A DNA stretch of 64,000 nucleotides from Sphingopyxis macrogoltabida. Lineage in GTDB: Bacteria > Pseudomonadota > Alphaproteobacteria > Sphingomonadales > Sphingomonadaceae. Below are positions 1 to 64,000 of the stretch, in pieces. The notes beneath the pieces were generated by a model, which had not been told where the DNA came from, ran no database searches, and worked only from the letters and a program-made list of their open reading frames with translations. The translations under genes were made by a program, and so were the position numbers. The stretch covers positions 685,001 to 749,000 of the forward strand of contig NZ_CP012700.1 in assembly GCF_001307295.1 (NCBI RefSeq), read 5' to 3'. The number at the start of each line of letters is the position of its first letter. The stretch's first letter is position 1.

Positions 1-2
1 TG

Positions 3-1892
3 TTGCAGGCGGCGGGCGCCGAGCCGATTGTCAGGCCGGGCGGCGACATTCCGGGCGATTACAGCCCGCTGCCGGCGGACGCCGATTACGAACGGCGCGA
101 AATGATGATCCCGATGCGCGACGGGGTGAAGCTTTATACGGTCATCCTCGTCCCCAAGGGAGCGAAAGACGCGCCGATCGTGCTTAACCGCACGCCCTAT
201 AATGCCACGGCGCGGGTGTTGCGGACGACGAGCCCGGTAATGGTCGACGCGGTGCCCTTCGAGGATCGCGAGTTCGCGAAGGCGGGCTATATCCGCGTGT
301 GGCAGGATATTCGCGGCAAGTATAAATCGGAAGGCGATTATGTCGTCACGCGGCCCATGGTCGGTCCGCTGAACGATACCGGCGTCGACAATGGTACCGA
401 CGCCTATGACACGATCGACTGGCTGGTGAACAAGGCGAACCTGCCCGAAAGCAACGGCCGCGTCGGCATAATCGGTTCGTCCTATGAGGGCACGACGGTC
501 GTCCAGGCGCTCATCAAGCCGCATCCGGCGGTCAAGGTCGCGGCGCCCGAGAGCCCGCTCGTCGATGCGTGGACGGGCGACGACTGGTTCCACAACGGCG
601 CCTTCCGGCAGGTGATGGCCGATTATATTGCGCAGCAAACGGGCGACCGGTCGATCGCCAAGGCTGCGTCGCGCGGCGGTTACGACGATTATGACAACTT
701 CCGCGCCGCCGGATCGGCGGGCGATTGGGGCAAGGCGCGCGGATACGACCGTCTGCCCTTCTGGCGGCGGTTACAGGAGCATCCGGCCTATGATGCGGTG
801 TGGCAGGGGCTGGCGCTCGACAAGCTGCTCGCGGCGAACCCGTCGGACGTGCCGACCCTGTGGGTCCAGCCCTTGTGGGACCAGGATGATATCTATGGCG
901 CAATCCGTTCGTGGGAGGTGCTGAAGGCGAAGGGCAAGATGGGCAACAACCACCTGCTGCTGGGGCCCTGGTCGCACAGCCAGGTGAACCGCAACGACGT
1001 CGGCCGCAACCTCGGCCCGCTCCAGTGGAGCAGCAATACGATCACCCAATATTGGCGTGACATGATCCTGCCCTTCTTCAACGAGCATCTGCAGGGTGGT
1101 CCGCCTGCCAATATTCCGGCGGTGACCGCTTACAATACCGGCGAAGACCGCTGGGAACGGCTGTCCAACTGGCCGCTCGCCTGCGAAACGGGATGCCCGG
1201 CGCCGCTGACGCCGATCTATCTCGGCGCCAATGGCGGGCTGGGCTTTCAGACCGGAGCGGCCGGCGGCGACGCCTATGTCGCCGATCCTGCCAAGCCGGT
1301 TCCGCATTATCCGCGGCCGGTCAATTTCGACGATGGTAGCTGGCAGAGCTGGCTGACCAGCGATCAGCGTTCGTTCGACGGGCGTCCCGACGTGATGACG
1401 TACCAGACCGAAGTGCTGACCGAAGCGGTGCGCGTGTCGGGTACGCCGATCGCCGACATCTTTGCGCGCACCACCGGCACCGATGGCGATTTCGTCGTCA
1501 AGGTGATCGATGTCTATCCCGCGACAAATTCGAGCGAGCCGAAGATGGGCGGCTACCAGCTTGCGATCGCGCTCGAAATCTTTCGCGGCCGCTACCGCGA
1601 GAGTTTTGAGCATCCCTCGGCAATCCCCGCGGGGAAGGTGCAGCAATATAAGTTTCGCCTGCCGACGGTGAACCACGTCTTCAAGCCGGGGCACCGGATC
1701 ATGGTGCAGGTCCAGTCGAGCCTCTTTCCCTATTATGACCGCAATCCGCAGACCTATGTCCCCAACATCTTCCACGCGAAGCCATCGGACTATCGGCCCG
1801 CGACGGTGACGATCGAACGCGGCGGCAAGACGCCCAGCCGTGTGTGGCTGCCCGTCGTTCCGCTCGACCAGTCGACGGCGATGGCTCGCTAA
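3..1892 (+). CDS. CocE/NonD family hydrolase (X-Pro dipeptidyl-peptidase S15 type), 5' end probably outside window
   Basis: The visible 629 residues span a complete S15/CocE-like catalytic domain and its C-terminal jelly-roll domain. The nucleophile motif GSSYEG lies near residue 159, a candidate Asp in the segment LWDQDD near residue 290, and the His in GPWSHSQ near residue 325. Proteins of this family hydrolyse acyl, ester or amide bonds, including cocaine esterase, glutaryl-7-ACA acylase and X-Pro peptidases; the substrate cannot be read from sequence. The frame is open to the window edge and the first possible codon is a TTG at position 3, so a signal peptide and true start probably lie upstream. 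It ends 22 nt before a palindromic element. Confidence 0.85.
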   Translation: MQAAGAEPIVRPGGDIPGDYSPLPADADYERREMMIPMRDGVKLYTVILVPKGAKDAPIVLNRTPYNATARVLRTTSPVMVDAVPFEDREFAKAGYIRVWQDIRGKYKSEGDYVVTRPMVGPLNDTGVDNGTDAYDTIDWLVNKANLPESNGRVGIIGSSYEGTTVVQALIKPHPAVKVAAPESPLVDAWTGDDWFHNGAFRQVMADYIAQQTGDRSIAKAASRGGYDDYDNFRAAGSAGDWGKARGYDRLPFWRRLQEHPAYDAVWQGLALDKLLAANPSDVPTLWVQPLWDQDDIYGAIRSWEVLKAKGKMGNNHLLLGPWSHSQVNRNDVGRNLGPLQWSSNTITQYWRDMILPFFNEHLQGGPPANIPAVTAYNTGEDRWERLSNWPLACETGCPAPLTPIYLGANGGLGFQTGAAGGDAYVADPAKPVPHYPRPVNFDDGSWQSWLTSDQRSFDGRPDVMTYQTEVLTEAVRVSGTPIADIFARTTGTDGDFVVKVIDVYPATNSSEPKMGGYQLAIALEIFRGRYRESFEHPSAIPAGKVQQYKFRLPTVNHVFKPGHRIMVQVQSSLFPYYDRNPQTYVPNIFHAKPSDYRPATVTIERGGKTPSRVWLPVVPLDQSTAMAR

Positions 1893-1914
1893 GACGTCTT
1901 TCGATCATCTTGAA

Positions 1915-1994
1915 TTGTCATCCCGGCGCAGGCCGGGATCTCGGCCTTGCATCATAATGCACCGTTGAGATGCCGTCCTTCGCAGGACGACGAA
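1915..1994. repeat. Paired palindromic intergenic element (GTCATC...GACGA type)
   Basis: There are two small hairpins. The first has the arms CCCGG/CCGGG just after GTCAT; the second has arms CGTCCT/AGGACG followed by ACGA. The pair is bounded by TTGTCA on the left and ACGACGAA on the right. The layout (GTCAT, hairpin, GATC/ATC, short centre, hairpin, GACGA) matches the miniature element between ruvC and ruvA and the inverted repeats around the GIY-YIG gene, so it is probably a diverged member of the same family. It lies 22 nt after the stop of the upstream hydrolase. Confidence 0.55.
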
Positions 1995-2017
1995 TAGGTC
2001 ATTCCCGGAGAATCGCA

Positions 2018-3418
2018 TTGAATAGCTGGACACGCCGCAAGCCGATCGCCCCGGCCGGAGAACGCCACCCCGACGCCTTGCCGCCGACCCTGTCGTGGCC
2101 GCACCTGATGGCGCTGGGCGTCGGGGCGATCGTTGGTACCGGCATCTTGACGCTGATCGGGGTCGGTGCCGACCGCGCCGGTCCCGCGGTGCTGCTGTCC
2201 TTCGTCATCGCCGGAGCGGTGTGCGCGTGCGCGGCGCTCGCCTATGCCGAGCTTGCGGCGATGATGCCGGCGGCGGGCAGCGCCTATAGCTATTCCTACG
2301 CGGTGCTCGGCGAAGCGATCGCATGGGTGGTCGGGTGGAGCCTGATCCTCGAATATTCGCTGGTCGTGTCGACGGTCGCGGTCGGCTGGTCGGGCTATGC
2401 CTCGCCGCTGCTCACCGGCATCGGTTTTCCGGCGGCGCTAACACAGGGGCCCGAACTCGGCGGGATCATCAACCTGCCCGCGGTGTTCATCATCGCCGTG
2501 GTCACGGCCCTGCTGTTGCTCGGGACGCGCGAGAGCGCGCGGGTGAATGCCGTGCTCGTGCTGGTCAAGATCGCGACCCTGTCGCTCTTCGTCTTCTACG
2601 CCTTGCCGCATTTCGATGCCGCCAACCTTGATCCTTTCATGCCCTATGGCTTCGCGGCGGGTGCCGGCGACGATGGCGTGCAGCGCGGCGTGATGGCTGC
2701 GGCGGCGATCATCTTCTTCGCCTTTTACGGCTTCGATGCGATTTCGACCGCGGCGGAGGAGACCAAGCGGCCCGAGCGCGATCTGGCGATCGGCATCATC
2801 GGGTCGATGGTCGTCTGCACGCTCATCTACCTGCTCGTCGCCGCGACCGCGGTCGGTGCGGTTTCCTTCACGCAGTTTGCCGACAGCCCCGAGCCGCTCG
2901 CACTGATCCTGCGGTCGATCGACCAAGCAGGCGTCGCACACGTCGTCGCGACCGCGGCGGTGATTGCGCTGCCGACGGTACTGCTCGCCTTCCTGTACGG
3001 GCAGAGCCGCATCTTCCTTGCAATGGCGCGCGACGGTTTTCTGCCGCAGGGGTGGGCGCGGATTTCGAGTCGCGGCACGCCGACGCGGATCACGGTGATG
3101 ACCGCGGTGCTCGTCGCGATCCTTGCCGGGCTGCTGCCGATCGGCGAGATCGCGGCGCTCGCCAATGCGGGTACCCTGATCGCCTTCATCGCCGTCGGCC
3201 TTTGCCTGATCATCCTGCGTCGCCGTTCTCCCGACCTGCCTCGTCCGTTTCGTGTCCCGGCCGTCGCGCTGGTCAGTCTCGGCGCGGTCGGCGGCTGCCT
3301 CTATCTCTTCTTCAGCCTGCCCGCGCAGACATTGCTGTGGTGTCTGGTCTGGAATGCCGTCGGAATCCTGATCTACACGCTCTACGGCCGCCACCGAAGC
3401 AAACTCGCGGCAGGATGA
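2018..3418 (+). CDS. APC-family amino acid permease
   Basis: This is an inner-membrane secondary transporter of about 466 residues with roughly 12 hydrophobic helices, as expected for the amino acid/polyamine/organocation (APC) superfamily. The first helix carries the family signature GAIVGTGIL with the unwound glycine stretch that binds the substrate amine and carboxylate, and there is a conserved glutamate pair in the segment STAAEETKRPERD. It resembles cationic amino acid transporter (YfnA/CAT-like) members. TTG 2018 is chosen because GGAG (2007-2010) sits 7 nt upstream and because the longer ATG 1970 form would begin inside the palindromic repeat. The specific amino acid is unknown; an alanine dehydrogenase follows. 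Confidence 0.85.
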   Translation: MNSWTRRKPIAPAGERHPDALPPTLSWPHLMALGVGAIVGTGILTLIGVGADRAGPAVLLSFVIAGAVCACAALAYAELAAMMPAAGSAYSYSYAVLGEAIAWVVGWSLILEYSLVVSTVAVGWSGYASPLLTGIGFPAALTQGPELGGIINLPAVFIIAVVTALLLLGTRESARVNAVLVLVKIATLSLFVFYALPHFDAANLDPFMPYGFAAGAGDDGVQRGVMAAAAIIFFAFYGFDAISTAAEETKRPERDLAIGIIGSMVVCTLIYLLVAATAVGAVSFTQFADSPEPLALILRSIDQAGVAHVVATAAVIALPTVLLAFLYGQSRIFLAMARDGFLPQGWARISSRGTPTRITVMTAVLVAILAGLLPIGEIAALANAGTLIAFIAVGLCLIILRRRSPDLPRPFRVPAVALVSLGAVGGCLYLFFSLPAQTLLWCLVWNAVGILIYTLYGRHRSKLAAG

Positions 3419-3533
3419 AAAACACTCACCCTCGGAAGCAGCATTACTCGTTTGCGCGGGGCGGGGGTGGGGAGGGTAGTTGCCCCAGCCGCCGGGCGCG
3501 CGTCCGGCTCAATCCCCAATGACCGGAGGCATT

Positions 3534-4658
3534 ATGCTGTTAGGCGTTCCCAAAGAGATCAAGACCCATGAATATCGCGTCGGCCTGACCCCCGGCTCGG
3601 TGCGTGAATATGTCGCGCGCGGCCATGAAGTGCTCGTCGAAACCGGTGCGGGCCTCGGCATCGGTGCCGACGACGATGCCTATCGTGCCGCCGGTGCGAC
3701 CATCGCCAGCGATGCCGCCGAAGTCTTCAAGCGCGCCGAGATGGTGGTCAAGGTCAAGGAGCCGCAGCCGTCCGAATGGGTCCAGCTCCGCGAGGGCCAG
3801 ATCCTCTTCACCTACCTCCATCTCGCCCCCGATCCCGAACAGACGAAGGGCCTGCTCGCATCGGGCTGCCACGCGATCGCCTATGAAACGGTCACCGACC
3901 GCACCGGCGCGCTGCCGCTGCTGGCGCCGATGAGCGAAGTTGCCGGGCGTCTGGCGATCGAAGCGGCCGGTTCGGCGCTGCGCCGCCATGCGGGCGGCCG
4001 CGGGCTGCTGCTCGGCGGCGTTCCCGGCGTCGCGCCGGCGCGCGTCCTCGTGATCGGCGGCGGTGTCGTCGGCACGCACGCCGCGCGGATGGCAGTAGGC
4101 CTTGGTGCCGAAGTGACGATCGTCGACCGTTCGGTGCCGCGCCTGCGCCAGCTCGACGAACTGTTCGGCGGCCGCGTGCGGACACGCATGTCGACGATCG
4201 ACAGCATCGAGGAAGAGCTGGTCGACGCCGATGTCACCGTTGGCGCCGTGCTGGTGCCCGGCGCGAGCGCGCCGAAGCTGGTCTCGCGTGCAATGCTGGG
4301 CCGGATGAAGCAGCGTTCGGTTCTGGTCGACGTCGCGATCGATCAGGGCGGCTGCTTCGAAACCTCGCGCCCGACGACGCACGAAAACCCGACCTTCGAG
4401 GTCGACGGCGTGATCCATTATTGCGTCGCGAACATGCCGGGCGCGGTGCCGCTGACGTCGAGCCAGGCGCTCAACAACGCAACCTTGCCGTTCGGCCTCG
4501 CGCTCGCCGACAAGGGCCTCGCGGCACTCGACGCAGACCCGCACCTGCTCGCCGGGCTGAACGTCTCGGGCGGCAAGGTGACCAACGAAGCGGTCGCCGA
4601 GGCGCTCGGCCTGTCGTTCGCCGACGGACGCGACACGATCCGTAAACTCGCGGCCTGA
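3534..4658 (+). CDS. ald: Alanine dehydrogenase
   Basis: It is a cytoplasmic NAD-dependent L-alanine dehydrogenase (L-alanine + NAD+ + water to pyruvate + ammonia + NADH). The predicted 374 residues match the usual 371-375. The N-terminal segment GVPKEIK is diagnostic, and the substrate-binding Lys75 (VKVKEP) and catalytic His96 (TYLHLAP) fall at the canonical positions. The Rossmann motif GGGVVGTHAA is present. ATG 3534 is chosen over upstream in-frame starts because GGAGG lies at 3525-3529 and it gives the family N-terminus. The gene follows an amino acid permease in the same direction, consistent with uptake and catabolism of alanine, though the 115-nt gap leaves co-transcription open. Confidence 0.95.
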   Translation: MLLGVPKEIKTHEYRVGLTPGSVREYVARGHEVLVETGAGLGIGADDDAYRAAGATIASDAAEVFKRAEMVVKVKEPQPSEWVQLREGQILFTYLHLAPDPEQTKGLLASGCHAIAYETVTDRTGALPLLAPMSEVAGRLAIEAAGSALRRHAGGRGLLLGGVPGVAPARVLVIGGGVVGTHAARMAVGLGAEVTIVDRSVPRLRQLDELFGGRVRTRMSTIDSIEEELVDADVTVGAVLVPGASAPKLVSRAMLGRMKQRSVLVDVAIDQGGCFETSRPTTHENPTFEVDGVIHYCVANMPGAVPLTSSQALNNATLPFGLALADKGLAALDADPHLLAGLNVSGGKVTNEAVAEALGLSFADGRDTIRKLAA

Positions 4659-4668
4659 TGGCCGTGAG

Positions 4669-4700
4669 GGGCATGGCCGGCCGGGCTGCCGGCCATGCCC
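4669..4700. terminator. Bidirectional hairpin between ald and the DUF2339 gene
   Basis: A perfect 13-bp inverted repeat, GGGCATGGCCGGC / GCCGGCCATGCCC, has a 6-nt loop. It lies between two convergent genes and touches the stop codon of the minus-strand gene. There is no long T-run on either side, so it may be a weak intrinsic terminator or an mRNA 3'-end stabiliser serving both transcripts. Confidence 0.55.
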
Positions 4701-7684
4701 TATCCGGACGCTGACTCGCGCGGTGCGTCCGGCGCGAGCTGGCGGCTGTAGAGCCAGCCGATCCCGATCAGGCTGAAGCCGAGCGCGACGAACGAACCGA
4801 TCCGCGCCAGCCCCTCGAGCCCCGAGGCGTCGAACAGGAAGACCTTGCCGGCGGCGCCGATCATCAGCACCAGCGATGCAATCCGCCAGTCGTGGCGCTG
4901 CGTACGGATACCCCAGAGCAGGAAGCCGAGCGCCAGCCCAAGGAGCAGGATCGACCGCAGGATATTCTCGGCGTCGGTCACCCCGTCCTCCGCGAGCAGC
5001 GTGCCGTGGAACAACTGGCGCAGCGTCGCCCAGGCAAAACCCGCGACGAGCAGCATGACGGCGATCTGCACGAACCGGTCGAGCGCGGCCGGGGGCTTGG
5101 CGAAGAGCGCCGGCACCTGCGTCAGCCCGAACCACGGCAACAGAAACAGCGGCAGCAGCAGGTTAGCGAGCGGCCACGCCCCGACGGCCTGCGCCGACCA
5201 CAACGGATTGTGGAGGACAAGCCCGTAAAGCAGGGCGTGCGCCGTGCCTGCAAGGACAAGCGGGCGGGCGAGGCCCGTCATGCCGCGGCGCAGCGCTAGC
5301 CAGCCGCCGCCGATCAGCAAGCCTTCCCAAACAAGCCGCTGGACGATCCCGGTTGCGACGAAATCATCGCCCGCCAGCGCGGCGAAGCCGAGGCGATAGA
5401 AAGCGTGCAGCGCGATGCCGCCGACGGTTCCGGCAAGGGCGATGCCGGCGATCCGGAGCCAGCGCGGCACGCTGTCGCGGATCAGCCACAGCGAAACCCC
5501 GAAGAGCAGCGCGGGAAGCAAGAGCCGGAGCAACAGCGGTTCGGCGGTCAACAGGCTGTTGTCGAGTTGCATCGGTATGGCGGCGAGCGAAAGCAACGCC
5601 TCCGTCGTCCAGGAGGCGATCGGGAGGGCGGCCCAGCCGAGGCCGAGGAGGGCGAAACTTGCGGCCGCGGCATCGACCCGGTCGAGCCGCACCCGCCGCG
5701 CCGCGAGCAGCGCCGCCGCGCCGCCGAGCGCCGGGACGAGGATCAGCGCGCGCGAGGGAAGGAACTGGGCACAGGCGCCACAGCCGAGCAGCGCCGCTGC
5801 GGCCTGCCCGATCCGTCGCACCACCGCGCCCTCCGCGCGGACCGCGAACAGCAGCGCGGCTGCGGCGAGGCCGATCCAGCGGAGCAGCGCCTGGCCATCC
5901 GCACCGGCGGCGCCCTCGACCAGTCGGGGCAGTTCGTCGACCGCCAGTGGCGTCGCGAGGAGGACAACAATTGCCGCCCCCAAAAATCCCGTTGCCACCC
6001 GCTCGATGCGCCGGTCGCCCGCTGCCTTGCCGAAGAAGAGCAGGCCTGCCGCGATGGCCGCGACGGCAAGCGGCGCTGTCCACATCGGCAGGATCAGCAG
6101 AAGCGCGAATGCCAGCAGCGCACCGGCGGTCGCCGCCAGCCATGCAACGCGGCCGTCGCTGCCGCGATCGGGGGCTCGCCACCCGCGCGCGATGCCCGCA
6201 GCCGCAAGGAGAGCGCCGCCGAGCGCCACGAGGGCGAGGCTATTGTCGGCGATATCCCAGAAAAGCCATTTGGTGAGCGGCAGCGGCGCGACGGCGAGCG
6301 CGCAGACTTCCCATGTGCGCCGCAATTCCTTTGGCACAGCCCACAGCCGCGCGAGAAGCGGACCCGCGTGGATCGCCAGCAGAGCAAGGCCGATCAGGCC
6401 GAACCAGAATGGTGTGGGGTCGGGCCAGGCGGCGAGCAGCGCTAGCGACAGCAGCAGGCTGATCGACGGGACGATGGCGAAGCCGCGTTCGCGCCATGCC
6501 AGCCACTGGCCGGCAGCGGCGATCAATGCGAACAGGCCCCAGTGCAGCGGGGCGAAACCGCCATAGCCGACGAGCAGGGCAAGCTGCAGCGCCCCGACGA
6601 TGGCCGAGGCCGCGCGCAGCATCGCCGCGCGCGGGCCGTCATAGCCGAGCATCGGCACGGCAATCGCGAGGAGCAGCACGAAACCGCCGGTCGACAGCGA
6701 TGCGAGCGTGTCGAGCGCGGCGCTTGTCAGCACCATCCACACGCCCCAGCCGGCGCCGCCGACCAGCGCGGCGAGCGCGAGCCACGGCCAGCGCCGGGCC
6801 TTGGCGACGCCGGCAAGCCCCGCGATCGTCAGCGCGAGGTAGACGGCGAGCAGCGGCACATTGGGCTCCACCGCGCCGACCATCGCCGGCGCCGCGAGCC
6901 CGCCTGCGAGGCCGAGCAGCGCGCTCGGCGGACCAAAACGGAGCGACAGGCCGAGCGCCGCCGCGGTGACGAGTGCGAGCGCGAAAAAGGCCAGCAGCGG
7001 TCCGACAAGCTGATAGACATTCGCCGCGACCATGATCGCGGCATAGAGCGTCGCGATCCCCGCGCCCGACAGCGCCTGCGGTACACGCACGTCGCGCAGC
7101 TTCGCTTCGTTGCGCCAGGCATATTCGGCGCCGCCGATCAGCGCGATGCCGAACAGCAGCCCGGTGACGATCTGCACCCCCGGCGTGAAGACGCGCGCAA
7201 AGAAACCTGCATCGATCGCATAGCGGACGATGAGCACGCCGGCGATGGCGAGCGTCAGGCCGCCGGCCCAGATGGGCAGCGTTTTGCCGAACAGATTCTC
7301 GAACCGCGACGCAAGGCTGCGCGGCGGTTCGGATGGCGCGGCGGTTTTGACTTTCTTTGGCGCGAGCGGTTTGGCTGCCAGCGGTGCGGGTTCGGTCTTC
7401 TCGGTATCGGGTGCCTCATCCGGCATGGCTTCTGATACGGCAGCAGGCGGGGTCATCGCCGCTGCGATAGCGGGCTTGTTGCGCGCGGGATCAGGGGGGA
7501 CGGGGGCCGGGGTAACGGGTGCCTCGGCTTCGTCGATCACCGTCACACCGAGCTGGCGTTGCAGCGCGCCGATCCGTTTTGCCGTGTCCTTCCACATCGC
7601 CTCGGATCGCTTCAGGCGGCTGCGCGTATCCATCAGCAGGATGGACAGGGTGATGATGGCGAGAAAGGCGAAGAAGTCGAACAT
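4700..7684 (-). CDS. DUF2339 large polytopic membrane protein
   Basis: The protein has 994 residues: an N-terminal helix, a Pro/Ala-rich linker of about 90 residues with a short coiled-coil-like stretch, then more than 20 hydrophobic segments filling the rest. This is the layout of the DUF2339 family, whose function is not established. It is expressed convergently with ald and divergently from the pao cluster, separated from paoA by 273 nt. The ATG at 7684 gives a natural first membrane helix. No catalytic motif was recognised. Confidence 0.85.
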   Translation of the reverse strand: MFDFFAFLAIITLSILLMDTRSRLKRSEAMWKDTAKRIGALQRQLGVTVIDEAEAPVTPAPVPPDPARNKPAIAAAMTPPAAVSEAMPDEAPDTEKTEPAPLAAKPLAPKKVKTAAPSEPPRSLASRFENLFGKTLPIWAGGLTLAIAGVLIVRYAIDAGFFARVFTPGVQIVTGLLFGIALIGGAEYAWRNEAKLRDVRVPQALSGAGIATLYAAIMVAANVYQLVGPLLAFFALALVTAAALGLSLRFGPPSALLGLAGGLAAPAMVGAVEPNVPLLAVYLALTIAGLAGVAKARRWPWLALAALVGGAGWGVWMVLTSAALDTLASLSTGGFVLLLAIAVPMLGYDGPRAAMLRAASAIVGALQLALLVGYGGFAPLHWGLFALIAAAGQWLAWRERGFAIVPSISLLLSLALLAAWPDPTPFWFGLIGLALLAIHAGPLLARLWAVPKELRRTWEVCALAVAPLPLTKWLFWDIADNSLALVALGGALLAAAGIARGWRAPDRGSDGRVAWLAATAGALLAFALLLILPMWTAPLAVAAIAAGLLFFGKAAGDRRIERVATGFLGAAIVVLLATPLAVDELPRLVEGAAGADGQALLRWIGLAAAALLFAVRAEGAVVRRIGQAAAALLGCGACAQFLPSRALILVPALGGAAALLAARRVRLDRVDAAAASFALLGLGWAALPIASWTTEALLSLAAIPMQLDNSLLTAEPLLLRLLLPALLFGVSLWLIRDSVPRWLRIAGIALAGTVGGIALHAFYRLGFAALAGDDFVATGIVQRLVWEGLLIGGGWLALRRGMTGLARPLVLAGTAHALLYGLVLHNPLWSAQAVGAWPLANLLLPLFLLPWFGLTQVPALFAKPPAALDRFVQIAVMLLVAGFAWATLRQLFHGTLLAEDGVTDAENILRSILLLGLALGFLLWGIRTQRHDWRIASLVLMIGAAGKVFLFDASGLEGLARIGSFVALGFSLIGIGWLYSRQLAPDAPRESASG

Positions 7685-7824
7685 GTTAATCCCTTCGGTC
7701 GACCCTCGTAGCAGGCAATGGCGCCAATTTCGATTGGCCTCGCAGATGCGTCACGGTTGCGCGCGATTGCGGAGTTCGCTGAAGAAGATTTCTTACCCGC
7801 TATCTGTTCGCGCGCACGCCAATC

Positions 7825-7838
7825 TGATACCGTTATCA
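7825..7838. promoter_or_regulatory. Candidate operator upstream of paoA
   Basis: A 14-bp inverted repeat, TGATACCGTTATCA, lies in the 273-nt divergent region between the DUF2339 gene and paoA, about 120 nt before paoA. The form is compatible with a LysR- or MarR-type operator, but no regulator gene is adjacent, so this is only a candidate. Confidence 0.3.
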
Positions 7839-7957
7839 AACACGTCCGAAATTTCTTCGCCGACGCGGTCATCACAGAACCGCGCGGCATCGACTGCCTG
7901 ACCTTTCCCGCAGGTTCCACGCCTGCCGGCAAACAGAAAAGAGAATCGGAGACACGC

Positions 7958-8599
7958 ATGCTGAACCCCGGGGAATTCGAGCTGTCGCGGCGCGGTATGC
8001 TCGCGGGCAGCGCGGCATCGGTCGCGGCCGCGACATTGGTGCCCGCCGAAGCCGCCGAAGGCGCACGGCCCGCGGCCACGCCGCCGCCCACGGCCAAGGT
8101 CGCTTTCGAGGTGAACGGCACGGCGCATAGCCTCGATCTCGATACGCGCACCTCGCTGCTCGATGCGCTGCGCGAGCATCTGCATCTGACGGGCACGAAG
8201 AAGGGCTGCGATCACGGCCAGTGCGGCGCCTGCACCGTCATCGTCGACGGGCGGCGGATCAACAGCTGCCTGACGCTGGCGGTGATGCACGACGGCGACA
8301 GGATCACCACGATCGAAGGGCTGGGCACGCCCGGCGACATGCATGCGATGCAGCAGGCCTTCGTGGAGCATGATGGTTATCAATGCGGCTATTGCACCCC
8401 GGGGCAGATTTGCTCGGCGGTTGCGGTGCTCGACGAAATCAAGGCGGGTGTGCCGAGCCACGTCACCGCCGACCTGACCGCGCGGCCCAAGGTAACGGCC
8501 GCCGAACTGCGCGAGCGAATGAGCGGCAATATCTGCCGCTGCGGCGCCTATTCGAACATCATCGATGCGATCACCGATGTCGCGGGGGTAAAGGCATGA
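7958..8599 (+). CDS. paoA: Periplasmic aldehyde oxidoreductase, 2Fe-2S subunit
   Basis: This is the small subunit of a xanthine-oxidase-family molybdoenzyme that oxidises aldehydes to acids; it holds two [2Fe-2S] clusters. A twin-arginine signal is visible at the N-terminus (SRRGMLAG, then an Ala-rich stretch to about residue 33). The plant-type cluster motif C-x4-C-x2-C (CDHGQCGAC) and the second motif (CGYC ... CRC) are both present. The 213 residues are near the 229 of E. coli PaoA. ATG 7958 is chosen for the preceding GGAGA and because the Tat signal begins there. It overlaps paoB by 4 nt (ATGA). Confidence 0.93.
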
Positions 8600-9546
8600 A
8601 AAGCTTCACTTACGAACGCGTCGATACGCCCGCCGCCGCCACCGCCGCCTTCGCCCGCGCGCCCGGCGCGCGCTTTATCGCGGGCGGTACCAATTTGCTC
8701 GACCTGATGAAGCTCGAGATCGAGACGCCGGCGCATCTGATCGACGTCAGCCGTCTTGCGCTCGACAAGATCGAGGCGACGGATGAAGGCGGCCTGCGCA
8801 TCGGCGCGATGGTCCGCAACACCGACCTTGCCAGCGATGCGCGGGTGCGGCGCGACTATGGCCTGCTTTCGCGCGCGCTGGTTGCGGGTGCTTCGGGGCA
8901 ACTCCGCAACAAGGCGACGACCGCTGGCAACCTGCTCCAGCGGACGCGCTGTCCCTATTTCTACGACACCAACCAGCCGTGCAACAAACGCAAGCCGGGT
9001 AGCGGCTGCGCTGCGATCGGCGGCTTCAACCGGCTGCATGCGGTGGTCGGTGCCAGCGAAGCATGCATTGCGACGCACCCCAGCGACATGGCGGTCGCGA
9101 TGCGCGCGCTTGACGCCGCGGTCGAGACGGTCGATGCGGGGGGACGCGCCCGCGCAATCCCGATCGCCGATTTCTATCGCGCGCCCGGCACGACGCCGCA
9201 TCTCGAAACCGCGCTGGCGCCCGGCGAGCTGATCACCGCGGTGACGCTGCCCAGACCGGTCGGCGGCACGCATGTCTATCACAAGGTTCGCGACCGCGCC
9301 TCCTATGCCTTCGCACTGATTTCGGTCGGCGCGATCGTGCAGAAGGACGGGACGGGCCGCGTCGCGCTCGGTGGGGTCGGCTACAAGCCGTGGCGTGTCG
9401 AGGCGGCGGAAGCAGAGTTGCCGCGCGGCGCCAAGGCGGCCGCGGCCGGTTTGCTTGCGGGCGCGAAGACGACCCATGAAAATGCCTACAAGCTCCCGCT
9501 GGTCGAGCGAACGCTCGCCGGGGTGCTGGCAGAGGCGAGGGGCTGA
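8596..9546 (+). CDS. paoB: Periplasmic aldehyde oxidoreductase, FAD subunit
   Basis: The 316-residue medium subunit carries FAD and passes electrons from the iron-sulfur subunit. The FAD-binding segment [12 protein letters not shown] lies near residues 28-40. It has the insertion characteristic of PaoB rather than ordinary xanthine dehydrogenase FAD subunits: cysteines 119, 129, 138 and 157 (RTRCPYF, PCNK, GSGC, EACIA), which in E. coli PaoB bind a [4Fe-4S] cluster. No signal peptide is present, consistent with export by hitch-hiking on PaoA. The start overlaps the paoA stop by ATGA and paoC begins 3 nt after its own stop. Confidence 0.93.
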
Positions 9547-9549
9547 GCC

Positions 9550-11757
9550 ATGAAATTCGAGACCCCCGCGACGACCAACCCGATCGACCAGCTCAAGGTC
9601 GTCGGCAAACCGACCAACCGCATCGACGGCCCGCTCAAGACGACCGGCACCGCGCCTTATGCCTATGAACGCCACGATGTCGCGGCGAACCAGGCCTATG
9701 GCTTCGTCGTGGGCGCGGCGATCGCCAAGGGACGGATCGCATCGATGAACCTCGCCGACGCCAAGGCGGCACCCGGCGTACTCGCGATCGTCACCGCCGA
9801 CAATGCCGGCAAGCTCGTCAAGGGCGACTTCAATACCGCCAAATTGCTCGGCGGCCCGGCGATCGAGCATTATCATCAAGCGATCGCGCTTGTTGTCGCC
9901 GAAAGCTTCGAACAGGCGCGCGCCGCCGCGGCGCTCGTTCGCGTCGAATATGCGCGCAGCAAGGGCGGCTACGACCTCGCCGCCGCGCTGGACGGCGCGG
10001 CCAAGCCGGCGGCGTCCTTCGGGGTCGAACCCGACACCGCCATCGGCAATTTCGCTGGCGCCTTTGCCGAGGCGCCGGTGCAGGTCGACGCGCGCTACAC
10101 CACCCCCGACCACAGTCATGCGATGATGGAACCGCATGCGTCGATCGCGGCGTGGGAGGGCGACAAGCTGACGGTGTGGACGTCGAACCAGATGATCGCC
10201 TGGTCGGTCGGCGACATGGCCAAGACGCTGGGCATCCCGAAGGAAAATATCCGCTTCGATTCGCCCTATATCGGCGGCGGCTTCGGCGGCAAATTGTTCA
10301 ACCGCGCCGATGCCTTGCTCGCCGTGCTCGGTGCCAAGGCGGCGGGCCGGCCGGTCAAGGTCGCGCTGACGCGGCCGCTGATGATCAACAACACGACGCA
10401 CCGGCCGGCGACGATCCAGCGCGTCCGGCTCGGCGCCACCGCCGAAGGCAAGATTACCGCGATCGGTCACGAAAGCTGGTCGGGCGACCTGCCCGGCGGC
10501 GGCCCGGAAACTGCGGTGGCGCAGACGCGGCTGCTCTATGCCGGCGAGAACCGGATGACCGCGATGCGGCTCGCGGTGCTCGACCTGCCCGAAGGCAATG
10601 CGATGCGCGCGCCCGGCGAGGCGCCCGGCCTGATGGCACTCGAGATTGCGGTCGACGAACTGGCCGAAAAGCTCGGCATGGACCCGATCGTGCTGCGTAT
10701 CCTCAACGACACGCAGGTCGATCCTGAAAAACCCGAGCGGCGCTTCTCGCAGCGTCAGCTCAATGAATGCCTGACGGTGGGCGGCGAGAAATTCGGCTGG
10801 GCGAAGCGCAATGCCAAGCCGGGGATGGCGCGCGACGGGCGCTGGCTGGTCGGGATGGGCGTCGCGGCGGCGTTTCGCAACAACCTCAACGGCCCCTCGG
10901 CGGCGCGGGTCCGGCTCGACCGGTCGGGAGTGGTGACGGTCGAGACCGACATGACCGATATCGGCACCGGCACCTATACGATTATCGCGCAGACTGCCGC
11001 CGAAATGATGGGACTGCCGCTCGACAAGGTCGTCGTGAAGCTCGGCGATTCCGCTTTCCCCGTCTCGGCGGGTTCGGGCGGGCAATGGGGCGCGAACAGC
11101 TCGACCGCCGGCGTTTATGCCGCCTGCGTGAAACTGCGCGAGGCGGTGGCGCAGAAGCTCGGCATGAATGCCGCCGACGCCGTGTTCGCGGATGGCAAGG
11201 TCAAGTCGGGTAAGCGCAGCGCGGCGCTTGGCGATGCGGCCGCCGACGGCGAACTCGTCGCCGAAGACATGATGGAATATGGCGACCTCGCCGAAAAATA
11301 TCAGCAATCGACCTTCGGCGCGCATTTCTGTGAGGTCGGCGTCGATGCGATGACGGGCGAAATCCGTATCCGCCGGATGCTCGCGGTCTGCGCCGCGGGC
11401 CGCATCCTAAACCCCAAGGCCGCGCGCAGCCAGGTCATCGGGGCGATGACGATGGGGGCGGGCGCGGCGTTGATGGAGGAACTGGCGGTCGACAAGCGTT
11501 TCGGCTTTTTCGTCAACCACGACCTCGCGGGCTATGAAGTGCCCGTCCACGCCGACATCCCGCATCAGGAGGTGATCTTCCTCGACGAAACCGACCCGAC
11601 GACCTCGCCGATGAAGGCGAAGGGCGTCGGCGAACTCGGCATCTGCGGCGTCGCCGCTGCGGTCGCCAACGCCGTCTATAATGCAACCGGAGTGCGCGTG
11701 CGCAACTATCCGGTGACGCTCGACAAGCTGCTCGGCCAATTGCCGGACATCGCATGA
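9550..11757 (+). CDS. paoC: Periplasmic aldehyde oxidoreductase, molybdenum-binding subunit
   Basis: The 735-residue catalytic subunit binds molybdopterin cytosine dinucleotide and performs aldehyde hydroxylation. It follows E. coli PaoC closely from the first residues (NPIDQLKVVGKP) to the last. Visible landmarks are the GGGFGGK loop near residue 245, the segment RAPGEAPGLMALE near residue 355, and the catalytic glutamate in AKGVGELGICG near residue 697. It is the last gene of the paoABC operon and faces the convergent mocA gene. The physiological substrate is not set by sequence; the E. coli enzyme acts on aromatic aldehydes. Confidence 0.95.
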   Translation: MKFETPATTNPIDQLKVVGKPTNRIDGPLKTTGTAPYAYERHDVAANQAYGFVVGAAIAKGRIASMNLADAKAAPGVLAIVTADNAGKLVKGDFNTAKLLGGPAIEHYHQAIALVVAESFEQARAAAALVRVEYARSKGGYDLAAALDGAAKPAASFGVEPDTAIGNFAGAFAEAPVQVDARYTTPDHSHAMMEPHASIAAWEGDKLTVWTSNQMIAWSVGDMAKTLGIPKENIRFDSPYIGGGFGGKLFNRADALLAVLGAKAAGRPVKVALTRPLMINNTTHRPATIQRVRLGATAEGKITAIGHESWSGDLPGGGPETAVAQTRLLYAGENRMTAMRLAVLDLPEGNAMRAPGEAPGLMALEIAVDELAEKLGMDPIVLRILNDTQVDPEKPERRFSQRQLNECLTVGGEKFGWAKRNAKPGMARDGRWLVGMGVAAAFRNNLNGPSAARVRLDRSGVVTVETDMTDIGTGTYTIIAQTAAEMMGLPLDKVVVKLGDSAFPVSAGSGGQWGANSSTAGVYAACVKLREAVAQKLGMNAADAVFADGKVKSGKRSAALGDAAADGELVAEDMMEYGDLAEKYQQSTFGAHFCEVGVDAMTGEIRIRRMLAVCAAGRILNPKAARSQVIGAMTMGAGAALMEELAVDKRFGFFVNHDLAGYEVPVHADIPHQEVIFLDETDPTTSPMKAKGVGELGICGVAAAVANAVYNATGVRVRNYPVTLDKLLGQLPDIA

Positions 11758-11775
11758 TGCCATGCGGACGAAGGG

Positions 11776-12354
11776 TCAGATTGCGTGCAGGTCGCCCGGC
11801 CGGTCGATGTCGGCCAGTTCGCCGGGGCCTGCCATGACCAGCGCCGCATTCGCCAGCAGCGCCTTGCCGCCGCGGTCGCCTTCGCTCGCGCGCAGGCGGT
11901 CGAACAGCGCGCGGTCGAACAGCGCGGGCGGCATCGCGGTTTCGCCGTCGCTCGACGCCACGACCGGCGCGGAGACCGGATCGAAGCGGGCGAGCAGGCT
12001 TTGCAAATGGCCGGTGCCGACAAAGGGCATGTCGGCGAGGCAGACCAGCGCGGCGCGCTCGGGGCCGCGCGCGACGGCCGCAATGCCGAGCGACAGCGAT
12101 TGCGCGAGACCCGATTGTGGATCGGCATTGACTACGATCTCGAACCCCAGCGCGGACAACATCTCGGCCAATTCGCCGTCGCTTTCGGGACAGACAGCGA
12201 TCCGGCGCGCCGGCGCCAGTTCGGCGATCCGCTGCGCGGCGTGCAGCGCCAGCGGTTCGCCGGCGAGCGGCATCAGTAATTTGTCCTCGGGACCGAAGCG
12301 CCGCGACCGGCCGGCGGCGAGCAGGACGGCGACGATGTTCGCGGCGTCGTTCAT
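11776..12354 (-). CDS. mocA: Molybdenum cofactor cytidylyltransferase (MocA/MobA-like)
   Basis: This nucleotidyltransferase of 192 residues contains the N-terminal signature LLAAGRSRRFG with K-LL downstream and the metal-binding segment CLADMPFV. In PaoABC-type enzymes the cofactor must be converted to the cytosine dinucleotide, the MocA reaction (Mo-molybdopterin + CTP). Position between paoC and the XdhC-like chaperone fits this job. The inner ATG at 12354 is chosen over 12405 because a GGAGG-like site precedes it and because family proteins start just before the NTP-binding loop. It is transcribed divergently from the xdhC-like gene, 41 nt away. Confidence 0.82.
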   Translation of the reverse strand: MNDAANIVAVLLAAGRSRRFGPEDKLLMPLAGEPLALHAAQRIAELAPARRIAVCPESDGELAEMLSALGFEIVVNADPQSGLAQSLSLGIAAVARGPERAALVCLADMPFVGTGHLQSLLARFDPVSAPVVASSDGETAMPPALFDRALFDRLRASEGDRGGKALLANAALVMAGPGELADIDRPGDLHAI

Positions 12355-12395
12355 TCGGGCCTGCCTTTCCTCCACTGTCTCAGCGCAATAGGCCG

Positions 12396-13367
12396 ATGAT
12401 AGCAACCACCCCGGCCGATATATTGCGCTTCGCCGCGGCGCGGATCGACGAAGGGCGGGGCATCGTGCTCGTCACGCTCACCCATGTCGAGGGATCGTCG
12501 CCGCGCGCGATCGGTGCGCAAATGGCGGTGGCCGAGGATGGCCGCTACGCCGGATCCTTCTCCGGCGGTTGCATCGAGGCGGCGGTCGTCGCCGAAGCGG
12601 TCGGCACTCTCGCCGACGGCCGGGCGAAACTCGTGCGTTTCGGTGCCGGTTCGCCCTATCTCGACATCCGCCTGCCGTGCGGCAGCGGCATCGATCTGCT
12701 GTTCAATCCGCACCCCGACCCTGCGGCGCTGGCCCGCGTGCTGGCACGGCACGATCGCCGCGAACCGGCGGCGCTGCGCTTGTCGCACGAAGGCGTGAGC
12801 GTCGATGACGCGATGGCCAGCGGTTGGAAAGGCGACGGCTTCCATATCCGCTACCTACCAGGGCTTCGCCTCCTCGCGATGGGGCAGGGCGAGGAGCTTA
12901 CCGCACTGGCGCGCCTCGCCGCGGGTTTCGGTGCCGAGGCCTGCGCCGTTTCGCCAGACCGGGGGGCCTTGGCCGGGCTTACCGCCGAGGGAATCGACAC
13001 CGTCGAATGGATCGCGCGGGCGCATCTGCCGCCGTTCGCAAGCGACCCGTGGACCGCGTTCGTCTCGGTCTTTCACGACCGCGACTGGGAAGAGGAATTG
13101 CTGCCGCGTGCGCTCGGCCTTCCGGGCTTTTACGTCGGCGCGATCGGAAGCCCGCGGACGCAGGCGATCCGGCGCGATGCCTTGCGGTCGGCGGGTACGC
13201 CCGACCATCTTATCCGGCGGCTTCGCAAGACAGTCGGCCTCATTCCCGCGACGCGCGATCCGGCAACACTCGCGCTTTCGATCCTTTCGGAGATCGTGAA
13301 GGAATATCACGCCGTCCATGCGACGAGCGCCGTCATCGAACCATCTGGCGTCGATATCCCCGCCTGA
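12396..13367 (+). CDS. paoD: XdhC/PaoD-family molybdoenzyme maturation chaperone
   Basis: The protein of 323 residues combines the XdhC N-terminal domain (segment VEGSSPRAIGAQM, then GSFSGGCIEAAVV) with a C-terminal NAD-binding-like domain ending in the family motif GLPGFYVGAIGSPRT. Such proteins bind sulfurated cofactor and insert it into the matching apo-enzyme; PaoD is needed for PaoABC activity in E. coli. Neighbouring paoABC and mocA support the assignment. It acts in the cytoplasm before Tat export. The name paoD is by analogy and xdhC would be an equally fair label. Confidence 0.8.
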   Translation: MIATTPADILRFAAARIDEGRGIVLVTLTHVEGSSPRAIGAQMAVAEDGRYAGSFSGGCIEAAVVAEAVGTLADGRAKLVRFGAGSPYLDIRLPCGSGIDLLFNPHPDPAALARVLARHDRREPAALRLSHEGVSVDDAMASGWKGDGFHIRYLPGLRLLAMGQGEELTALARLAAGFGAEACAVSPDRGALAGLTAEGIDTVEWIARAHLPPFASDPWTAFVSVFHDRDWEEELLPRALGLPGFYVGAIGSPRTQAIRRDALRSAGTPDHLIRRLRKTVGLIPATRDPATLALSILSEIVKEYHAVHATSAVIEPSGVDIPA

Positions 13368-13377
13368 TGCGCCGTTC

Positions 13378-14451
13378 TTAACCGTCGCAGTCGTTCCAGT
13401 AATCCTTGTTCGTGGTGCAGCTTTGCAGCCCCGAATAATGATTGACCGTGCACACCGTCTTCATCGGACAGGCCTTGAACGCCCGGGGTACATATTGCGG
13501 CGGGGCCTTGGCCTTGGTGAAGGCGGCGACGACCCGCTCGCGCAGGGGGATCAACTGGTTGCGGATATTCTCGTCGCCCTTGTTGATGCCCTCGTCCATC
13601 CAATAGAGAATCTCGTCCTCATTCTTGAGCGGGTCCTTCATCTGGAGGAGCGACGACGCCGCCATTACGGCGCCATAGGGTTCGCCCTGTTCGGCGACGG
13701 TGCGCGACAGGCGGTAGGCGAGGTTGAAGTCCTGCTTCACGCCGCGGTCGCCGTTGATCATGTCGAACGCCATGATGATCGCGTAGAAATGGCCGCGCTC
13801 GGCCGCCATGCGGAAATGTTCGAAGGCCTTCTTATAGTCTTTCTTGACGCCAAGGCCCTCATGATACTGGAGCCCGACGCGATAGATGGCGTCGATGTGG
13901 CCCGCCGCCGCGGACTGGCTGAGCAGTTCGAATGCCTTGGCATAATCCTGCTTCGCCCCCAGCGCGCCCGCCGCATATACCGTCCCCATCGTGAACAGCG
14001 CGACCGGGTCGCCCAGCTTTGCCGCCTCGTTGATCATTTCCAGCCCCTCTTGCGGGGTGCCGCCCTCGACCGTACCGCCCAGCCACGCCATGCCCAGTTC
14101 GCTGAGCGCCGCCGGGTCCTTTTGCTTGTGGTAAAAGGCGGCGGCGGTGTCGCGGCCTTCGATGGTGCGGATCCGCCACGCGTCGCCGCGCGCGATCATT
14201 TCGGGAAGCGGCGGTGCGCAGGGCGTGCCGCCATTCGCCGCAGCTTCGTGCGCCACCGCCCATTCGCGCTCAGCGGGCGAAATCGCGGTGCCGGCGTGGA
14301 GGTCGCTCACCAGCCGGTCATAGGCGTTATGGCAGTCGACATTCTGATGATATTCGCGCGCCGGATCGGGCATCGACCCGCCGCCGCCGGTCGTCGAAGA
14401 TGCTGTCGCCAGCGCCAGCAAGGGCGCCGCTATCGCCAATATCGTCCGCAT
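13378..14451 (-). CDS. Secreted Sel1-like repeat protein
   Basis: The 357-residue protein has an N-terminal signal peptide (MRTILAIAAPLLALATASS) and about five Sel1/TPR-like repeats of roughly 36 residues between residues 125 and 310 (for example GDPVALFTMGTVYAAGALGAK and GHIDAIYRVGLQYHEGLGVK). These alpha-solenoid repeats usually mediate protein contacts; no enzyme domain is visible. Four cysteines near the end may form disulfides. ATG 14451 is chosen over ATG 14526 because GGGGGAG precedes it and the signal peptide begins there. It is convergent with the paoD-like gene and its partner is unknown. Confidence 0.75.
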   Translation of the reverse strand: MRTILAIAAPLLALATASSTTGGGGSMPDPAREYHQNVDCHNAYDRLVSDLHAGTAISPAEREWAVAHEAAANGGTPCAPPLPEMIARGDAWRIRTIEGRDTAAAFYHKQKDPAALSELGMAWLGGTVEGGTPQEGLEMINEAAKLGDPVALFTMGTVYAAGALGAKQDYAKAFELLSQSAAAGHIDAIYRVGLQYHEGLGVKKDYKKAFEHFRMAAERGHFYAIIMAFDMINGDRGVKQDFNLAYRLSRTVAEQGEPYGAVMAASSLLQMKDPLKNEDEILYWMDEGINKGDENIRNQLIPLRERVVAAFTKAKAPPQYVPRAFKACPMKTVCTVNHYSGLQSCTTNKDYWNDCDG

Positions 14452-14591
14452 GACAAATTTCTCCCCCCACATACCCCATCGCATCTTGCCGCATATTCGC
14501 ATCCGATACTTGTAAGAACGCGCCAAGGCGTTGCGCCGCGGGGGCGGTCCTGTTAGGCGCGCGACCGTCTTTTCTCGCCAAGGGAACCATC

Positions 14592-15809
14592 ATGTCCGAT
14601 TCCATCAAGCGCGTCGTCCTCGCCTATTCGGGAGGGCTCGACACCAGCGTCATCCTGAAATGGCTGCAGGTGACCTATGGCTGCGAAGTCGTGACCTTTA
14701 CCGCCGACCTCGGGCAGGGCGAGGAATTGGGCCCGGCGCGCGAGAAGGCCGTGCTGATGGGGGTGAAGCCCGAGCATATCTATATCGACGACGTCCGCGA
14801 GGAATTCGTCCGCGATTTCGTCTTCCCGATGATGCGCGCGAATGCGCGCTACGAGGGCGATTATCTGCTCGGCACGTCGATCGCGCGCCCGCTGATCTCG
14901 AAGCGGCTGGTCGAGATCGCCAAAGAAACCGGCGCCGATGCGGTCGCGCACGGCGCGACGGGCAAGGGCAACGACCAGGTGCGCTTCGAACTCAGCGCCT
15001 ATGCGCTCAATCCCGATATCAAGGTGATTGCACCCTGGCGCGACTGGGACCTGACCAGCCGCACCGCGCTGATCGCGTGGGCCGAGCAGCACCAGATCCC
15101 GGTGCCCAAGGACAAGCGCGGCGAAAGTCCGTTCAGCACCGACGCGAACCTCCTCCACACCTCGTCGGAGGGCAAGGTGCTCGAGGATCCGTGGGAAGAG
15201 ACCCCCGACTATGTCTATTCACGCACGGTGAACCCCGAGGATGCGCCCGACACGCCCGAATATATCACGATCGATTTCGAACGCGGCGACGGCGTCGCGC
15301 TGAACGGACAGGCGATGTCGCCCGCGACGCTGCTCGCGGCGCTCAATGACCTTGGCCGCAAGCATGGCATCGGCCGCCTCGACCTCGTCGAGAACCGTTT
15401 CGTCGGCATGAAGTCGCGCGGCATGTACGAGACGCCGGGCGGCGAAATCTATGCCCGGGCGCACCGTGGGATCGAAAGCATCACGCTGGATCGTGGCGCG
15501 GCGCATCTCAAGGACGAGCTGATGCCGAAATATGCCGAGCTCATCTACAACGGCTTCTGGTTCGCGCCCGAACGCGAGATGCTGCAGGCGGCAATCGACC
15601 ACAGTCAGGAAAAGGTGTCGGGCACCGTCCGCCTCAAGCTCTACAAGGGCAACGCGAGCGTCGTCGGCCGCAAATCGCCGCACAGCCTGTACAGCGAGCG
15701 CCATGTGACCTTCGAGGATGATGCCGGCGCCTATGACCAGAAGGACGCGGCGGGCTTCATCAAGCTCAACGCGCTGCGCCTGAAGCTCCTCGCAAAGCGC
15801 GACCGCTAG
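14592..15809 (+). CDS. argG: Argininosuccinate synthase
   Basis: This cytoplasmic enzyme of arginine synthesis joins citrulline and aspartate with ATP to give argininosuccinate, AMP and pyrophosphate. The protein is 405 residues, the normal size. The ATP-pyrophosphatase loop AYSGGLDTS lies near residues 11-19, with the downstream family segments [14 protein letters not shown] and [13 protein letters not shown]. The ATG is preceded by AGGG-containing sequence. It appears to be transcribed alone, with a 140-nt upstream gap from the divergent Sel1 gene. Confidence 0.97.
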
Positions 15810-15877
15810 GCGACGCTTGAGCCGTCGGTCCCGGGCCGACTGCGCGCACGATTCGGTCCTGCCGACTCGGCTCATCG

Positions 15878-15905
15878 CGCTTGGGTGTCCGATCGCGCCC
15901 AAGCG
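15878..15905. terminator. Hairpin downstream of argG
   Basis: CGCTTGGG and CCCAAGCG form an 8-bp perfect stem with a 12-nt loop in the 234-nt gap after argG. A second, imperfect stem lies just before it (around 15821-15874). There is no T-run, so termination is only suggested. The rest of the gap, up to 16031, shows nothing recognisable. Confidence 0.3.
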
Positions 15906-16043
15906 ATGGAAAGCCGCGCCCGCCGTCTGTCACAAAATTTGCCTCTGCCTCGATTATCCCTGACTCATATCGCCGGGGTCGTTCGCGATTCCGGCACAAG
16001 ATATTCCGGGAGAGGATGCCGCTGTTTTAGCGGAAGATTTATC

Positions 16044-16223
16044 ATGGCAAATCAACAATCTGTCGATCAGGATGCCTTTGACTGGCAACCCTGTTCCTTC
16101 GTTCTGCCGCGTGTCGGCCTGATCCTGAGCCGCCATGGGCCGCGCACCCGCGTGATCATGCCGGGTCATTATCTGGTCCGTCGGTCGCGGACGTTGGGGC
16201 AGTGGATTTACCGCCGCGCCTGA
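16044..16223 (+). CDS. Small hypothetical protein (59 aa)
   Basis: The open frame starts at ATG 16044 with GGAAG about 8 nt upstream and encodes a basic protein beginning MANQQSVDQDAFDW. No domain, signal peptide or membrane segment is obvious. The codon pattern resembles genuine genes of this GC-rich genome only weakly over so short a length. It stands alone between argG and the next membrane-anchored hypothetical gene. I regard it as possible rather than established. Confidence 0.4.
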   Translation: MANQQSVDQDAFDWQPCSFVLPRVGLILSRHGPRTRVIMPGHYLVRRSRTLGQWIYRRA

Positions 16224-16342
16224 GGGCACGGCCTTGACCTGAAAAACATGGTGGCCTTGCGGGTTTGAACGCGCCAAACCGGCCGTGCTTGCAGCGCGCG
16301 CTTTCCGGCACGGGGCAAGCCTTCGTCAGGGGAGCCTCTGCA

Positions 16343-17089
16343 ATGCGCCTGTTCGACTCTTCTTCATGGCAAAGCATCGGGACGACCCTGCTTGGACTGG
16401 CGCTGGTCACCTTTCTCGGCGTTGGTATCCGCCTGATGATCATGATGACGATCCAGCAACGCCGCGAGCGGATGAACCGCCAGATCAACGAGCGGCTGCG
16501 GACGCTGATCGCCGCCTACAAGACACTCGGCGGTTCCTTCACCGGCAATCTCGCGGTCGATCCGCGGCATTTGCGTGACTTGCGGCGCGAAACGGGCGCA
16601 AAGGCCGAAAGCGAGCCCGAAGGTGCGCCAGTAGCCGATTCGTCGGTGAGCGAGAGCGGAGCGGGCGAATCGGACCGGCCGCGCCGCATTCGCGATGCGG
16701 TCGAGGCAGCGCTGTCCGACATCATCCTGCTGGGGACGGCGGAGCAGGTTCGCCTCGCCAGTCGGGCCGCGGAGGAGTTGACCGCCGGCCGGCCGGTGCA
16801 CGTGCATGAGTTGGTCGTCGCGCTGCGCGATTTCATCCGCAAGGCGCTCGATCTCGACCCGGTCCCCGCCGACGTCAGCATCCCGGTGCAGGGGCCGGCG
16901 CGGCCGTCCGGCAGTGGCGGCAGGGGCGGCGGAGCCGGGCGCGGCGGCGAATCGGGCGGGGGCGGTGGCGGCCGCGGCGGCGCGGGAGGTGGCGGCATGG
17001 GAATGGCCGGCGGCCTCGGTCTTGCCGGCGGCGCCAGCGTAGCGCGCGGGGCGGGAGCCGACGAGGATGATCTACAGCAATCCAAATGA
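16343..17089 (+). CDS. Hypothetical membrane-anchored protein with glycine-rich C-terminus
   Basis: The predicted 248-residue protein has one N-terminal membrane helix (about residues 12-35), a charged region with a putative helix resembling a coiled coil (residues 38-60), an acidic Ser/Glu-rich linker, a second helical segment (about residues 110-170), and a strongly Gly-rich tail from about residue 190. ATG 16343 is preceded by AGGGGAG. I do not recognise the family. The Gly-rich tail is low complexity and should not be used to infer function. It is followed 40 nt later by the threonine aldolase gene. Confidence 0.65.
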   Translation: MRLFDSSSWQSIGTTLLGLALVTFLGVGIRLMIMMTIQQRRERMNRQINERLRTLIAAYKTLGGSFTGNLAVDPRHLRDLRRETGAKAESEPEGAPVADSSVSESGAGESDRPRRIRDAVEAALSDIILLGTAEQVRLASRAAEELTAGRPVHVHELVVALRDFIRKALDLDPVPADVSIPVQGPARPSGSGGRGGGAGRGGESGGGGGGRGGAGGGGMGMAGGLGLAGGASVARGAGADEDDLQQSK

Positions 17090-17129
17090 AGACTTAGCAT
17101 GACGCATCACCTGCGCTAAGGCGCCGCTC

Positions 17130-18140
17130 ATGACTGCGACCCGCTTTTTTTCCGACAATGCCGCTGCCGTCCATCCTGCGGTGATGGAGGCGCTTTCGGC
17201 TGCCAACCATGTCGATACCGCCTATGACGGCGATGCGCTCAGCCAGTCGCTCGATGCCGCCTTTTCGAATCTGTTCGAAACGACCTGCGAAGTCGTCTGG
17301 ATACCCACCGGAACGGCCGCCAACAGCATCATCCTCGCTCATTTCGTGCGGCCTTGGCAGGGCATCCTTTGTTACGAGGAAGCGCATATCGAGGTCGACG
17401 AATGCGGCGCGCCCGCCTTTTATTCGGGCGGCGCGAAACTGATGACGCTGCCCGGGCGCGGGGCCAAGATCGACGCCGAGGCGCTGAAGACCCGCCTGTC
17501 GATGGTCCGCAAGGATGTCCATCAGGTCCAGCCGGCGGCGATCAGCATCACCAATGCGACCGAATATGGCCTCGCCTGGCGGCCCGGCGAGGTCGGCGCG
17601 ATCAGCGAGGTTGCGCGTGCCGAAGGCCTGAAGCTCCATATGGACGGAGCGCGTTTCGCCAATGCCGTTGCCTTTACCGGATGTGCGCCAGCCGATGTGA
17701 CGTGGCGTGCCGGGGTCGATGCGCTGTCCTTCGGCTTTACCAAGAACGGCGCGATGATGGCCGAGGCGATTGTCTTTTTCGGCGGCAGCGGCGGTGCGGG
17801 CGTCCGCGAACTCAAGAAGCGCGGCGGGCATTTGCTCAGCAAAGGCCGCTTCGTTGCGGCGCAGATCCGCGCGATGCTGAAGGACGACCTATGGCTCACC
17901 AACGCGCGTGCGGCCAATGCAGGCGCGGCAGCGCTCGCTGCGGCATGCGGCGACCGGCTGATGTATCCGGTCGAGGCGAACGAACTGTTCGTCAAGCTGA
18001 CCGCGGACGAAGCCGCGCGGCTCCGGAAGGCGGGCTTCGATTTCTACGACTGGGGAACCGGAGCGGCTCGCCTCGTCACCAGTTGGGACCAGGATAGCGA
18101 ATCGGTCGCGCCGCTCGCGGCCGCCATCGCGGCGCTATGA
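17130..18140 (+). CDS. ltaE: Low-specificity L-threonine aldolase (PLP-dependent)
   Basis: This fold-type I PLP enzyme of the beta-eliminating lyase family cleaves L-threonine or L-allo-threonine to glycine and acetaldehyde. The 336 residues fit. Landmarks are FFSDNAAAVHPAV at the N-terminus, the aspartate in HMDGARFANAV that pairs with the PLP ring nitrogen, and the PLP lysine in SFGFTKNGAMMAEAIVF near residue 210. Substrate preference within the family varies, so the symbol is by family. Its stop overlaps the next gene by ATGA, indicating coupled expression with the EamA transporter. Confidence 0.85.
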   Translation: MTATRFFSDNAAAVHPAVMEALSAANHVDTAYDGDALSQSLDAAFSNLFETTCEVVWIPTGTAANSIILAHFVRPWQGILCYEEAHIEVDECGAPAFYSGGAKLMTLPGRGAKIDAEALKTRLSMVRKDVHQVQPAAISITNATEYGLAWRPGEVGAISEVARAEGLKLHMDGARFANAVAFTGCAPADVTWRAGVDALSFGFTKNGAMMAEAIVFFGGSGGAGVRELKKRGGHLLSKGRFVAAQIRAMLKDDLWLTNARAANAGAAALAAACGDRLMYPVEANELFVKLTADEAARLRKAGFDFYDWGTGAARLVTSWDQDSESVAPLAAAIAAL

Positions 18141-19099
18141 GCGGCGCGGCAGCGCATTCGCTGCTGAGTCCGCGCGTCCTCATTCCCTTCGCGCTCGTCA
18201 CGCTGATCTGGGGATCGACCTGGATCGTCATTACCGGCCAATTGGGCATCGTCCCGCCAAGCTGGTCGGTGACCTATCGTTTCGCGGTTGCGGGCCTCGC
18301 GATGTTTGCCTTTGCGCTGGTCCGCGGCGAACGGCTGGGACTCGAACCGCGCGCGATGGCGTTCGCGGTCATCCTTGGCGCGGCGCAGTTCGCGTTCAAC
18401 TTCAACTTCGTCTATCGCGCCGAACAGCATATCACCTCGGGTCTCGTCGCCGTGCTCTTCGCGCTGCTCATCGTTCCCAATACGCTGCTCGGCCGCGCTT
18501 TCCTGAAAACGCCGCTCGAGGGACGCTTTCTGGCCGGGGCGGGGATTGCGATCGTCGGCGTCGGCATGATGATCCTGCACGAATATCGCGCCGCGGCGCT
18601 CGGGCCGGCAGCGGTGCTCACGGGTACCGCCTTCACGCTCGCCGGGGTGATGAGCGCGTCGGTCGCCAATGTGATGCAGGGAACGGGCATCGCGCGCGCG
18701 CAATCGATGACGGTGATGATCGCGTGGGCGATGCTGTTCGGGACGCTCTTCGACGGCTGTTATGCATGGGTCACCACGGGCCCGCCGGTCATCGAGCCGA
18801 CCTTCGCCTATCTCGGCGGTGTCCTCTATCTCGGCGTGATCGCGAGCGCGCTCGCCTTTCCGCTCTATTTCAACGTGATCCGCGCCGTCGGACCCGGGCA
18901 GGCGGCGTGGTCGAGCGTCCTCGTGCCGATCATCGCCATGGGGTTTTCGACCGCCTTCGAAGGCTATCGCTGGTCGTCGCTGTCGATCACCGGCGGCGTC
19001 GTCGCGCTCGTCGGGCTGGTGATCGCGGTCGCCAAGCGCCCCGAGCGCCCGACGGTGAGCGGCAATATGGTCGCGGTGGCGGTCGACCGGCCCGAGTGA
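18137..19099 (+). CDS. EamA/DMT-family transporter
   Basis: The protein of 320 residues has about ten hydrophobic helices in two EamA repeats. The first repeat begins LVTLIWGSTWIVI, a typical drug/metabolite transporter signature. It probably exports a small metabolite across the inner membrane; members of the family move amino acids and related compounds. Translational coupling to the threonine aldolase gene (4-nt overlap) hints at a link to threonine or glycine, but this is inference. Confidence 0.85.
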   Translation: MSGAAAHSLLSPRVLIPFALVTLIWGSTWIVITGQLGIVPPSWSVTYRFAVAGLAMFAFALVRGERLGLEPRAMAFAVILGAAQFAFNFNFVYRAEQHITSGLVAVLFALLIVPNTLLGRAFLKTPLEGRFLAGAGIAIVGVGMMILHEYRAAALGPAAVLTGTAFTLAGVMSASVANVMQGTGIARAQSMTVMIAWAMLFGTLFDGCYAWVTTGPPVIEPTFAYLGGVLYLGVIASALAFPLYFNVIRAVGPGQAAWSSVLVPIIAMGFSTAFEGYRWSSLSITGGVVALVGLVIAVAKRPERPTVSGNMVAVAVDRPE

Positions 19100-19145
19100 T
19101 CGCGGGGCCTTTGCAGGCCCCGTCGGCCTGCGCTAGACCCGCGCG

Positions 19146-20441
19146 ATGAAAAACATATTGTTCGGGTTCGCATTCGCCCTCGCATCGATCGCGCCGGCGT
19201 CGGCACAGACCGCCGCCGATTGCACCCCCGGCGCCTATCGGGCGCCCGGCGGCGATTTCGTCGTTCTCGCCAAGGCGCCCAATATTCCGGCGCCCGGGCT
19301 GCGTTACCTGTTTCGCGACGGGCGCCGCGGTGCCACGACGGATGCCGGTGTGCCGCTGGCGTGCAGCGGCGACGCGGTGACGGTCGGTGGCGCCCGCTGG
19401 GCCCGGATCGCCTTTCGCGAGACACCCGCGACCTTCGACAGCGTCGGCACCAAGATGAACGGCGTACTGATCGAGCCGCCGGGCGCGCCCGATGCGAAGC
19501 GGCCGCTGGTCGTCATGGTCCACGGGTCCGAACGGACGTCGCCGATCGGCGGTGTCTATGGCTATGCGATGGCGGCGCACGGCATATCGGTTTTCGTATA
19601 CGACAAGCGCGGCACCGGCGGATCGGACGGCGAATATACGCAGAATTTCCAACTGCTCGCCGACGACGCGGCGCATGCGCTCGAACAAGCGCGGAGCATG
19701 GCGGCGGGCCGCTTCGGCCGCGCGGGTTTCTTCGGCGGCAGCCAGGGCGGCTGGGTCGCGCCGCTCGCCGCGACGCGCACCAAGGCCGATTTCGTTGCGA
19801 TCGGCTTCGGCCTTGTCGCCTCGCCGATCGAGGAGGATCGCGAACAGATGGTGTCGGAGGTCCGCGCCGCCGGGCTCGGCGACGATGCGGTGGCGCTCGT
19901 CGACCGGCTGTCGGCGGCGACGGCGAAGCTGGTGATGTCGAATTTTACCGCCGGATATGAGGATCTGGACGCGGTCCGGCGCGAGATGGCGGACAAGCCC
20001 TGGGCGGCGAAGATCGACGGCGAATATAGCGGCGATATCGTGCGGATGACCGACGACGAACTGCGGCGGATCGGCCGCGCGCGGTTCGACAATGTCGAAC
20101 TGATCTGGGATTATGACGCGGTCGCAGCGCTTCGGAAGCTCGACACGCCGCTGCTCTGGGTGCTCGCAGGGGAGGATCGTGAAGCCCCGATTGAGACCAC
20201 GCGCGCCGCGCTGCTCGACCTTGCCAAGGCGGGCAAGCCGTTCGACGTCTATCTCTTTCCCGACACCGACCATGGCATGGTCGAATATACGACCGCCGCC
20301 GACGGATCGCGCAGCGCGACCCGCATCACCGACGGCTATCTGAAACTGCTCGGCGACTGGATCAGGGGCGACGTGCACGGCACATACGGCCGCGCCGAAC
20401 ATCTGACGGCGACGCCGGGTCCTGACGCTAGCCGGCGCTGA
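19146..20441 (+). CDS. Secreted alpha/beta hydrolase
   Basis: The 431-residue protein has a signal peptide ([21 protein letters not shown]) and an N-terminal domain of about 100 residues before an alpha/beta-hydrolase fold. The oxyanion segment is VMVHGSER, the nucleophile motif GGSQGG near residue 200, and a C-terminal DTDHGM near residue 377 supplies the likely catalytic histidine. It is probably a periplasmic or secreted esterase or peptidase; the substrate is unknown. Its 3' end overlaps the convergent murA gene by 14 nt. Confidence 0.8.
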
Positions 20442-21711
20442 TCCGCTCGATATCGGCACCGACGGCCTGGAGCTTTTCCTCGAGCCGTTCATAGCCGCGG
20501 TCGAGGTGATAGACGCGGTTGACCTCGGTCGTCCCTTCGGCGGCGAGACCGGCGATGATCAGGCTCATCGATGCCCGCAGGTCGGTCGCCATCACCGGCG
20601 CGCCGATCAGCTTGTCGACCCCGCGCACCACCGCGCTGCGGCCGCGCACGTCGATGTCGCAGCCCATGCGCGCCAGTTCGGGGACATGCATATAGCGGTT
20701 TTCGAAGATCGTCTCGGTGAACAGCGACGCGCCCTTGCCGAGCGTCGCCATCGCCATGAACTGCGCCTGCATGTCGGTCGCGAAGCCCGGATAGGGCGCG
20801 GTCGACAGGGTGACGGGCTCGGCACGGCCCGACATGGCGACGCGAATGCCGCCCTTCGTTTCCTCGACCGTCGCACCGGCCTGGCGCAGCGCGGCGAGCG
20901 TCGCTTCCATTTCGGCGGCCTTGGCGCCGACGAGTTCGACGTCGCCTTCGGTGATCACCGCGGCGCAGGCATAGCTGCCTGCCTCGATCCGGTCGGCCAT
21001 GACGCGATAGGTCGCGCCGTGCAGGCGGTCGACGCCTTCTATCGTCAGCGTCTCGGTGCCGATGCCGTCGATCTGCGCCCCCATCGCGACGAGGCAATTG
21101 CAGAGGTCGACAATCTCGGGTTCGCGCGCGGCGTTTTCGAGGATGCAGGTGCCCTTGGCGAGGACGGCGGCCATCACCGCATTTTCCGTCGCGCCGACCG
21201 ACACGACGGGAAAGGTGAACTTGCCGCCGGCGAGGCGTCCGCCGGGCGCGCTCGCCTTTACATAGCCCGAGGCGAGCTCGATCTCGGCACCAAAGGCTTC
21301 GAGCGCTTTCAGGTGCAGGTCGATCGGGCGGTTGCCGATCGCGCAGCCGCCGGGGAGCGACACCGTCGCTTCGCCCGCGCGCGCGAGCAGCGGGCCGAGG
21401 ACGAGGATCGAGGCGCGCATCTTGCGGACGATGTCATAGGGGGCAACGGTCGAGGTGAGGGTGGTCGCGCGCGCGGTCATCACCCGCCCGAAATCCTCGG
21501 GGCGCGAGCCTTCGATCGTCGTCGAGCAGCCGAGCTGATTGAGCAGGTGACCGAAACCGTCGACATCGGCGAGGCGCGGCAGGTTGCGGAGCGTCAGCGG
21601 CTCGTCGGTGAGCAGTGCGCAGGGCAACAATGTCAGCGCCGCATTCTTCGCGCCGGAGATGGGGATTCGGCCCTTGAGTCGCTGGCCGCCGCGAATGACG
21701 ATCTGATCCAT
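20428..21711 (-). CDS. murA: UDP-N-acetylglucosamine 1-carboxyvinyltransferase
   Basis: MurA carries out the first committed step of peptidoglycan synthesis, adding enolpyruvate from PEP to UDP-GlcNAc. The protein has 427 residues. Lys22 (SGAKNAAL) and the active-site cysteine, Cys123 in [11 protein letters not shown], are present, so the fosfomycin-sensitive form is predicted. The C-terminal segment [18 protein letters not shown] is typical. It is monocistronic here, on the strand opposite its neighbour. Confidence 0.97.
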
Positions 21712-21954
21712 CGGCTGTCTTTAGCCGATGCGCCGATGCGCGCAAGCCGATGGCGCGATCAAGTTCGGCGCGCCTTCATTCGCGGTGCATAACTTCTATG
21801 GCCATCGAAATGGGCACCCCGGTTTGTACTGCCGTCGATAGGGCGCGGCGGGCCGGATGCGATGGCGACGCCGTCCGCCAGCATTGGAAGAACGGCCATG
21901 GGCGACCGCGGAAGGCCGCAGAATCGGGAAAAATACGCCATGAAATGGCGATAA

Positions 21955-22041
21955 TGGTGCGGTCGAGAAGACTCGAACTTCCACGGCCTTTCGGCCACAA
22001 CGACCTCAACGTTGCGCGTCTACCAGTTCCGCCACGACCGC
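21955..22041 (-). tRNA. tRNA-Leu (anticodon GAG)
   Basis: On the minus strand the sequence folds as a class II tRNA. The acceptor arms GCGGTCG/CGACCGC pair perfectly, followed by discriminator A and an encoded CCA. The D-arm contains the tRNA-Leu segment GGCGGAACTGGTAGACGCGC, the anticodon stem is CAACG/CGTTG around the loop TTGAGGT (anticodon GAG at 22005-22007), the variable arm is extended, and the T-arm reads GTTCGAGTC. Total length is 87 nt. It would read CUC and CUU leucine codons. Confidence 0.95.
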
Positions 22042-22195
22042 ACATCATGATGGTCCGGACGGGCCGGCACCAGGTAGGAGCGGGCGCCTAGCAAAGCTTT
22101 CGGGGCGATGCAAGCGAGCTTCGCAGCATTTGTTTCTTCGCGGCACGGCAATGCCGGGCCCCGCGCGCCGGGCGTGTCACCAAAGCGTCCTGAAA

Positions 22196-22248
22196 CCGTC
22201 ACTCAACTGTCATCGCTCTGGCGTCAGACCGTCATCGAATCACCCTAG
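22196..22248 (+). promoter_or_regulatory. Tandem Pho box and promoter for the surface lipoprotein gene
   Basis: Four heptamers, CCGTCAC, CTGTCAT, CTGGCGT and CCGTCAT, start at 22196, 22207, 22218 and 22229, an exact 11-bp period with 4-nt spacers. This is the architecture of tandem PhoB half-sites (consensus CTGTCAT). The motif CCCTAG follows the last heptamer after 7 nt, where a -10 element is expected. The same layout with the same 7-nt gap stands before gspC, which strengthens both calls. Confidence 0.75.
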
Positions 22249-22340
22249 TGGCGGCGTCACCGGGGGCGAGCACAGACATTTCTCGTTGATCGGTGGTTTT
22301 TCATGTGGGGCGCGAAGGCGCACCGGGAACGGAGATTTTC

Positions 22341-23909
22341 ATGGCGGCTTTCGCACGCGTTCGTTTGGTCATGCTCAGCGGCGTGGCCTGTTCCATTCTT
22401 GCGGCCTGCGGCGCCGACGGCGTCGCGTCGCCGGGCGAAGGTGTGATCGTCATTCCGACGCCGACCCCGACGCCCACGCCGACCCCGACTCCGACGCCGA
22501 CCCCGACGGGCGTCACCCCGGCGGCGAACTGCCCGACCATCGCGGGCGCCGACCAGCTCACCGACCTCGGCACGATCACCGGCAACGAAGGCACGTGGCG
22601 CAACTGCGGCTTCCCCGCGCGCTTCAACTCGACGACGGCGATCCCGAAGGTCGACGGCGTCATCTACTCGCTGCCCGGCCGCGTCGACGTCGGCACCGAC
22701 CAGGGTGCGGCGAGCACCAACACCGTCGCGACGCTGACCATCGATCCGGGCGTCATCGTCTTCGGCTCGACGGGCGTTTCCTACCTCGTCGTCAACCGCG
22801 GCAACAAGATCGATGCCGTCGGCACCCCGACCCAGCCGATCATCTTCACGGGCCGCGGCAACGTCGTCGGTTCGGCGGGTGACAGCACCTCGCAGCTGTG
22901 GGGCGGCGTCGTGCTGCTCGGGCGTGCGCCGATCACCGACTGCCTCGCGCCGGGCGCCGCCGAAGGCACGGTGGATTGCGAACGCGACACCGAGGGCACG
23001 TCGAACGCGCTCTATGGCGGCGCGCAGCCGGCCGACAATTCGGGCCGCATGTCGTACGTCCAGATCCGCTATTCGGGTTTCATCCTGAGCGCCGATAAGG
23101 AACTGCAGGGCCTCACCCCGTCGGGTGTCGGTTCGGCCACCCAGTTCGACCACATCCAGATCCACAACAGCTCGGACGACGGCATGGAAGTTTTCGGCGG
23201 CCGGCCGAACTTCAAGCATATGGTCGTCACCGGCGCCGAGGATGACAGCTTCGACACCGACGTCGGCTACAAGGGCAACATCCAATATGCGATCGCGATC
23301 GGCCGCGCCGGCGGAACGGTGGGCGACTCGATGATGGAAATCGACTCGGACGGCAACGAACAGGCGGTTCCGCGCCAGAACGTCACCATCTCGAACTTCA
23401 CCTTCATCCATCGCAACGCCAACAACAGCAACGCCGCCGCCATCCGCATCCGCGGCGGCGCCGACTACAGCTTCGTCAACGGCCTGATGACCAGCGACAC
23501 CTCGTGTATTCGCATCGACAGCACGTCGACGACGCAGACGGCGGGTGCCGACGAACAGGGGCCCCCGCGCTTCTTCTCGGTATCGCTGAAGTGCAGCGCC
23601 GACCGTCCGTTCCGCGGTGGCGGCAGCCCGGCGGTGACCGACGCGGAAGTCCAGGCGATCTTCAACGCCGGCACGGACAACCGTTTCGACTATACGCCGA
23701 GCCTCGCGAACCTGTTCATCAACGGCGCGACCGAGACGGGCTTCGCGGCCTATGATGCCAAGACGATCGCGCCCTTCTTCGACACGACGGCCTATGTCGG
23801 CGCGGTCCGCGATGCCAACGACACCTGGTATCAGGGCTGGACCTGTAACTCGGCGACGGCGGACTTCGGCACCAGCAGCGGCAGCTGCTCGGCGCTCCCG
23901 GTCACCTGA
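22341..23909 (+). CDS. ElpS-like surface lipoprotein, predicted beta-helix
   Basis: The protein has 522 residues with a lipoprotein signal ending LAAC, then a (Pro-Thr)n spacer and a Cys-containing domain rich in short beta-strand repeats, suggestive of a parallel beta-helix. A lipoprotein gene, a TonB receptor gene and type II secretion genes under phosphate control are also grouped in Caulobacter crescentus, where the extracellular lipoprotein ElpS is secreted through the Gsp system during phosphate starvation. I recall that parallel from the literature and cannot check homology here. ATG 22341 is chosen for the GGAG at 22331 and because the lipoprotein signal starts there. Function is probably nutrient (phosphate) acquisition at the surface. 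Confidence 0.7.
   Translation: MAAFARVRLVMLSGVACSILAACGADGVASPGEGVIVIPTPTPTPTPTPTPTPTPTGVTPAANCPTIAGADQLTDLGTITGNEGTWRNCGFPARFNSTTAIPKVDGVIYSLPGRVDVGTDQGAASTNTVATLTIDPGVIVFGSTGVSYLVVNRGNKIDAVGTPTQPIIFTGRGNVVGSAGDSTSQLWGGVVLLGRAPITDCLAPGAAEGTVDCERDTEGTSNALYGGAQPADNSGRMSYVQIRYSGFILSADKELQGLTPSGVGSATQFDHIQIHNSSDDGMEVFGGRPNFKHMVVTGAEDDSFDTDVGYKGNIQYAIAIGRAGGTVGDSMMEIDSDGNEQAVPRQNVTISNFTFIHRNANNSNAAAIRIRGGADYSFVNGLMTSDTSCIRIDSTSTTQTAGADEQGPPRFFSVSLKCSADRPFRGGGSPAVTDAEVQAIFNAGTDNRFDYTPSLANLFINGATETGFAAYDAKTIAPFFDTTAYVGAVRDANDTWYQGWTCNSATADFGTSSGSCSALPVT
22454..22509. repeat. Pro-Thr-encoding hexanucleotide repeat
   Basis: About nine tandem copies of a 6-nt unit of the form CCGACS encode alternating Pro and Thr just after the lipidated cysteine region. 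Copy-number change would keep frame and only alter spacer length. Confidence 0.8.
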
Positions 23910-23929
23910 CCGCTGCTCGCAAGCCAAAT

Positions 23930-23967
23930 GGGGAGCGGGCAGGCCTGACACAGGCGGCCCGCTCCCC
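23930..23967. promoter_or_regulatory. Strong intercistronic hairpin between lipoprotein and TonB receptor genes
   Basis: An 11-bp perfect stem, GGGGAGCGGGC / GCCCGCTCCCC, encloses a second 5-bp stem GCCTG/CAGGC with a 3-nt loop. There is no T-run, and the next gene starts 27 nt later, so it more likely protects or segments the mRNA, giving more lipoprotein than receptor, than ends transcription fully. Confidence 0.55.
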
Positions 23968-23994
23968 ACCTGCATATTCCTCGGGGACTTTCAC

Positions 23995-26691
23995 ATGACC
24001 AAGCGGCCGATCTTCGCCAGCCTGCTTCTTCTCAGTTCCGCGCTCGTCGCGCCTGCCGCCCTTGCGCAGGATGCGAGCGCCGAACCCGCCGCCGACACGC
24101 CGCCCGTCGCCGCCGAACCGGCCACCGACGCCGCCGCGCCCGCCGACGAAGAAGCCGATATTTCGATTCCGGGCGGCGCCGATCAGGAGATCGTCGTCAC
24201 GGGCCGCTATACCCCCAACATCGTCCGTTCGACCCCCGAAGTCGTGTCGTCGCTGTCGTCGGCCGACATCGCGCGGACCGGCGAGGGCGATATCTCGGGC
24301 TCGCTGCAGCGCGTTACCGGCCTGTCGGTCGTCGGCGGCGGCTTCGTCTATGTCCGCGGCCTTGGCGATCGCTATTCGCTGGCGCTGCTCAATGGTTCGC
24401 CGTTGCCCAGCCCCGAGCCGCTGAAGCGCGTCGTGCCGCTCGACATCTTCCCGACCAACGTCATCGATTCGACGCTGGTCCAGAAAAGCTTCTCGGTGAA
24501 CTTCCCGGGCGAATTCGGCGGCGGCGTGATCAACCTCACGACCAAGGCGACGCCGCGCGAACCCTTCCTGACCTTCAGCGGCGGGATCGGCTGGGACAGC
24601 GAAACGACGAACCAGCTCGGCTATACCTATTATGGCAGCGATACCGACTGGACCGGTTTCGACGACGGCACGCGCGACGTGCCGCCGCTGCTCAAGGCCG
24701 CGCTCGCCAGTGGCAAGCCGATTCTGGAAGGTGCCGACTTCACCCAGGACCAGCTCGAGGCGATCCAGATGGAGCTGGTCAACGCCAAAACGACGCTGCT
24801 CCAGCAGAACGACCATATCCCGATCAACTGGTCGGCAGGGATCACCGGCGGCACGACGATTGCGTTGCCGAACGGCGAACTCGGGATCATCGCGACCGCG
24901 GGGATCAGCAACAAGTGGCGCACCCGCGACACGTTGCAGCAGACGTCGGTCAACGACGATCTGTCGGGCGATCCGCAGACGAGCTATAACCGCGTCATCA
25001 CCGACAATCGCGTCGTGGTGAACGGGCTGCTCGGTTTCGGGCTCGAACTCGGCGATCACAAAATCCGCTGGACCAACCTCTATATCCGCGACACGTTGAA
25101 GCAGGCGCGCCTTGCGCTCGGTACCGACGCCAACCAGTCCGACCGCGACATCATGAAGCAGGATACGGCGTGGTACGAGCGCCAGCTGATCAACACCCAG
25201 CTCGTCGGCGAATTCCACTTCGACCGGCTGAAGCTCGACCTGCGCGGCGCCTACGCCAATTCGCAGCGCGAAGCGCCCTATGAGCGCGGCTTCACCTATG
25301 TCCGTACCAACCAGCCGGGCGACCCGGTGGGCGACAAGTTCGTCAACGACCTTGGCGGCAACCGCGGCGATGCGACAATCGCCTTTTCGGACCTCAACGA
25401 GGATCTGTGGTCGGGCGGCGTCGACCTGTCGTACGAACTCGCCCCGCGGATCACAGCGACGGTCGGCTATGCCTACAGCGACACGCATCGCGTTTCGGAG
25501 CGCCGGACCTTCCAGTTCCGCGCCTCGAACCTGCCGCTGGCGGTGCAGCAGCTGCGCCCCGACTATCTGCTCTCCGATGCGACGATCCAGCTTTACGACA
25601 TCACGTTGCTCGAAACCTCGGCGCAGGACGGCACCGCGGCTTTCGACGCCAAGCTGACGACCCACGCCGGCTACGGCCAGATCCAGGCGGAGATCGTGCC
25701 GGGCGTCAACGTCAACGCCGGCGTGCGTTACGAGGAAGCGAAGCAGACCGTCGTTCCGATCGACCTGTTCGGTACCGGATCGTCCGCGATCGTCGCGACC
25801 AACCTGAACAACGACTATTGGCTGCCCGCCGTTACGCTGACTTGGGAAGTCGCGCCCGACATGCAGCTGCGCGTCAACGGATCGAAGACGATCGCGCGGC
25901 CGCAGTTCCGCGAACTGGTGGCGCAGGTCTATCAGGACCCCGAATCGAACCGCCTGTTCCGCGGCAACCCGTCGCTGACCGACAGCGAGCTGTGGAACGC
26001 CGAAGCGCGCTATGAGTGGTATTTCGCCAAGGATCAGCGTCTGACGGTTGCCGGCTTCTACAAGTCGATCGACAATCCGATCGAGACCTATACCTCGATT
26101 TCGGACTCGTCGGTGAACAGCAGCTACGCCAACGCGCCGAAGGCGACGCTCTACGGCGCCGAGGTCGAGGTGCAGAAATATTTCCCGCTCGATACGCTGT
26201 CGGACGCGTCCTTCTGGCAAAGCCGCCGCCTCGTGCTGATCGGCAACTATACCTACACCAAATCCGAAATCCGGGTCCGCGACGGCGACACGACGGTGAT
26301 CAACGGCGTGGTGCAGAATGCCGCCAACTTCTTCTTCGACGGCGCGCCGATGACGGGTCAGTCCGACCATTTGCTCAATTTCCAGATCGGGCTGGAGGAT
26401 CAGGACAAGCTGTCGCAGCAGACCTTGCTGCTGACCTATGCCAGCCCGCGCGTCACCAGCCGCGGCCCGTCGGGCCAGCCCGACCTCGAGGAAAAGCCGG
26501 GCATTCAGCTCGACTTCGTTGCGCGGCAGGGGCTGACGCTGCTGAACAAGGAAATTGAGCTGAAGTTCGAGGCGCGTAACCTGACCGGACGCAAATATCA
26601 GGAAGTGCAGACCGCCGGCGATAACAAGATCTTCTTCAACCGTTACAAGCTGGGCCGCACTTTCTCGCTGAGCGCGTCGGTGAAGTTCTGA
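23995..26691 (+). CDS. TonB-dependent outer membrane receptor
   Basis: The 898-residue protein has a signal peptide ending ALA before QDASAEP, an Ala/Pro/Glu-rich stretch, a TonB-box-like segment (QEIVVTGRY, about residues 62-70), a plug domain with VRGLGDRYS, and a C-terminal 22-strand barrel closing with the aromatic terminal residue (SASVKF) required by the BAM machinery. It imports a substrate using proton-motive force via TonB. Position between the Pho-boxed lipoprotein gene and the gsp operon suggests a phosphate-containing ligand. ATG 23995 is chosen because the upstream in-frame codons overlap the preceding gene and the intercistronic hairpin. Confidence 0.9.
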   Translation: MTKRPIFASLLLLSSALVAPAALAQDASAEPAADTPPVAAEPATDAAAPADEEADISIPGGADQEIVVTGRYTPNIVRSTPEVVSSLSSADIARTGEGDISGSLQRVTGLSVVGGGFVYVRGLGDRYSLALLNGSPLPSPEPLKRVVPLDIFPTNVIDSTLVQKSFSVNFPGEFGGGVINLTTKATPREPFLTFSGGIGWDSETTNQLGYTYYGSDTDWTGFDDGTRDVPPLLKAALASGKPILEGADFTQDQLEAIQMELVNAKTTLLQQNDHIPINWSAGITGGTTIALPNGELGIIATAGISNKWRTRDTLQQTSVNDDLSGDPQTSYNRVITDNRVVVNGLLGFGLELGDHKIRWTNLYIRDTLKQARLALGTDANQSDRDIMKQDTAWYERQLINTQLVGEFHFDRLKLDLRGAYANSQREAPYERGFTYVRTNQPGDPVGDKFVNDLGGNRGDATIAFSDLNEDLWSGGVDLSYELAPRITATVGYAYSDTHRVSERRTFQFRASNLPLAVQQLRPDYLLSDATIQLYDITLLETSAQDGTAAFDAKLTTHAGYGQIQAEIVPGVNVNAGVRYEEAKQTVVPIDLFGTGSSAIVATNLNNDYWLPAVTLTWEVAPDMQLRVNGSKTIARPQFRELVAQVYQDPESNRLFRGNPSLTDSELWNAEARYEWYFAKDQRLTVAGFYKSIDNPIETYTSISDSSVNSSYANAPKATLYGAEVEVQKYFPLDTLSDASFWQSRRLVLIGNYTYTKSEIRVRDGDTTVINGVVQNAANFFFDGAPMTGQSDHLLNFQIGLEDQDKLSQQTLLLTYASPRVTSRGPSGQPDLEEKPGIQLDFVARQGLTLLNKEIELKFEARNLTGRKYQEVQTAGDNKIFFNRYKLGRTFSLSASVKF

Positions 26692-26698
26692 GGTAAAA

Positions 26699-26830
26699 AT
26701 CCTCCCCGTCGCGAAGCGATGGGGAGGGGGACCACCGCGACGCGGTGGTGGAGGGGCGTCGCCGTTGCGTTACGGCCCCTCCGTCAGCCCTGCGGGCTGC
26801 CACCCCCTATGGCTAGGCCACAGGGAGGAT
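26699..26830. repeat. Gene-less composite palindromic element, ATCCTCCC...GGGAGGAT
   Basis: The 132-bp element has inverted termini ATCCTCCC and GGGAGGAT. Inside are hairpin A (CCTCCCC/GGGGAGG), hairpin B (CCACCGC/GCGGTGG, then GGAGGGG), a centre of about 19 nt, then hairpin B' (CCCCTCC..GCC/GGC) and A'. The same A-B ... B'-A' order brackets the DUF559 nuclease gene at 60564-61059, with the two arm types swapped, so this looks like a miniature form of that element in opposite orientation. It begins 7 nt after the TonB receptor stop and may double as its terminator. Confidence 0.7.
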
Positions 26831-26860
26831 CATTCTCAACATCGCGCCGGACTCGCCCGG

Positions 26861-26913
26861 CTGACAAAAAACTGTAATCTTCCCGTCAACTGATTGTCAT
26901 CAATCGCCCCTAG
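26861..26913 (+). promoter_or_regulatory. Tandem Pho box and promoter for the type II secretion operon
   Basis: Heptamers CTGACAA, CTGTAAT, CCGTCAA and TTGTCAT start at 26861, 26872, 26883 and 26894, again an exact 11-bp period. CCCTAG follows after 7 nt (26908-26913), the same geometry as the promoter at 22196. PhoB activation of the gsp operon under phosphate limitation is the direct prediction. Confidence 0.72.
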
Positions 26914-26958
26914 GCGATTCGCGAACGGCCACTTCAGTTGGGGGACAGGGAAAATTTC

Positions 26959-27840
26959 ATGGCGACGCTGATGCCCGGATCGGCCGTTCGGCTGCCGCGT
27001 GGCCTGCCCGTCTGGCTGCGGACCAAACGCGCGCCGCGCGACATCTGGCCGCTGCTGCTGGTTGCGCTGCTCGGCGCGCTGCTGGTCTGGCAATGCGTCC
27101 GCCTGCTCTGGACCCTCATCGTGCCGCTGTCGCCGCTCGGTGCGTGGCAACCGCAGGCGGCGGTCATTGCGTCGCCCGCCGAGCGCCGCGCGCTGTTCGT
27201 CGGCCTCGACCCTTTCTTTCGCACCGCACCGCAAGGCCCCGCCAGCGCCACCGTCACCGCGCTCGGCCTCACCCTGTTCGGGGTCAACATCAACGAAGCG
27301 ACGGGCAGCGGTTCGGCGATCATTGCCGGCGAGGACGGGGTGCAGAACAGCTACGCCGTCGGCGACGAGATCGCGCCCGGCGTCAAGCTGGTGGGCGTCG
27401 CGTTCGACCATGTGCTGCTCGACCGCGGCGGCGCGCGCGAAAGCCTGTTCCTCGACCAGAGCGGCGAGGCGCCGGTCGCCAGCCCCGCGGCCGCCCCCGC
27501 CATGCCGACCCCCGAAACCGCTGCGGCCCCGGCGAGCGGTGTCTCCGCCGGCGGCGAGATGTCGCCCGCGGCTCTGAAGGCCGGAGTCGGCTTTGCGCCG
27601 CGGACCGAGAGCGGCAAGGTCACCGGCCTCGCCGTCCAGCCGCAGGGCGACGGCGCCGTGTTCCGCGCCGCGGGGCTGCGTCCCGGCGATGTCATTCGCT
27701 CGGTCAACGGCCGCCCGATCGGCTCGGCGGGCGATGCCGCCTCGCTCGCCGGCCAGTTCACGCCGGGGGCGCGCATCTCGCTCGAGGTCGAGCGCGGTGC
27801 CAGCGTCGTCCCCGTCGCCATCTTCCTCTCGAAGCAATAG
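26959..27840 (+). CDS. gspC: Type II secretion system protein C
   Basis: This inner-membrane component of the type II secretion system links the platform to the GspD secretin in the periplasm. The 293 residues comprise a short cytoplasmic N-terminus, one membrane helix (about residues 30-52), the homology region (about 80-165, segment VTALGLTLFGVNIN), an Ala/Pro linker, and a C-terminal PDZ domain (about 200-290, segment AAGLRPGDVIRSVNGRPIGS). It is the first gene of the operon, preceded by the tandem Pho box. ATG 26959 has AGGG upstream; ATG 26938 would be less well placed. Confidence 0.93.
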   Translation: MATLMPGSAVRLPRGLPVWLRTKRAPRDIWPLLLVALLGALLVWQCVRLLWTLIVPLSPLGAWQPQAAVIASPAERRALFVGLDPFFRTAPQGPASATVTALGLTLFGVNINEATGSGSAIIAGEDGVQNSYAVGDEIAPGVKLVGVAFDHVLLDRGGARESLFLDQSGEAPVASPAAAPAMPTPETAAAPASGVSAGGEMSPAALKAGVGFAPRTESGKVTGLAVQPQGDGAVFRAAGLRPGDVIRSVNGRPIGSAGDAASLAGQFTPGARISLEVERGASVVPVAIFLSKQ

Positions 27841-27844
27841 GTTT

Positions 27845-30046
27845 ATGCGTCTCAAACTGTCCCTGATGCTCGCCGCCGCGCTCGTTTCCGCAACGCCGGG
27901 ACCCGCGCTCGCGCAATATACGCTGAACGTCCGCGACGCCGATATCCGCGCGTTCATCCAGGATGCGGCGCGGATCACCGGCCGCACCTTCGTCATCGAC
28001 GGCCGCGTCAACGGCAAAGTGTCGGTGGTGACCGACCGGCCGCTGTCGCGGAGCGAATATTTCGAGATTTTCCTTTCGACGCTGCGCTCGAACGGGCTGG
28101 TCGCGGTGCCGGGACCGAACGGCAGCTATCGCGTCCAGCCGATCGACGGCGCCGCCGCCCAGCCCGGCCGCATCGGCAGCGGCGGCGCGGCACAGAACCA
28201 GTTCGTCACCGAAATCATCCGCCTCCGCCATATCGACGCGGTGTCGGCGGTCGAAACGCTCCGCCCGCTGGTCAGCCCGCAGGGATCGCTGACCGCGAAC
28301 CGCAACGCCAACAGCCTTGTCGTCGCCGATTTTGCTGACAATATCCGCCGCATCCGCGCGCTCGCGAGCAGCATCGACCGCGACAGTTCGACGAGCCAGA
28401 TCGTCACGCTGAAAAACGCCGGCGCGCGCGAGATCGCCGCCGCGCTGCAGGCGCTGGTGCCCGCAGCCGGGGAGGGCGCGCAATCGCCCGTCGCCATCGT
28501 GCCGATCGACAGCAGCAACGCGATTGCGCTGCGCGGCGATCAGGCGATGGTCGCCCGCTTCGTCCAGATGGCGAACGACCTCGATGCCAAGGCGGCGGGC
28601 GGCACTGAACTGCGCGTCTACTGGCTCGAACATGCCAATGCCGAAACGCTGTTGCCGACGCTTCAGCAACTGATCGGCGGCGGCAGCGATCCGGCGCAGA
28701 AGGCTGGACTGCCGCCGGCTTCGTCCTCTTCCTCGTCGTCGGGCAGCGCCGGTGCCGCGCCCGCCGTCGCAACGAATAGCGCGCCGACCTCGGTCAGCGG
28801 CGCCGGCGGCAGCATCTCGACGCGCGGGCCGGCGATCGTCACCCGCTATGAAGGCGCCAATGCGATCATCGTCGCCGCCAACAGCGAAGTGCAGCGAATG
28901 CTCGGCGAACTGATCCGCCAGCTCGACAGCCGCCGCGAACAGGTGCTGGTCGAGGCGATCGTCGTCGAGATCGGCGACGATGCGGCAAAGCGGCTCGGCG
29001 TCCAGTTCCTGCTCGGCGGCAAGAATATCCCGTTCGTCGCGACCAACTACAGCAATGCCCAGCCAAACATCTTCACGCTCGGCGGCGCCTATGCGGCGAA
29101 CCGGCTGTCGCAGGAAACGACGACGGTCAACGGCAATACCACGGTGACCCAGACGAACAGCGCGCTCGGCAGCAGCCTGCAGGAAGCGGCGGCGGCGTCG
29201 CTGCTCCAGGCGACCGGCGGTTTTGCGGGGTTTGCGGGCGATATCGGCAAGAACACGATCTTCGGCGCGATCATCAACGCGGTGAAATCCGACACGACGT
29301 CGAACCTGCTCGCCACCCCGCATATCGTCACGCTCGACAATCAGGCGGCGAAATTCCTCGTCGGACAGGAAGTGCCGATCACGACGGGCGAGGCGCTGAG
29401 CGACAATTTCGACAACGCCTTCCGCACCGTCCAGCGCGAAGAGGTCGGCATCAAGCTCGAGGTCACGCCGCAGGTCAATGGCGCGGGGGAGGTCAAGCTG
29501 TTCCTGCGCCAGGAAGTGTCGAGCGTCGCCGGGCCGGTGTCGTCGCGCAACAGCGACCTCATCCTCAACAAGCGCTCGTTCGAGACGGTGCTGACGGTCG
29601 ACGACGGCGAAATCCTCGCGATCGGCGGCCTGCTCAACGACGACGAGCGCAAGACGATCGAGCGTATTCCGTTGCTCAGCGACATCCCGCTGATCGGCGA
29701 ATTGTTCAAGTCGCGGAGCCGGTCGCGCTCGAAGACCAACCTGATGGTCTTCATCCGCCCGACGGTCCTGCGCAATCGCGAGGATAATGCTGCGCTGACC
29801 GCGCGGCGTTATGGCTATGTCCGCAACTTCCAGTTGCAGCGGAACCCCGATCAGGAGCCGGCGATCGATACGCTGGTCCGCGACTATATGGGCACGACGC
29901 CGCCGTCGCCGCCCTCGGCCGGCGATGTGACCGTCACCCCCGTCGATCTGCCCGCGCTGCGCGGGCCCGATGGCAATGTGATCAGCACCGACGTGCCGCC
30001 TTCGATCTCGAACGCGCCCGCGCCGCCGACCGGAGACTATCCGTGA
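27845..30046 (+). CDS. gspD: Type II secretion system secretin
   Basis: The outer-membrane secretin forms the multimeric pore for folded exoproteins. The 733 residues include a signal peptide ending ALAQ, N0-N3 ring-building domains with an inserted Ser/Gly/Ala-rich loop near residues 295-320, and the C-terminal secretin domain with VPITTGEALSDNFDNAF and the segment LLNDDERKTIERIPLLSDIPLIGELF. Start at ATG 27845 gives the signal peptide and lies 4 nt after gspC. Its end overlaps gspE by 4 nt. No pilotin gene was seen nearby. Confidence 0.95.
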   Translation: MRLKLSLMLAAALVSATPGPALAQYTLNVRDADIRAFIQDAARITGRTFVIDGRVNGKVSVVTDRPLSRSEYFEIFLSTLRSNGLVAVPGPNGSYRVQPIDGAAAQPGRIGSGGAAQNQFVTEIIRLRHIDAVSAVETLRPLVSPQGSLTANRNANSLVVADFADNIRRIRALASSIDRDSSTSQIVTLKNAGAREIAAALQALVPAAGEGAQSPVAIVPIDSSNAIALRGDQAMVARFVQMANDLDAKAAGGTELRVYWLEHANAETLLPTLQQLIGGGSDPAQKAGLPPASSSSSSSGSAGAAPAVATNSAPTSVSGAGGSISTRGPAIVTRYEGANAIIVAANSEVQRMLGELIRQLDSRREQVLVEAIVVEIGDDAAKRLGVQFLLGGKNIPFVATNYSNAQPNIFTLGGAYAANRLSQETTTVNGNTTVTQTNSALGSSLQEAAAASLLQATGGFAGFAGDIGKNTIFGAIINAVKSDTTSNLLATPHIVTLDNQAAKFLVGQEVPITTGEALSDNFDNAFRTVQREEVGIKLEVTPQVNGAGEVKLFLRQEVSSVAGPVSSRNSDLILNKRSFETVLTVDDGEILAIGGLLNDDERKTIERIPLLSDIPLIGELFKSRSRSRSKTNLMVFIRPTVLRNREDNAALTARRYGYVRNFQLQRNPDQEPAIDTLVRDYMGTTPPSPPSAGDVTVTPVDLPALRGPDGNVISTDVPPSISNAPAPPTGDYP

Positions 30047-31536
30047 CCGAGCCCGAACCGACCGCCGCACCCCCGGCGCCGGTCGACATCCCCTATGGCT
30101 TTGCACGCGCGCACGGCGTCGTCATCGCGCCGGGGGACGGCGGCATCTGGCTGGCGACGCTCCGCGAGGACAGCGACCCGGCGGTGCTGATCGAGGTCAA
30201 GCGCTACCTTGCGCAGCCGCTCAAGGTCGCGACCGCCAGCGTCGCCGATTTCGATCGGCTGCTGTCGGATCATTATGCCGTCGATGCCTCGGCGGCGGCA
30301 ATGGCGGGATCGCTCGACGGCAGCGACCTCGATTTCAGCCTGCCGAGCGCCGAAGACCTGCTCGACAGCGCCGACGATGCCCCCGCGATCCGCCTGATCA
30401 ACGCGATCATCGCCGAAGCGGTGCGGCAGGGCGTCAGTGACATCCATATCGAGCCCTATGAAAGCGGGCTTGTGGTGCGGATGCGCACCGACGGGGTGCT
30501 GCGCGAGCATCTGCGCATGCCGCCGCATGTCGCGCCAGTTGTCGTGAGCCGCATCAAGGTGATGGCGCGGCTCGACATCGCCGAACGCCGTATCCCGCAG
30601 GACGGGCGCATCGGCCTGACGCTTGCGGGCAAGGCGGTCGATGTCCGCGTTTCGACGCTGCCGAGCCGTGCGGGCGAACGCGTCGTGATGCGCATCCTCG
30701 ACAAGGATACGGCGGGGATCGATTTCGACGTGCTCGGCCTGTCGGGCGAGGCCGACCGCATCCTGCGCGAGGCGCTCGCTGAACCCAATGGTATCATCCT
30801 CGTCACCGGGCCGACCGGATCGGGCAAGACGACGTCGCTTTATGCCGCGCTGAAGCAGCTCAACGATGGCCAGCGCAATATCCTGACCGTCGAGGACCCG
30901 GTCGAATATGCCGTCGACGGCATCGGCCAGACGCAGGTCAACAGCAAGGTCGGGCTCGATTTCGCCGCCGGGCTACGCGCGATCCTGCGCCAGGACCCCG
31001 ATGTCGTGATGGTCGGCGAAATCCGCGACCGCGAAACCGCCGACATCGCGGTGCAGGCGTCGCTGACCGGCCACCTCGTGCTTTCGACCGTGCACACCAA
31101 CGATGCGGTTGGTGCGATTACGCGCCTCAAGGATCTGAAGGTCGAGCCTTTTCTTTTGGCTTCGACGCTCCGCGCCGTCATTGCGCAGCGGCTCGTCCGC
31201 AAGCTCTGCGAGCATTGCCGCGAACCGGTGCAGGCCGACAACAGCGTCGCCGCGATGCTCGGGCTCGATATCGGCACCGTCATCTGGCGGCCCAAGGGCT
31301 GCGACCAGTGCGGCGGCAGCGGCTACAAGGGCCGTATCGGGGTGTTCGAGGCGATCAAGGTCGACGAGACGGTGCGCCGTTATATCTATGCCGGCGGCGA
31401 CGAGGCGATGATCGCCAAACATGCCTTTCTGAAGGCGCCGACGCTGGCGTCGGCGGCGCGCGCGATGGTCGCCAAGGGGCTGACGACCGCGGAGGAGGCG
31501 ATCCGCGTCGCGCGGCGCGAGGACGTCGATGCCTGA
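30043..31536 (+). CDS. gspE: Type II secretion system ATPase
   Basis: The 497-residue cytoplasmic hexameric ATPase drives pseudopilus assembly. The Walker A motif GPTGSGKTT is at about residues 256-264, the Asp-box and His-box segments (EDPVEY; STVHTN) follow, and a four-cysteine zinc-binding insert (CEHC ... CDQC) lies at about residues 389-428 as in classical GspE. The N-terminal domain that binds GspL is present. It overlaps both neighbours (ATGA with gspD, 8 nt with gspF). Confidence 0.97.
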   Translation: MTEPEPTAAPPAPVDIPYGFARAHGVVIAPGDGGIWLATLREDSDPAVLIEVKRYLAQPLKVATASVADFDRLLSDHYAVDASAAAMAGSLDGSDLDFSLPSAEDLLDSADDAPAIRLINAIIAEAVRQGVSDIHIEPYESGLVVRMRTDGVLREHLRMPPHVAPVVVSRIKVMARLDIAERRIPQDGRIGLTLAGKAVDVRVSTLPSRAGERVVMRILDKDTAGIDFDVLGLSGEADRILREALAEPNGIILVTGPTGSGKTTSLYAALKQLNDGQRNILTVEDPVEYAVDGIGQTQVNSKVGLDFAAGLRAILRQDPDVVMVGEIRDRETADIAVQASLTGHLVLSTVHTNDAVGAITRLKDLKVEPFLLASTLRAVIAQRLVRKLCEHCREPVQADNSVAAMLGLDIGTVIWRPKGCDQCGGSGYKGRIGVFEAIKVDETVRRYIYAGGDEAMIAKHAFLKAPTLASAARAMVAKGLTTAEEAIRVARREDVDA

Positions 31537-32743
31537 TTACCGCTATGTCGCGATCGACCCGCAGGGGCGCGAGCGCAAGGGACGTCTGACCGCGGCGAAC
31601 GACGACGCTGCGCGCGCCGACCTTGTGCGGCGGAAATTCCATATCGTTGCGGTCGAGGCGGCGGGGTCGCGCCCTGCTTCGCGTTCGCTGCTCGCCTTTC
31701 GCCGCAGCAAATTGTCGCGCAAGGAACTGGCGCTGTTCACGCGCCAGCTTGCGACGCTGGTCGAGGTGGCGCCGCTCGAGGAAGCGCTGCGCACGCTGAT
31801 GCGCCAGAGTGAAGCCGAAAGCGCGCGGGCGGTGATCGCCGACGTCCACGCCGGCCTGCTCGAAGGCCGCCGCCTCGCCGATGCGATGGCGCGCCAGCCC
31901 GCGAGCTTCCCGCCGCTCTATCGCGCGATGGTCGCGGCGGGCGAAACGACGGGCAGCCTGACGACGATCCTCGCGCGGCTCGCCGACCTGCTCGAACGGC
32001 AGGCCGAAGTGCGCGGCAAGCTGGTCGCGGCGCTCGCCTATCCCATCGTCCTCGCTGTGGTCGCGATCGGGGTGGTCGCTGCGCTGATGATCTTCGTCGT
32101 CCCGCGCGTCGTCGAACAGTTCACCGACACGGGACAGCAGCTGCCCTTCTTGACCCGCGCGGTGATTGCGATCTCGGGCTTTGCCGCCAACTGGTGGTGG
32201 CTGATCGCGCTGCTGCTGGCGGCCGGAGCCTTTGGCTGGGTCACCGCGATGCGCCGCCCGGCGTTCAAGGCGCGGGTCGATGCGCGGCTGCTCCGCCTCC
32301 CTTTGCTCGGCCGACTGCTCCGCGATCTCTACGCCGCCCGTTTCGCCCGCACGCTGTCGACGATGGTGTCGAGCCGGCTGCCGCTCGTCGAAGGGCTGCG
32401 TCTCACCGTCCCGACGATCCGCAACGCGGCGCTAGCCGGAGCGACCGCGGCGATCGTCGATCAGGTGCGCGCCGGCGGCAGCCTGTCCGCGGCGCTGCGC
32501 GACGCGGGCGTCTTCCCGCCGCTCCTCGTCTATATGACGGCCAGCGGCGAAAGCGCGGGGCGACTGGAACAGATGCTCGAACGCGCCGCCGACTATCTCG
32601 AACGCGAGTTCGACCGTTTTACCGCCGCCTCGATGGCGCTTCTCGAACCTGTCATAATTGTCCTTATGGGGTCTTGCGTCGCGCTCATCATTCTCGCCAT
32701 CCTGCTTCCGATCCTCCAGTTGCAGAACCTCGCAGGTCTATAA
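31529..32743 (+). CDS. gspF: Type II secretion system inner-membrane platform protein
   Basis: The 404-residue protein has two GspF domains, each ending in hydrophobic helices (about residues 165-195, 210-240 and 370-400). The N-terminus (PDYRYVAIDPQGRERKG) is typical. GspF links the ATPase to the pseudopilin assembly site. It is translationally coupled to gspE by an 8-nt overlap, and gspG starts 1 nt after its stop. Confidence 0.95.
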   Translation: MPDYRYVAIDPQGRERKGRLTAANDDAARADLVRRKFHIVAVEAAGSRPASRSLLAFRRSKLSRKELALFTRQLATLVEVAPLEEALRTLMRQSEAESARAVIADVHAGLLEGRRLADAMARQPASFPPLYRAMVAAGETTGSLTTILARLADLLERQAEVRGKLVAALAYPIVLAVVAIGVVAALMIFVVPRVVEQFTDTGQQLPFLTRAVIAISGFAANWWWLIALLLAAGAFGWVTAMRRPAFKARVDARLLRLPLLGRLLRDLYAARFARTLSTMVSSRLPLVEGLRLTVPTIRNAALAGATAAIVDQVRAGGSLSAALRDAGVFPPLLVYMTASGESAGRLEQMLERAADYLEREFDRFTAASMALLEPVIIVLMGSCVALIILAILLPILQLQNLAGL

Positions 32744-32744
32744 T

Positions 32745-33233
32745 ATGTCGCTTATGCAGCTTTTCTTTCGCCTGATGCTCGATCCTGGCCGGTCCGCCGC
32801 CAGCCGCCGTAAGCAGGGCGAGCGCGGCTTCACGCTGACCGAACTGATGGTGGTGATCTTCATCATCGGGCTGCTCGCGACCGTGGTGATGATCAACGTG
32901 TTGCCGAGCCAGGATCGCGCGATGGTGACCAAGGCGAAGGCGGATATCGCGACGCTCGAAACCGCGCTTGAACAATATCGCCTCGACAATCTCACCTATC
33001 CTGCGAGCACCGACGGGCTGAATGCGCTTGTTTCGGCGCCGCCGGCGCTCGCCCAGCCCGAACGCTACCGCCGCGGCGGCTATATCAAGAAGCTGCCCGA
33101 AGACCCGTGGGGCCGTCCCTATAATTATCAGGCGCCGGGGCCGAACGGAAAGGCGTTCGACGTCTGGTCGCTCGGCGCCGACGGCGCGCCCGGCGGGACC
33201 GACGACAATGCCGACATTCGCGGAGAAGGCTGA
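32745..33233 (+). CDS. gspG: Major pseudopilin
   Basis: It encodes the main subunit of the periplasmic pseudopilus. The prepilin cleavage site is RG/FTLTELMVV, with Phe at +1 and Glu at +5, followed by the hydrophobic spine. The 162-residue precursor has a 28-residue leader, longer than usual, because ATG 32745 (1 nt after gspF) precedes the usual position; an internal ATG at 32754 is also possible. The C-terminal segment DPWGRPYNYQAPG and a calcium-site-like tail are typical of GspG. Confidence 0.95.
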   Translation: MSLMQLFFRLMLDPGRSAASRRKQGERGFTLTELMVVIFIIGLLATVVMINVLPSQDRAMVTKAKADIATLETALEQYRLDNLTYPASTDGLNALVSAPPALAQPERYRRGGYIKKLPEDPWGRPYNYQAPGPNGKAFDVWSLGADGAPGGTDDNADIRGEG

Positions 33234-33771
33234 GGCGCTCGCTGGATGTTCCCCGGCGAAAGCCGGGGCCCATTTGCGCCCGCACAATCTTTCATGGGCC
33301 CCGGCTCCCACCGGGGCGCACTGTCCTGACGGCCAGCGCGGCTTCACGCTGGTCGAGCTGATGGTCGTGCTCGCCATCCTCGCGCTTGCCGCTGCCGCAG
33401 TGGTGCTGACGATCCCCGGCGACGAACGCACGGTGCGCAGCGAGGCCGATCGCCTTGCCGGCCGCCTTGCCGCCGCGCGTGACGTGGCGGTGATCGAGGG
33501 GCGCAGCGTCGCGGTCAACTTCGCGCCGTCGGGCTATGGCTTCGAGCGCCGGGTCGAAGGAGCGTGGCAGCCGCTGCCCGGCCGCGCGTTCGAACAGCGC
33601 AATTGGCCGGGCGATGTCCGTTTCGTTGCCGGCGACGGGCAGGGCGTGTCGCGCATCCTTTTCGATCGCGTCGGAACCAGCCCGACGCCGCAGTCCGTCG
33701 TCCTTGCGGGCGGCGATGCGCGCGAAACGGTGCGCGTTTCGGCGACGGGGGAGGTCAGCCGTGGCCAATGA
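33208..33771 (+). CDS. gspH: Minor pseudopilin GspH with unusually long leader
   Basis: The mature part begins at a prepilin site RG/FTLVELMVV and runs about 142 residues, matching GspH. Upstream in frame lies a leader of up to 45 residues, because a palindromic repeat (33247-33320) occupies the gspG-gspH junction and is read through. ATG 33208 overlaps gspG by 26 nt; TTG 33274 inside the repeat is an alternative giving a 23-residue leader. Either leader ends in the required Gly, so processing by GspO should still be possible. It overlaps gspI by 11 nt. Confidence 0.85.
   Translation: MPTFAEKAEALAGCSPAKAGAHLRPHNLSWAPAPTGAHCPDGQRGFTLVELMVVLAILALAAAAVVLTIPGDERTVRSEADRLAGRLAAARDVAVIEGRSVAVNFAPSGYGFERRVEGAWQPLPGRAFEQRNWPGDVRFVAGDGQGVSRILFDRVGTSPTPQSVVLAGGDARETVRVSATGEVSRGQ
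33247..33320. repeat. Paired palindromic repeat inside the gspH leader
   Basis: Hairpin one is CCCCGGC-GAAA-GCCGGGG (33251-33268) and hairpin two CCCCGG..CCGGGG (33299-33316). They are joined by the longer inverted pair GGGGCCCAT/ATGGGCCCC (33265-33273 and 33294-33302). This is a REPIN-like two-palindrome unit in inverted orientation, located at the gspG-gspH boundary. Confidence 0.7.
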
Positions 33772-34126
33772 CCATGAAAGCGGTTTTACGCTGCTCGAAA
33801 TGCTCGTCGCGCTCAGCATCATCAGCATCGCCGCGCTGACGCTCGTCCGTCTCGATGCCTTCGCGGTGCGCACCGCGGGCGACCTCGACGAAAGCACGAT
33901 GGCGGGGATCGTCGCGCAGAATCGGGCCGTCGAACTGTGGACCGATCCGGCGCCGCCGACCATCGGCAACAGCGCGACGGGCGTCGCCAATGCCGGCCGC
34001 AACTGGCGCGTCGAACAGCGCGTCGCCCGGACCGCCGACGACAGCCTGCTCCGCATCGACCTGACCGTCCAGCCCGAAAGCGGACGCGGGCAGGCGGTGC
34101 TCACGATCATCAGGCCGTCGCAATGA
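33761..34126 (+). CDS. gspI: Minor pseudopilin
   Basis: The 121-residue protein has a very short leader with the cleavage site SG/FTLLEMLVALSII, then a helical spine and a small globular domain of GspI type. GTG 33761 is chosen because GGGGGAGG precedes it by 6 nt and no ATG is available in frame before the cleavage site. It forms the pseudopilus tip with GspJ and GspK. It overlaps gspH by 11 nt and gspJ by ATGA. Confidence 0.9.
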   Translation: MANDHESGFTLLEMLVALSIISIAALTLVRLDAFAVRTAGDLDESTMAGIVAQNRAVELWTDPAPPTIGNSATGVANAGRNWRVEQRVARTADDSLLRIDLTVQPESGRGQAVLTIIRPSQ

Positions 34127-34731
34127 AGGACGAAGGCGGCTTCACTCTCGTCGAAATGCTCGTCGCATTGTCGATCTTTGCGGCGATCGCCGCGATGGGG
34201 GTTGGCCTGCTGCGCAGCAGTATCGATACTCAGGATGCTGTTCAGCTTCGCCTGAAGGCGATGGGCGGTATCAACCGGGTCCGCGCGCTGATGGCGAACG
34301 ACCTTGCGCAGGCGGTGCAGCGCCCGACGCGCGGGCAGGCGGGGGAGCCCGTGCCCGCATTCATCGGTTCGTCCACCGGCTTCGCCTTCGTCCATGGCGG
34401 CGCACCGTCGCAGTACAGCGGGCCGCGACCCTCGGTCGAACGCGTCGCCTATGCGCTGACCGGCGGCGAATGGCGGCGCGCGGTACAGCCTATGCTCGAC
34501 GGCGCGGTGCTGAGCGACGGCGATCGCCTGATCGGCGAGGTCGACGCGGTCGCCGTGCGCTATCGCGACGAAAGGGGCAATTGGGGCGAGAGCTGGACGT
34601 CGGAGCCCGGCGACCGCCTGCCGCGTGCGGTCGAAGTGCGGTTGACCCGCCGCGGTCGCGCGCCGCTCGCCATGCTGTTCCTCACCGCCCCGGCATTGCC
34701 GCCGCCGCCCTTGCAGGCGCCTGCGTCATGA
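34123..34731 (+). CDS. gspJ: Minor pseudopilin
   Basis: The 202-residue protein starts MKDEGG/FTLVEMLVALSIF with the Gly/Phe prepilin site and Glu at +5, then a GspJ-type globular domain. It assembles in the tip complex of the pseudopilus. ATG 34123 overlaps the gspI stop by ATGA, and its own end overlaps gspK by ATGA. Confidence 0.92.
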   Translation: MKDEGGFTLVEMLVALSIFAAIAAMGVGLLRSSIDTQDAVQLRLKAMGGINRVRALMANDLAQAVQRPTRGQAGEPVPAFIGSSTGFAFVHGGAPSQYSGPRPSVERVAYALTGGEWRRAVQPMLDGAVLSDGDRLIGEVDAVAVRYRDERGNWGESWTSEPGDRLPRAVEVRLTRRGRAPLAMLFLTAPALPPPPLQAPAS

Positions 34732-35732
34732 GGCCGCTGGCGAGAGGCGAACGCGGCGCCGCGCTGCTCAGCGTGCTGCTGCTCGTCGCGGTCATGGCGG
34801 TGATTGCGGCGACGGCGCTTGACCGCTTGACGCTCGCGACGCGGATCGCGGGCAGCGCGTCGACGATCGATCAGGGCCGCGCCTACAGCTTTGCCGCCGA
34901 ACAGATTGCGCTGCGCCGCGTTGCCGATCTGGTCGGGCGCGATCCGTCGCGGCTGACGCTTGCCGGTGGCTGGCTCGGCCGCGAATTTGTCCTGCCTTTG
35001 CCGGGCGGCGAAGGCCGGGCGCGGCTGACCGATGCGAACAATTGCTTCAACCTCAACGCGCTCGTTGTCGAAGCGGCGCCCGGGCGCCTCAGTCAGCGCG
35101 CCAGCGCCGTGGCGCAGTTCGCCGAACTGATGACCCTGCTCGGTATCGATCCCGGTCAGGCGAGGGCGATCGCGGCCGCCGCCGCCGACTGGATCGACAG
35201 CGACAGCAACGAAGGGCCGCTGGGCGCCGAGGACGGCGTCTACCGGTCGATGCAGACATCCTATCTGCCGGGCAACCGCAAGATGGCCGATATCAGCGAA
35301 TTGCGCGCGGTGCACGGGGTGACGCCGAAAATCTATGCGCGGCTTAAGCCTTGGATTTGCGTGCTGCCGGTCGCCGATCCGATTCGGCTCAACGTCAACA
35401 CGCTGGCGCCCGAACAGGCGCCGCTCGTCGCGATGCTGCGTCCTGGCGAGATCGGGGTGGCGAATGCACGCGCCGCGCTGGCAGCGCGGCCCGCCGACGG
35501 CTATGGCAGCAGCGTCCGATTCTGGAAGGCGGGGCCGCTTGCCGGAATCGACCCGGGCGACGCCGCCGAACAGGCGGGGATGACGAGCCGCTGGCTGACA
35601 CTGACGACGAATGTGACGATGGGGGACGGTTTCTTGACTTCGGTTTCGCTCATCGATGCCAATGGCGGTGCACCCGCTGCGGGTACCGCGCCGCCGTCGA
35701 TCGTCCGCCGCGACTGGGGCGAGGGCGACTGA
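34728..35732 (+). CDS. gspK: Minor pseudopilin GspK
   Basis: The 334-residue protein is the largest pseudopilin and caps the pseudopilus. Its processing site is RG/AALLSVLLLVAVM, and, as in known GspK proteins, the +5 Glu is replaced by a hydrophobic or neutral residue. The large alpha-domain segment with ADWIDSDSNEGPLGAED and the segment LNVNTLAPEQ are characteristic. ATG 34728 overlaps gspJ by ATGA. Confidence 0.93.
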   Translation: MRPLARGERGAALLSVLLLVAVMAVIAATALDRLTLATRIAGSASTIDQGRAYSFAAEQIALRRVADLVGRDPSRLTLAGGWLGREFVLPLPGGEGRARLTDANNCFNLNALVVEAAPGRLSQRASAVAQFAELMTLLGIDPGQARAIAAAAADWIDSDSNEGPLGAEDGVYRSMQTSYLPGNRKMADISELRAVHGVTPKIYARLKPWICVLPVADPIRLNVNTLAPEQAPLVAMLRPGEIGVANARAALAARPADGYGSSVRFWKAGPLAGIDPGDAAEQAGMTSRWLTLTTNVTMGDGFLTSVSLIDANGGAPAAGTAPPSIVRRDWGEGD

Positions 35733-35733
35733 C

Positions 35734-36876
35734 GTGGCGCGGACGCTCATTCTGTGGCTTCCGCCGCTGACGGCGCTCGACGACGAAGGCACGCGGCCGG
35801 CGTGGCTGCGCGTCGACGATGGCGTGATTGTCGATTCGGGCCAGGACGATGGCTGGGTCGATGCGTGGGAAAAGCCGGACGACGATGGTGCCGACGACCG
35901 GCTTGTCGCGCTTGCTCCCGCCGCCGACGTGCCGATCCAGTGGCGGCACTATCCCGATGCGGCGCCGGCGCAGGCGGCCGCGGCGGCGCGGATCGATACG
36001 CTGAAAGACAGTCTGGGCGATGCCGCCGGATTGCATATCGTGTCGGGACAGCCCGCCGATACGGGGCAGGCGGTGCCCGTCGCCGTGACGACCCACGCGG
36101 CAATGACCGCATGGACGGGCTGGCTCAAGGCGCAGGGGTTCGATCCCGCGGCGATCGTTCCTGCGGCGGCGACGGTGCCGCCGCCCGAACCGGGGACGCT
36201 ATGGACCGCCGAACTCGGCGGCGAGCAGATCGTGCGCACCGCCGACCGCGCCTATGCATCCGATCCCGAACTCGATCGATTGATCGCGGGAGGGCACGAT
36301 ATCGCGCCGCTCGATGCCGATCGCATGCGCGAGGCATTGCTGCTGACGCTCGCCGTGCCGCCGCTCGACCTGCTCAGCGGCGGGTGGAAACCGAAGCGAA
36401 GCTGGTCGGTCGATCCAGCGATGCTGCGGCTTGCGAAGCGGCTGTTCATCGCGCTGGCCGCGGTCAGCCTGCTCATTCCGGTCATCCATGCGATCCGCCT
36501 GTCGAGCGACAGCGTGCGTGCCGACGATGCCGTCGTCGCTCTGGCGAAGAAGGCGGGGGCCGCTGCGGTCGACGCGTCGGCGGCGGAGGCCGAACTCGAC
36601 CGCCGGCTCGCCGCCGCCGGGGGCGGGCCGCTCGCCTTCTCGGTGCCCGCCTCGGCGCTCTACGGAGCGATGGGCGACGTGCCCGGCGTCACGCTCAAAA
36701 GCCTCTCGCACCGCACCGACGGGACGCTGACGACGACGCTGGCGGCGCCGCGTGTCGACGATGTGAACAAGGTGCTGCTGGCGTTGCAGGCGCGCGGTTA
36801 TCGCGTCACTGCGCAGCCGATGGCGGGAACCGACGGGCTGCAGATGGCCAATGTGACGATCCGGGCGGTGCCATGA
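35734..36876 (+). CDS. gspL: Type II secretion system protein L
   Basis: The 380-residue protein has an actin-like cytoplasmic domain (about residues 1-240), one membrane helix (about 240-262), and a ferredoxin-like periplasmic domain. It recruits GspE to the platform and pairs with GspM. GTG 35734 lies 1 nt after the gspK stop and gives the expected N-terminus; no ATG start fits as well. It overlaps gspM by ATGA. Confidence 0.9.
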   Translation: MARTLILWLPPLTALDDEGTRPAWLRVDDGVIVDSGQDDGWVDAWEKPDDDGADDRLVALAPAADVPIQWRHYPDAAPAQAAAAARIDTLKDSLGDAAGLHIVSGQPADTGQAVPVAVTTHAAMTAWTGWLKAQGFDPAAIVPAAATVPPPEPGTLWTAELGGEQIVRTADRAYASDPELDRLIAGGHDIAPLDADRMREALLLTLAVPPLDLLSGGWKPKRSWSVDPAMLRLAKRLFIALAAVSLLIPVIHAIRLSSDSVRADDAVVALAKKAGAAAVDASAAEAELDRRLAAAGGGPLAFSVPASALYGAMGDVPGVTLKSLSHRTDGTLTTTLAAPRVDDVNKVLLALQARGYRVTAQPMAGTDGLQMANVTIRAVP

Positions 36877-37355
36877 CCGAGAAATTGCAGAACTGGTGGA
36901 CGGGGCTTTCGGGGCGCGAGCGCTGGCTGGTCGGTATTGCGGGCGTGCTGGCGCTCGGCGTGATCCTGTGGGGCATCGGCCGCCCGGCCTTCGCCGTCTT
37001 TGCCCACCTCGAGGGGGAGCATCGCGCTGCGGTCGAGCGCGAGGGGCGCGTCGCGGCCAAGGTGCAATTGCTGGCGCAGCGCCCGGCGAAATCGGTCGCC
37101 GCGGCGGTCGATGCGATAGCGATCGACCAATATCTTGCGCAGTCGGCGAGCGAGATCGGACTGACGCTCGACCGCAACGAGGCGCGCGGGCAGCGGCAGG
37201 CGACGATCGCCATCGCCACCGCCAAAGCGCCCGTGCTCACCGACTGGCTCGCGTCGCTCGAAGGACAGGGCTTTGTCGTCGACCAGTTGACGATCACGCC
37301 GGCGGTCGACGGGACCGTCGGGATGACGGCCGAACTGAGGAAGGGCGGCCAGTGA
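36873..37355 (+). CDS. gspM: Type II secretion system protein M
   Basis: The 160-residue bitopic protein begins with an amphipathic segment (WWTGLSGRERWLVGI), then one membrane helix (about residues 18-38), and a periplasmic ferredoxin-like domain. It stabilises GspL. ATG 36873 overlaps gspL by ATGA, and its stop overlaps the likely GTG start of gspN. Confidence 0.9.
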   Translation: MTEKLQNWWTGLSGRERWLVGIAGVLALGVILWGIGRPAFAVFAHLEGEHRAAVEREGRVAAKVQLLAQRPAKSVAAAVDAIAIDQYLAQSASEIGLTLDRNEARGQRQATIAIATAKAPVLTDWLASLEGQGFVVDQLTITPAVDGTVGMTAELRKGGQ

Positions 37356-38068
37356 CGATGCGGCGGCGCATGACGATCGCGGCGGTGCTGTTGGCGCTGA
37401 TCCTCATCATCGCGACCTTCCCGATGCGGCTCGCGCTGGGCCTGTCGGGTGCGACCGATGCGGGGATATCGGCGCGCGAAATTCGCGGTTCGATATGGTC
37501 GGGTGAGCTGGTCGACGCGCGGCTCGGCGCGCTGCCGCTCGGTACCGTGCGCGCCAGCCTGTCGCCGCTCGCCCTGCTCGGCGGGCGCACCGAACTCGTC
37601 TTCTCGCGCACCGACGCGCGGCTCGGCGCGCTTGCGGGGCGCCTCCATGGCAGTGATCCGCGCGGGATGTCCGAAATCAATGGCATGACATCGCTGGCGG
37701 GCGGCTTCGGACTCATCCCCGTGGATACCATCCGCTTCGAGGGCGCGACGGCGCGGTTCGACGCGGCTGGCAAATGCGTCGAAGCGGCCGGCCGCTTGCA
37801 GCTGGTGGTCGGCACGACGATCGCCGGGCTCGATCTGTCGCGCGGGCTGTCGGGACCGCTCCGCTGCGCGGGCGGACGGGCGCAAGCCACGCTCGCCAGC
37901 CAGTCTGGAATGGAGCGGCTGACTTTGTCGTTCGACGGCCGCGGCGCCTATCGCGCCGGCTTGGCGATCAATGTCGACCGCGACCCGGCGATGGCGGCGG
38001 CGCTTGCCGCGCTGGGTTTCAAGCCGGGGCAGGGCGGTTTCGTCCTGACCAGCGCGGGCCGTTTCTGA
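37352..38068 (+). CDS. gspN: Type II secretion system protein N
   Basis: The protein of about 238 residues has one N-terminal membrane helix and a periplasmic domain with the family segment REIRGSIWSGEL near residue 42. GspN occurs in a subset of type II systems. GTG 37352 is preferred because the AGGAAGG-type site lies about 8 nt upstream and the 4-nt overlap matches the rest of the operon; ATG 37358, two codons later, is the alternative. Confidence 0.85.
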   Translation: MTMRRRMTIAAVLLALILIIATFPMRLALGLSGATDAGISAREIRGSIWSGELVDARLGALPLGTVRASLSPLALLGGRTELVFSRTDARLGALAGRLHGSDPRGMSEINGMTSLAGGFGLIPVDTIRFEGATARFDAAGKCVEAAGRLQLVVGTTIAGLDLSRGLSGPLRCAGGRAQATLASQSGMERLTLSFDGRGAYRAGLAINVDRDPAMAAALAALGFKPGQGGFVLTSAGRF

Positions 38069-38069
38069 G

Positions 38070-38846
38070 GTGCCCGACCCGGGCGCCTTGCCCGTGGGCA
38101 TCGGTGTCGCTTTCGCCGCGCTGATCGGGCTCGTCCTCGGCAGCTTTATCGCGACATTGGTGATGCGCTGGCCGCAAGGGCGATCGGTGCTCGGGCGTTC
38201 GCAATGCGACGCCTGCCACCAGCCGCTCGACGTCCGCGACCTTGTTCCCCTGCTGTCGGCTTTATGGTCGCGCGGACGATGTCGCCGATGCGGCGCGCCG
38301 ATCGATCCTTTTCACGGCCGGGTCGAGATCGTCTCGGCGCTGATCGGCGCCGTGGCGCTGGTGTCGATGGCGGGGACGGCGGGTTGGCTCTGGGCCTTGT
38401 TCGGCTGGCTGCTGCTGCCGCTCGCACTGCTCGATGCACGCCATTTCTGGCTACCCGACCGGTTGAATGCCCTCCTCGCCATGGTGGGCCTGCTCTTCGC
38501 CGGCCCGCTGCTCGGCACACCGTTGCTCGATCGCTGGATCGGCGCACTTGCCGGGGGACTGGTCCTCGCGGCCATAGCCCTGCTTTACCGTCGCGTGCGC
38601 GGGGCCGAGGGCATGGGCGGCGGCGACCCGAAGCTCGTCGCGGCGGTCGGCGCCTGGCTCGGCTGGCAGGCGCTGCCGCTGATGCTGCTCCTCGCCAGTC
38701 TGGGCGGCATTGCGTGGGTGCTCGTTGCGCAGAAAAGGGAAGGGGACGCGCCGCTGGCGTTGCGGCGCGTCCCCTTCGGCGTTTTCCTCTGCGCCGCGGC
38801 GTGGATCGCGGTGCCGGTCTGGCTGTCGTTGATCAGCGCTCGATAA
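38070..38846 (+). CDS. gspO: Prepilin peptidase (A24 family)
   Basis: This membrane aspartyl protease of 258 residues cleaves and N-methylates GspG-K. The N-terminal cytoplasmic zinc domain has two CxxC pairs (CDACH ... CRRCG). The catalytic aspartates lie in ALLDARHFWLPD and GGGDPKLVAAVG. GTG 38070 lies 1 nt after gspN. Its 3' end overlaps the convergent pal gene by 14 nt. It closes a full gspC-O operon of 13 genes. Confidence 0.95.
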   Translation: MPDPGALPVGIGVAFAALIGLVLGSFIATLVMRWPQGRSVLGRSQCDACHQPLDVRDLVPLLSALWSRGRCRRCGAPIDPFHGRVEIVSALIGAVALVSMAGTAGWLWALFGWLLLPLALLDARHFWLPDRLNALLAMVGLLFAGPLLGTPLLDRWIGALAGGLVLAAIALLYRRVRGAEGMGGGDPKLVAAVGAWLGWQALPLMLLLASLGGIAWVLVAQKREGDAPLALRRVPFGVFLCAAAWIAVPVWLSLISAR

Positions 38847-39342
38847 CGACGGTCACCGCGCGGCGGTTCTGCGCCCAGGCTTCCTCGTTCGATCCGACCG
38901 CAGCGGGGCGTTCCTTGCCATAGCTGATCACCTGGATCCGGTTCGGATCGATGCCGAGCGAGGCGAGATAGTTTTTCGCGGCATTGGCACGGCGTTCCCC
39001 GAGCGCGATATTATAGTCGCGGGTGCCGCGTTCGTCGGCATGGCCTTCGAGCAGGACGCGGACCGCCGGGTTGCGCTGCAGCCACTGCGCCTGGCTCTGC
39101 AACGTGGCCTGATCCTCGGCATCGACATTATACTGGTCGAAACCGAAGAAGATGCGGTCCGAAGACACGTTGGCGATGAAATCCTGTTGCGAGCCGGGGA
39201 CGACGCCGCCGGTGCTGGGTCCGGTATCGGTGCCCGTGCCTTCGGGGGCCGGGGGCAGCGTGTCAGGGGCCTTTTTCGAACAGGCACCAACAGCGAGCAT
39301 GGTGATCGCCGCGATCATCGCGGTGGTTTTGCGTATCGTCAT
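38833..39342 (-). CDS. pal: Peptidoglycan-associated lipoprotein
   Basis: The 169-residue outer-membrane lipoprotein has a lipobox LAVGAC at about residue 21 and a C-terminal OmpA-like domain with the peptidoglycan-binding segment GHADERGTRDYN and LGERRANAAKNYL. It is the outer-membrane anchor of the Tol-Pal system that keeps envelope layers together during division. It is last in the ybgC-tolQRAB-pal order, with a 113-nt gap after tolB that may hold its own promoter. Confidence 0.95.
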   Translation of the reverse strand: MTIRKTTAMIAAITMLAVGACSKKAPDTLPPAPEGTGTDTGPSTGGVVPGSQQDFIANVSSDRIFFGFDQYNVDAEDQATLQSQAQWLQRNPAVRVLLEGHADERGTRDYNIALGERRANAAKNYLASLGIDPNRIQVISYGKERPAAVGSNEEAWAQNRRAVTVVIER

Positions 39343-39455
39343 GTCTTCTGTCCTCTTGTTGTTGCACTCTTATGGTGACCATGCGGAGTTAAGCCGCATC
39401 GGGATGGCGATTCAACCCCGCGGATTTCCTTTGGTTCCGCCTCGGGCTTCGTCGA

Positions 39456-40829
39456 TCAGGGGAGCACCGGGCCCCAGCTCGGGTCCGAGCCGTCCTGCGG
39501 GGTCGGCAGACGGCGCAGGTTCACACCGGTCAGGTCGACCTGCCACAGGCTCGATTTGCCTTCGCGGCCGGGCGAGGTGCGGAAGAACTGGATGACGCGG
39601 CCATTCGGCGACCAGGTCGGCGCTTCGTCCTGCCAGCTATTGGTGAGCAGGCGGACGCCGCCGCCCGCCGGGGTCATCACGCCGACGCGGAATTCGCCGC
39701 CGCCCATGCGGGTGAAGGCGATGAGGTCGCCGCGCGGCGACCATTCGGGGGTCGCATAACGCCCGCCGCCAAAGCTGATCCGCTGTTGGTTCGATCCGTC
39801 GATGTTCATCGTATAGATTTGCTGGCTGCCCGACCGGTCGCTTTCGAACACGATCTTCTTGCCGTCGGGCGAGAAGCTGCCGCCGACGTCGATTCCCGCG
39901 GTGGTCGTCAGCCGCACCGGCGTCCCGCCATTGGCCGAGATGCGATAGATGTCGGTGTTGCCGCCGACCGCCATCGAATAGAGGATCTGCGTGCCGTCGG
40001 GCGACCAGCGCGGCGCGAAGGTGGCGTTGCCGCTTTCGGTCACCAGCTTCTGCGAGCCGCTCGCGACGTCATAGATGAAGACGCGGACGCGGTTGTTCAG
40101 ATAGCTGACGTAGACGATCTTCTTGTAATCGGGCGAAAAGCGAGGGGATATCGCCAGCGCCTGACCGTTGGTGATGAAACGGTGGTTGCCGCCGTCCGAA
40201 TCCATAATCGCGAGCCGCTTGATGCGGTTCCCCTTCGGCCCGCTCTCGGCGATGTACGCGACGCGGCTGTCGAAGAAGGGTGCTTCACCGGACAGGCGCG
40301 AATAAATGGCGTCGGCGCATTTATGCGCGGCGCGGCGCCAGTCGCCCGGCTGGATTTCGAACCCCTGCCGCACCAGTTCGCTGCCGAGGGCGGTGTCGTA
40401 AAGGTAGCAGCCTACGATCAGCCCGCCGGTGCTGTTGGTACGCACGAAGCCATGGACGACATTCTCGGCATTGCGCGCCTGCCAGTCGGCAAAGCGCGGC
40501 GCGGTGACTTCGGGCATGGTGATCGCGCGGACGCTGCCCGGACCGAGCGGGGCATAGAGCCCGCTGCGTTCGAGGTCGGCGGCGATGACCTCGGCGATCT
40601 GGCGGCCGAGGCTGTCGGTGCGCATCCCGGCGACGGTCGTGACCGCGGGGGTGGCCAGCGCCGGGATGGCGATGACGGTGCGGTCCTGCGACAATTGCCC
40701 TTCGATCGTCTCGCGCGGTTCGGTTTGAACGGTCGCGGGGGGCGCGACGGGGGCAGGTGTTTCCTGAGCATATACGGGCGCTGCGGTCAGCAGCAAGGCA
40801 AGCGACAGACTGATGGAACGGAGCGTCAT
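39456..40829 (-). CDS. tolB: Tol-Pal system beta-propeller protein
   Basis: The 457-residue periplasmic protein has a signal peptide ending AYAQ-like (TAAPVYAQ), an N-terminal alpha/beta domain and a C-terminal six-bladed beta-propeller with repeated motifs of the form FSPDGKKIVFESDRSG. It binds Pal and TolA. ATG 40829 is chosen over the longer frame (which would read into tolA) because the signal peptide starts there and a purine-rich AGAGGTAAGAG precedes it. The gene starts 5 nt after tolA. Confidence 0.95.
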   Translation of the reverse strand: MTLRSISLSLALLLTAAPVYAQETPAPVAPPATVQTEPRETIEGQLSQDRTVIAIPALATPAVTTVAGMRTDSLGRQIAEVIAADLERSGLYAPLGPGSVRAITMPEVTAPRFADWQARNAENVVHGFVRTNSTGGLIVGCYLYDTALGSELVRQGFEIQPGDWRRAAHKCADAIYSRLSGEAPFFDSRVAYIAESGPKGNRIKRLAIMDSDGGNHRFITNGQALAISPRFSPDYKKIVYVSYLNNRVRVFIYDVASGSQKLVTESGNATFAPRWSPDGTQILYSMAVGGNTDIYRISANGGTPVRLTTTAGIDVGGSFSPDGKKIVFESDRSGSQQIYTMNIDGSNQQRISFGGGRYATPEWSPRGDLIAFTRMGGGEFRVGVMTPAGGGVRLLTNSWQDEAPTWSPNGRVIQFFRTSPGREGKSSLWQVDLTGVNLRRLPTPQDGSDPSWGPVLP

Positions 40830-40834
40830 TTCTC

Positions 40835-41656
40835 TTACCTCTTGATGAAATCGAGCGTGTAATTCTGCCAGAAGCTGTAATTTTCTTCGGGCAGGTCGAA
40901 GGGCGCGGCGAGTTCGACCGCGCGTTTGGCACATTCCTGGTGGCGCTGGACCTGGAACTTGTTGCTGTCGTTCTCGCCCGTCGTCGTGACACTGGTGAAG
41001 CCCGCGAGCGCGCCCGACTGGGTCAGGCGGAACTTCACCACTGTCTTGAGCTGGTCAACATCGACGCCCGAAACGCGGCAGCCATTCCAACGCGGCGCGA
41101 CCGCCGACTTGATGCTGACGTCGATCGAGCGTTTGACTTCCGCAGCGGTTTTCGCGGCGGGGGCGCCCTTGCTCGGCGCCTTGGTCTGTTCGCGGCCGAG
41201 CCCGTCGGTGATGCCATCGAGGCGGCCGGTCGGGCGCGCCGTTGCCTTTTTGGCCGGAGCCGATTTGGGCGCCGCCTTGGGCGTCGCCTTCTTGACCGCA
41301 GGCGGGGTCTTCTTGGGCGGTGCCGGCGTCGGACGTGCGACCTGTTTCGGCGCCGGCGCCGGGGTCGGGCGAACGATCGGCTCGGGCTCGGGCGGCGCCG
41401 GCATCGGTTCGGGCGCCGCGATGTCGATGGCATCCTCTTGGCCCAGCCGCGCGGCAGGCGGGGTTTCGCTGATCACCGGCGCGCTGGATGTCGCGGCGGT
41501 TTCGGCGATCAGGTCGACCTCCATCGGCGGATTATCGAAACGCCGCTCGCCCGCGGTCCATTGTACCGAGAGCAGGCCGATGATCAGCACATGCGCGACC
41601 ACTGCGACAATGATGCCGCTTCGCTGATTGCCCCTCTCTGCCCGTGTTACGGCCAT
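40835..41656 (-). CDS. tolA: Tol-Pal system energy-transducing protein
   Basis: The 273-residue inner-membrane protein has one N-terminal helix (about residues 11-31), a Pro/Ala/Lys-rich periplasmic arm (about residues 70-165), and a small C-terminal domain of TonB/TolA type with a cysteine pair. It transmits TolQR motion to TolB-Pal. ATG 41656 is chosen over 41689, giving the usual short cytoplasmic N-terminus. Synteny with tolR and tolB makes the call firm despite low sequence complexity in the arm. Confidence 0.92.
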   Translation of the reverse strand: MAVTRAERGNQRSGIIVAVVAHVLIIGLLSVQWTAGERRFDNPPMEVDLIAETAATSSAPVISETPPAARLGQEDAIDIAAPEPMPAPPEPEPIVRPTPAPAPKQVARPTPAPPKKTPPAVKKATPKAAPKSAPAKKATARPTGRLDGITDGLGREQTKAPSKGAPAAKTAAEVKRSIDVSIKSAVAPRWNGCRVSGVDVDQLKTVVKFRLTQSGALAGFTSVTTTGENDSNKFQVQRHQECAKRAVELAAPFDLPEENYSFWQNYTLDFIKR

Positions 41657-41666
41657 GATTTCCAGC

Positions 41667-42164
41667 CTATTGCCCGGTTTCTGAACCACGGGTGACCACG
41701 GCGGGTTCGGTGTCGGAGCCCGTCGTGACCAATGCGATCCGCGAAAGCCCGGCGCGGTTGAGTTCGCCCATCACGCGCATCACGCGGCCGTAATCGAGCC
41801 CCTTGTCGGCGCGCAGCATGATCTGCCGGGGGCGTTCGCCCTCCTTTTGCTCGCGCACGATGGCGTCGAGCCGGGCCGGGAGTTCGGCCTCGCTCACCTG
41901 TTCCTCGCCGATATAGAGCGTGTCGTCGCCGGTGATCGACAATTGCACCGGTTCCTGTTCCTCGGTCTCGACCGGCTTGGCGCGACTTTCGGGAAGATCG
42001 ACGGGAACGGCGGAGGCTAGCAGCGGCGCGGTGATCATGAAGATGATCAGCAGCACCAGCATCACGTCGACGAGCGGCGTGACGTTGATTTCCGACATCG
42101 GCGCGCGACGGCTGCCGCGGCCGCGTCGTCCGCCGATGCTCCCCGAAGGACCGGTCATGCCCAT
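41667..42164 (-). CDS. tolR: Tol-Pal system protein, ExbD/TolR family
   Basis: The 165-residue bitopic protein has the family signature MSEINVTPLVDVMLVLLIIFMI, including the aspartate in the membrane helix that takes part in proton use, and a periplasmic domain (segment GDDTLYIGEEQ). It forms the motor with TolQ. It overlaps the tolQ stop by one nucleotide (TGATG), showing translational coupling. Confidence 0.96.
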   Translation of the reverse strand: MGMTGPSGSIGGRRGRGSRRAPMSEINVTPLVDVMLVLLIIFMITAPLLASAVPVDLPESRAKPVETEEQEPVQLSITGDDTLYIGEEQVSEAELPARLDAIVREQKEGERPRQIMLRADKGLDYGRVMRVMGELNRAGLSRIALVTTGSDTEPAVVTRGSETGQ

Positions 42165-42862
42165 CAGGCTTCGACCTCGAGCTCGCGGCTGAAGGTGGCG
42201 TGCAACCCGTCGGCAAAGCGCCCCAGCCGCGATTCGAGCCGGTTCAGCCGCTGCGAAAAGGCGTTGTAGGCGATCACCGCGGGAATGGCGGCAAACAGGC
42301 CGATAGCGGTCGCGAACAATGCTTCGGCGATGCCCGGTGCGACGACCGCGAGACTGCTGTTGTTCGATGCGGCGATCGCGGTGAAGCTGCGCATGATTCC
42401 CCAGACAGTGCCGAACAGGCCGACGAAGGGTGCGACCGCGCCGATTGTCGCGAGCGTGCCGATCTTTTCGGCCAGCTTGTCGACCTCGCCGGCGATGGCG
42501 GCGTTCATCGCGATGCCCAGCCGTTCGCGCGTGCCGTCGCGGTCAACATTCTTGCCTGCGGTCGAGCGTCGCCATTCGCTGATTCCGGCGGCGAGGATCT
42601 TTGCACTGGGCAATTCCTCGCGGCCATTTTCGTCATAGAATTTGTCGAGATTGCCGGCGCGCCAGAAATCGCGTTCGAAGCGTTCGGAGGCGCCCATCAG
42701 CTTGCCGACGCTGCGGCCGTGGGTGAAAATCACCGCCCAGACATAGATGGAGGCGAGCAGCAGCCCGATCATCACGCCCTTCACGATCCAGTCGGCCTGC
42801 AGGAACAGCGCGATGGGGGACAAAGTCGCCGCGTCGGCGGCCAGCTTGATATTGTCTAGCAA
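42164..42862 (-). CDS. tolQ: Tol-Pal system protein, ExbB/TolQ family
   Basis: The 232-residue inner-membrane protein has three helices (about residues 18-40, 130-155 and 170-195) with the conserved segment GLFGTVWGIMRSF and the threonine-bearing GTVWG region lining the proton path. It forms a pentamer around TolR. It overlaps ybgC by 7 nt. Confidence 0.96.
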   Translation of the reverse strand: MLDNIKLAADAATLSPIALFLQADWIVKGVMIGLLLASIYVWAVIFTHGRSVGKLMGASERFERDFWRAGNLDKFYDENGREELPSAKILAAGISEWRRSTAGKNVDRDGTRERLGIAMNAAIAGEVDKLAEKIGTLATIGAVAPFVGLFGTVWGIMRSFTAIAASNNSSLAVVAPGIAEALFATAIGLFAAIPAVIAYNAFSQRLNRLESRLGRFADGLHATFSRELEVEA

Positions 42863-43335
42863 GGGATATTCTCTCCATTCATGATGGCGGTAAACCGGTC
42901 GGCCCAGCCCGCCGGCTGGCGGCGTGGCCGCCCCCCGGGCGACAGGAAGGCTGCCGTGACCTGCCCGTCCGTTAATGTCTCGCCGCTTAACGTGTCAGTC
43001 CCGCGAAGGATGCGCTGCGCGATGATCACGCTAGCCCCGCGCACCGCCTCGACGGTGCTGACGACCAGCAGGTCGTCGTCCAGCTTTGCGGGGCTGCGGT
43101 ATTTGATTGCCAGGTCGGTCACCGCCCACGCGCCCTCGCCGGCTTCCATCGCGGCGCGCTGGTCGATGCCCGCAAGGCGCAGCATGTCCGAGCGTGCCCG
43201 TTCCATGTAGCGCAGATAATTGGCGTGGTAGACGATGCCGCTGAGATCGGTGTCCTCGAAATAGACGCGTGCCCGATAATGGTGCGCGGCCCCGACAAAA
43301 GCACCGGGGACGAAAGAAGGCGGGACGTTTGCCAT
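42856..43335 (-). CDS. ybgC: Tol-Pal-associated acyl-CoA thioesterase
   Basis: The 159-residue hotdog-fold enzyme has the YbgC signature YFEDTDLSGIVYHANYLRYMERAR with the catalytic aspartate near residue 29. It hydrolyses short acyl-CoA or acyl-ACP and is the customary first gene of tol-pal operons. It overlaps tolQ. About 100 nt separate it from ruvB; the operon promoter probably lies there. Confidence 0.94.
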   Translation of the reverse strand: MANVPPSFVPGAFVGAAHHYRARVYFEDTDLSGIVYHANYLRYMERARSDMLRLAGIDQRAAMEAGEGAWAVTDLAIKYRSPAKLDDDLLVVSTVEAVRGASVIIAQRILRGTDTLSGETLTDGQVTAAFLSPGGRPRRQPAGWADRFTAIMNGENIPC

Positions 43336-43435
43336 TGTCTGATCGATAGCGGGGCAACGACTCGTCGCAAACCCCTCTTAAACGGTTCGTCGCAGATCGA
43401 AGCCGGTTGGCAGAATGAAATCGGCAGAAATCCGC

Positions 43436-44464
43436 CTATTTTTGCTGATCGAATAGTCCATCCTGCGATCCGGCGGGCGGATTGAGCCCCAGATGCTTCC
43501 ATGCGCTGGCGTTGAGCATGCGGCCGCGCGCGGTGCGCGCGATCAGCCCGATTTGCAACAGATAGGGTTCGACGACATCCTCGATCGTGTCGCGCGGCTC
43601 TGACAATCCGGCCGCGAGGGTTTCGACCCCGACCGGCCCGCCGCGATAGATATCGGCGATCATCGTCAGATAGCGCCGGTCCATCGCATCGAGCCCGAGC
43701 GCGTCGACCTCCAGCCGGTTGAGCGCCGCATCGGCCGCCTTCGCATCAACCACTGCGTGCCCCGCGACGGTCGCGAAATCGCGCACGCGGCGGAGCAGCC
43801 GCCCGGCGATGCGCGGCGTCCCCCGCGAGCGCTTCGCGATTTCGAGCGCGCCGTCGGATGCGATCGGCAGCGCGAGCAGCCGCGCGGCGCGCGTGATCAC
43901 CTGTTCGAGTTCGGCATGGGTGTAGAAATTGAGCCGTACCGGAATGCCGAAACGGTCGCGCAGCGGCGTCGTCAGCAGGCCCTGCCGCGTCGTCGCGCCG
44001 ACGAGGGTGAATTTGGGCAGGTCGATGCGGACGCTGCGCGCCGACGGTCCTTCGCCGATCATAATGTCGAGCGCGCGATCCTCCATCGCCGGGTAGAGGA
44101 TTTCCTCGACCGCGGGCGAGAGCCGGTGGATTTCGTCGATGAACAGGACGTCGCCGTCCTCGAGATTGGTGAGCAGCGCGGCGAGGTCGCCGGCCTTGGC
44201 GATCACCGGGCCGCTGGTCGAGCGGAACCCGACGCCGAGCTCCTTCGCGACGATCTGCGCGAGGGTCGTCTTGCCGAGCCCGGGCGGTCCGAAGAACAGC
44301 ACATGGTCGAGCGCGTCGCCGCGTGCCTTCGCGGCTTCGACGAAGATACGCAAATTCTCGCGCGCCGCCGCCTGGCCGACGAATTCGGCGAGCGACTTCG
44401 GCCGCAGCGCGGCATCGGCATCCTCGGGGGTGCGAATGGGGGTGGTAAGGGCGGGCTCAGTCAT
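43436..44464 (-). CDS. ruvB: Holliday junction branch-migration ATPase
   Basis: The 342-residue AAA+ motor contains Walker [12 protein letters not shown] (about residues 58-68), Walker [10 protein letters not shown], sensor ATTRQGLL, the arginine-finger segment LRDRFGI, and the C-terminal winged helix ([15 protein letters not shown]). It drives branch migration with RuvA. Its start overlaps the GFA-like gene by 8 nt, so ruvB is still co-transcribed with upstream genes although two extra genes now separate it from ruvA. Confidence 0.97.
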
Positions 44465-44864
44465 AACGCTCTATTGCCTCGCCGAGGATACAAACCCAAG
44501 GTAACTGACGATCCTCATAGACTGAAAATTGCGGCTCGAAGTCATGGCCGGGTTCGAAATTGCCGATCGGCACGGCATAGCTGTCGAGTTCCGGGCGGTT
44601 GAGAAACCAGAGCGTTGAGCCGCAGTCCTTACAAAAGTAGAAGTCCGCGAGCGTGCCGCTGCCGCCGGCATGTTGGTACAATTTCGCTTCGCCTTCGGTG
44701 CGAACCTGATCGGCCGGGAAGCGCGCCTGTGCGGAAAAGGCGCTTCCGCTCCGCGCCTTGCAATTGCGACAGTGGCAGACGGATACGCGGATCGGTTCGC
44801 CCGAGCAGACGATGCGGAGCTGGCCGCAGCGGCAGGAGGCGTTGCGGGTGGGGGTGTCGGTCAC
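44457..44864 (-). CDS. GFA/CENP-V-family zinc-binding protein
   Basis: The protein of about 135 residues has zinc ligands in the pattern SCRCG, CHCRNC, and a late FCKDCG, the GFA (glutathione-dependent formaldehyde-activating-like) fold. Enzymatic activity is unproven for most members. GTG 44864 is chosen because further upstream the frame is encoded by the inverted repeat of the GIY-YIG element; the ribosome site is weak (AAGGAT about 13 nt away). It overlaps ruvB by 8 nt. It lies between the GIY-YIG element and ruvB, so it may have arrived with the insertion or predate it. Confidence 0.8.
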
Positions 44865-44886
44865 GGCTTTGCGATATCCTTGAATT

Positions 44887-45279
44887 TCGTCATGCTGAAC
44901 TTGTTTCAGCATCCATGGCCCGGCGGATCGGCCCTGCGCCGACTTCGAAGGCGAGGTCGCGCCATTCGGGGTTGTCGGCCTCGATGAGATTGATTTTCCA
45001 TGGGCGATGCCAGTTTTTGAGCTGCTTTTCGCGCGCGATAGCAAGGGCCATTGTGCCGAAAAGCTCGAAATGGACGAGGCGATAGACACGATATTGGTCG
45101 GCAAAACCTTTTGTCGCGACATTTCGATGCTGCCACATCCGTTGCACAAGGTTGGAGGTGACGCCGATGTAGAGCGTGCCGCTGCGGTGGGTGGCGAGGA
45201 TGTAGGTGCAGGGCTGAAACGTATCGCGCATGGTGGAGCGCTTACGGCCATGGATGCTGAAACAAGTTCAGCATGACGA
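44887..45279. mobile_element. GIY-YIG element bounded by 34-bp perfect inverted repeats
   Basis: Positions 44887-44920 and 45246-45279 are exact reverse complements over 34 bp, each containing the palindrome ATGCTGAA..TTCAGCAT and ending TCGTCA / TGACGA at the outer edges. The 393-bp unit contains only the GIY-YIG gene: the gene starts 15 bp inside one repeat and takes its last nine codons and stop from the other. It sits between ruvA and the GFA-like gene. Mobility is inferred from structure; no target duplication was recognised. Confidence 0.65.
44890..45231 (-). CDS. GIY-YIG nuclease family protein
   Basis: This compact 113-residue protein is of the single-domain UPF0213-like group. The GIY-YIG halves are visible as TYILATHRSG and LYIGVTSNL, followed by the catalytic arginine in VQRMWQHR and the glutamate in the segment AREKQLKNW, with the family ending NPEWRDL. 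All expected catalytic residues seem intact. The C-terminus (MDAETSSA) and the stop codon are encoded by the bordering inverted repeat. No good ribosome-binding site precedes ATG 45231, so expression may depend on read-through from ruvA. Possible role: recognising or nicking the bordering palindrome. Confidence 0.88.
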   Translation of the reverse strand: MRDTFQPCTYILATHRSGTLYIGVTSNLVQRMWQHRNVATKGFADQYRVYRLVHFELFGTMALAIAREKQLKNWHRPWKINLIEADNPEWRDLAFEVGAGPIRRAMDAETSSA

Positions 45280-45300
45280 GGGAATGAGCGGTTGGCCTTT

Positions 45301-45900
45301 TCATTTCGCTGCCTTCTTGAGCGCGGCACGTACCAAGGCATCAAGGCTCGCGCCGGCGCCTAGCTCTTCACTTGCCGCGGCAACCGCAGCGCTCGCTTCG
45401 CCGGGCTTGAAGCCGAGGCCGGTGAGCGCGGTGACGGCGTCGCCGAGTGGGCCAGCGGTCGCTGCCAAGGATGGGCCGCTCCCCGCAATTCCTCCCAGCG
45501 CCCCCGCCTTGTCCTTCAGCTCATGCGTGATCCGCTGCGCGAGCTTCGGCCCGACGCCGTTGGCGCGCGCGATCATCGCGCTGTCGCCGCTCGCAAGCGC
45601 GCGCTGCAAGTCGCCGATTTCGAGCGCCGAGAGGATGGCGAGCGCGACCTTGGCGCCGACGCCCTGCACGCTGGTGAGCAGGCGGAACCAGTCGCGTTCC
45701 TCGGCCTTCGCAAAGCCGAGCAGGCGCAGGAAATCCTCGCCGACGAGCATTTCGGTATGGATGGTGACCCCGCCGCCGACCGGGCCCAGCGCGTCCAATG
45801 TGCGCGCCGAGGCTTCGACCAGATAGCCGACGCCGCCGACGTCGATCACCGCATGGCCTGCGCCGCTGGAATCGAGCCGTCCGGTGAGTTTCGCGATCAT
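45301..45900 (-). CDS. ruvA: Holliday junction DNA-binding protein
   Basis: The 199-residue protein has the N-terminal OB fold, two helix-hairpin-helix motifs in the middle ([30 protein letters not shown]), and a C-terminal domain that contacts RuvB. It holds the four-way junction for the RuvB motor. It is transcribed after ruvC, separated from it by a palindromic miniature element, and is followed 21 nt later by the GIY-YIG element. Confidence 0.96.
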
Positions 45901-45949
45901 GGCCCGTGCCTAGCGCGAGGAGAACGAAAAGGGAATCAATTTCCCTCTT

Positions 45950-46024
45950 TCGTCATGCCGGACCTGATCCGGCATCCATATCTGCGACGCGGCGATCGAC
46001 CCCGGATCAAGTCCGGGGTGACGA
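45950..46024. repeat. Gene-less miniature of the GIY-YIG-type repeat between ruvC and ruvA
   Basis: The left arm 45950-45979 reads TCGTCATG, a palindrome CCGGA/TCCGG, then CATCCAT; the right arm 45998-46024 has CCCCGGA/TCCGGGG then TGACGA. Outer ends TCGTCA/TGACGA are inverted and identical to those of the GIY-YIG element. The unit is 75 bp with an 18-nt centre and begins 3 nt after the ruvC stop (reading the minus strand). Confidence 0.7.
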
Positions 46025-46027
46025 AAT

Positions 46028-46501
46028 TCAGAGGCGCGGGCGGTGATTTGCGTGGCAGATCGCGATCGCGAGCGCATCGGCGGCGTCGGCTCCCGCCACC
46101 TTGGCGCCGGGGAGCAGGACGCGCAGCATCGCCTGCACCTGTTCCTTCGCCGCCCCGCCGGTGCCGACGATCGCCTTCTTGACCAGCCGCGGCGCATATT
46201 CGGTGACGGGCAACCCACCGCGCGCGCAGCCGAGCAGCACCACGCCGCGGGCGTGTGCGAGCTTCAGTGTCGATTGCGGATTGTTGTTGACGAAAACTTC
46301 CTCGACCGCTGCGCACGTCGGTGCATGATCGGCGATTACGGCCGCGAGCACCGTATCGAGATGCGCGAGCCGGTCGGGCAGGGACGTCTTCGCGTCGGTC
46401 TTTACCTGCCCGTTGGCGATATGGCTGATCCGGCTGCCCTCGACGCGGATGACGCCCCAGCCCGTACAACTGAGCGAGGGATCGAGGCCGAGGATGATCA
46501 G
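46028..46501 (-). CDS. ruvC: Holliday junction resolvase, predicted CTG start
   Basis: RuvC cuts Holliday junctions. Translating from CTG 46501 gives 157 residues starting MIILGLDPS, which puts catalytic Asp7, Glu67/68 ([10 protein letters not shown]), Asp139 and Asp142 ([14 protein letters not shown]) at the E. coli positions (7, 66, 138, 141). No ATG, GTG or TTG exists in frame before residue 51, and starting there would delete Asp7. The CTG overlaps the yebC stop (CTGA), so re-initiation by ribosomes ending yebC can explain use of a weak start codon. A gene caller limited to common starts would report only the C-terminal 107 residues. Confidence 0.88.
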
Positions 46502-47244
46502 CCGAGCTTCTCCATCACCGCATCGGGGATTTCATAATTGCCCCAGACGGTCTGGACATCGTCGTCGTCGTCGAGCGTGTCGATCAGCTTGAACAAGGTC
46601 TGTGCAACGCTTTCGTCGCCGACTTCGCTCTTCAGCGTCGGCTTCCACGCCAGCTTGACGCCTTCGGCCTCGCCGAGCTTCGCTTCGAGTGCCTTTGCGA
46701 CTTCGTGCAGGCTGTCGACGCTGGTCCAGATGTCGTGGCCGTCCTCGGACGATTCGACGTCGTCGGCGCCGGCATCCAGCGCGGCTTCGAACACCGTGTC
46801 GGCGTCGCCCGCGCTCACGCCATAGTTGATCAGGCCGAGCCGGTCGAAGCCATGGCTGACGCTGCCGCTGGTGCCAAGGTTTCCACCATTCTTGCTGAAT
46901 GCGGTCCGTACGTTGGTCGCGGTGCGGTTGCGGTTGTCGGTCAGCGCCTCGACGATCAGCGATACGCCGCCGGGACCATAGCCTTCGTAGCGGATTTCTT
47001 CGTAATTATCGCCATCGTTGCCTGCTGCCTTGTCGATCGCGCGCTGGATATTGTCCTTCGGCATCGACTGCGCCTTGGCGGCGTTGACCGCGGCGCGCAG
47101 GCGCGCGTTCGCGTCGGGATCGGGCAGGCCCATCTTCGCGGCGACGGTGATTTCGCGACTGAGCTTCGAGAAGAGGCTGCTGCGCTTTTTGTCCTGCGCA
47201 CCCTTGCGGTGCATGATGTTCTTGAATTTACTATGGCCGGCCAC
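46498..47244 (-). CDS. yebC: YebC/PmpR-family protein
   Basis: The 248-residue protein starts [21 protein letters not shown], the strongly conserved YebC N-terminus, and has the usual three domains ending in an acidic segment. Members act as transcription regulators or, as shown more recently for some, as ribosome-associated factors for proline-rich stretches; which applies here is unknown. It heads the yebC-ruvC-ruvA-...-ruvB transcription unit, a common arrangement. Confidence 0.95.
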
Positions 47245-47275
47245 AGCCTACCTCCATCGGATCGAAAAATATGGC

Positions 47276-47296
47276 GGCCGCCCTAGCGCGGCCGCG
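47276..47296. terminator. GC-rich hairpin between ybjQ-like gene and yebC
   Basis: CGGCCGC and GCGGCCG form a short stem around CCTAGC in the 56-nt gap upstream of yebC. It lies just inside the promoter side of yebC and beyond the ybjQ stop on the minus strand is downstream; assignment as terminator is tentative. Confidence 0.2.
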
Positions 47297-47300
47297 CCGA

Positions 47301-47618
47301 TCAGACAACCACGGCGGTGCCGCTGGCGGAGACCATCAGCATCGAGCCGTTCTGGCCGAGCACCTCGTAATCGAGGTCGACGCCGATTACCGCATTGCCG
47401 CCGAGGCGCGTCGCTTCGGCCTCCATCTCGGCGATCGCTTCCTTGCGCGCACGGGCGAGGACGTCCTCATATTTGCCCGAGCGGCCGCCGACGATGTCGG
47501 TGATGCTGGTGAACAGGTCGCGGAACAGGTTGGCGCCGACGATCACCTCGCCGGTGACGATGCCCAGATATTCGCGGACCGGACGGCCTTCGACATTGTT
47601 GGTGGTGGTGCTAAACAC
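47301..47618 (-). CDS. YbjQ/UPF0145 family protein
   Basis: The 105-residue protein matches the YbjQ fold, which forms pentamers: [26 protein letters not shown] at the start, then [26 protein letters not shown] and [12 protein letters not shown]. Function is not established; a heavy-metal role was once proposed. GTG 47618 is chosen because GGAGGA lies 8 nt upstream and it gives the family N-terminus; the longer frame reads an unlikely basic extension. Confidence 0.88.
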
Positions 47619-47664
47619 GTTTTCATCCTCCCAGCGGCGCCGCGAATCCGGCGGCTTCGTCCTG

Positions 47665-48417
47665 CTATTCGAAAATGGCCCTTCTGTCGTGGGCTTCGCG
47701 ACAAAGGGCGACGAAGATGGCCGCAGCGACAACCGTGTATGCAAAGCGGAAGATCCCGTCGCCGAGCTGCATCAGCAGGAACATGCCGCGCGTCAATTCC
47801 TGACCGTCATGGCGATAGGAAAAATAGACGGCGAGCGCCATGGAAGGCATCGCCAAGGCCAGAAAGGCCGGCAGCCAGCGGCCGGTTTCTGTCCACATCA
47901 TCCGGAAGAATTCGTGCAACGTCGGTTGCCTGGTACCGGCCGCCGCCCAGATCGCGGCGAGAAGCAGCGGAAGCACGAGCAGCTTGCCGGCCGCGGCCAG
48001 CAGAAAGAAGGCCGAATAAGCGGGGACGATCGTGAGCATCATCAAGCTCACGATCGCGCTCGCTGCCATCGGCCAATAACTGTCGATGATGAAATAGGCC
48101 AGGATCGCGCCGATCGTGACGATCCAGCGGGGGTGCGGGCTACCGGACGGGGCGGCCGATGTATGCGCCAACCAGACTATGAAGCAGGCGAGCAGTACCA
48201 GATTGACGATGTTTGCGGGCGCCAGCCAGATTTGCGTCTGGCCGGTCAGCATGATGACGATGGCCAGCGCGGCCCGCAGCACCAGCATTCCCAGCAACCA
48301 AAAGCCGACCGGTTCGCGCCTCGCGATACCCAGGGCGAGGCGAGCAACGCCGGCGTCTGCCCGCGTCATTCTGGTCGGCTTTTGCAGCGATGCATCCGCT
48401 TGCCGTGGCGCCGGCAT
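47665..48417 (-). CDS. Hypothetical polytopic membrane protein
   Basis: The 250-residue protein has about six hydrophobic helices between residues 38 and 240 and no recognised motif. ATG 48417 overlaps the stop of the DUF2312 gene as TGATG, pointing to translational coupling, although an internal ATG (residue 17) is possible. I do not recognise the family. A ybjQ-like gene follows 46 nt later in the same direction. Confidence 0.7.
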
Positions 48418-48659
48418 CAGTCGATGCCGAGCGCCGATTTATAAACGTCGAGGATCGCTTCCATTTCCTTGCGGTCGTGGATCGGCATTTTCCTCAGGCG
48501 CACGATCTGGCGCATGATCTTGGGATCATAGCCGTTGCTCTTGGCTTCGTTATAGGTGTCGCGGATATCGTCGGCGATGCCCTTTTTCTCTTCTTCCAAC
48601 CGTTCGACGCGCTCGATGAACAGGCGCAGTTGCTGGTCGGTGGTGGTGGCTTCGCTCAT
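48417..48659 (-). CDS. DUF2312 (UPF0335) family protein
   Basis: The 80-residue, highly charged, helical protein has [37 protein letters not shown] content, the hallmark of the alphaproteobacterial DUF2312 family (often called GapR-like). The founding homologue GapR of Caulobacter is a DNA-binding protein that senses overtwisted DNA and is needed for chromosome organisation. ATG 48659 gives the standard start [12 protein letters not shown]. It is coupled to the next membrane-protein gene by TGATG. Confidence 0.88.
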
Positions 48660-48721
48660 TTCAGGCTCCGGTGATGGGAAAGATGTGACGCGAGAATCGC
48701 GGCTGGCGCGTCCTAGCGGCG

Positions 48722-49042
48722 TCAGGGATTCTTCGCCATGCTTTCTTCCATCCGCTTGAGCTGTTCGGCGGTCGCCGCGGTGTGATGCAGCGCTTTCCAT
48801 TCGGCGGTCGGCATGCCGTGAACGATCGCGCGGCCGGCTTCCTTTTCGAGGTCGCCCGCCTCGGCGATCCAGTCGCCGAGGCAATTGCGGCAGAAACCGG
48901 CGAGCCCCATCAGGTCGATATTCGCGGCGTCGCTGCGATGCTGGAGCAGCCGCACGAGACGGCGGAAGGCCGCAGCGGCCACCGCATCGTCGAGGCCGTC
49001 GAGCGCGTCGTTCGCGGGAGTCTGGTCGTCGCTGCAGGACAT
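48722..49042 (-). CDS. DUF1244 family protein
   Basis: The 106-residue protein has the conserved core [18 protein letters not shown], then [17 protein letters not shown] with a CxxC pair, characteristic of DUF1244. It is a small all-helical protein of unknown function common in Proteobacteria. It precedes the DUF2312 gene by 62 nt on the same strand and is divergent from pyk. Confidence 0.85.
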
Positions 49043-49148
49043 GGCGGAATTCCTTCTGGTCGGCAGATGAATAGCTATACGCGGCTTGCCTTGCCGGGGA
49101 TATACGCCCTAGGCAAGCCGCCCAGCCTTTCCAATTGTCGGAGCACCC

Positions 49149-50603
49149 GTGGTCCAGAGTTTTACGCCCCGCCAGCGCAAGGTCCGCATCCTCGCGACCC
49201 TCGGCCCCGCGAGCGCGAACCCGGAGATGATCGCGGCGCTGCACCGCGCCGGCGCCGATGCCTTCCGCGTCAACATGAGTCACGGCGATCATGCGGGTCA
49301 CGCGAAGGTCATCGCGGCGATCCGGGCGCTGGAGAAAGAGACGGGGCGCCCGACGACGATCCTCGTCGACCTGCAGGGACCGAAGCTGCGCGTCGGCACC
49401 TTCAAGGACGGCCCCGCCGAGCTGGTGAAGGGTCGGAAGTTCGTTCTCGATGCCGACAAGACGCCGGGCGATGCGACCCGCGTCCACTTGCCGCATCCCG
49501 AACTCTTTGCCGCGCTCGAACCCGAGACGCGGCTGCTCGTCGACGACGGCAAGCTGGTGCTGCGGGTCAAGAAGGTTGGCGCCGACCGGATCGAGACGAT
49601 CGTCGAGGTCGGCGGCCGGATTTCGGATCGCAAGGGAGTCAATGTCCCCGACGTTGTCGTGCCGCTGGCGGCGCTGACCGAAAAGGACCGCAAGGACCTG
49701 ACCTTCGCGCTTGAGCAGCATGTCGACTGGATCGCGCTGTCGTTCGTCCAGCGCCCGGAGGACGTCGCCGAGGCGCGGCGGCTGATCGGCGGCAAGGCAG
49801 CCTTGCTGGTGAAGTTCGAAAAACCGTCGGGTGTCCAGCGGATCGATGAGATATTGGAGATTGCCGACGCCGCGATGGTCGCGCGCGGCGACCTGGGGGT
49901 CGAACTGCCCCCGGAAGCCGTGCCGCCGCTGCAGAAGCGGATCGTCGCGACTGCGCGGCGGATGGGCAAACCGGTGGTCGTGGCGACGCAGATGCTCGAA
50001 TCGATGATCGTCTCGCCGTCGCCGACGCGCGCCGAAGTCAGCGATGTGGCCACGGCGGTGTACGACGGGGCCGACGCGATCATGCTCTCGGCCGAGACCG
50101 CGGCGGGGGCCTGGCCCGTCGAAGCCGTCACCATGATGGATTCGATCGCGCGTTCGGTCGAAAGCGATCCCGATTATTTCCGCCGCCTACATTTTACCGA
50201 GACGCACCCCGACGCGACGACTGCCGACGCGCTTGCCGAGGCGGCGGGCGACATTACGCGCACGATCGCCGCCGACGCGATCATCTGTTTCACCTTCTCG
50301 GGGTCGACGGCGCGCCGCGTCGCGCGCGAGCGGCCGGGCGCGCCGTTGCTCGTCCTGACCCCGAAGAAAGAGGCGGCGCGGCGCATGGGACTGCTGTGGG
50401 GCGCGCATGCGGTGCCGACCCGCGATATCGGCAGCTTCGAGGAGATGATCGCCAAGGGCAAGCGCATGGCGCTGCGCCACGGCATCGGCAAGGCGGGCGC
50501 CAAGCTGGTGATGATGGCGGGGGTGCCGTTCGGCACGCCGGGATCGACCAACGTGCTGCATGTCGCGACGCTGACCGGCGACGAGCTGCGCGGATACGCC
50601 TGA
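49149..50603 (+). CDS. pyk: Pyruvate kinase
   Basis: This is the glycolytic enzyme converting PEP + ADP to pyruvate + ATP. The 484 residues include the substrate segment NMSHG, the Mg-binding region [14 protein letters not shown], and the family signature [32 protein letters not shown]. The B domain (about residues 75-175) is intact. GTG 49149 is the only start giving the usual N-terminus ([16 protein letters not shown]). It is divergent from the DUF1244 gene with a 106-nt gap for promoters. Confidence 0.97.
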
Positions 50604-50789
50604 CTGATTCACTCTGGCACAAAAGTTACCCGCCGATTCAGTAATTTGCGAAGTTGAGTCAGAACGGGACGAACAAAAATGGTAAATGCTGTTTGCACCA
50701 TTGACCGGGCGCGGCATATTCGGTGCATGTAGCGCGTCGGGACCCGCGTCGGGGGGATCGGCATCGCAAAAGCCCGGAGGTTCCCACGC

Positions 50790-51563
50790 GTGTCCGCACC
50801 GTTCCGTTTCCCGCGTTTCTTCGTCACCAGCCCGGCGCCTTGCCCCTATCTGGAGGGCAAGACCGAACGGAAGGTGTTCACCGAACTCAGCGGCAACAAT
50901 GCGAACGAACTCAACGACGCGCTGGGCCGTATCGGTTTCCGTCGCAGCCAGTCGGTCGCCTATCGCCCGAGCTGCGCCGATTGTTCGGCGTGCGTGTCGG
51001 TCCGCGTCTGTGCGGGCGAGTTCAAGCCGAGCAATTCGCAAAAGCGCAACCTGCGCCGCAACGGCGACCTGATCGCGACCGCCTGCAAACCTTGGGCGAC
51101 CGACGAGCAATATAGCCTGCTCCAGTCCTATCTCGCCTCGCGCCATCCCACCGGCGGCATGGCCGACATGGACGATCAGGATTTCGCCGACATGGTCGAA
51201 CAGACCCCGGTCGACAGCCATATGATCGAATATCGCGAGCCGACCGCCGACGGCAGCCGGGGCCGCCTCGTCGGCTGCTGCCTGACCGACCGGCAGGGCG
51301 ACGGGCTGTCGATGATCTACAGCTTCTTCGACGCGGCGCACCCGATGCGCGAGGGGCTCGGCACCTATATCATCGCCGACCATGTGATCCGCGCCGCGAA
51401 CGCCGGCCTGCCCTATGTCTATCTCGGCTACTGGATCGAGGGATCGGCGCGCATGGCGTACAAGGCACGCTTCCGCCCGCTCGAAAAGCTGGGCCCCGAC
51501 GGCTGGGCGCGGTTCGAGCCGGTGGCTTCGGACCGCATCGCGGCGATTTTCGAGCTCGCCTGA
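50790..51563 (+). CDS. bpt: Aspartate/glutamate leucyl(arginyl)-tRNA-protein transferase
   Basis: The 257-residue enzyme of the bacterial N-end rule adds leucine (or arginine) from tRNA to proteins with N-terminal Asp or Glu, marking them for ClpAP/ClpS degradation. The N-terminal cysteine cluster [13 protein letters not shown] and the segments KRNLRRN and [20 protein letters not shown] are typical. GTG 50790 is chosen for the GGAGG at about 50780. The 186-nt gap after pyk holds an AT-richer stretch (50630-50710) likely to contain its promoter; nothing else is recognisable there. Confidence 0.92.
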
Positions 51564-51603
51564 ATCGGGCTATTGCGAACGTCTCGCAGCTCCGCCTCGC
51601 CGG

Positions 51604-51632
51604 TTGACCTTTTCCCGCTTTCAAGGGCATAG
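51604..51632 (+). promoter_or_regulatory. Candidate sigma-70 promoter for the redox module
   Basis: TTGACC (51604-51609) and GCATAG (51627-51632) are separated by 17 nt in the 206-nt gap before the FAD/cNMP/Fe-S gene, about 135 nt upstream of its ATG. The -35 match is good and the -10 weak. No CRP-like palindrome was seen in this gap. Confidence 0.3.
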
Positions 51633-51769
51633 CTTCATCTTCAGGACATAAGTCCGGGTCGCATCCATATGAAGGTCGCTTGGGGGCAAGCGGTTGGGGG
51701 GAATAGGATGCCCGTTCACGCGTTCCATGTCTTTTCGATCAGGGCTTTCGGCCGCGAAGGCGCGCGTGC

Positions 51770-54205
51770 ATGAGTGACGCGGTCAAGGTTGCGATCATCG
51801 GTTCGGGCCCCGCGGGACTCAGCGCCGCGTCGCGTGCCGGGCAGCTCGGGCTGAGCCACGTCCTGCTCGAAAAGACCGACCATCTTTCCGATACGATCTT
51901 CAAATATCAGAAGGGCAAGCGCGTGCTTGCGACGCCCGAGCGGCTCGACCTGCGTTCCGACTGCCGTTTCGCCGAGGGCGCGCGCGAATATATCCTCGGC
52001 AACTGGGACGAGGACGCCGCCAATAACAAGGTGAATGTCGTCAAGCATGCCGAAGTCACCGAAGTGACGGGGCAGCAGGGCGCGTTCGAGATCAAGACCG
52101 CCAAGGGCGAGGTCTACAAGGCCGAGAATATCGTGCTGGCGATCGGCACGCAGGGCAATCCGAACCGCATGCGCTGCGGCGGCGCCGACCTGCCGCATAT
52201 CATCTATCAGGTCGACGACCCGGAGGATTTCAAGGACAAGCATATCACCGTCGTCGGATCGGGCGATGCGGGGATCGAAAACGCCCTCGGCGTCGCCGAA
52301 GAAGCGCTCGAAAATACCGTCACCATCCTCAACCGCTCGAAGGATTTCGCGCGCGCCAAGGCGAAGAATGTCTCCGACATGATGGAGGCGGGCGAGAACG
52401 GCTTCATGTCGATCCGCACCGAGACACAGCCGAAACTGGTCGAGCCCGGCTGGCTGACGCTCGAAACGCCGACCGGCGACGAGAAGATCCAGTGCGACGT
52501 GATCGTCGCGCGGCTGGGTTCGGTCGCGCCGCGCGGTTTCGTCGAATCGATGGGGATCGAGTTCACCGGGCCCGACCGCGAAGCCTTTCCGAAGCTGTCG
52601 CCGACCTTTGAATCGACCGTCCCCGGCATTTTCGTGATCGGTGCGCTCGCCGGCTATCCGCTGATCAAGCATTGCATGAACCAGGGCTATGATGTCGTCG
52701 AGTTCATCAACGGCAATACCGCGCTGACCCCCGCCGACGAAAAGGATCTCGCCGCAATCTTCGCAGGGCTGCCGCAGCAGAAACCGGTCAGCGAATGGCT
52801 CGAGTATCTGCGCACCCGCATCCGCATCTTCGCCGATGTCTCGCCGCTCCAGATGCGCGAATTCATGCTCGATTCGAAGGTCGCTTTCTATCGCAAGGGC
52901 GATGTGGTGTTCGAAAAGGGCGAGCCGGGATCGTCGCTGTTCGCCATCGCCGATGGCCATGCCGAGGTCGAGGTCGGTCCCGGCATCACCGTGCCGATCG
53001 AACAGGGATCGATCTTCGGCGAGGTCGGGCTGATTTCGGGCCGCAAGCGCGGCGCGACGATCCGCGCCGGCGAGGACAGCATCTTCGTCGAGGTCTCGCG
53101 CACCGCGGCGCTCAAGCTGATGGCGGCGGTGCCCGGCGCCAAGCGCGTGATCAACCGCATCTCGCTCGAACGCCAGTTGCTGCAGATCTTCAAGGGCGGG
53201 CTGACGGTCGACGATCTGGCCGAAGTCGTCGACACGGCGGAGGTCGAGCGCGTGCCTGCGGGCAAGACGGTGCTGACCGAGGGCGAGCAGGGCGACGACG
53301 TCTATGTCATCCGCTCGGGATCGATGGTGGTCGAGAAGGATATCGGCGGCAAGCCGATCTTCCTCCGCTATTTGCCCGCGGGCAGCTTTTTTGGCGAGAT
53401 GGGCGTGCTGAGCGGCGAGCCGCGCAACGCCACGGTGAAGGCGGCGGTGGGCGCCGAACTCATCAAGCTGACTGGTGAAAGCTTTCGCAAGATGCTCGCC
53501 GCGCGGCCGCAGGTGCGCGAGGCGACCGAGGCGGCGGTCGCTGAACGCGCGCAGATGAACAGCTTTATCGAATCGCGCAAGGCAAGCTATTCGAGCGCGG
53601 TCGACCTCTATTCGGACACCGCGAGCTTCATCATGAAGGAGGGGCTCGGCGAAGCGACCGACGCGCTCCTGATCGACGAGAATCTCTGCGTCGGCTGCGA
53701 CAATTGCGAGAAAGCGTGCGCCGACAGCCACGAAGGCCTGTCTCGGCTCGACCGCGAGGCGGGCAAGACCTTTGCGCATCTGCACGTCCCGACGAGTTGT
53801 CGCCACTGCGAGCATCCGCACTGCATGGCCGACTGCCCGCCGAACGTGATCCACCGCGGCCCCGATGGTGAGGTGTTCATGGAGCCGGGTTGCATCGGCT
53901 GCGGCAACTGCATGCGCAACTGCCCCTATGGCGTGATCCGCATGGAGGCGGCGCCACCCCAAAAGCCGAGCCTGCTGCGCTGGCTGCTCACCGGCTTCGG
54001 CCCCGGCCCCGGCGAACCGTCGCCCAAATGGACGAAGAAGCAGCTGGGTGAGGAGAAGCCGAAGAAGATCGCGGTCAAATGCGACATGTGCAAGGGCATC
54101 GCGGGCGGGCCCGCCTGCGTGCGGGCGTGCCCGACCGGCGCCGCAATCCGCGTGTCGCCCGAGGAGTTCCTGTCGATCGCGCGGCTGCAAGAGGACGCCG
54201 ACTGA
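51770..54205 (+). CDS. FAD/NAD(P) oxidoreductase with two cyclic-nucleotide-binding domains and a four-cluster [4Fe-4S] module
   Basis: The 811-residue cytoplasmic protein has four parts. Residues 1-325 are a thioredoxin-reductase-like flavoprotein with dinucleotide motifs GSGPAG (11-16) and GSGDAG (163-168); the redox CxxC of thioredoxin reductase is absent. Residues about 352-460 and 470-580 are two cNMP-binding domains whose phosphate cassettes keep Glu and Arg (E418/R427 in FGEVGLISGRKRGAT; E543/R552 in FGEMGVLSGEPRNAT). Residues 640-787 hold 16 cysteines in DmsB-like order (C640/643/646/650, C677/680/685/689, C708/711/714/718, C771/774/783/787), enough for four [4Fe-4S] clusters. It is a likely NAD(P)H-linked electron input (or output) module that binds cAMP or cGMP. 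Its stop overlaps the cytochrome b-like gene (TGATG). Confidence 0.88.
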   Translation: MSDAVKVAIIGSGPAGLSAASRAGQLGLSHVLLEKTDHLSDTIFKYQKGKRVLATPERLDLRSDCRFAEGAREYILGNWDEDAANNKVNVVKHAEVTEVTGQQGAFEIKTAKGEVYKAENIVLAIGTQGNPNRMRCGGADLPHIIYQVDDPEDFKDKHITVVGSGDAGIENALGVAEEALENTVTILNRSKDFARAKAKNVSDMMEAGENGFMSIRTETQPKLVEPGWLTLETPTGDEKIQCDVIVARLGSVAPRGFVESMGIEFTGPDREAFPKLSPTFESTVPGIFVIGALAGYPLIKHCMNQGYDVVEFINGNTALTPADEKDLAAIFAGLPQQKPVSEWLEYLRTRIRIFADVSPLQMREFMLDSKVAFYRKGDVVFEKGEPGSSLFAIADGHAEVEVGPGITVPIEQGSIFGEVGLISGRKRGATIRAGEDSIFVEVSRTAALKLMAAVPGAKRVINRISLERQLLQIFKGGLTVDDLAEVVDTAEVERVPAGKTVLTEGEQGDDVYVIRSGSMVVEKDIGGKPIFLRYLPAGSFFGEMGVLSGEPRNATVKAAVGAELIKLTGESFRKMLAARPQVREATEAAVAERAQMNSFIESRKASYSSAVDLYSDTASFIMKEGLGEATDALLIDENLCVGCDNCEKACADSHEGLSRLDREAGKTFAHLHVPTSCRHCEHPHCMADCPPNVIHRGPDGEVFMEPGCIGCGNCMRNCPYGVIRMEAAPPQKPSLLRWLLTGFGPGPGEPSPKWTKKQLGEEKPKKIAVKCDMCKGIAGGPACVRACPTGAAIRVSPEEFLSIARLQEDAD

Positions 54206-55086
54206 TGGCGAGCCTGTTCCAGCGCCGCCGCAACAAGGCCACGCAGGTCGAGCGCGTGCGCGAACGGCGGCACGAGGGTTTCCTGCGCTATGCGGGTTTC
54301 CGCTGGGCCAAGATCTCGGCCAGCCTTTGCCTGCTCGTGATCGTCAGCTACGCACTGGTCGACGTGACGCCGCGGCATAATGGCGGGAGCTGGTACGGCT
54401 ATACGCTCGGCACCATCGGCGCCGGGCTGATCTTGTGGCTCACCGCATTGGGTTATCGCAAGCGCAAGATGACGAGCGATCACTGGTCGCTAAAGGCATG
54501 GACCTCGGCGCATGTCTATCTGGGGCTGAGCCTGATTGTCATCGGCACCTGGCACACCGGCTTCCAGCTCGGCTGGAACGTCCACACGCTGGCTTGGGCG
54601 CTGATGATGCTCGTCATTCTGTCGGGGCTTTATGGTGTCGTCGTCTATGCGACCCTGCCCGCGGCGCTGTCGAACAACCGCGACGAGATGACGCAGATGC
54701 AGATGCTCGAGGCGATCCGCGCCTTCGACCGCCAGCTCCATACGGCGGCGCAGCCGCTGACGCCCGAGGACACGGCGCCGGTGCTCGCGGCGCTCGACGA
54801 GGACCCGTTCGCGGGTGGCATCGGGGCGCGGCTGTCGGGCCGCTACCCCGATTGCGCGACGGCGGCGGCGCACCGCGCGCTTTCCGCATCGCGGAGCAGC
54901 GATGCCGAGGCGCGCGAGAAGGTGGTCGGGCTGCTGTCGCAGAAGCAGGCGGCGCTCGGGCGGCTGCGCCAGCATCTTCGCATCCGCGCGTTGCTCGAAA
55001 TCTGGCTTTATGTGCATGTGCCGCTGACCTTCGCGCTGATCGCGGCGCTGTCGGCGCACATCGTCAGCGTCTTTTTCTACTGGTGA
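54205..55086 (+). CDS. Predicted di-heme cytochrome b-like membrane protein
   Basis: The 293-residue protein has about five helices. Two helices each carry a histidine pair 14 residues apart: His103/His117 (SAHVYLG ... GTWHTGF) and His271/His285 (YVHVPLT ... SAHIVSV). This is the His-x13-His spacing that binds two stacked b hemes in bc1-type cytochrome b and related quinone oxidoreductases. A further His127 and a soluble loop of about 105 residues (150-255) are present. It most likely carries electrons across the membrane between the [4Fe-4S] protein and the decaheme protein. ATG 54205 overlaps the preceding TGA. Confidence 0.78.
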   Translation: MASLFQRRRNKATQVERVRERRHEGFLRYAGFRWAKISASLCLLVIVSYALVDVTPRHNGGSWYGYTLGTIGAGLILWLTALGYRKRKMTSDHWSLKAWTSAHVYLGLSLIVIGTWHTGFQLGWNVHTLAWALMMLVILSGLYGVVVYATLPAALSNNRDEMTQMQMLEAIRAFDRQLHTAAQPLTPEDTAPVLAALDEDPFAGGIGARLSGRYPDCATAAAHRALSASRSSDAEAREKVVGLLSQKQAALGRLRQHLRIRALLEIWLYVHVPLTFALIAALSAHIVSVFFYW

Positions 55087-55096
55087 GGCGGGACCG

Positions 55097-57031
55097 ATGA
55101 GCTTCATCCTGCGCCGCATCTCGACGACGAAGACGGGCAAACAGATCATCCGCGATGCGCCGCTGCCCGGCGAGACGATCACGCTCGGCCGCGAGGGCAG
55201 CAACACGATCCACGTCGCCGATCTCGCGGTAAATCCCCATCATGCGACGATCAGCAGCGCCGACGGGCGCCACGTCCGCGTCGCGGCGAGCGAAGGGCTG
55301 GGCTTCGACATCAACGGCCGCTCGGTCGACACCGCCGATATCGACAGCGCCGCGGGCGCCGAACTGCGCTTCGGCGGCCACCGGCTGACGATCGCGCGCG
55401 AGGGCGACGACATCATCCTGCTCGTCGAGCGGATCGACGAGCTGTCGCAATCGTCGAAGGACGTCGACGAGGCCAAGGCCTTTTCGCTCGCCGGGGTGAT
55501 GCCCGGCAAGCGCATGGGGGCGTGGGTGTTCGGCCTCTTGATGCTGGCCGCCTTCCTGATCGGGCCGATCTGGGCGTGGTACAGCTACAGACAAGTGGAC
55601 GAGCGCCCCGACGGTTATCATGCCGACACCGCCTGGTTGTCCGGACCGCTGTCGAGCGCGCACGCCAGCCTGAAGAATGATTGCCAGTCGTGCCACGTCG
55701 AGCCGTTCGTTGCGGTGACCGACAAGGCGTGCGTTAATTGCCACACCGGCGAGCACAAGGCGATGAGCATGGCGCATGCGAACGCCCCGGCAGCGATGCT
55801 GCTCGCGGCACGCCATCCGCCGGGGGTGGGCGAGAAGATCCTCGCCGGCTTCGCGAAGACCTTCAACAAGCCGCAGGGGCGCTGCGTCGATTGCCATACC
55901 GAGCATGAGGGCGCGGGACCGATGCCCGCAACGCCGCAGAAATTCTGCGCCGATTGCCACGACGGCATGTCGGCGCGGCTGAAGACGGCGGGGCATCCGA
56001 CCTTGCTCGGCGACGCCGGCGATTTCGGCACCTGCCATCCCGAATTTCGCCCGCTCGTCCGCTCGGCGCCCGGCGCGAAGCTGGTGCGCAAGACGCTTGC
56101 CAAGGGCACGGTCGATTATAACGGCCTCAAATTCCCGCACGACCTGCATTTGCAGGCGACGGGCGGGGTCGCGCGCATGGCGGCGAGTTTCCGCGGCCGA
56201 TACGATTTCGGGCAAAAGCTCGAATGCGAAAACTGCCATCGCCCCGACGCCGACGGGGTACGGATCAAGCCGGTCGAGATGGAGCGCGACTGCGCGATGT
56301 GCCACAGCCTCGCGTTCGAGACCGTCGGCGGGGTGACGCGCACGCTGCGCCATGGCGAGCCCGATCAGGTCGTCGCCGACCTCACCGCCTATTATCGCTC
56401 GGCCCCGCCGGCGCGGCCGTTGCAGCTCGGCGGGATGCAGCGGCGGCGGCCCGGAAACTATGCCGAGGGGCAAGTCTACAACATCTATTTCCGCGAGGTC
56501 GCGGTGCGGCCGAGCCGGGCGCAGGACGCGGTGCGCGCGGTCTTCTCGAAGGGCGGCGCCTGTTACGACTGCCACACCATTTTTGCGCCGCAGGCCGGGC
56601 AGGGATGGCGGGTCGCCGCGATCGACCAGACACCGCGCTTCCTGCAAAAGGGCTGGTTCGATCATGACGCGCACAAGGAAACCGACTGCGCCGGCTGTCA
56701 CACCGCCGCACCCGGATCGAAGGCCGCGACCGACCTGCTGGTTCCCGGCGTCCGCCAGTGCCGCGACTGCCATGTCGGCGAGGGCGGCGCGCGGCTGGTG
56801 AAGGTCGAGACAGCGACCGAATCGCCGTGCGCGATGTGTCACGAATATCATTCGGACGGCGGCAAGCCGTGGATGCCGCCGACGCAGCGCAAGAAGAATG
56901 TGAGCGCGATCACAGACCGGCCGCCGCGCGGCGCCTATGCTGTGAGCCTGATCACAGGTGGCGAACGGCGCGGTCTTTATGATGTGACGTGGCGCGCGCC
57001 TGCGCTAAGACCCGCCGACAGGGGTGGATGA
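55097..57031 (+). CDS. FHA domain-transmembrane-decaheme cytochrome c fusion
   Basis: The 644 residues comprise an N-terminal FHA-like domain (about 1-115; Gly31-Arg32, Ser35-Asn36, His48/49 in the usual GR...SN...H order), one membrane helix (141-162), and a periplasmic region with ten CxxCH heme sites (C196, C212, C263, C284, C377, C399, C489, C531, C555, C578). A degenerate eleventh site (FGTCH, 310-314) has lost its first cysteine. FHA domains read phosphothreonine, so the cytoplasmic end may sense kinase signals while the other end conducts electrons. It starts 10 nt after the cytochrome b-like gene. The tail after residue 600 encodes two CRP-like sites. Confidence 0.88.
   Translation: MSFILRRISTTKTGKQIIRDAPLPGETITLGREGSNTIHVADLAVNPHHATISSADGRHVRVAASEGLGFDINGRSVDTADIDSAAGAELRFGGHRLTIAREGDDIILLVERIDELSQSSKDVDEAKAFSLAGVMPGKRMGAWVFGLLMLAAFLIGPIWAWYSYRQVDERPDGYHADTAWLSGPLSSAHASLKNDCQSCHVEPFVAVTDKACVNCHTGEHKAMSMAHANAPAAMLLAARHPPGVGEKILAGFAKTFNKPQGRCVDCHTEHEGAGPMPATPQKFCADCHDGMSARLKTAGHPTLLGDAGDFGTCHPEFRPLVRSAPGAKLVRKTLAKGTVDYNGLKFPHDLHLQATGGVARMAASFRGRYDFGQKLECENCHRPDADGVRIKPVEMERDCAMCHSLAFETVGGVTRTLRHGEPDQVVADLTAYYRSAPPARPLQLGGMQRRRPGNYAEGQVYNIYFREVAVRPSRAQDAVRAVFSKGGACYDCHTIFAPQAGQGWRVAAIDQTPRFLQKGWFDHDAHKETDCAGCHTAAPGSKAATDLLVPGVRQCRDCHVGEGGARLVKVETATESPCAMCHEYHSDGGKPWMPPTQRKKNVSAITDRPPRGAYAVSLITGGERRGLYDVTWRAPALRPADRGG
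56899..56990 (+). promoter_or_regulatory. Tandem CRP-type sites and promoter for cpdA
   Basis: Two perfect TGTGA-N6-TCACA palindromes lie at 56899-56914 and 56941-56956, 42 bp centre to centre, four helical turns. TATGAT at 56978-56983 is a near-consensus -10. A start at 56990 would place the sites at -41.5 and -83.5, the geometry of a CRP class II promoter with an upstream site. The sites are inside the 3' coding end of the decaheme gene; cpdA begins 84 nt after the predicted start. Confidence 0.75.
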
Positions 57032-57073
57032 AGATTGGGCGGTCGGACCAGCCGGCCGGAGCAGGGGACGGAT

Positions 57074-57922
57074 ATGCTGATCGCCCAGATCACCGATATT
57101 CATATCGGTTTCGATCCGGACAATCCGGCGGAATATAACCGCAAGCGGCTCGACGAGGTCCTCGACGTGCTGATCGACGGCCCGAACCGTCCCGACCTTT
57201 TGCTCGCCACCGGCGACATCACCGACCGCGGCGACGCCGACAGCTATCGCCGCCTCGCCACCGCTTTCTCGCGCTGTCCCTTCCCGGTGTGGCCGAGCGT
57301 CGGCAACCACGACGTGCGCGACAATTTTCACGCGCAGTTTCCGGGTTTCGACGACGGCAGCGGCTTTGTCCAATATGCGATCGAACTGCCCGAAGTGCGG
57401 CTGGTGACGGTCGACACGCTCGAGGAAGGACGTCACGGCGGCGCCTTTTGCGAGCGCCGCGCCGCCTGGCTCGACGCCGAACTGGCGAAGGACGGGACGA
57501 AGCCGACCTATGTCGTGATGCACCACCCGCCGGTCGAGAGCGGCATCGAGTGGATGAACACGCACCCCGACGAGCCCTGGGTCGCGACCTTCGGCGATGT
57601 CGTGCGGCGCCACCCACAGGTTCGTGGTCTCATCTGCGGTCACCTGCACCGCAGCGTCACCGTCGCATGGGAAGGACGCACCATCGCGATCTGCTCGTCG
57701 ACCGCGCCGCAGGTGTCGCTCGACCTCAGGCCGATCGACGAGAATCATCCCGACGACCGCCCGATGATCGTCGCCGAAGATCCCGCCTATGCCCTCCACC
57801 GCTGGAACGGCCGCGAACTGGTGAGCTTCTATGATCACGCCGGTGCGCACACGATGCTCGCCAAATATGACCGGGGCCTGCAGCCGCTGGTCCGCGAGTT
57901 GAAAGCCGAGCGACCGGCTTAA
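57074..57922 (+). CDS. cpdA: CpdA-type class III cAMP phosphodiesterase (metallophosphoesterase)
   Basis: The 282-residue calcineurin-like phosphoesterase has all metal-site motifs: D8-x-H10, GD (D48), GNHD (N79, H80, D81), H150 in VVMHHPP and GHLH (H190, H192). The arrangement and size match CpdA, which hydrolyses cAMP to AMP; other small-substrate phosphodiesterases share the fold, so activity on cAMP is inferred. ATG 57074 is chosen over an upstream in-frame ATG for the GGGGACG site and family N-terminus MLIAQITDIH. CRP-type sites upstream suggest negative feedback on cAMP, as known for Pseudomonas Vfr and cpdA. It overlaps the convergent regulator gene by 4 nt. Confidence 0.82.
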   Translation: MLIAQITDIHIGFDPDNPAEYNRKRLDEVLDVLIDGPNRPDLLLATGDITDRGDADSYRRLATAFSRCPFPVWPSVGNHDVRDNFHAQFPGFDDGSGFVQYAIELPEVRLVTVDTLEEGRHGGAFCERRAAWLDAELAKDGTKPTYVVMHHPPVESGIEWMNTHPDEPWVATFGDVVRRHPQVRGLICGHLHRSVTVAWEGRTIAICSSTAPQVSLDLRPIDENHPDDRPMIVAEDPAYALHRWNGRELVSFYDHAGAHTMLAKYDRGLQPLVRELKAERPA

Positions 57923-58962
57923 TTCTTTTCGGCCGCAATCATGGCGCCGGCGATGCACGCAGCGAACAGCGCCGCCTCCAGCATGGCCGTGGCTAGCTCG
58001 CCTGCCGTTCCGATGCCGCGCTCGCCAAAGAGCGCGCCGATCGCATCGAGATCGAGGCGCGAGCCGGGGAAGCGGCGTTCGAGCAGCGCGAGACTGCCGC
58101 CGAACAGCCGCCCTCCCAACAGGCTGATCGTCGCGCCGCCGGCCGCGCCAACGAGTGCGGCGAGTGCGGTGCGCCTTGCGAACGGCCAGCCGGGCGCGCG
58201 CCGGGCGACCCAGAGGGCGATACCGACGGTCCCGCCGAGCAGGGCGCCTTCGGCCGCGCCGGTAAAATCGCCCGGGCTTTGTCCCAGCAGCAGGCTGAAC
58301 GCATCGAGTCCGATCAGCTTGGCGATCGCCCCGACCAGAAAACCGCCGGCTGCGCCGCCGATGATCGTCCACATGTCGCGCCGCGCCGGGGCGAAGTGCG
58401 CAGCGGCGATGCCGAAGGATACGCCGGCGCCGCCGATCGCCGCCAGCGTGGTGGTCAGCGCGAGCAGTACCAGCAGCACGGAGAGGGCGTTGCCGCCTGT
58501 CGCCGATGGCTGGGCCGCGGCAACCAGACCATAGAGCAGCCCGCCGATCGCGCCGGCGAGCGCCGCGCCGGCCGTACCCGCACCGCCGGTCAGCAGAATA
58601 TCGTGGATGCGGGGCGCCGCCACCGGCGGCGTGGAAGGCGCCACGACGGTTTCGACCGCCGCGATAAAACGATAACCGTGCTTGGGAACCGTTTCGATAA
58701 AGCTCGGCCGTATCGCGTCGTCGCCGAGCAGACGGCGCAGCGTCCGGATGCATTGGGTCAGCGCCTCATCGGTCACCGGCACGCCATGCCAAACCTCATT
58801 CATGAACCGGTCCTTGGGCACCATCCGACCGTGTTCGCGCACGAGCAGCGCGAGCGCGTCGAGATAGCGGGCGTTGAGGTCGACCGGGTTGCCGCCTTTC
58901 AGCAGACGCCGGTCGCCGGGCTCGAACAGAAAGGCATCGAAGCGATAGCTTTCCACGGTCAT
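57919..58962 (-). CDS. CadC-like membrane regulator with OmpR-type winged helix
   Basis: The 347-residue protein has an N-terminal OmpR/PhoB-type DNA-binding domain (about residues 5-105; RYLDALALLVREHGRMV, then LRRLLGDD and VPKHGYRFIAAV) followed by a C-terminal region of six or more Gly/Ala-rich hydrophobic helices (from about residue 120) rather than the single helix and periplasmic sensor of classic CadC. It lacks a receiver domain, so it probably senses the membrane or a small ligand directly. It is divergent from the small membrane protein at 59051 (88-nt gap), its likeliest target. Confidence 0.82.
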   Translation of the reverse strand: MTVESYRFDAFLFEPGDRRLLKGGNPVDLNARYLDALALLVREHGRMVPKDRFMNEVWHGVPVTDEALTQCIRTLRRLLGDDAIRPSFIETVPKHGYRFIAAVETVVAPSTPPVAAPRIHDILLTGGAGTAGAALAGAIGGLLYGLVAAAQPSATGGNALSVLLVLLALTTTLAAIGGAGVSFGIAAAHFAPARRDMWTIIGGAAGGFLVGAIAKLIGLDAFSLLLGQSPGDFTGAAEGALLGGTVGIALWVARRAPGWPFARRTALAALVGAAGGATISLLGGRLFGGSLALLERRFPGSRLDLDAIGALFGERGIGTAGELATAMLEAALFAACIAGAMIAAEKN

Positions 58963-59050
58963 TTTTCAGCCAAATCTCATATTTTGCTCATGCCGCTCAC
59001 CTCGAGCCGGGGGCAGGCTGCAGGCCTCACACAGGAATGGAGGCAAGACA

Positions 59051-59611
59051 ATGACGAATATCGAAGCAGTGGACGCGAGCCTCGCACGGCGCGCGGTGTA
59101 TTGGCGCGGTTGGCGGATCGTCGGCTGGGGGATGGCGGCTTTCTTGCTGCTGCTGCCGCTCGTCGCGATGCAGTTCAACGATGCGGTCGACTGGAGCGCG
59201 GGCGATTTCATCTTCGCGGGGGTGATGTTCGCCATTGTCGGCGGTGTGCTCGAAGTCGCGGTGCACAGCAGCGACAGGATCGCCTACCGGCTTGGTACCG
59301 GCATTGCGCTTCTCGCGGGTTTCCTGCTCGTCTGGGTCAACGGTGCGGTCGGGGTCATCGGCGACGAGGGCAATCCGGCCAACCTGATGTTCGGCGGCGT
59401 CCTGCTCGTCGCGATCGCTGGTGCGGTCGGCGCGGGTAGGCGACCGGCAGGGCTCGCCCGCGCGATGGCGGCGGCGGCGCTGGTCCAGCTTGCCATCGGC
59501 GCGGTCGCGTTCGGTGCCGATCGTGCGGTGCTGCCGGTCACGGTCCTTTTCGTGCTGATGTGGCTTACCGCGGCGCTGTTGTTCCGCGCCGCCGCAACGG
59601 CGGATCAGTAA
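59051..59611 (+). CDS. Hypothetical membrane protein
   Basis: The 186-residue protein has about five or six hydrophobic helices (from residue 24 to the end) and no recognised catalytic motif. ATG 59051 has AGGAATGGAGG-type sequence upstream. Divergent arrangement with the CadC-like regulator suggests a regulator-target pair. It overlaps the convergent hydroxyacid dehydrogenase gene by 7 nt. I do not recognise its family. Confidence 0.72.
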   Translation: MTNIEAVDASLARRAVYWRGWRIVGWGMAAFLLLLPLVAMQFNDAVDWSAGDFIFAGVMFAIVGGVLEVAVHSSDRIAYRLGTGIALLAGFLLVWVNGAVGVIGDEGNPANLMFGGVLLVAIAGAVGAGRRPAGLARAMAAAALVQLAIGAVAFGADRAVLPVTVLFVLMWLTAALLFRAAATADQ

Positions 59612-60549
59612 CCCAGCGTCAGATCGATGCGCGGTTCGAGCGGCTCGCCCTTCTCCCAGCGCGTCAGATTTTCGAGGAAGCGCTGCGCCGCGCGAATGAA
59701 CATCTTGTCCTGTGCGCGGCCCGACAGGTGCATCGTGATATGCGCATTGTCGAGGCTCCAGAGCGGGTCGTCGGCGGGCAGCGGTTCGGGGGTGGTGACG
59801 TCAAGGAAGGCCGAGGCGATCTGCTTCGCGTCGAGCGCCGCAACCAGCGCGGCCTGATCGACGACGCTGCCGCGCGCGATGTTGATCAGTGTCGCGGTCG
59901 GCTGCATCGCCGCGAGTTCGGCGGCGCCGATCATGCCGTCGGTCTCGGGCGTCGCGGGGACCGCGAGGATTACCCAGTCGAACTCGCCGAGCCGTGCGCG
60001 CCATTCGTCGGGGCCCAGCGTGTTCGCGCCGGGCGAGCGGCGCACGACGGTGACGTCGACCGCGAACGCCTGCAGCCGTTCCTCGATCAGCTTGCCGATC
60101 GCGCCATAGCCGAGGAGCAATGCCTTCGAGCCGAAGAGTTCGACCTTGCCCGGCGAGTCGATCAGCCATTCGCGGCGCTCCTGCGCGCGGACGACGTCGC
60201 GATAGCCCTTGGCGACGGTCAGCATGCCCATCACGACATATTCGGCGATGGTGATCGCGTTGATCCCGGCGCCGTTGGTGACGACCGTTCCACGCTCGCG
60301 GAGCAGGTCGAGCGGCATGCCGTCGACCCCGGCATAGATGGAGTTCAACCATTTGAGCCTGGTCGCCGCGCCGATCGCCGCCGCCATATCCTTTTTGTCG
60401 TACATGTCGAACCAGCCGATTTCGGCCTGCGGCGCGAGTTCGAGCGCCTCTTCTTTCGACTGGAAAAAGCGCGGTTCGACCCAGTCGGGCAGGCGGTTTT
60501 CGACGAGCGGCCGCATCAGGCCCGAAAGCACGGTGATGGTCTTGGTCAT
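59605..60549 (-). CDS. D-2-hydroxyacid dehydrogenase family protein
   Basis: The 314-residue NAD(P)-dependent dehydrogenase has the Rossmann motif LLGYGAIGKLIEERL near residue 145 and catalytic residues in the usual order: Arg in NIARGSVVDQ, Glu in TTPEPLPADDPLW and His in ITMHLSG. It resembles glyoxylate/hydroxypyruvate reductase-like members; substrate unknown. ATG 60549 overlaps the stop of the DUF559 remnant (ATGA), so part of its translation may have been coupled to that gene. Confidence 0.88.
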   Translation of the reverse strand: MTKTITVLSGLMRPLVENRLPDWVEPRFFQSKEEALELAPQAEIGWFDMYDKKDMAAAIGAATRLKWLNSIYAGVDGMPLDLLRERGTVVTNGAGINAITIAEYVVMGMLTVAKGYRDVVRAQERREWLIDSPGKVELFGSKALLLGYGAIGKLIEERLQAFAVDVTVVRRSPGANTLGPDEWRARLGEFDWVILAVPATPETDGMIGAAELAAMQPTATLINIARGSVVDQAALVAALDAKQIASAFLDVTTPEPLPADDPLWSLDNAHITMHLSGRAQDKMFIRAAQRFLENLTRWEKGEPLEPRIDLTLGY

Positions 60550-60991
60550 AGACGATCCTTTTGATCCTCCCCATCGATTTGCGATGGGGAGGTGGCATCG
60601 CGAAGCGATGACGGAGGGGTTTTGCCGAAGCTGTTTAAACGGCTTTCGACGGTGTCGAGAATAGATTGAGCCACTGCTGCGGCGCTGTCCAGTGCATCGC
60701 TTGCGGCAATATGGATTGTATCGATGCGATTTGCGCGCAGACATGCGTCGCGACGTTGGTCGCGCGCCGGTTTGTCGCTCAACTCATGCGCGATGCCGTC
60801 GATCTCGATCGCGAGATTGGCGCGAGCGCAAAAGAAATCGAGGATATAAGGTCCGGCGGGATGCTGTTTGCGGAATTTGTGGCCACCGGGCGAGGTTCGC
60901 AGAATCTGCCACAGCAGGACTTCGGGAAGGGTCAGGTGCGACGGAGGCGCTTTGCGCGGCGCACCGATCTGGCGGGTTTGTCAGGACGCAT
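60546..60991 (-). pseudogene. DUF559 (VSR-like) endonuclease-domain gene with a frameshift
   Basis: Reading the minus strand, ATG 60991 begins the family-like leader MRPDKPARSVRRAKRLRR, which stops at 60932. The rest of the domain (LTLPEVLLWQILR, GGHKFRKQHPAGPYILDFFC, LAIEIDGIAHEL, DQRRDACL) continues in another frame to 60546. One missing C near 60935-60940 would restore RRHLTLPEV. The Shine-Dalgarno GGAGGGG lies in the flanking repeat arm, and the C-terminal tail is translated from the opposite arm. It is likely inactive unless the break is a sequencing error or programmed slip. Confidence 0.75.
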
Positions 60992-61059
60992 GGTCATTGC
61001 CCCTCCACCACCCGCTTCGCGGGCGGTCCCCCTCCCCATCGCAAGTCGATGGGGAGGAT
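60564..61059. mobile_element. DUF559-linked composite palindromic element
   Basis: Inverted termini ATCCTCCCC (60564) and GGGGAGGAT (61059) bound a 496-bp unit. The left arm (60564-60618) has hairpin A (CCTCCCCATCG/CGATGGGGAGG) and hairpin B (GGCATCGC/GCGATGAC, then GGAGGGG). The right arm (61000-61059) has B' (CCCCTCCACC, then GCGGG) and A'. The gene between is the DUF559 remnant. The gene-less unit at 26699-26830 has the same A-B...B'-A' plan with arm types exchanged. The right end lies 3 nt from the cysS stop. Confidence 0.65.
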
Positions 61060-61062
61060 ATT

Positions 61063-62523
61063 TTACTCGAGCTGCCAATCCCAGCCGAGCGGGTCGCCGT
61101 CCATCACCTCGACCCCCGCCGCGATGAGTTCGTCGCGCAGCGCGTCCGAGGCCGCAAAATCCTTTGCCGCCCGGGCTTCCTTCCGGCGGATCAGGGCGGC
61201 TTCGATTTCGTCCTCGGTGATGGCGGCCGATTTCGGACGGATGCGCAGGTCGGCGCGTTCGAGCGTCAGCACGCCGAGGCCGAGCACCGCATCCATTGTC
61301 GCCAGCGTCGTCCGCTTTTGCCCGGCGTCGACCTTCTTCATCGCCGCCGCTTCTTCGAGCAGCGTCAGGGCAACCGCGGTGCCGAGATCGTCCGACATGG
61401 CGGCGTCGAATTTTTCGAGCAGGTCGGCGAGCCGGTGATCGGTCACCGCGGCGCCATCGGCCTCGCGAACCGTGGTTGCCGCCATCAGCAGCCGCTTGAG
61501 CCGCGTCAGCGCGGCGCCGAGCCCTTCCCAAGAAAACTCCAGTTCGCTGCGATAATGCGCCTGCAGGCACATCAGGCGATAGGCGAGGGGCGAATAGCCG
61601 CGGTCCACCAGCAGTTGCAGCCGCAGGAACTCGCCCGTCGACTTCGACATCTTGCCGCCGCGGTCGATCAGGAAATTATTGTGCATCCAGACGCGCGCCC
61701 CCGAATGTTCGGCGCAGTCGAGGCTACCGCAGCCGCGATACGCCTGATTCTGTGCGATTTCGTTCGGGTGGTGGATTTCGCGGTGATCGATGCCGCCGGT
61801 GTGGATGTCGAACGGCATGCCGAGTTCGGCCTCGCCCATCACCGAGCATTCGAGGTGCCAGCCCGGCGCACCGCGGCCCCATGGCGAATCCCATTCCATC
61901 TGGCGCGTCTCGCCGGCCGGCGTCTTGCGCCAGATTGCAAAGTCGGCGGAATGGCGCTTGCCGTCCACTTCCTCGATCCGCCCCTCGCCCTCGTCGGTCA
62001 CCGCGCGCGCGAGGCGGCCGTAGTCGGCGACGGTCGACACGTCGAAATAGAGGCCGCTGTCGAGTTCGTAGCAATGCGTGCCGGCGATACGCTTCGCGAA
62101 CTCGATCATTCGCGGGACATAATCGGTCGCGACGGTCCATTTCGCGGGATCGCGCACGTTCAGCCAGTCGAGGTCGCGCTTGAATTCGGCGGTGTAAAAG
62201 GCGGCGATGTCCCACGCCGTCTTGCCCTGCTGCGCCGCGGCTTTCTCCATCTTGTCGTCGCCGGCATCGGCATCCGACGTCAGATGGCCGACGTCGGTGA
62301 TGTTGATGATGTGGCGCAGCGCATATCCCTTGAACGATAGGGTGCGGCCCAACGTGTCGGCAAAGACATAGGCGCGCATATTGCCGATATGCTGATAATT
62401 ATAGACGGTCGGTCCGCACGAATAGACCCGCGCCTCGCCGGGGTGGACGGGCTGAAATGGTTCCAGGCTGCGCGTCAGGCTGTTGAACAGCCGCAAGGGC
62501 GCGGGGGCAGGGGCGTCGGTCAT
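61063..62523 (-). CDS. cysS: Cysteinyl-tRNA synthetase
   Basis: This class I synthetase charges tRNA-Cys. The zinc and substrate cysteine lies in YSCGPTVYN, the HIGH-type motif is HIGN, and GGKMSKST is present; the C-terminal DALR-like and anticodon regions follow. The protein has about 486 residues. ATG 62523 (MTDAPAPAPLRLF) is preferred; ATG 62535, four codons earlier, is also possible. It follows the adhesin gene by 46 nt on the same strand and ends 3 nt before a palindromic element. Confidence 0.95.
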   Translation of the reverse strand: MTDAPAPAPLRLFNSLTRSLEPFQPVHPGEARVYSCGPTVYNYQHIGNMRAYVFADTLGRTLSFKGYALRHIINITDVGHLTSDADAGDDKMEKAAAQQGKTAWDIAAFYTAEFKRDLDWLNVRDPAKWTVATDYVPRMIEFAKRIAGTHCYELDSGLYFDVSTVADYGRLARAVTDEGEGRIEEVDGKRHSADFAIWRKTPAGETRQMEWDSPWGRGAPGWHLECSVMGEAELGMPFDIHTGGIDHREIHHPNEIAQNQAYRGCGSLDCAEHSGARVWMHNNFLIDRGGKMSKSTGEFLRLQLLVDRGYSPLAYRLMCLQAHYRSELEFSWEGLGAALTRLKRLLMAATTVREADGAAVTDHRLADLLEKFDAAMSDDLGTAVALTLLEEAAAMKKVDAGQKRTTLATMDAVLGLGVLTLERADLRIRPKSAAITEDEIEAALIRRKEARAAKDFAASDALRDELIAAGVEVMDGDPLGWDWQLE

Positions 62524-62569
62524 GCCGTTGCCCATGCCTCGCGCCGAGGCGGTCCGTCAACCGAAAGGC

Positions 62570-64000
62570 TCAGGGCTGCTGCGTGTCGGTCGTCGGCGTC
62601 CACAGATCGTCGTTGCCCGCGCCGGTCACCGGATCGTCGAGCAACGGCTCGCCGGTCAGCGGATCGAGGTCGCGCATCGTGATCAGCGATTGCGGCAGGG
62701 TGATGCCGTCGTCGCCGTCGTCGTCGACCTCTTCCTCGATGACATCCTGCACCGGGAAGCTGTTGTGATATTCGGGTTCGGGTATCGCGAGGCAGGCGCC
62801 GGTGTTGGCGATCAGACAGCCGTTGAAGCGCGAACGCTGGTCAAAGGCGTCGGTGGGAGCCTGACCGCTCGCGATGCCGTTGATCGTCAGCAGCGGGATC
62901 GTATCGAGCCCGGTGACCTGTCCCGACGGGCCGAGATGGACGCCGTTGATCACGATCCGCGTGTCCGGACCCGCGGTATCGACGTTGAGGCCGAGTGCGC
63001 CGAAGGTCAGGCCGCGGCGTTCGCCGAAGTCGCTGCCGCCGCTGTTCTGGACATAGAAGCCGCCGCTGACCCCGACATTGATGCCGCCCGCGAAGAGCGC
63101 GCCTTCGTCGCTCGTGATCCCGTCGTTCTGTGCCAGCCGGTCCTCGATCGCATCGGTACTGCTTGCGGCGGCGACATCGTCGATCGCCGCGAGCGTCGCG
63201 ACGATCACGTCTTCGGAGGCGAGGTTTAACCGCCCGGCGGGCGCGCTGCTGCTGCTCCCCAAAAGGCGGATCGACGCCTCGCCCAGAATGATTTCGAGCG
63301 ACTGGTCGGCGAAGATGTTGAGGGCGTTGTTGTCGCCCATGCCGGTCAGCGCGACATCGCCGACGACGCGCGCCGTCCCCGGGGTGGCGATCGTCAGCGA
63401 TCCGTTCGCACCGAGGTTCGAGGTCGCCGACCCCGCGGTCATCGTGAAATCGTCGATCACCACATCGGGCGGCACGGTGCCGATGAAGCGCCCGCCCGAC
63501 CGGTCGACCGCAGGCGCGAAGATGCGGATTTCGGCGCCATAGACGCGCGTCAACTCGTCGGCATCGATATGATAGCCGTTCTGCGTGCCGGTGCCGCCGA
63601 TAAAGGTCTGCACCCGGTTGTCGATGTTGCGGAGCTCGAGGCTTTCGGTGGTGCCGGTGCCGACGCGGCCGGCGCTGGCGACGGCGATATCGGCCGAAGC
63701 GAGCGACATCGTCCGGCCGGTAACCGTCCCGTTGGCCGTCAGCAGCGACTGGGCGGTCGCCGACAGGATGTCATCGGCGGTTACGTTGCCGAGCGTCATC
63801 GTGTCGTTCGAGGCGAGGATCGCATTGCCGGCGTCGAGCTGGCTGACGGCAAGATTGCCGCCTGCGGACAGCCGCGCTTCGCCCGCCACCGTTCCGGTGG
63901 TGATGGCAAGATTGCCGCTGGTGGTGATGCGCGCGTCGCCGGTATCGGTCTGGAGCTGGCTGAAGATCAGATTGCCCGAACCATCGATTGTCACGCTGTC
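62570..64000 (-). CDS. Large repetitive adhesin (filamentous-haemagglutinin-like), C-terminal part
   Basis: About 476 residues of a longer protein are visible; the 5' end lies outside the window. The first 130 residues show imperfect beta-strand repeats of the form SAGGNLAVSQLDAGNA and DTMTLGNVTADDI, typical of parallel beta-helix exoproteins of two-partner secretion or autotransporter systems. The last part is less repetitive, has a Cys pair (FNGCLIANTGACLAI) and an acidic stretch (EEEVDDDGDDG), and ends without a translocator barrel, so export by a separate TpsB-like pore is more likely than autotransport. The call is by composition; no motif proves it. Confidence 0.6.
   Translation of the reverse strand, partial: DSVTIDGSGNLIFSQLQTDTGDARITTSGNLAITTGTVAGEARLSAGGNLAVSQLDAGNAILASNDTMTLGNVTADDILSATAQSLLTANGTVTGRTMSLASADIAVASAGRVGTGTTESLELRNIDNRVQTFIGGTGTQNGYHIDADELTRVYGAEIRIFAPAVDRSGGRFIGTVPPDVVIDDFTMTAGSATSNLGANGSLTIATPGTARVVGDVALTGMGDNNALNIFADQSLEIILGEASIRLLGSSSSAPAGRLNLASEDVIVATLAAIDDVAAASSTDAIEDRLAQNDGITSDEGALFAGGINVGVSGGFYVQNSGGSDFGERRGLTFGALGLNVDTAGPDTRIVINGVHLGPSGQVTGLDTIPLLTINGIASGQAPTDAFDQRSRFNGCLIANTGACLAIPEPEYHNSFPVQDVIEEEVDDDGDDGITLPQSLITMRDLDPLTGEPLLDDPVTGAGNDDLWTPTTDTQQP

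Follow-up and report, generated by a model that had tools for sequence, protein, structure and literature searches.

Among described systems, the locus reported here is best compared with multihaem conduits and with cyclic-nucleotide-binding proteins. The extHIJKLMNOPQS cluster of Geobacter sulfurreducens, in the portions of PMC5877670 drawn on here, includes ExtO, named as a Rieske protein, and ExtP, a cytochrome b of the bc-complex type; ext clusters are also covered in portions of PMC6148476, and Thioclava in portions of PMC9226611. The excerpted text of a survey reports a single alphaproteobacterial MtrCAB (PMC8805035). Among the listings and passages covered in a search of open-licence full texts, none describes the p1-p2-p3 system presented below. 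Known targets of cyclic nucleotides include transcription factors, kinases, channels and exchange factors. On balance we favour, from sequence, the reading that p1-p3 and their partners form a cyclic-nucleotide-gated trans-envelope conduit, which starts at NAD(P)H, leads to the outer envelope and is subject to feedback through CRP and a phosphodiesterase.

A conserved four-gene locus

The window, which is the whole 64,000-nucleotide stretch of Sphingopyxis macrogoltabida contig NZ_CP012700.1 that was analysed, carries four open reading frames, p1-p4, at 51770-57922, and these are the four adjacent plus-strand genes that the initial annotation had described. The features discussed below are as follows.

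51770..54205, plus strand: p1, cytoplasmic flavoprotein, 811 aa (Pfam, alignments, PDB profile matches)
p1, about aa 5-310: FAD/NAD(P)H module
p1, about aa 373-460 and 493-577: cNMP-binding domains
p1, Cys 640-787: four 4Fe-4S motifs
52991..53077, plus strand: phosphate-binding cassette region of cNMP domain 1, IFGEVGLISGRKRGATI, G-E and R conserved
53363..53455, plus strand: phosphate-binding cassette region of cNMP domain 2, FFGEMGVLSGEPRNATV, G-E and R conserved
54205..55086, plus strand: p2, candidate membrane b-type cytochrome, 293 aa, two HX13H pairs
55097..57031, plus strand: p3, 644 aa, with an FHA-like domain at the N-terminus, a single membrane helix (by eye) and ten CXXCH motifs (Pfam, alignments)
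56899..56914, no strand assigned: CRP-type palindrome TGTGAGCGCGATCACA, within the 3'-terminal part of p3 and upstream of p4
56941..56956, no strand assigned: CRP-type palindrome TGTGAGCCTGATCACA, 42 bp after TGTGAGCGCGATCACA and upstream of p4
57074..57922, plus strand: p4, metallophosphoesterase (Metallophos), candidate SpdA/CpdA-like cyclic-nucleotide phosphodiesterase

The p1 and p2 genes overlap by one base (TGATG). Order and strand of p1-p4 were kept in 69/69 named loci with all four genes at full length, and the arrangement is therefore not due to chance. The initial annotation had named a lack of joint conservation of the three redox genes as refuting it, and it passed this test, for their distributions are nested: in a sample of 289 alphaproteobacterial genomes, p2 and p3 occurred in 27 each, the two sets being identical, and p1 in 26 genomes of that set. 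The three genes were contiguous in 23/27 genomes, and p1 and p2 were fused in two genomes (one other genus). The system covers 15 family labels among the 289 genomes and is also present in other classes of the same phylum; it is a patchy module, with p2 in 4/13 listed genomes of the window's own family. Weak p2 matches in 5 of the 289 genomes (E 5.2e-6 to 5.6e-4), and in 3 genomes of a second search (E 1.3e-4 to 4.5e-4), were assigned to cousin systems and set aside.

p1 is predicted to bind cyclic nucleotides

Pfam matches to p1 comprised Pyr_redox_3, Fer4 families and two cNMP_binding stretches (PF00027, 113.7 bits against a cut-off of 27.5). The sixteen cysteines that the initial annotation had assigned to four [4Fe-4S] clusters are conserved in 29/29 aligned p1s, as are the G-E and Arg of both cNMP pockets, so that its flavoprotein with two cNMP domains and intact Glu/Arg residues held up on both counts. 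The strict pattern of cassette 1 was found in 69/71 named p1s, the remaining two (L014, L016) differing at T with GE and R intact, and that of cassette 2 in 71/71. Among PDB profiles the top match was a T. gondii protein (9ya0), and the others included YpdA/Bdr, HycB-type chains, PKA regulatory subunits and PKG. Eight loci (L166-L170 and L176-L178) carry cousin systems, and here the pattern recognized a clear cNMP pocket in only 5, with no more than one per protein, which counts against gating. Because the pocket residues of p1 are conserved far beyond the genus, binding of a cyclic nucleotide is strongly predicted.

Domains with intact pockets can nevertheless be structural or answer other ligands. 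Many cNMP-fold domains bind no nucleotide, and the genome of the window holds further cNMP proteins (9 matches in all, of which p1 accounts for 2), which would suit a reading in which the pair serves as a structural spacer or dimerisation module and gates nothing, so that the whole module acts constitutively as a reductase from NAD(P)H to cytochrome. We give that reading a small chance, since the phosphate-binding Glu and Arg of both pockets persist in all 29 aligned p1s, down to about 43% identity with the window's p1 (L173), the profile relatives include true cAMP/cGMP binders, and a phosphodiesterase candidate and CRP-type sites adjoin the genes.

p2 is a candidate di-haem cytochrome b

The two histidine pairs of p2 (His103/117 and His271/285), together with a fifth histidine, His127, were invariant in 21 aligned sequences. 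An all-helical AlphaFold model (pLDDT 83) places the pairs on helices H96-118 and H234-292, and the matching spacing on two helices upholds, for a candidate, the earlier assignment of p2 as a di-haem b-type membrane protein. The only Pfam match, to cytochrome b561 (PF01292), was sub-threshold (16.6 vs 30.1); PDB fold searches returned helical-bundle matches without a clear fold, and no solved cytochrome b was seen among the PDB matches listed, which speaks neither for nor against the assignment.

p3 couples a degenerate FHA-like domain to a decahaem cytochrome

The initial annotation had described p3 as an FHA domain, membrane helix and decahaem cytochrome c, with a phosphothreonine reader on the terminal cytochrome. 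The decahaem part is confirmed: p3 carries Cytochrome_C7/c3 families, and ten CXXCH motifs were present in 76/77 full-length p3s of named loci, L020 having nine. The match to the MtrC/MtrF domain (PF22113) reached 24.6, under the cut-off of 30. A PF14522 search of the window's own genome gave no match, and its result was not used as evidence because it missed even p3. A possible eleventh haem site (FGTCH, p3 aa 310-314) was rejected, as the Cys was found in 0/26 and the His in 26/26 aligned relatives shown.

The FHA part fared differently, with sub-threshold matches to FHA (17.0 vs 20.7) and likewise to Yop-YscD_cpl (20.9 vs 33.2). FHA domains that read phosphothreonine rely on the Ser of SxxH, a ligand residue, and on the Asn of NG. 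The GR motif (G31, R32) was invariant in 19 aligned p3s, yet the SxxH Ser was absent from 76/76 scored Sphingomonadales p3s (of 77), where the position three residues before the His is N in 48, E in 18, T in 4, D in 3, A in 2 and L in 1; at the NG position 48 have N and the other 28 have D or E. Of the 29 distant p3s listed, where L174 was not scorable for this residue, a Ser was seen by eye in L147, L163 and L175, accompanied by the His in L175 alone. By its sequence the FHA domain of p3 is thus degenerate, and with the ligand Ser missing from all scored Sphingomonadales p3s, we reject the phosphothreonine reader. The window's own genome has one kinase-family match, located on another contig.

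p4 and paired CRP-type sites

The p4 reading frame begins at ATG 57074 (the listed start, 57035, is a TTG), and metallophosphoesterase motifs were present in 75/76 p4 relatives. The initial annotation had called it a CpdA-like phosphodiesterase; p4 does match the profiles of both class III phosphodiesterases, yet it falls under the curated cut-offs for SpdA (NF050112, 139.1 against 400) and CpdA (NF008359, 78.1 against 225), and we retain it as a candidate. It was found at full length as the fourth gene in 76/80 named loci, the contig ending first in the other four. Outside the window's family, p4 lay near the trio in 1/29 strong-p2 stretches (L142-L165, L171-L175), several of which were shortened by contig ends; it is a fixed neighbour in Sphingomonadales only, and this low count indicates that the phosphodiesterase was not ancestral.

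Perfect CRP-type sites number 2 in the window, where 0.03 were expected, and occupy 3 places in the whole genome. An exact site lies upstream of p4 in 45/47 Sphingopyxis-group loci; among 29 non-Sphingopyxis named loci, 6 had a one-mismatch site and 23 had none that close. The paired putative CRP sites before p4 are a new observation and tie the locus to cyclic nucleotides by a separate line of evidence. The genome also encodes a CRP homologue, at about 1590.7 kb of C1.

Probable onward partners at the outer membrane

Downstream of the trio, 15 loci encode an HbpS-like protein, a beta-barrel of the outer membrane and a large decahaem LVIVD protein, and in many relatives these onward partners lie within the trio's operon. 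This linkage is a new observation. Within the set of 289, the LVIVD decahaem was found in 20 genomes, every one among the 27 trio genomes (weak matches in 5 genomes, E 4.7e-11 to 2.2e-8, covered short stretches only and were set aside). It was not found in the other 7 trio genomes, where four have a c554-like neighbour, two have a four-haem open reading frame, and in G025 the contig ends within HbpS. The partners of the window's own genome, a c554-like tetrahaem protein, an HbpS-like lipoprotein, an outer-membrane beta-barrel and a 1433-aa decahaem LVIVD protein, stand at a second locus; that this cluster is unlinked counts against the conduit.

The barrel is a predicted one: its model has 18 long strands in a porin-like fold resembling AlgE and Occ/OprD, and would perhaps be too narrow to enclose a cytochrome. 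This likeness to substrate porins opens another reading, in which a soluble oxidant or oxyanion enters through the barrel and is reduced in the periplasm, by the LVIVD decahaem or by proteins of the c554 type, with electrons from p1-p2-p3 and no wiring to the outside. The start of the LVIVD protein, signal-peptide-like and by eye lacking an evident lipobox, would agree with it, as would its best NCBIfam match, ExtM (NF040943) of the Geobacter selenite/tellurite operon; that match, however, is far under its cut-off (70.5 bits against 800), and the lipobox-like start and long Pro/Thr linker of the HbpS-like protein (by eye) suit a surface lipoprotein. We consider a periplasmic reductase of this kind fairly unlikely.

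Proposed mechanism

From the domains, cofactor motifs, co-occurrence, gene linkage and conserved palindromes read in the sequence, we infer for the gated conduit the following topology and route. Electrons would pass from NAD(P)H to the FAD of p1, through its four 4Fe-4S clusters to two b-haems of p2 spanning the inner membrane (probably paired as His103-His271 on the cytoplasmic side and His117-His285 on the periplasmic side), and on to p3, a membrane-anchored protein with its decahaem domain in the periplasm and with an FHA-like domain that may dock p1. Onward carriers would be the c554-like tetrahaem protein, the HbpS-like lipoprotein, the barrel and the LVIVD decahaem, leading to the putative final acceptor. 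Since the cNMP pair lies between the FAD and Fe-S domains, binding of the ligand would shift these two relative to each other, opening or closing electron flow. The signal would be a cyclic nucleotide such as cAMP, broken down by p4, and a putative CRP-type regulator on both palindromes would close a feedback loop.

The controlled electron-transfer module of the initial annotation thus stands in its co-conserved redox genes and cNMP pockets and loses its phosphothreonine reader. Its electron path was incomplete in stopping at the periplasmic cytochrome, as beyond it a predicted outer-membrane barrel and more multihaem proteins are conserved as partners.

The initial annotation had also allowed the reverse direction, and every carrier is reversible in principle; donors in the periplasm or outside the cell could be oxidised by the multihaem proteins, with electrons passing through p2 and p1 to NAD(P)H. 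The membrane is negative inside, so that inward electron movement costs energy and outward movement is favoured; only very low-potential donors would therefore serve, and we regard inward flow as highly improbable. An open outward chain would spend membrane potential, and a gate would be needed for this reason. The whole chain, which would start at NAD(P)H and end in a multihaem conduit at the outer membrane, with a direct allosteric cyclic-nucleotide switch, CRP-controlled phosphodiesterase feedback and membrane potential spent when open, is a tentative proposal that we hold as possible, with some doubt.

Besides the unlinked partner cluster, several points count against the conduit: the patchy distribution of the module, the rarity of p4 near the trio outside the window's family, the lack of exact CRP-type sites in the non-Sphingopyxis named loci, the perhaps too narrow barrel and the trio genomes in which no LVIVD decahaem was found. 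Sphingopyxis, moreover, are generally aerobic heterotrophs and are not known to respire metals. If the proposal is true, an electron-transfer enzyme under direct cyclic-nucleotide control would be a new target class, and common soil and water bacteria would have an unrecognised electron route toward the cell surface. The system is directly testable in culturable Sphingopyxis.

Comparison with known systems

The ext cluster resembles the present one, in the portions of PMC5877670 drawn on, in that one conserved cluster brings together a b-type cytochrome of the inner membrane, an Fe-S protein, several multihaem c cytochromes and a porin-like outer-membrane protein; those portions mention neither an NAD(P)H flavoprotein nor a cNMP domain for ext. 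ExtM of the Geobacter selenite/tellurite operon matches the LVIVD decahaem weakly, and no Ext match was found for p2 in NCBIfam, the p1 comparison covering the 25 of 136 matches listed.

MtrCAB, as excerpted from PMC8805035, shares with the proposed conduit inner-membrane entry, a periplasmic decahaem, an outer-membrane barrel and a further decahaem. The present system differs in its predicted 18-strand porin-like barrel and NAD(P)H entry, and has no MtrC/MtrF match over cut-off; for the LVIVD decahaem that domain is not among the Pfam matches listed. The MtrB barrel is of a larger type, and electrons enter Mtr from quinol.

The N-terminal third of p1 resembles TrxR-like YpdA/Bdr (128.4 bits to TIGR04018; PDB 7a7b), but scores under the cut-off of 339.9 and by eye lacks a CxxC. 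A cNMP-TrxR fusion in the same genome as p1 (L006) has its cNMP domain at the N-terminus and is without an Fe-S domain. With PKA and PKG, p1 shares tandem cNMP domains and intact phosphate-binding cassettes (profile E about 1e-27), whereas its pair is attached to no kinase and is placed between flavin and Fe-S modules.

A four-gene redox locus and its conservation in Sphingomonadales

Four consecutive genes, all on the plus strand, occupy positions 51770-57922 of the window, which comes from a Sphingopyxis-like genome; a fifth gene adjoins them.

p1: within 51770-57922, plus strand; 811 aa, TrxR/YpdA-type FAD and NAD(P)H module, two cNMP-binding domains, four 4Fe-4S motifs
p2: within 51770-57922, plus strand; 293 aa, membrane protein with two His pairs
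p3: within 51770-57922, plus strand; 644 aa, FHA-like N-terminal part, one membrane helix, ten CXXCH motifs
p4: within 51770-57922, plus strand; 282 aa counted from ATG, metallophosphoesterase
57919-58962, minus strand: candidate CadC-type winged-helix regulator, adjoining p4

These genes and domains are as described in the initial annotation, except that the FHA assignment falls below its cut-off and p4 falls below the cut-offs for both SpdA and CpdA. GTDB genome contigs were scanned with p2, and the best 80 of 217 relatives were used, which are from Sphingomonadales barring a few MAG records whose names are broad or doubtful. Gene order and strand were kept in all 69 loci with four full-length genes, and p4 was full-length in 76 of the 80, the contig ending before p4 in the remaining four; p1 was not found in L044, a short contig, and falls beyond the end of L069. 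The flanking genes ate and pyk were retained chiefly within the Sphingopyxis group, ate being present at L056 and L059 as well. A CadC-type candidate stands beside p4 in three of the 80 loci (L009, L030 and L034), and the window ends in an apparent repeat-rich exoprotein (62570-63994, minus strand).

Co-occurrence of the redox genes

The same 289 alphaproteobacterial genomes were searched with p1, p2 and p3. Strong p2 matches were found in 27, p3 matches (E 1e-20 or better) in the identical 27, and p1 matches (E 1e-100 or better) in 26 of those, the exception being the draft G224; the expectation that the three genes are conserved together is thus borne out. p2 and p3 are contiguous in 27/27 genomes and all three genes in 23/27; p1 lies directly downstream of an LVIVD gene, apart from p2-p3, in G178 and G274, and on a separate contig in G120. 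At L154 (G224) and L161 (G120), which have no adjacent p1, a four-haem c gene lies upstream of p2-p3. A further sample, 299 genomes drawn from the phylum, gave a p2 match in 12 (E 0.001 or better), a strong one in nine, and four of these nine are outside Alphaproteobacteria; two of the four, from one genus, carry p1 and p2 fused as a single protein (1,118 and 1,123 aa). The spread is patchy: among 13 listed genomes of the window's family, p2 is present in 4 and absent from 9.

Nucleotide-binding and FHA-like domains

An alignment of 29 p1 proteins (that of the window, three named relatives and 25 others) retained the G-E and R residues of both cNMP cassettes and all 16 Fe-S cysteines, as the initial annotation had read them in the window. 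PKA regulatory subunits and PKG are among the matches of the p1 profile (E about 1e-27 to 1e-26), and the host genome (5.1 Mb, 6 contigs) carries genes for two class III cyclases and for a CRP homologue whose cassette looks intact. A competing explanation is that the cNMP domains are silent; if they do bind, the nucleotide could be cAMP or cGMP, between which sequence does not distinguish. One cyclase gene (L183, about 757.7-762.5 kb of the host contig C1) lies outside the module's gene cluster, with an FhaC-type transporter and a CHAT-type protein as neighbours by eye. At about 1620.8 kb of C1 (L006:1402-3084, plus strand) lies a gene for a 561-aa cNMP-thioredoxin-reductase fusion in which the domains come in reverse order and there is no Fe-S domain.

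The phosphothreonine reader proposed for p3 did not hold: the GR of the FHA-like domain is invariant in 19 p3 proteins, and the ligand Ser is absent from 76/76 scored Sphingomonadales p3s, its position being taken by N, E, T, D, A or L. For this domain, docking is a likelier function than the recognition of phosphothreonine. A single-Cys haem-like motif, FGTCH (56024-56038), at a conserved p3 His was rejected as a haem site; its Cys is missing from all 26 other aligned sequences.

CRP-type sites upstream of p4

The window contains two copies of the pattern TGTGAN6TCACA, against an expectation of 0.03. They are at 56899 and 56941, offset by 42 bp, and fall in the 3' terminal part of p3, ahead of p4. 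Genome-wide the pattern is present in three places only, and a reversed control pattern in one; the third is C1:781812-781827 (L216). In the Sphingopyxis group (n=47; L009-L055 plus L061, minus L044, a few records carrying other names), an exact site lies 400 bp or less upstream of p4 in 45 loci; of the other two, one has a single mismatch and L055, where the p4 start is misplaced, has four at best. The last 180 bp of p3 contain the site in 47/47 loci, its last base changed in one. No site was found within 300 bp upstream of p1 in 71 loci, one mismatch allowed.

When the 47 sites are compared, both half-sites stay constant but for that one last base and the inner six bases vary, the pattern expected of a protein-binding site rather than of coding constraint; apart from the site, these genes seldom use its ACA Thr codon (173/1802 Thr codons, sites counted). 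We infer that a CRP protein may bind these putative sites upstream of p4. Outside the group, 6/29 loci have a one-mismatch site and 23/29 none that close; of 2000 random 400-bp stretches taken from these loci, 52 had one mismatch or fewer. The site-bearing p3 tail is not conserved beyond the group.

Outer partners and the proposed electron path

In other bacteria, additional multihaem genes stand next to the module. In 15 loci p3 is followed, on its own strand, by genes for an HbpS-like protein, a barrel and an LVIVD decahaem; in L151, L155 and L172 the stretch stops midway through this series. The LVIVD gene was present in 20/32 non-Sphingopyxis named loci, many of whose stretches are short, mostly on the opposite strand past p4 (in L062, upstream of p1). 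In the host the set lies 3.26 Mb from the module along the 4.76-Mb contig:

C1:3998674-4008322: c554-like tetrahaem; candidate HbpS-like lipoprotein; 633-aa barrel; 1433-aa decahaem with LVIVD repeats

The LVIVD decahaem was found in 20/289 genomes, every one among the 27 with p2 (Fisher 2.6e-25, relatedness of genomes ignored). It was not found in the other seven: four of them carry a c554-like neighbour and two carry a four-haem ORF, and in the seventh (G025) the contig stops inside HbpS. At L145 a beta-strand-rich ORF (by eye), with no Pfam match, adjoins c-type genes.

Electrons would likely pass from NAD(P)H to FAD, the Fe-S clusters, two b-haems, the p3 haems and the outer partners, on a topology assigned by eye from charges and helices. 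The barrel model has 18 long strands (pLDDT 65 for the whole protein and 70-89 over most of the barrel), and its predicted fold is closest to AlgE and Occ porins. A rival explanation is a porin together with a periplasmic reductase. Another is that electrons flow inward. Across an inside-negative membrane, both NAD(P)H and the membrane potential would drive outward flow, which would drain that potential, and this may be the reason for a gate.

Comparison with related systems

In a cousin system (L166-L170, L176-L178) the protein with cNMP and Fe-S parts has no flavin domain; a p2-like protein, a ten-haem protein and neighbouring c-type genes accompany it. At L170 it is flanked by a beta-strand-rich ORF and by a separate FNR-type FAD/NAD/2Fe-2S reductase. 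The reductase module seems exchangeable. Searches of open-licence papers turned up no description of the window's system, a weak sign that none exists. Systems that work in a similar way are MtrCAB and the Ext cluster of Geobacter, but the module does not qualify as either, by the curated cut-offs and by its entry module. The proposed direct gating of electron transfer by a cyclic nucleotide has a real chance of being new in kind.
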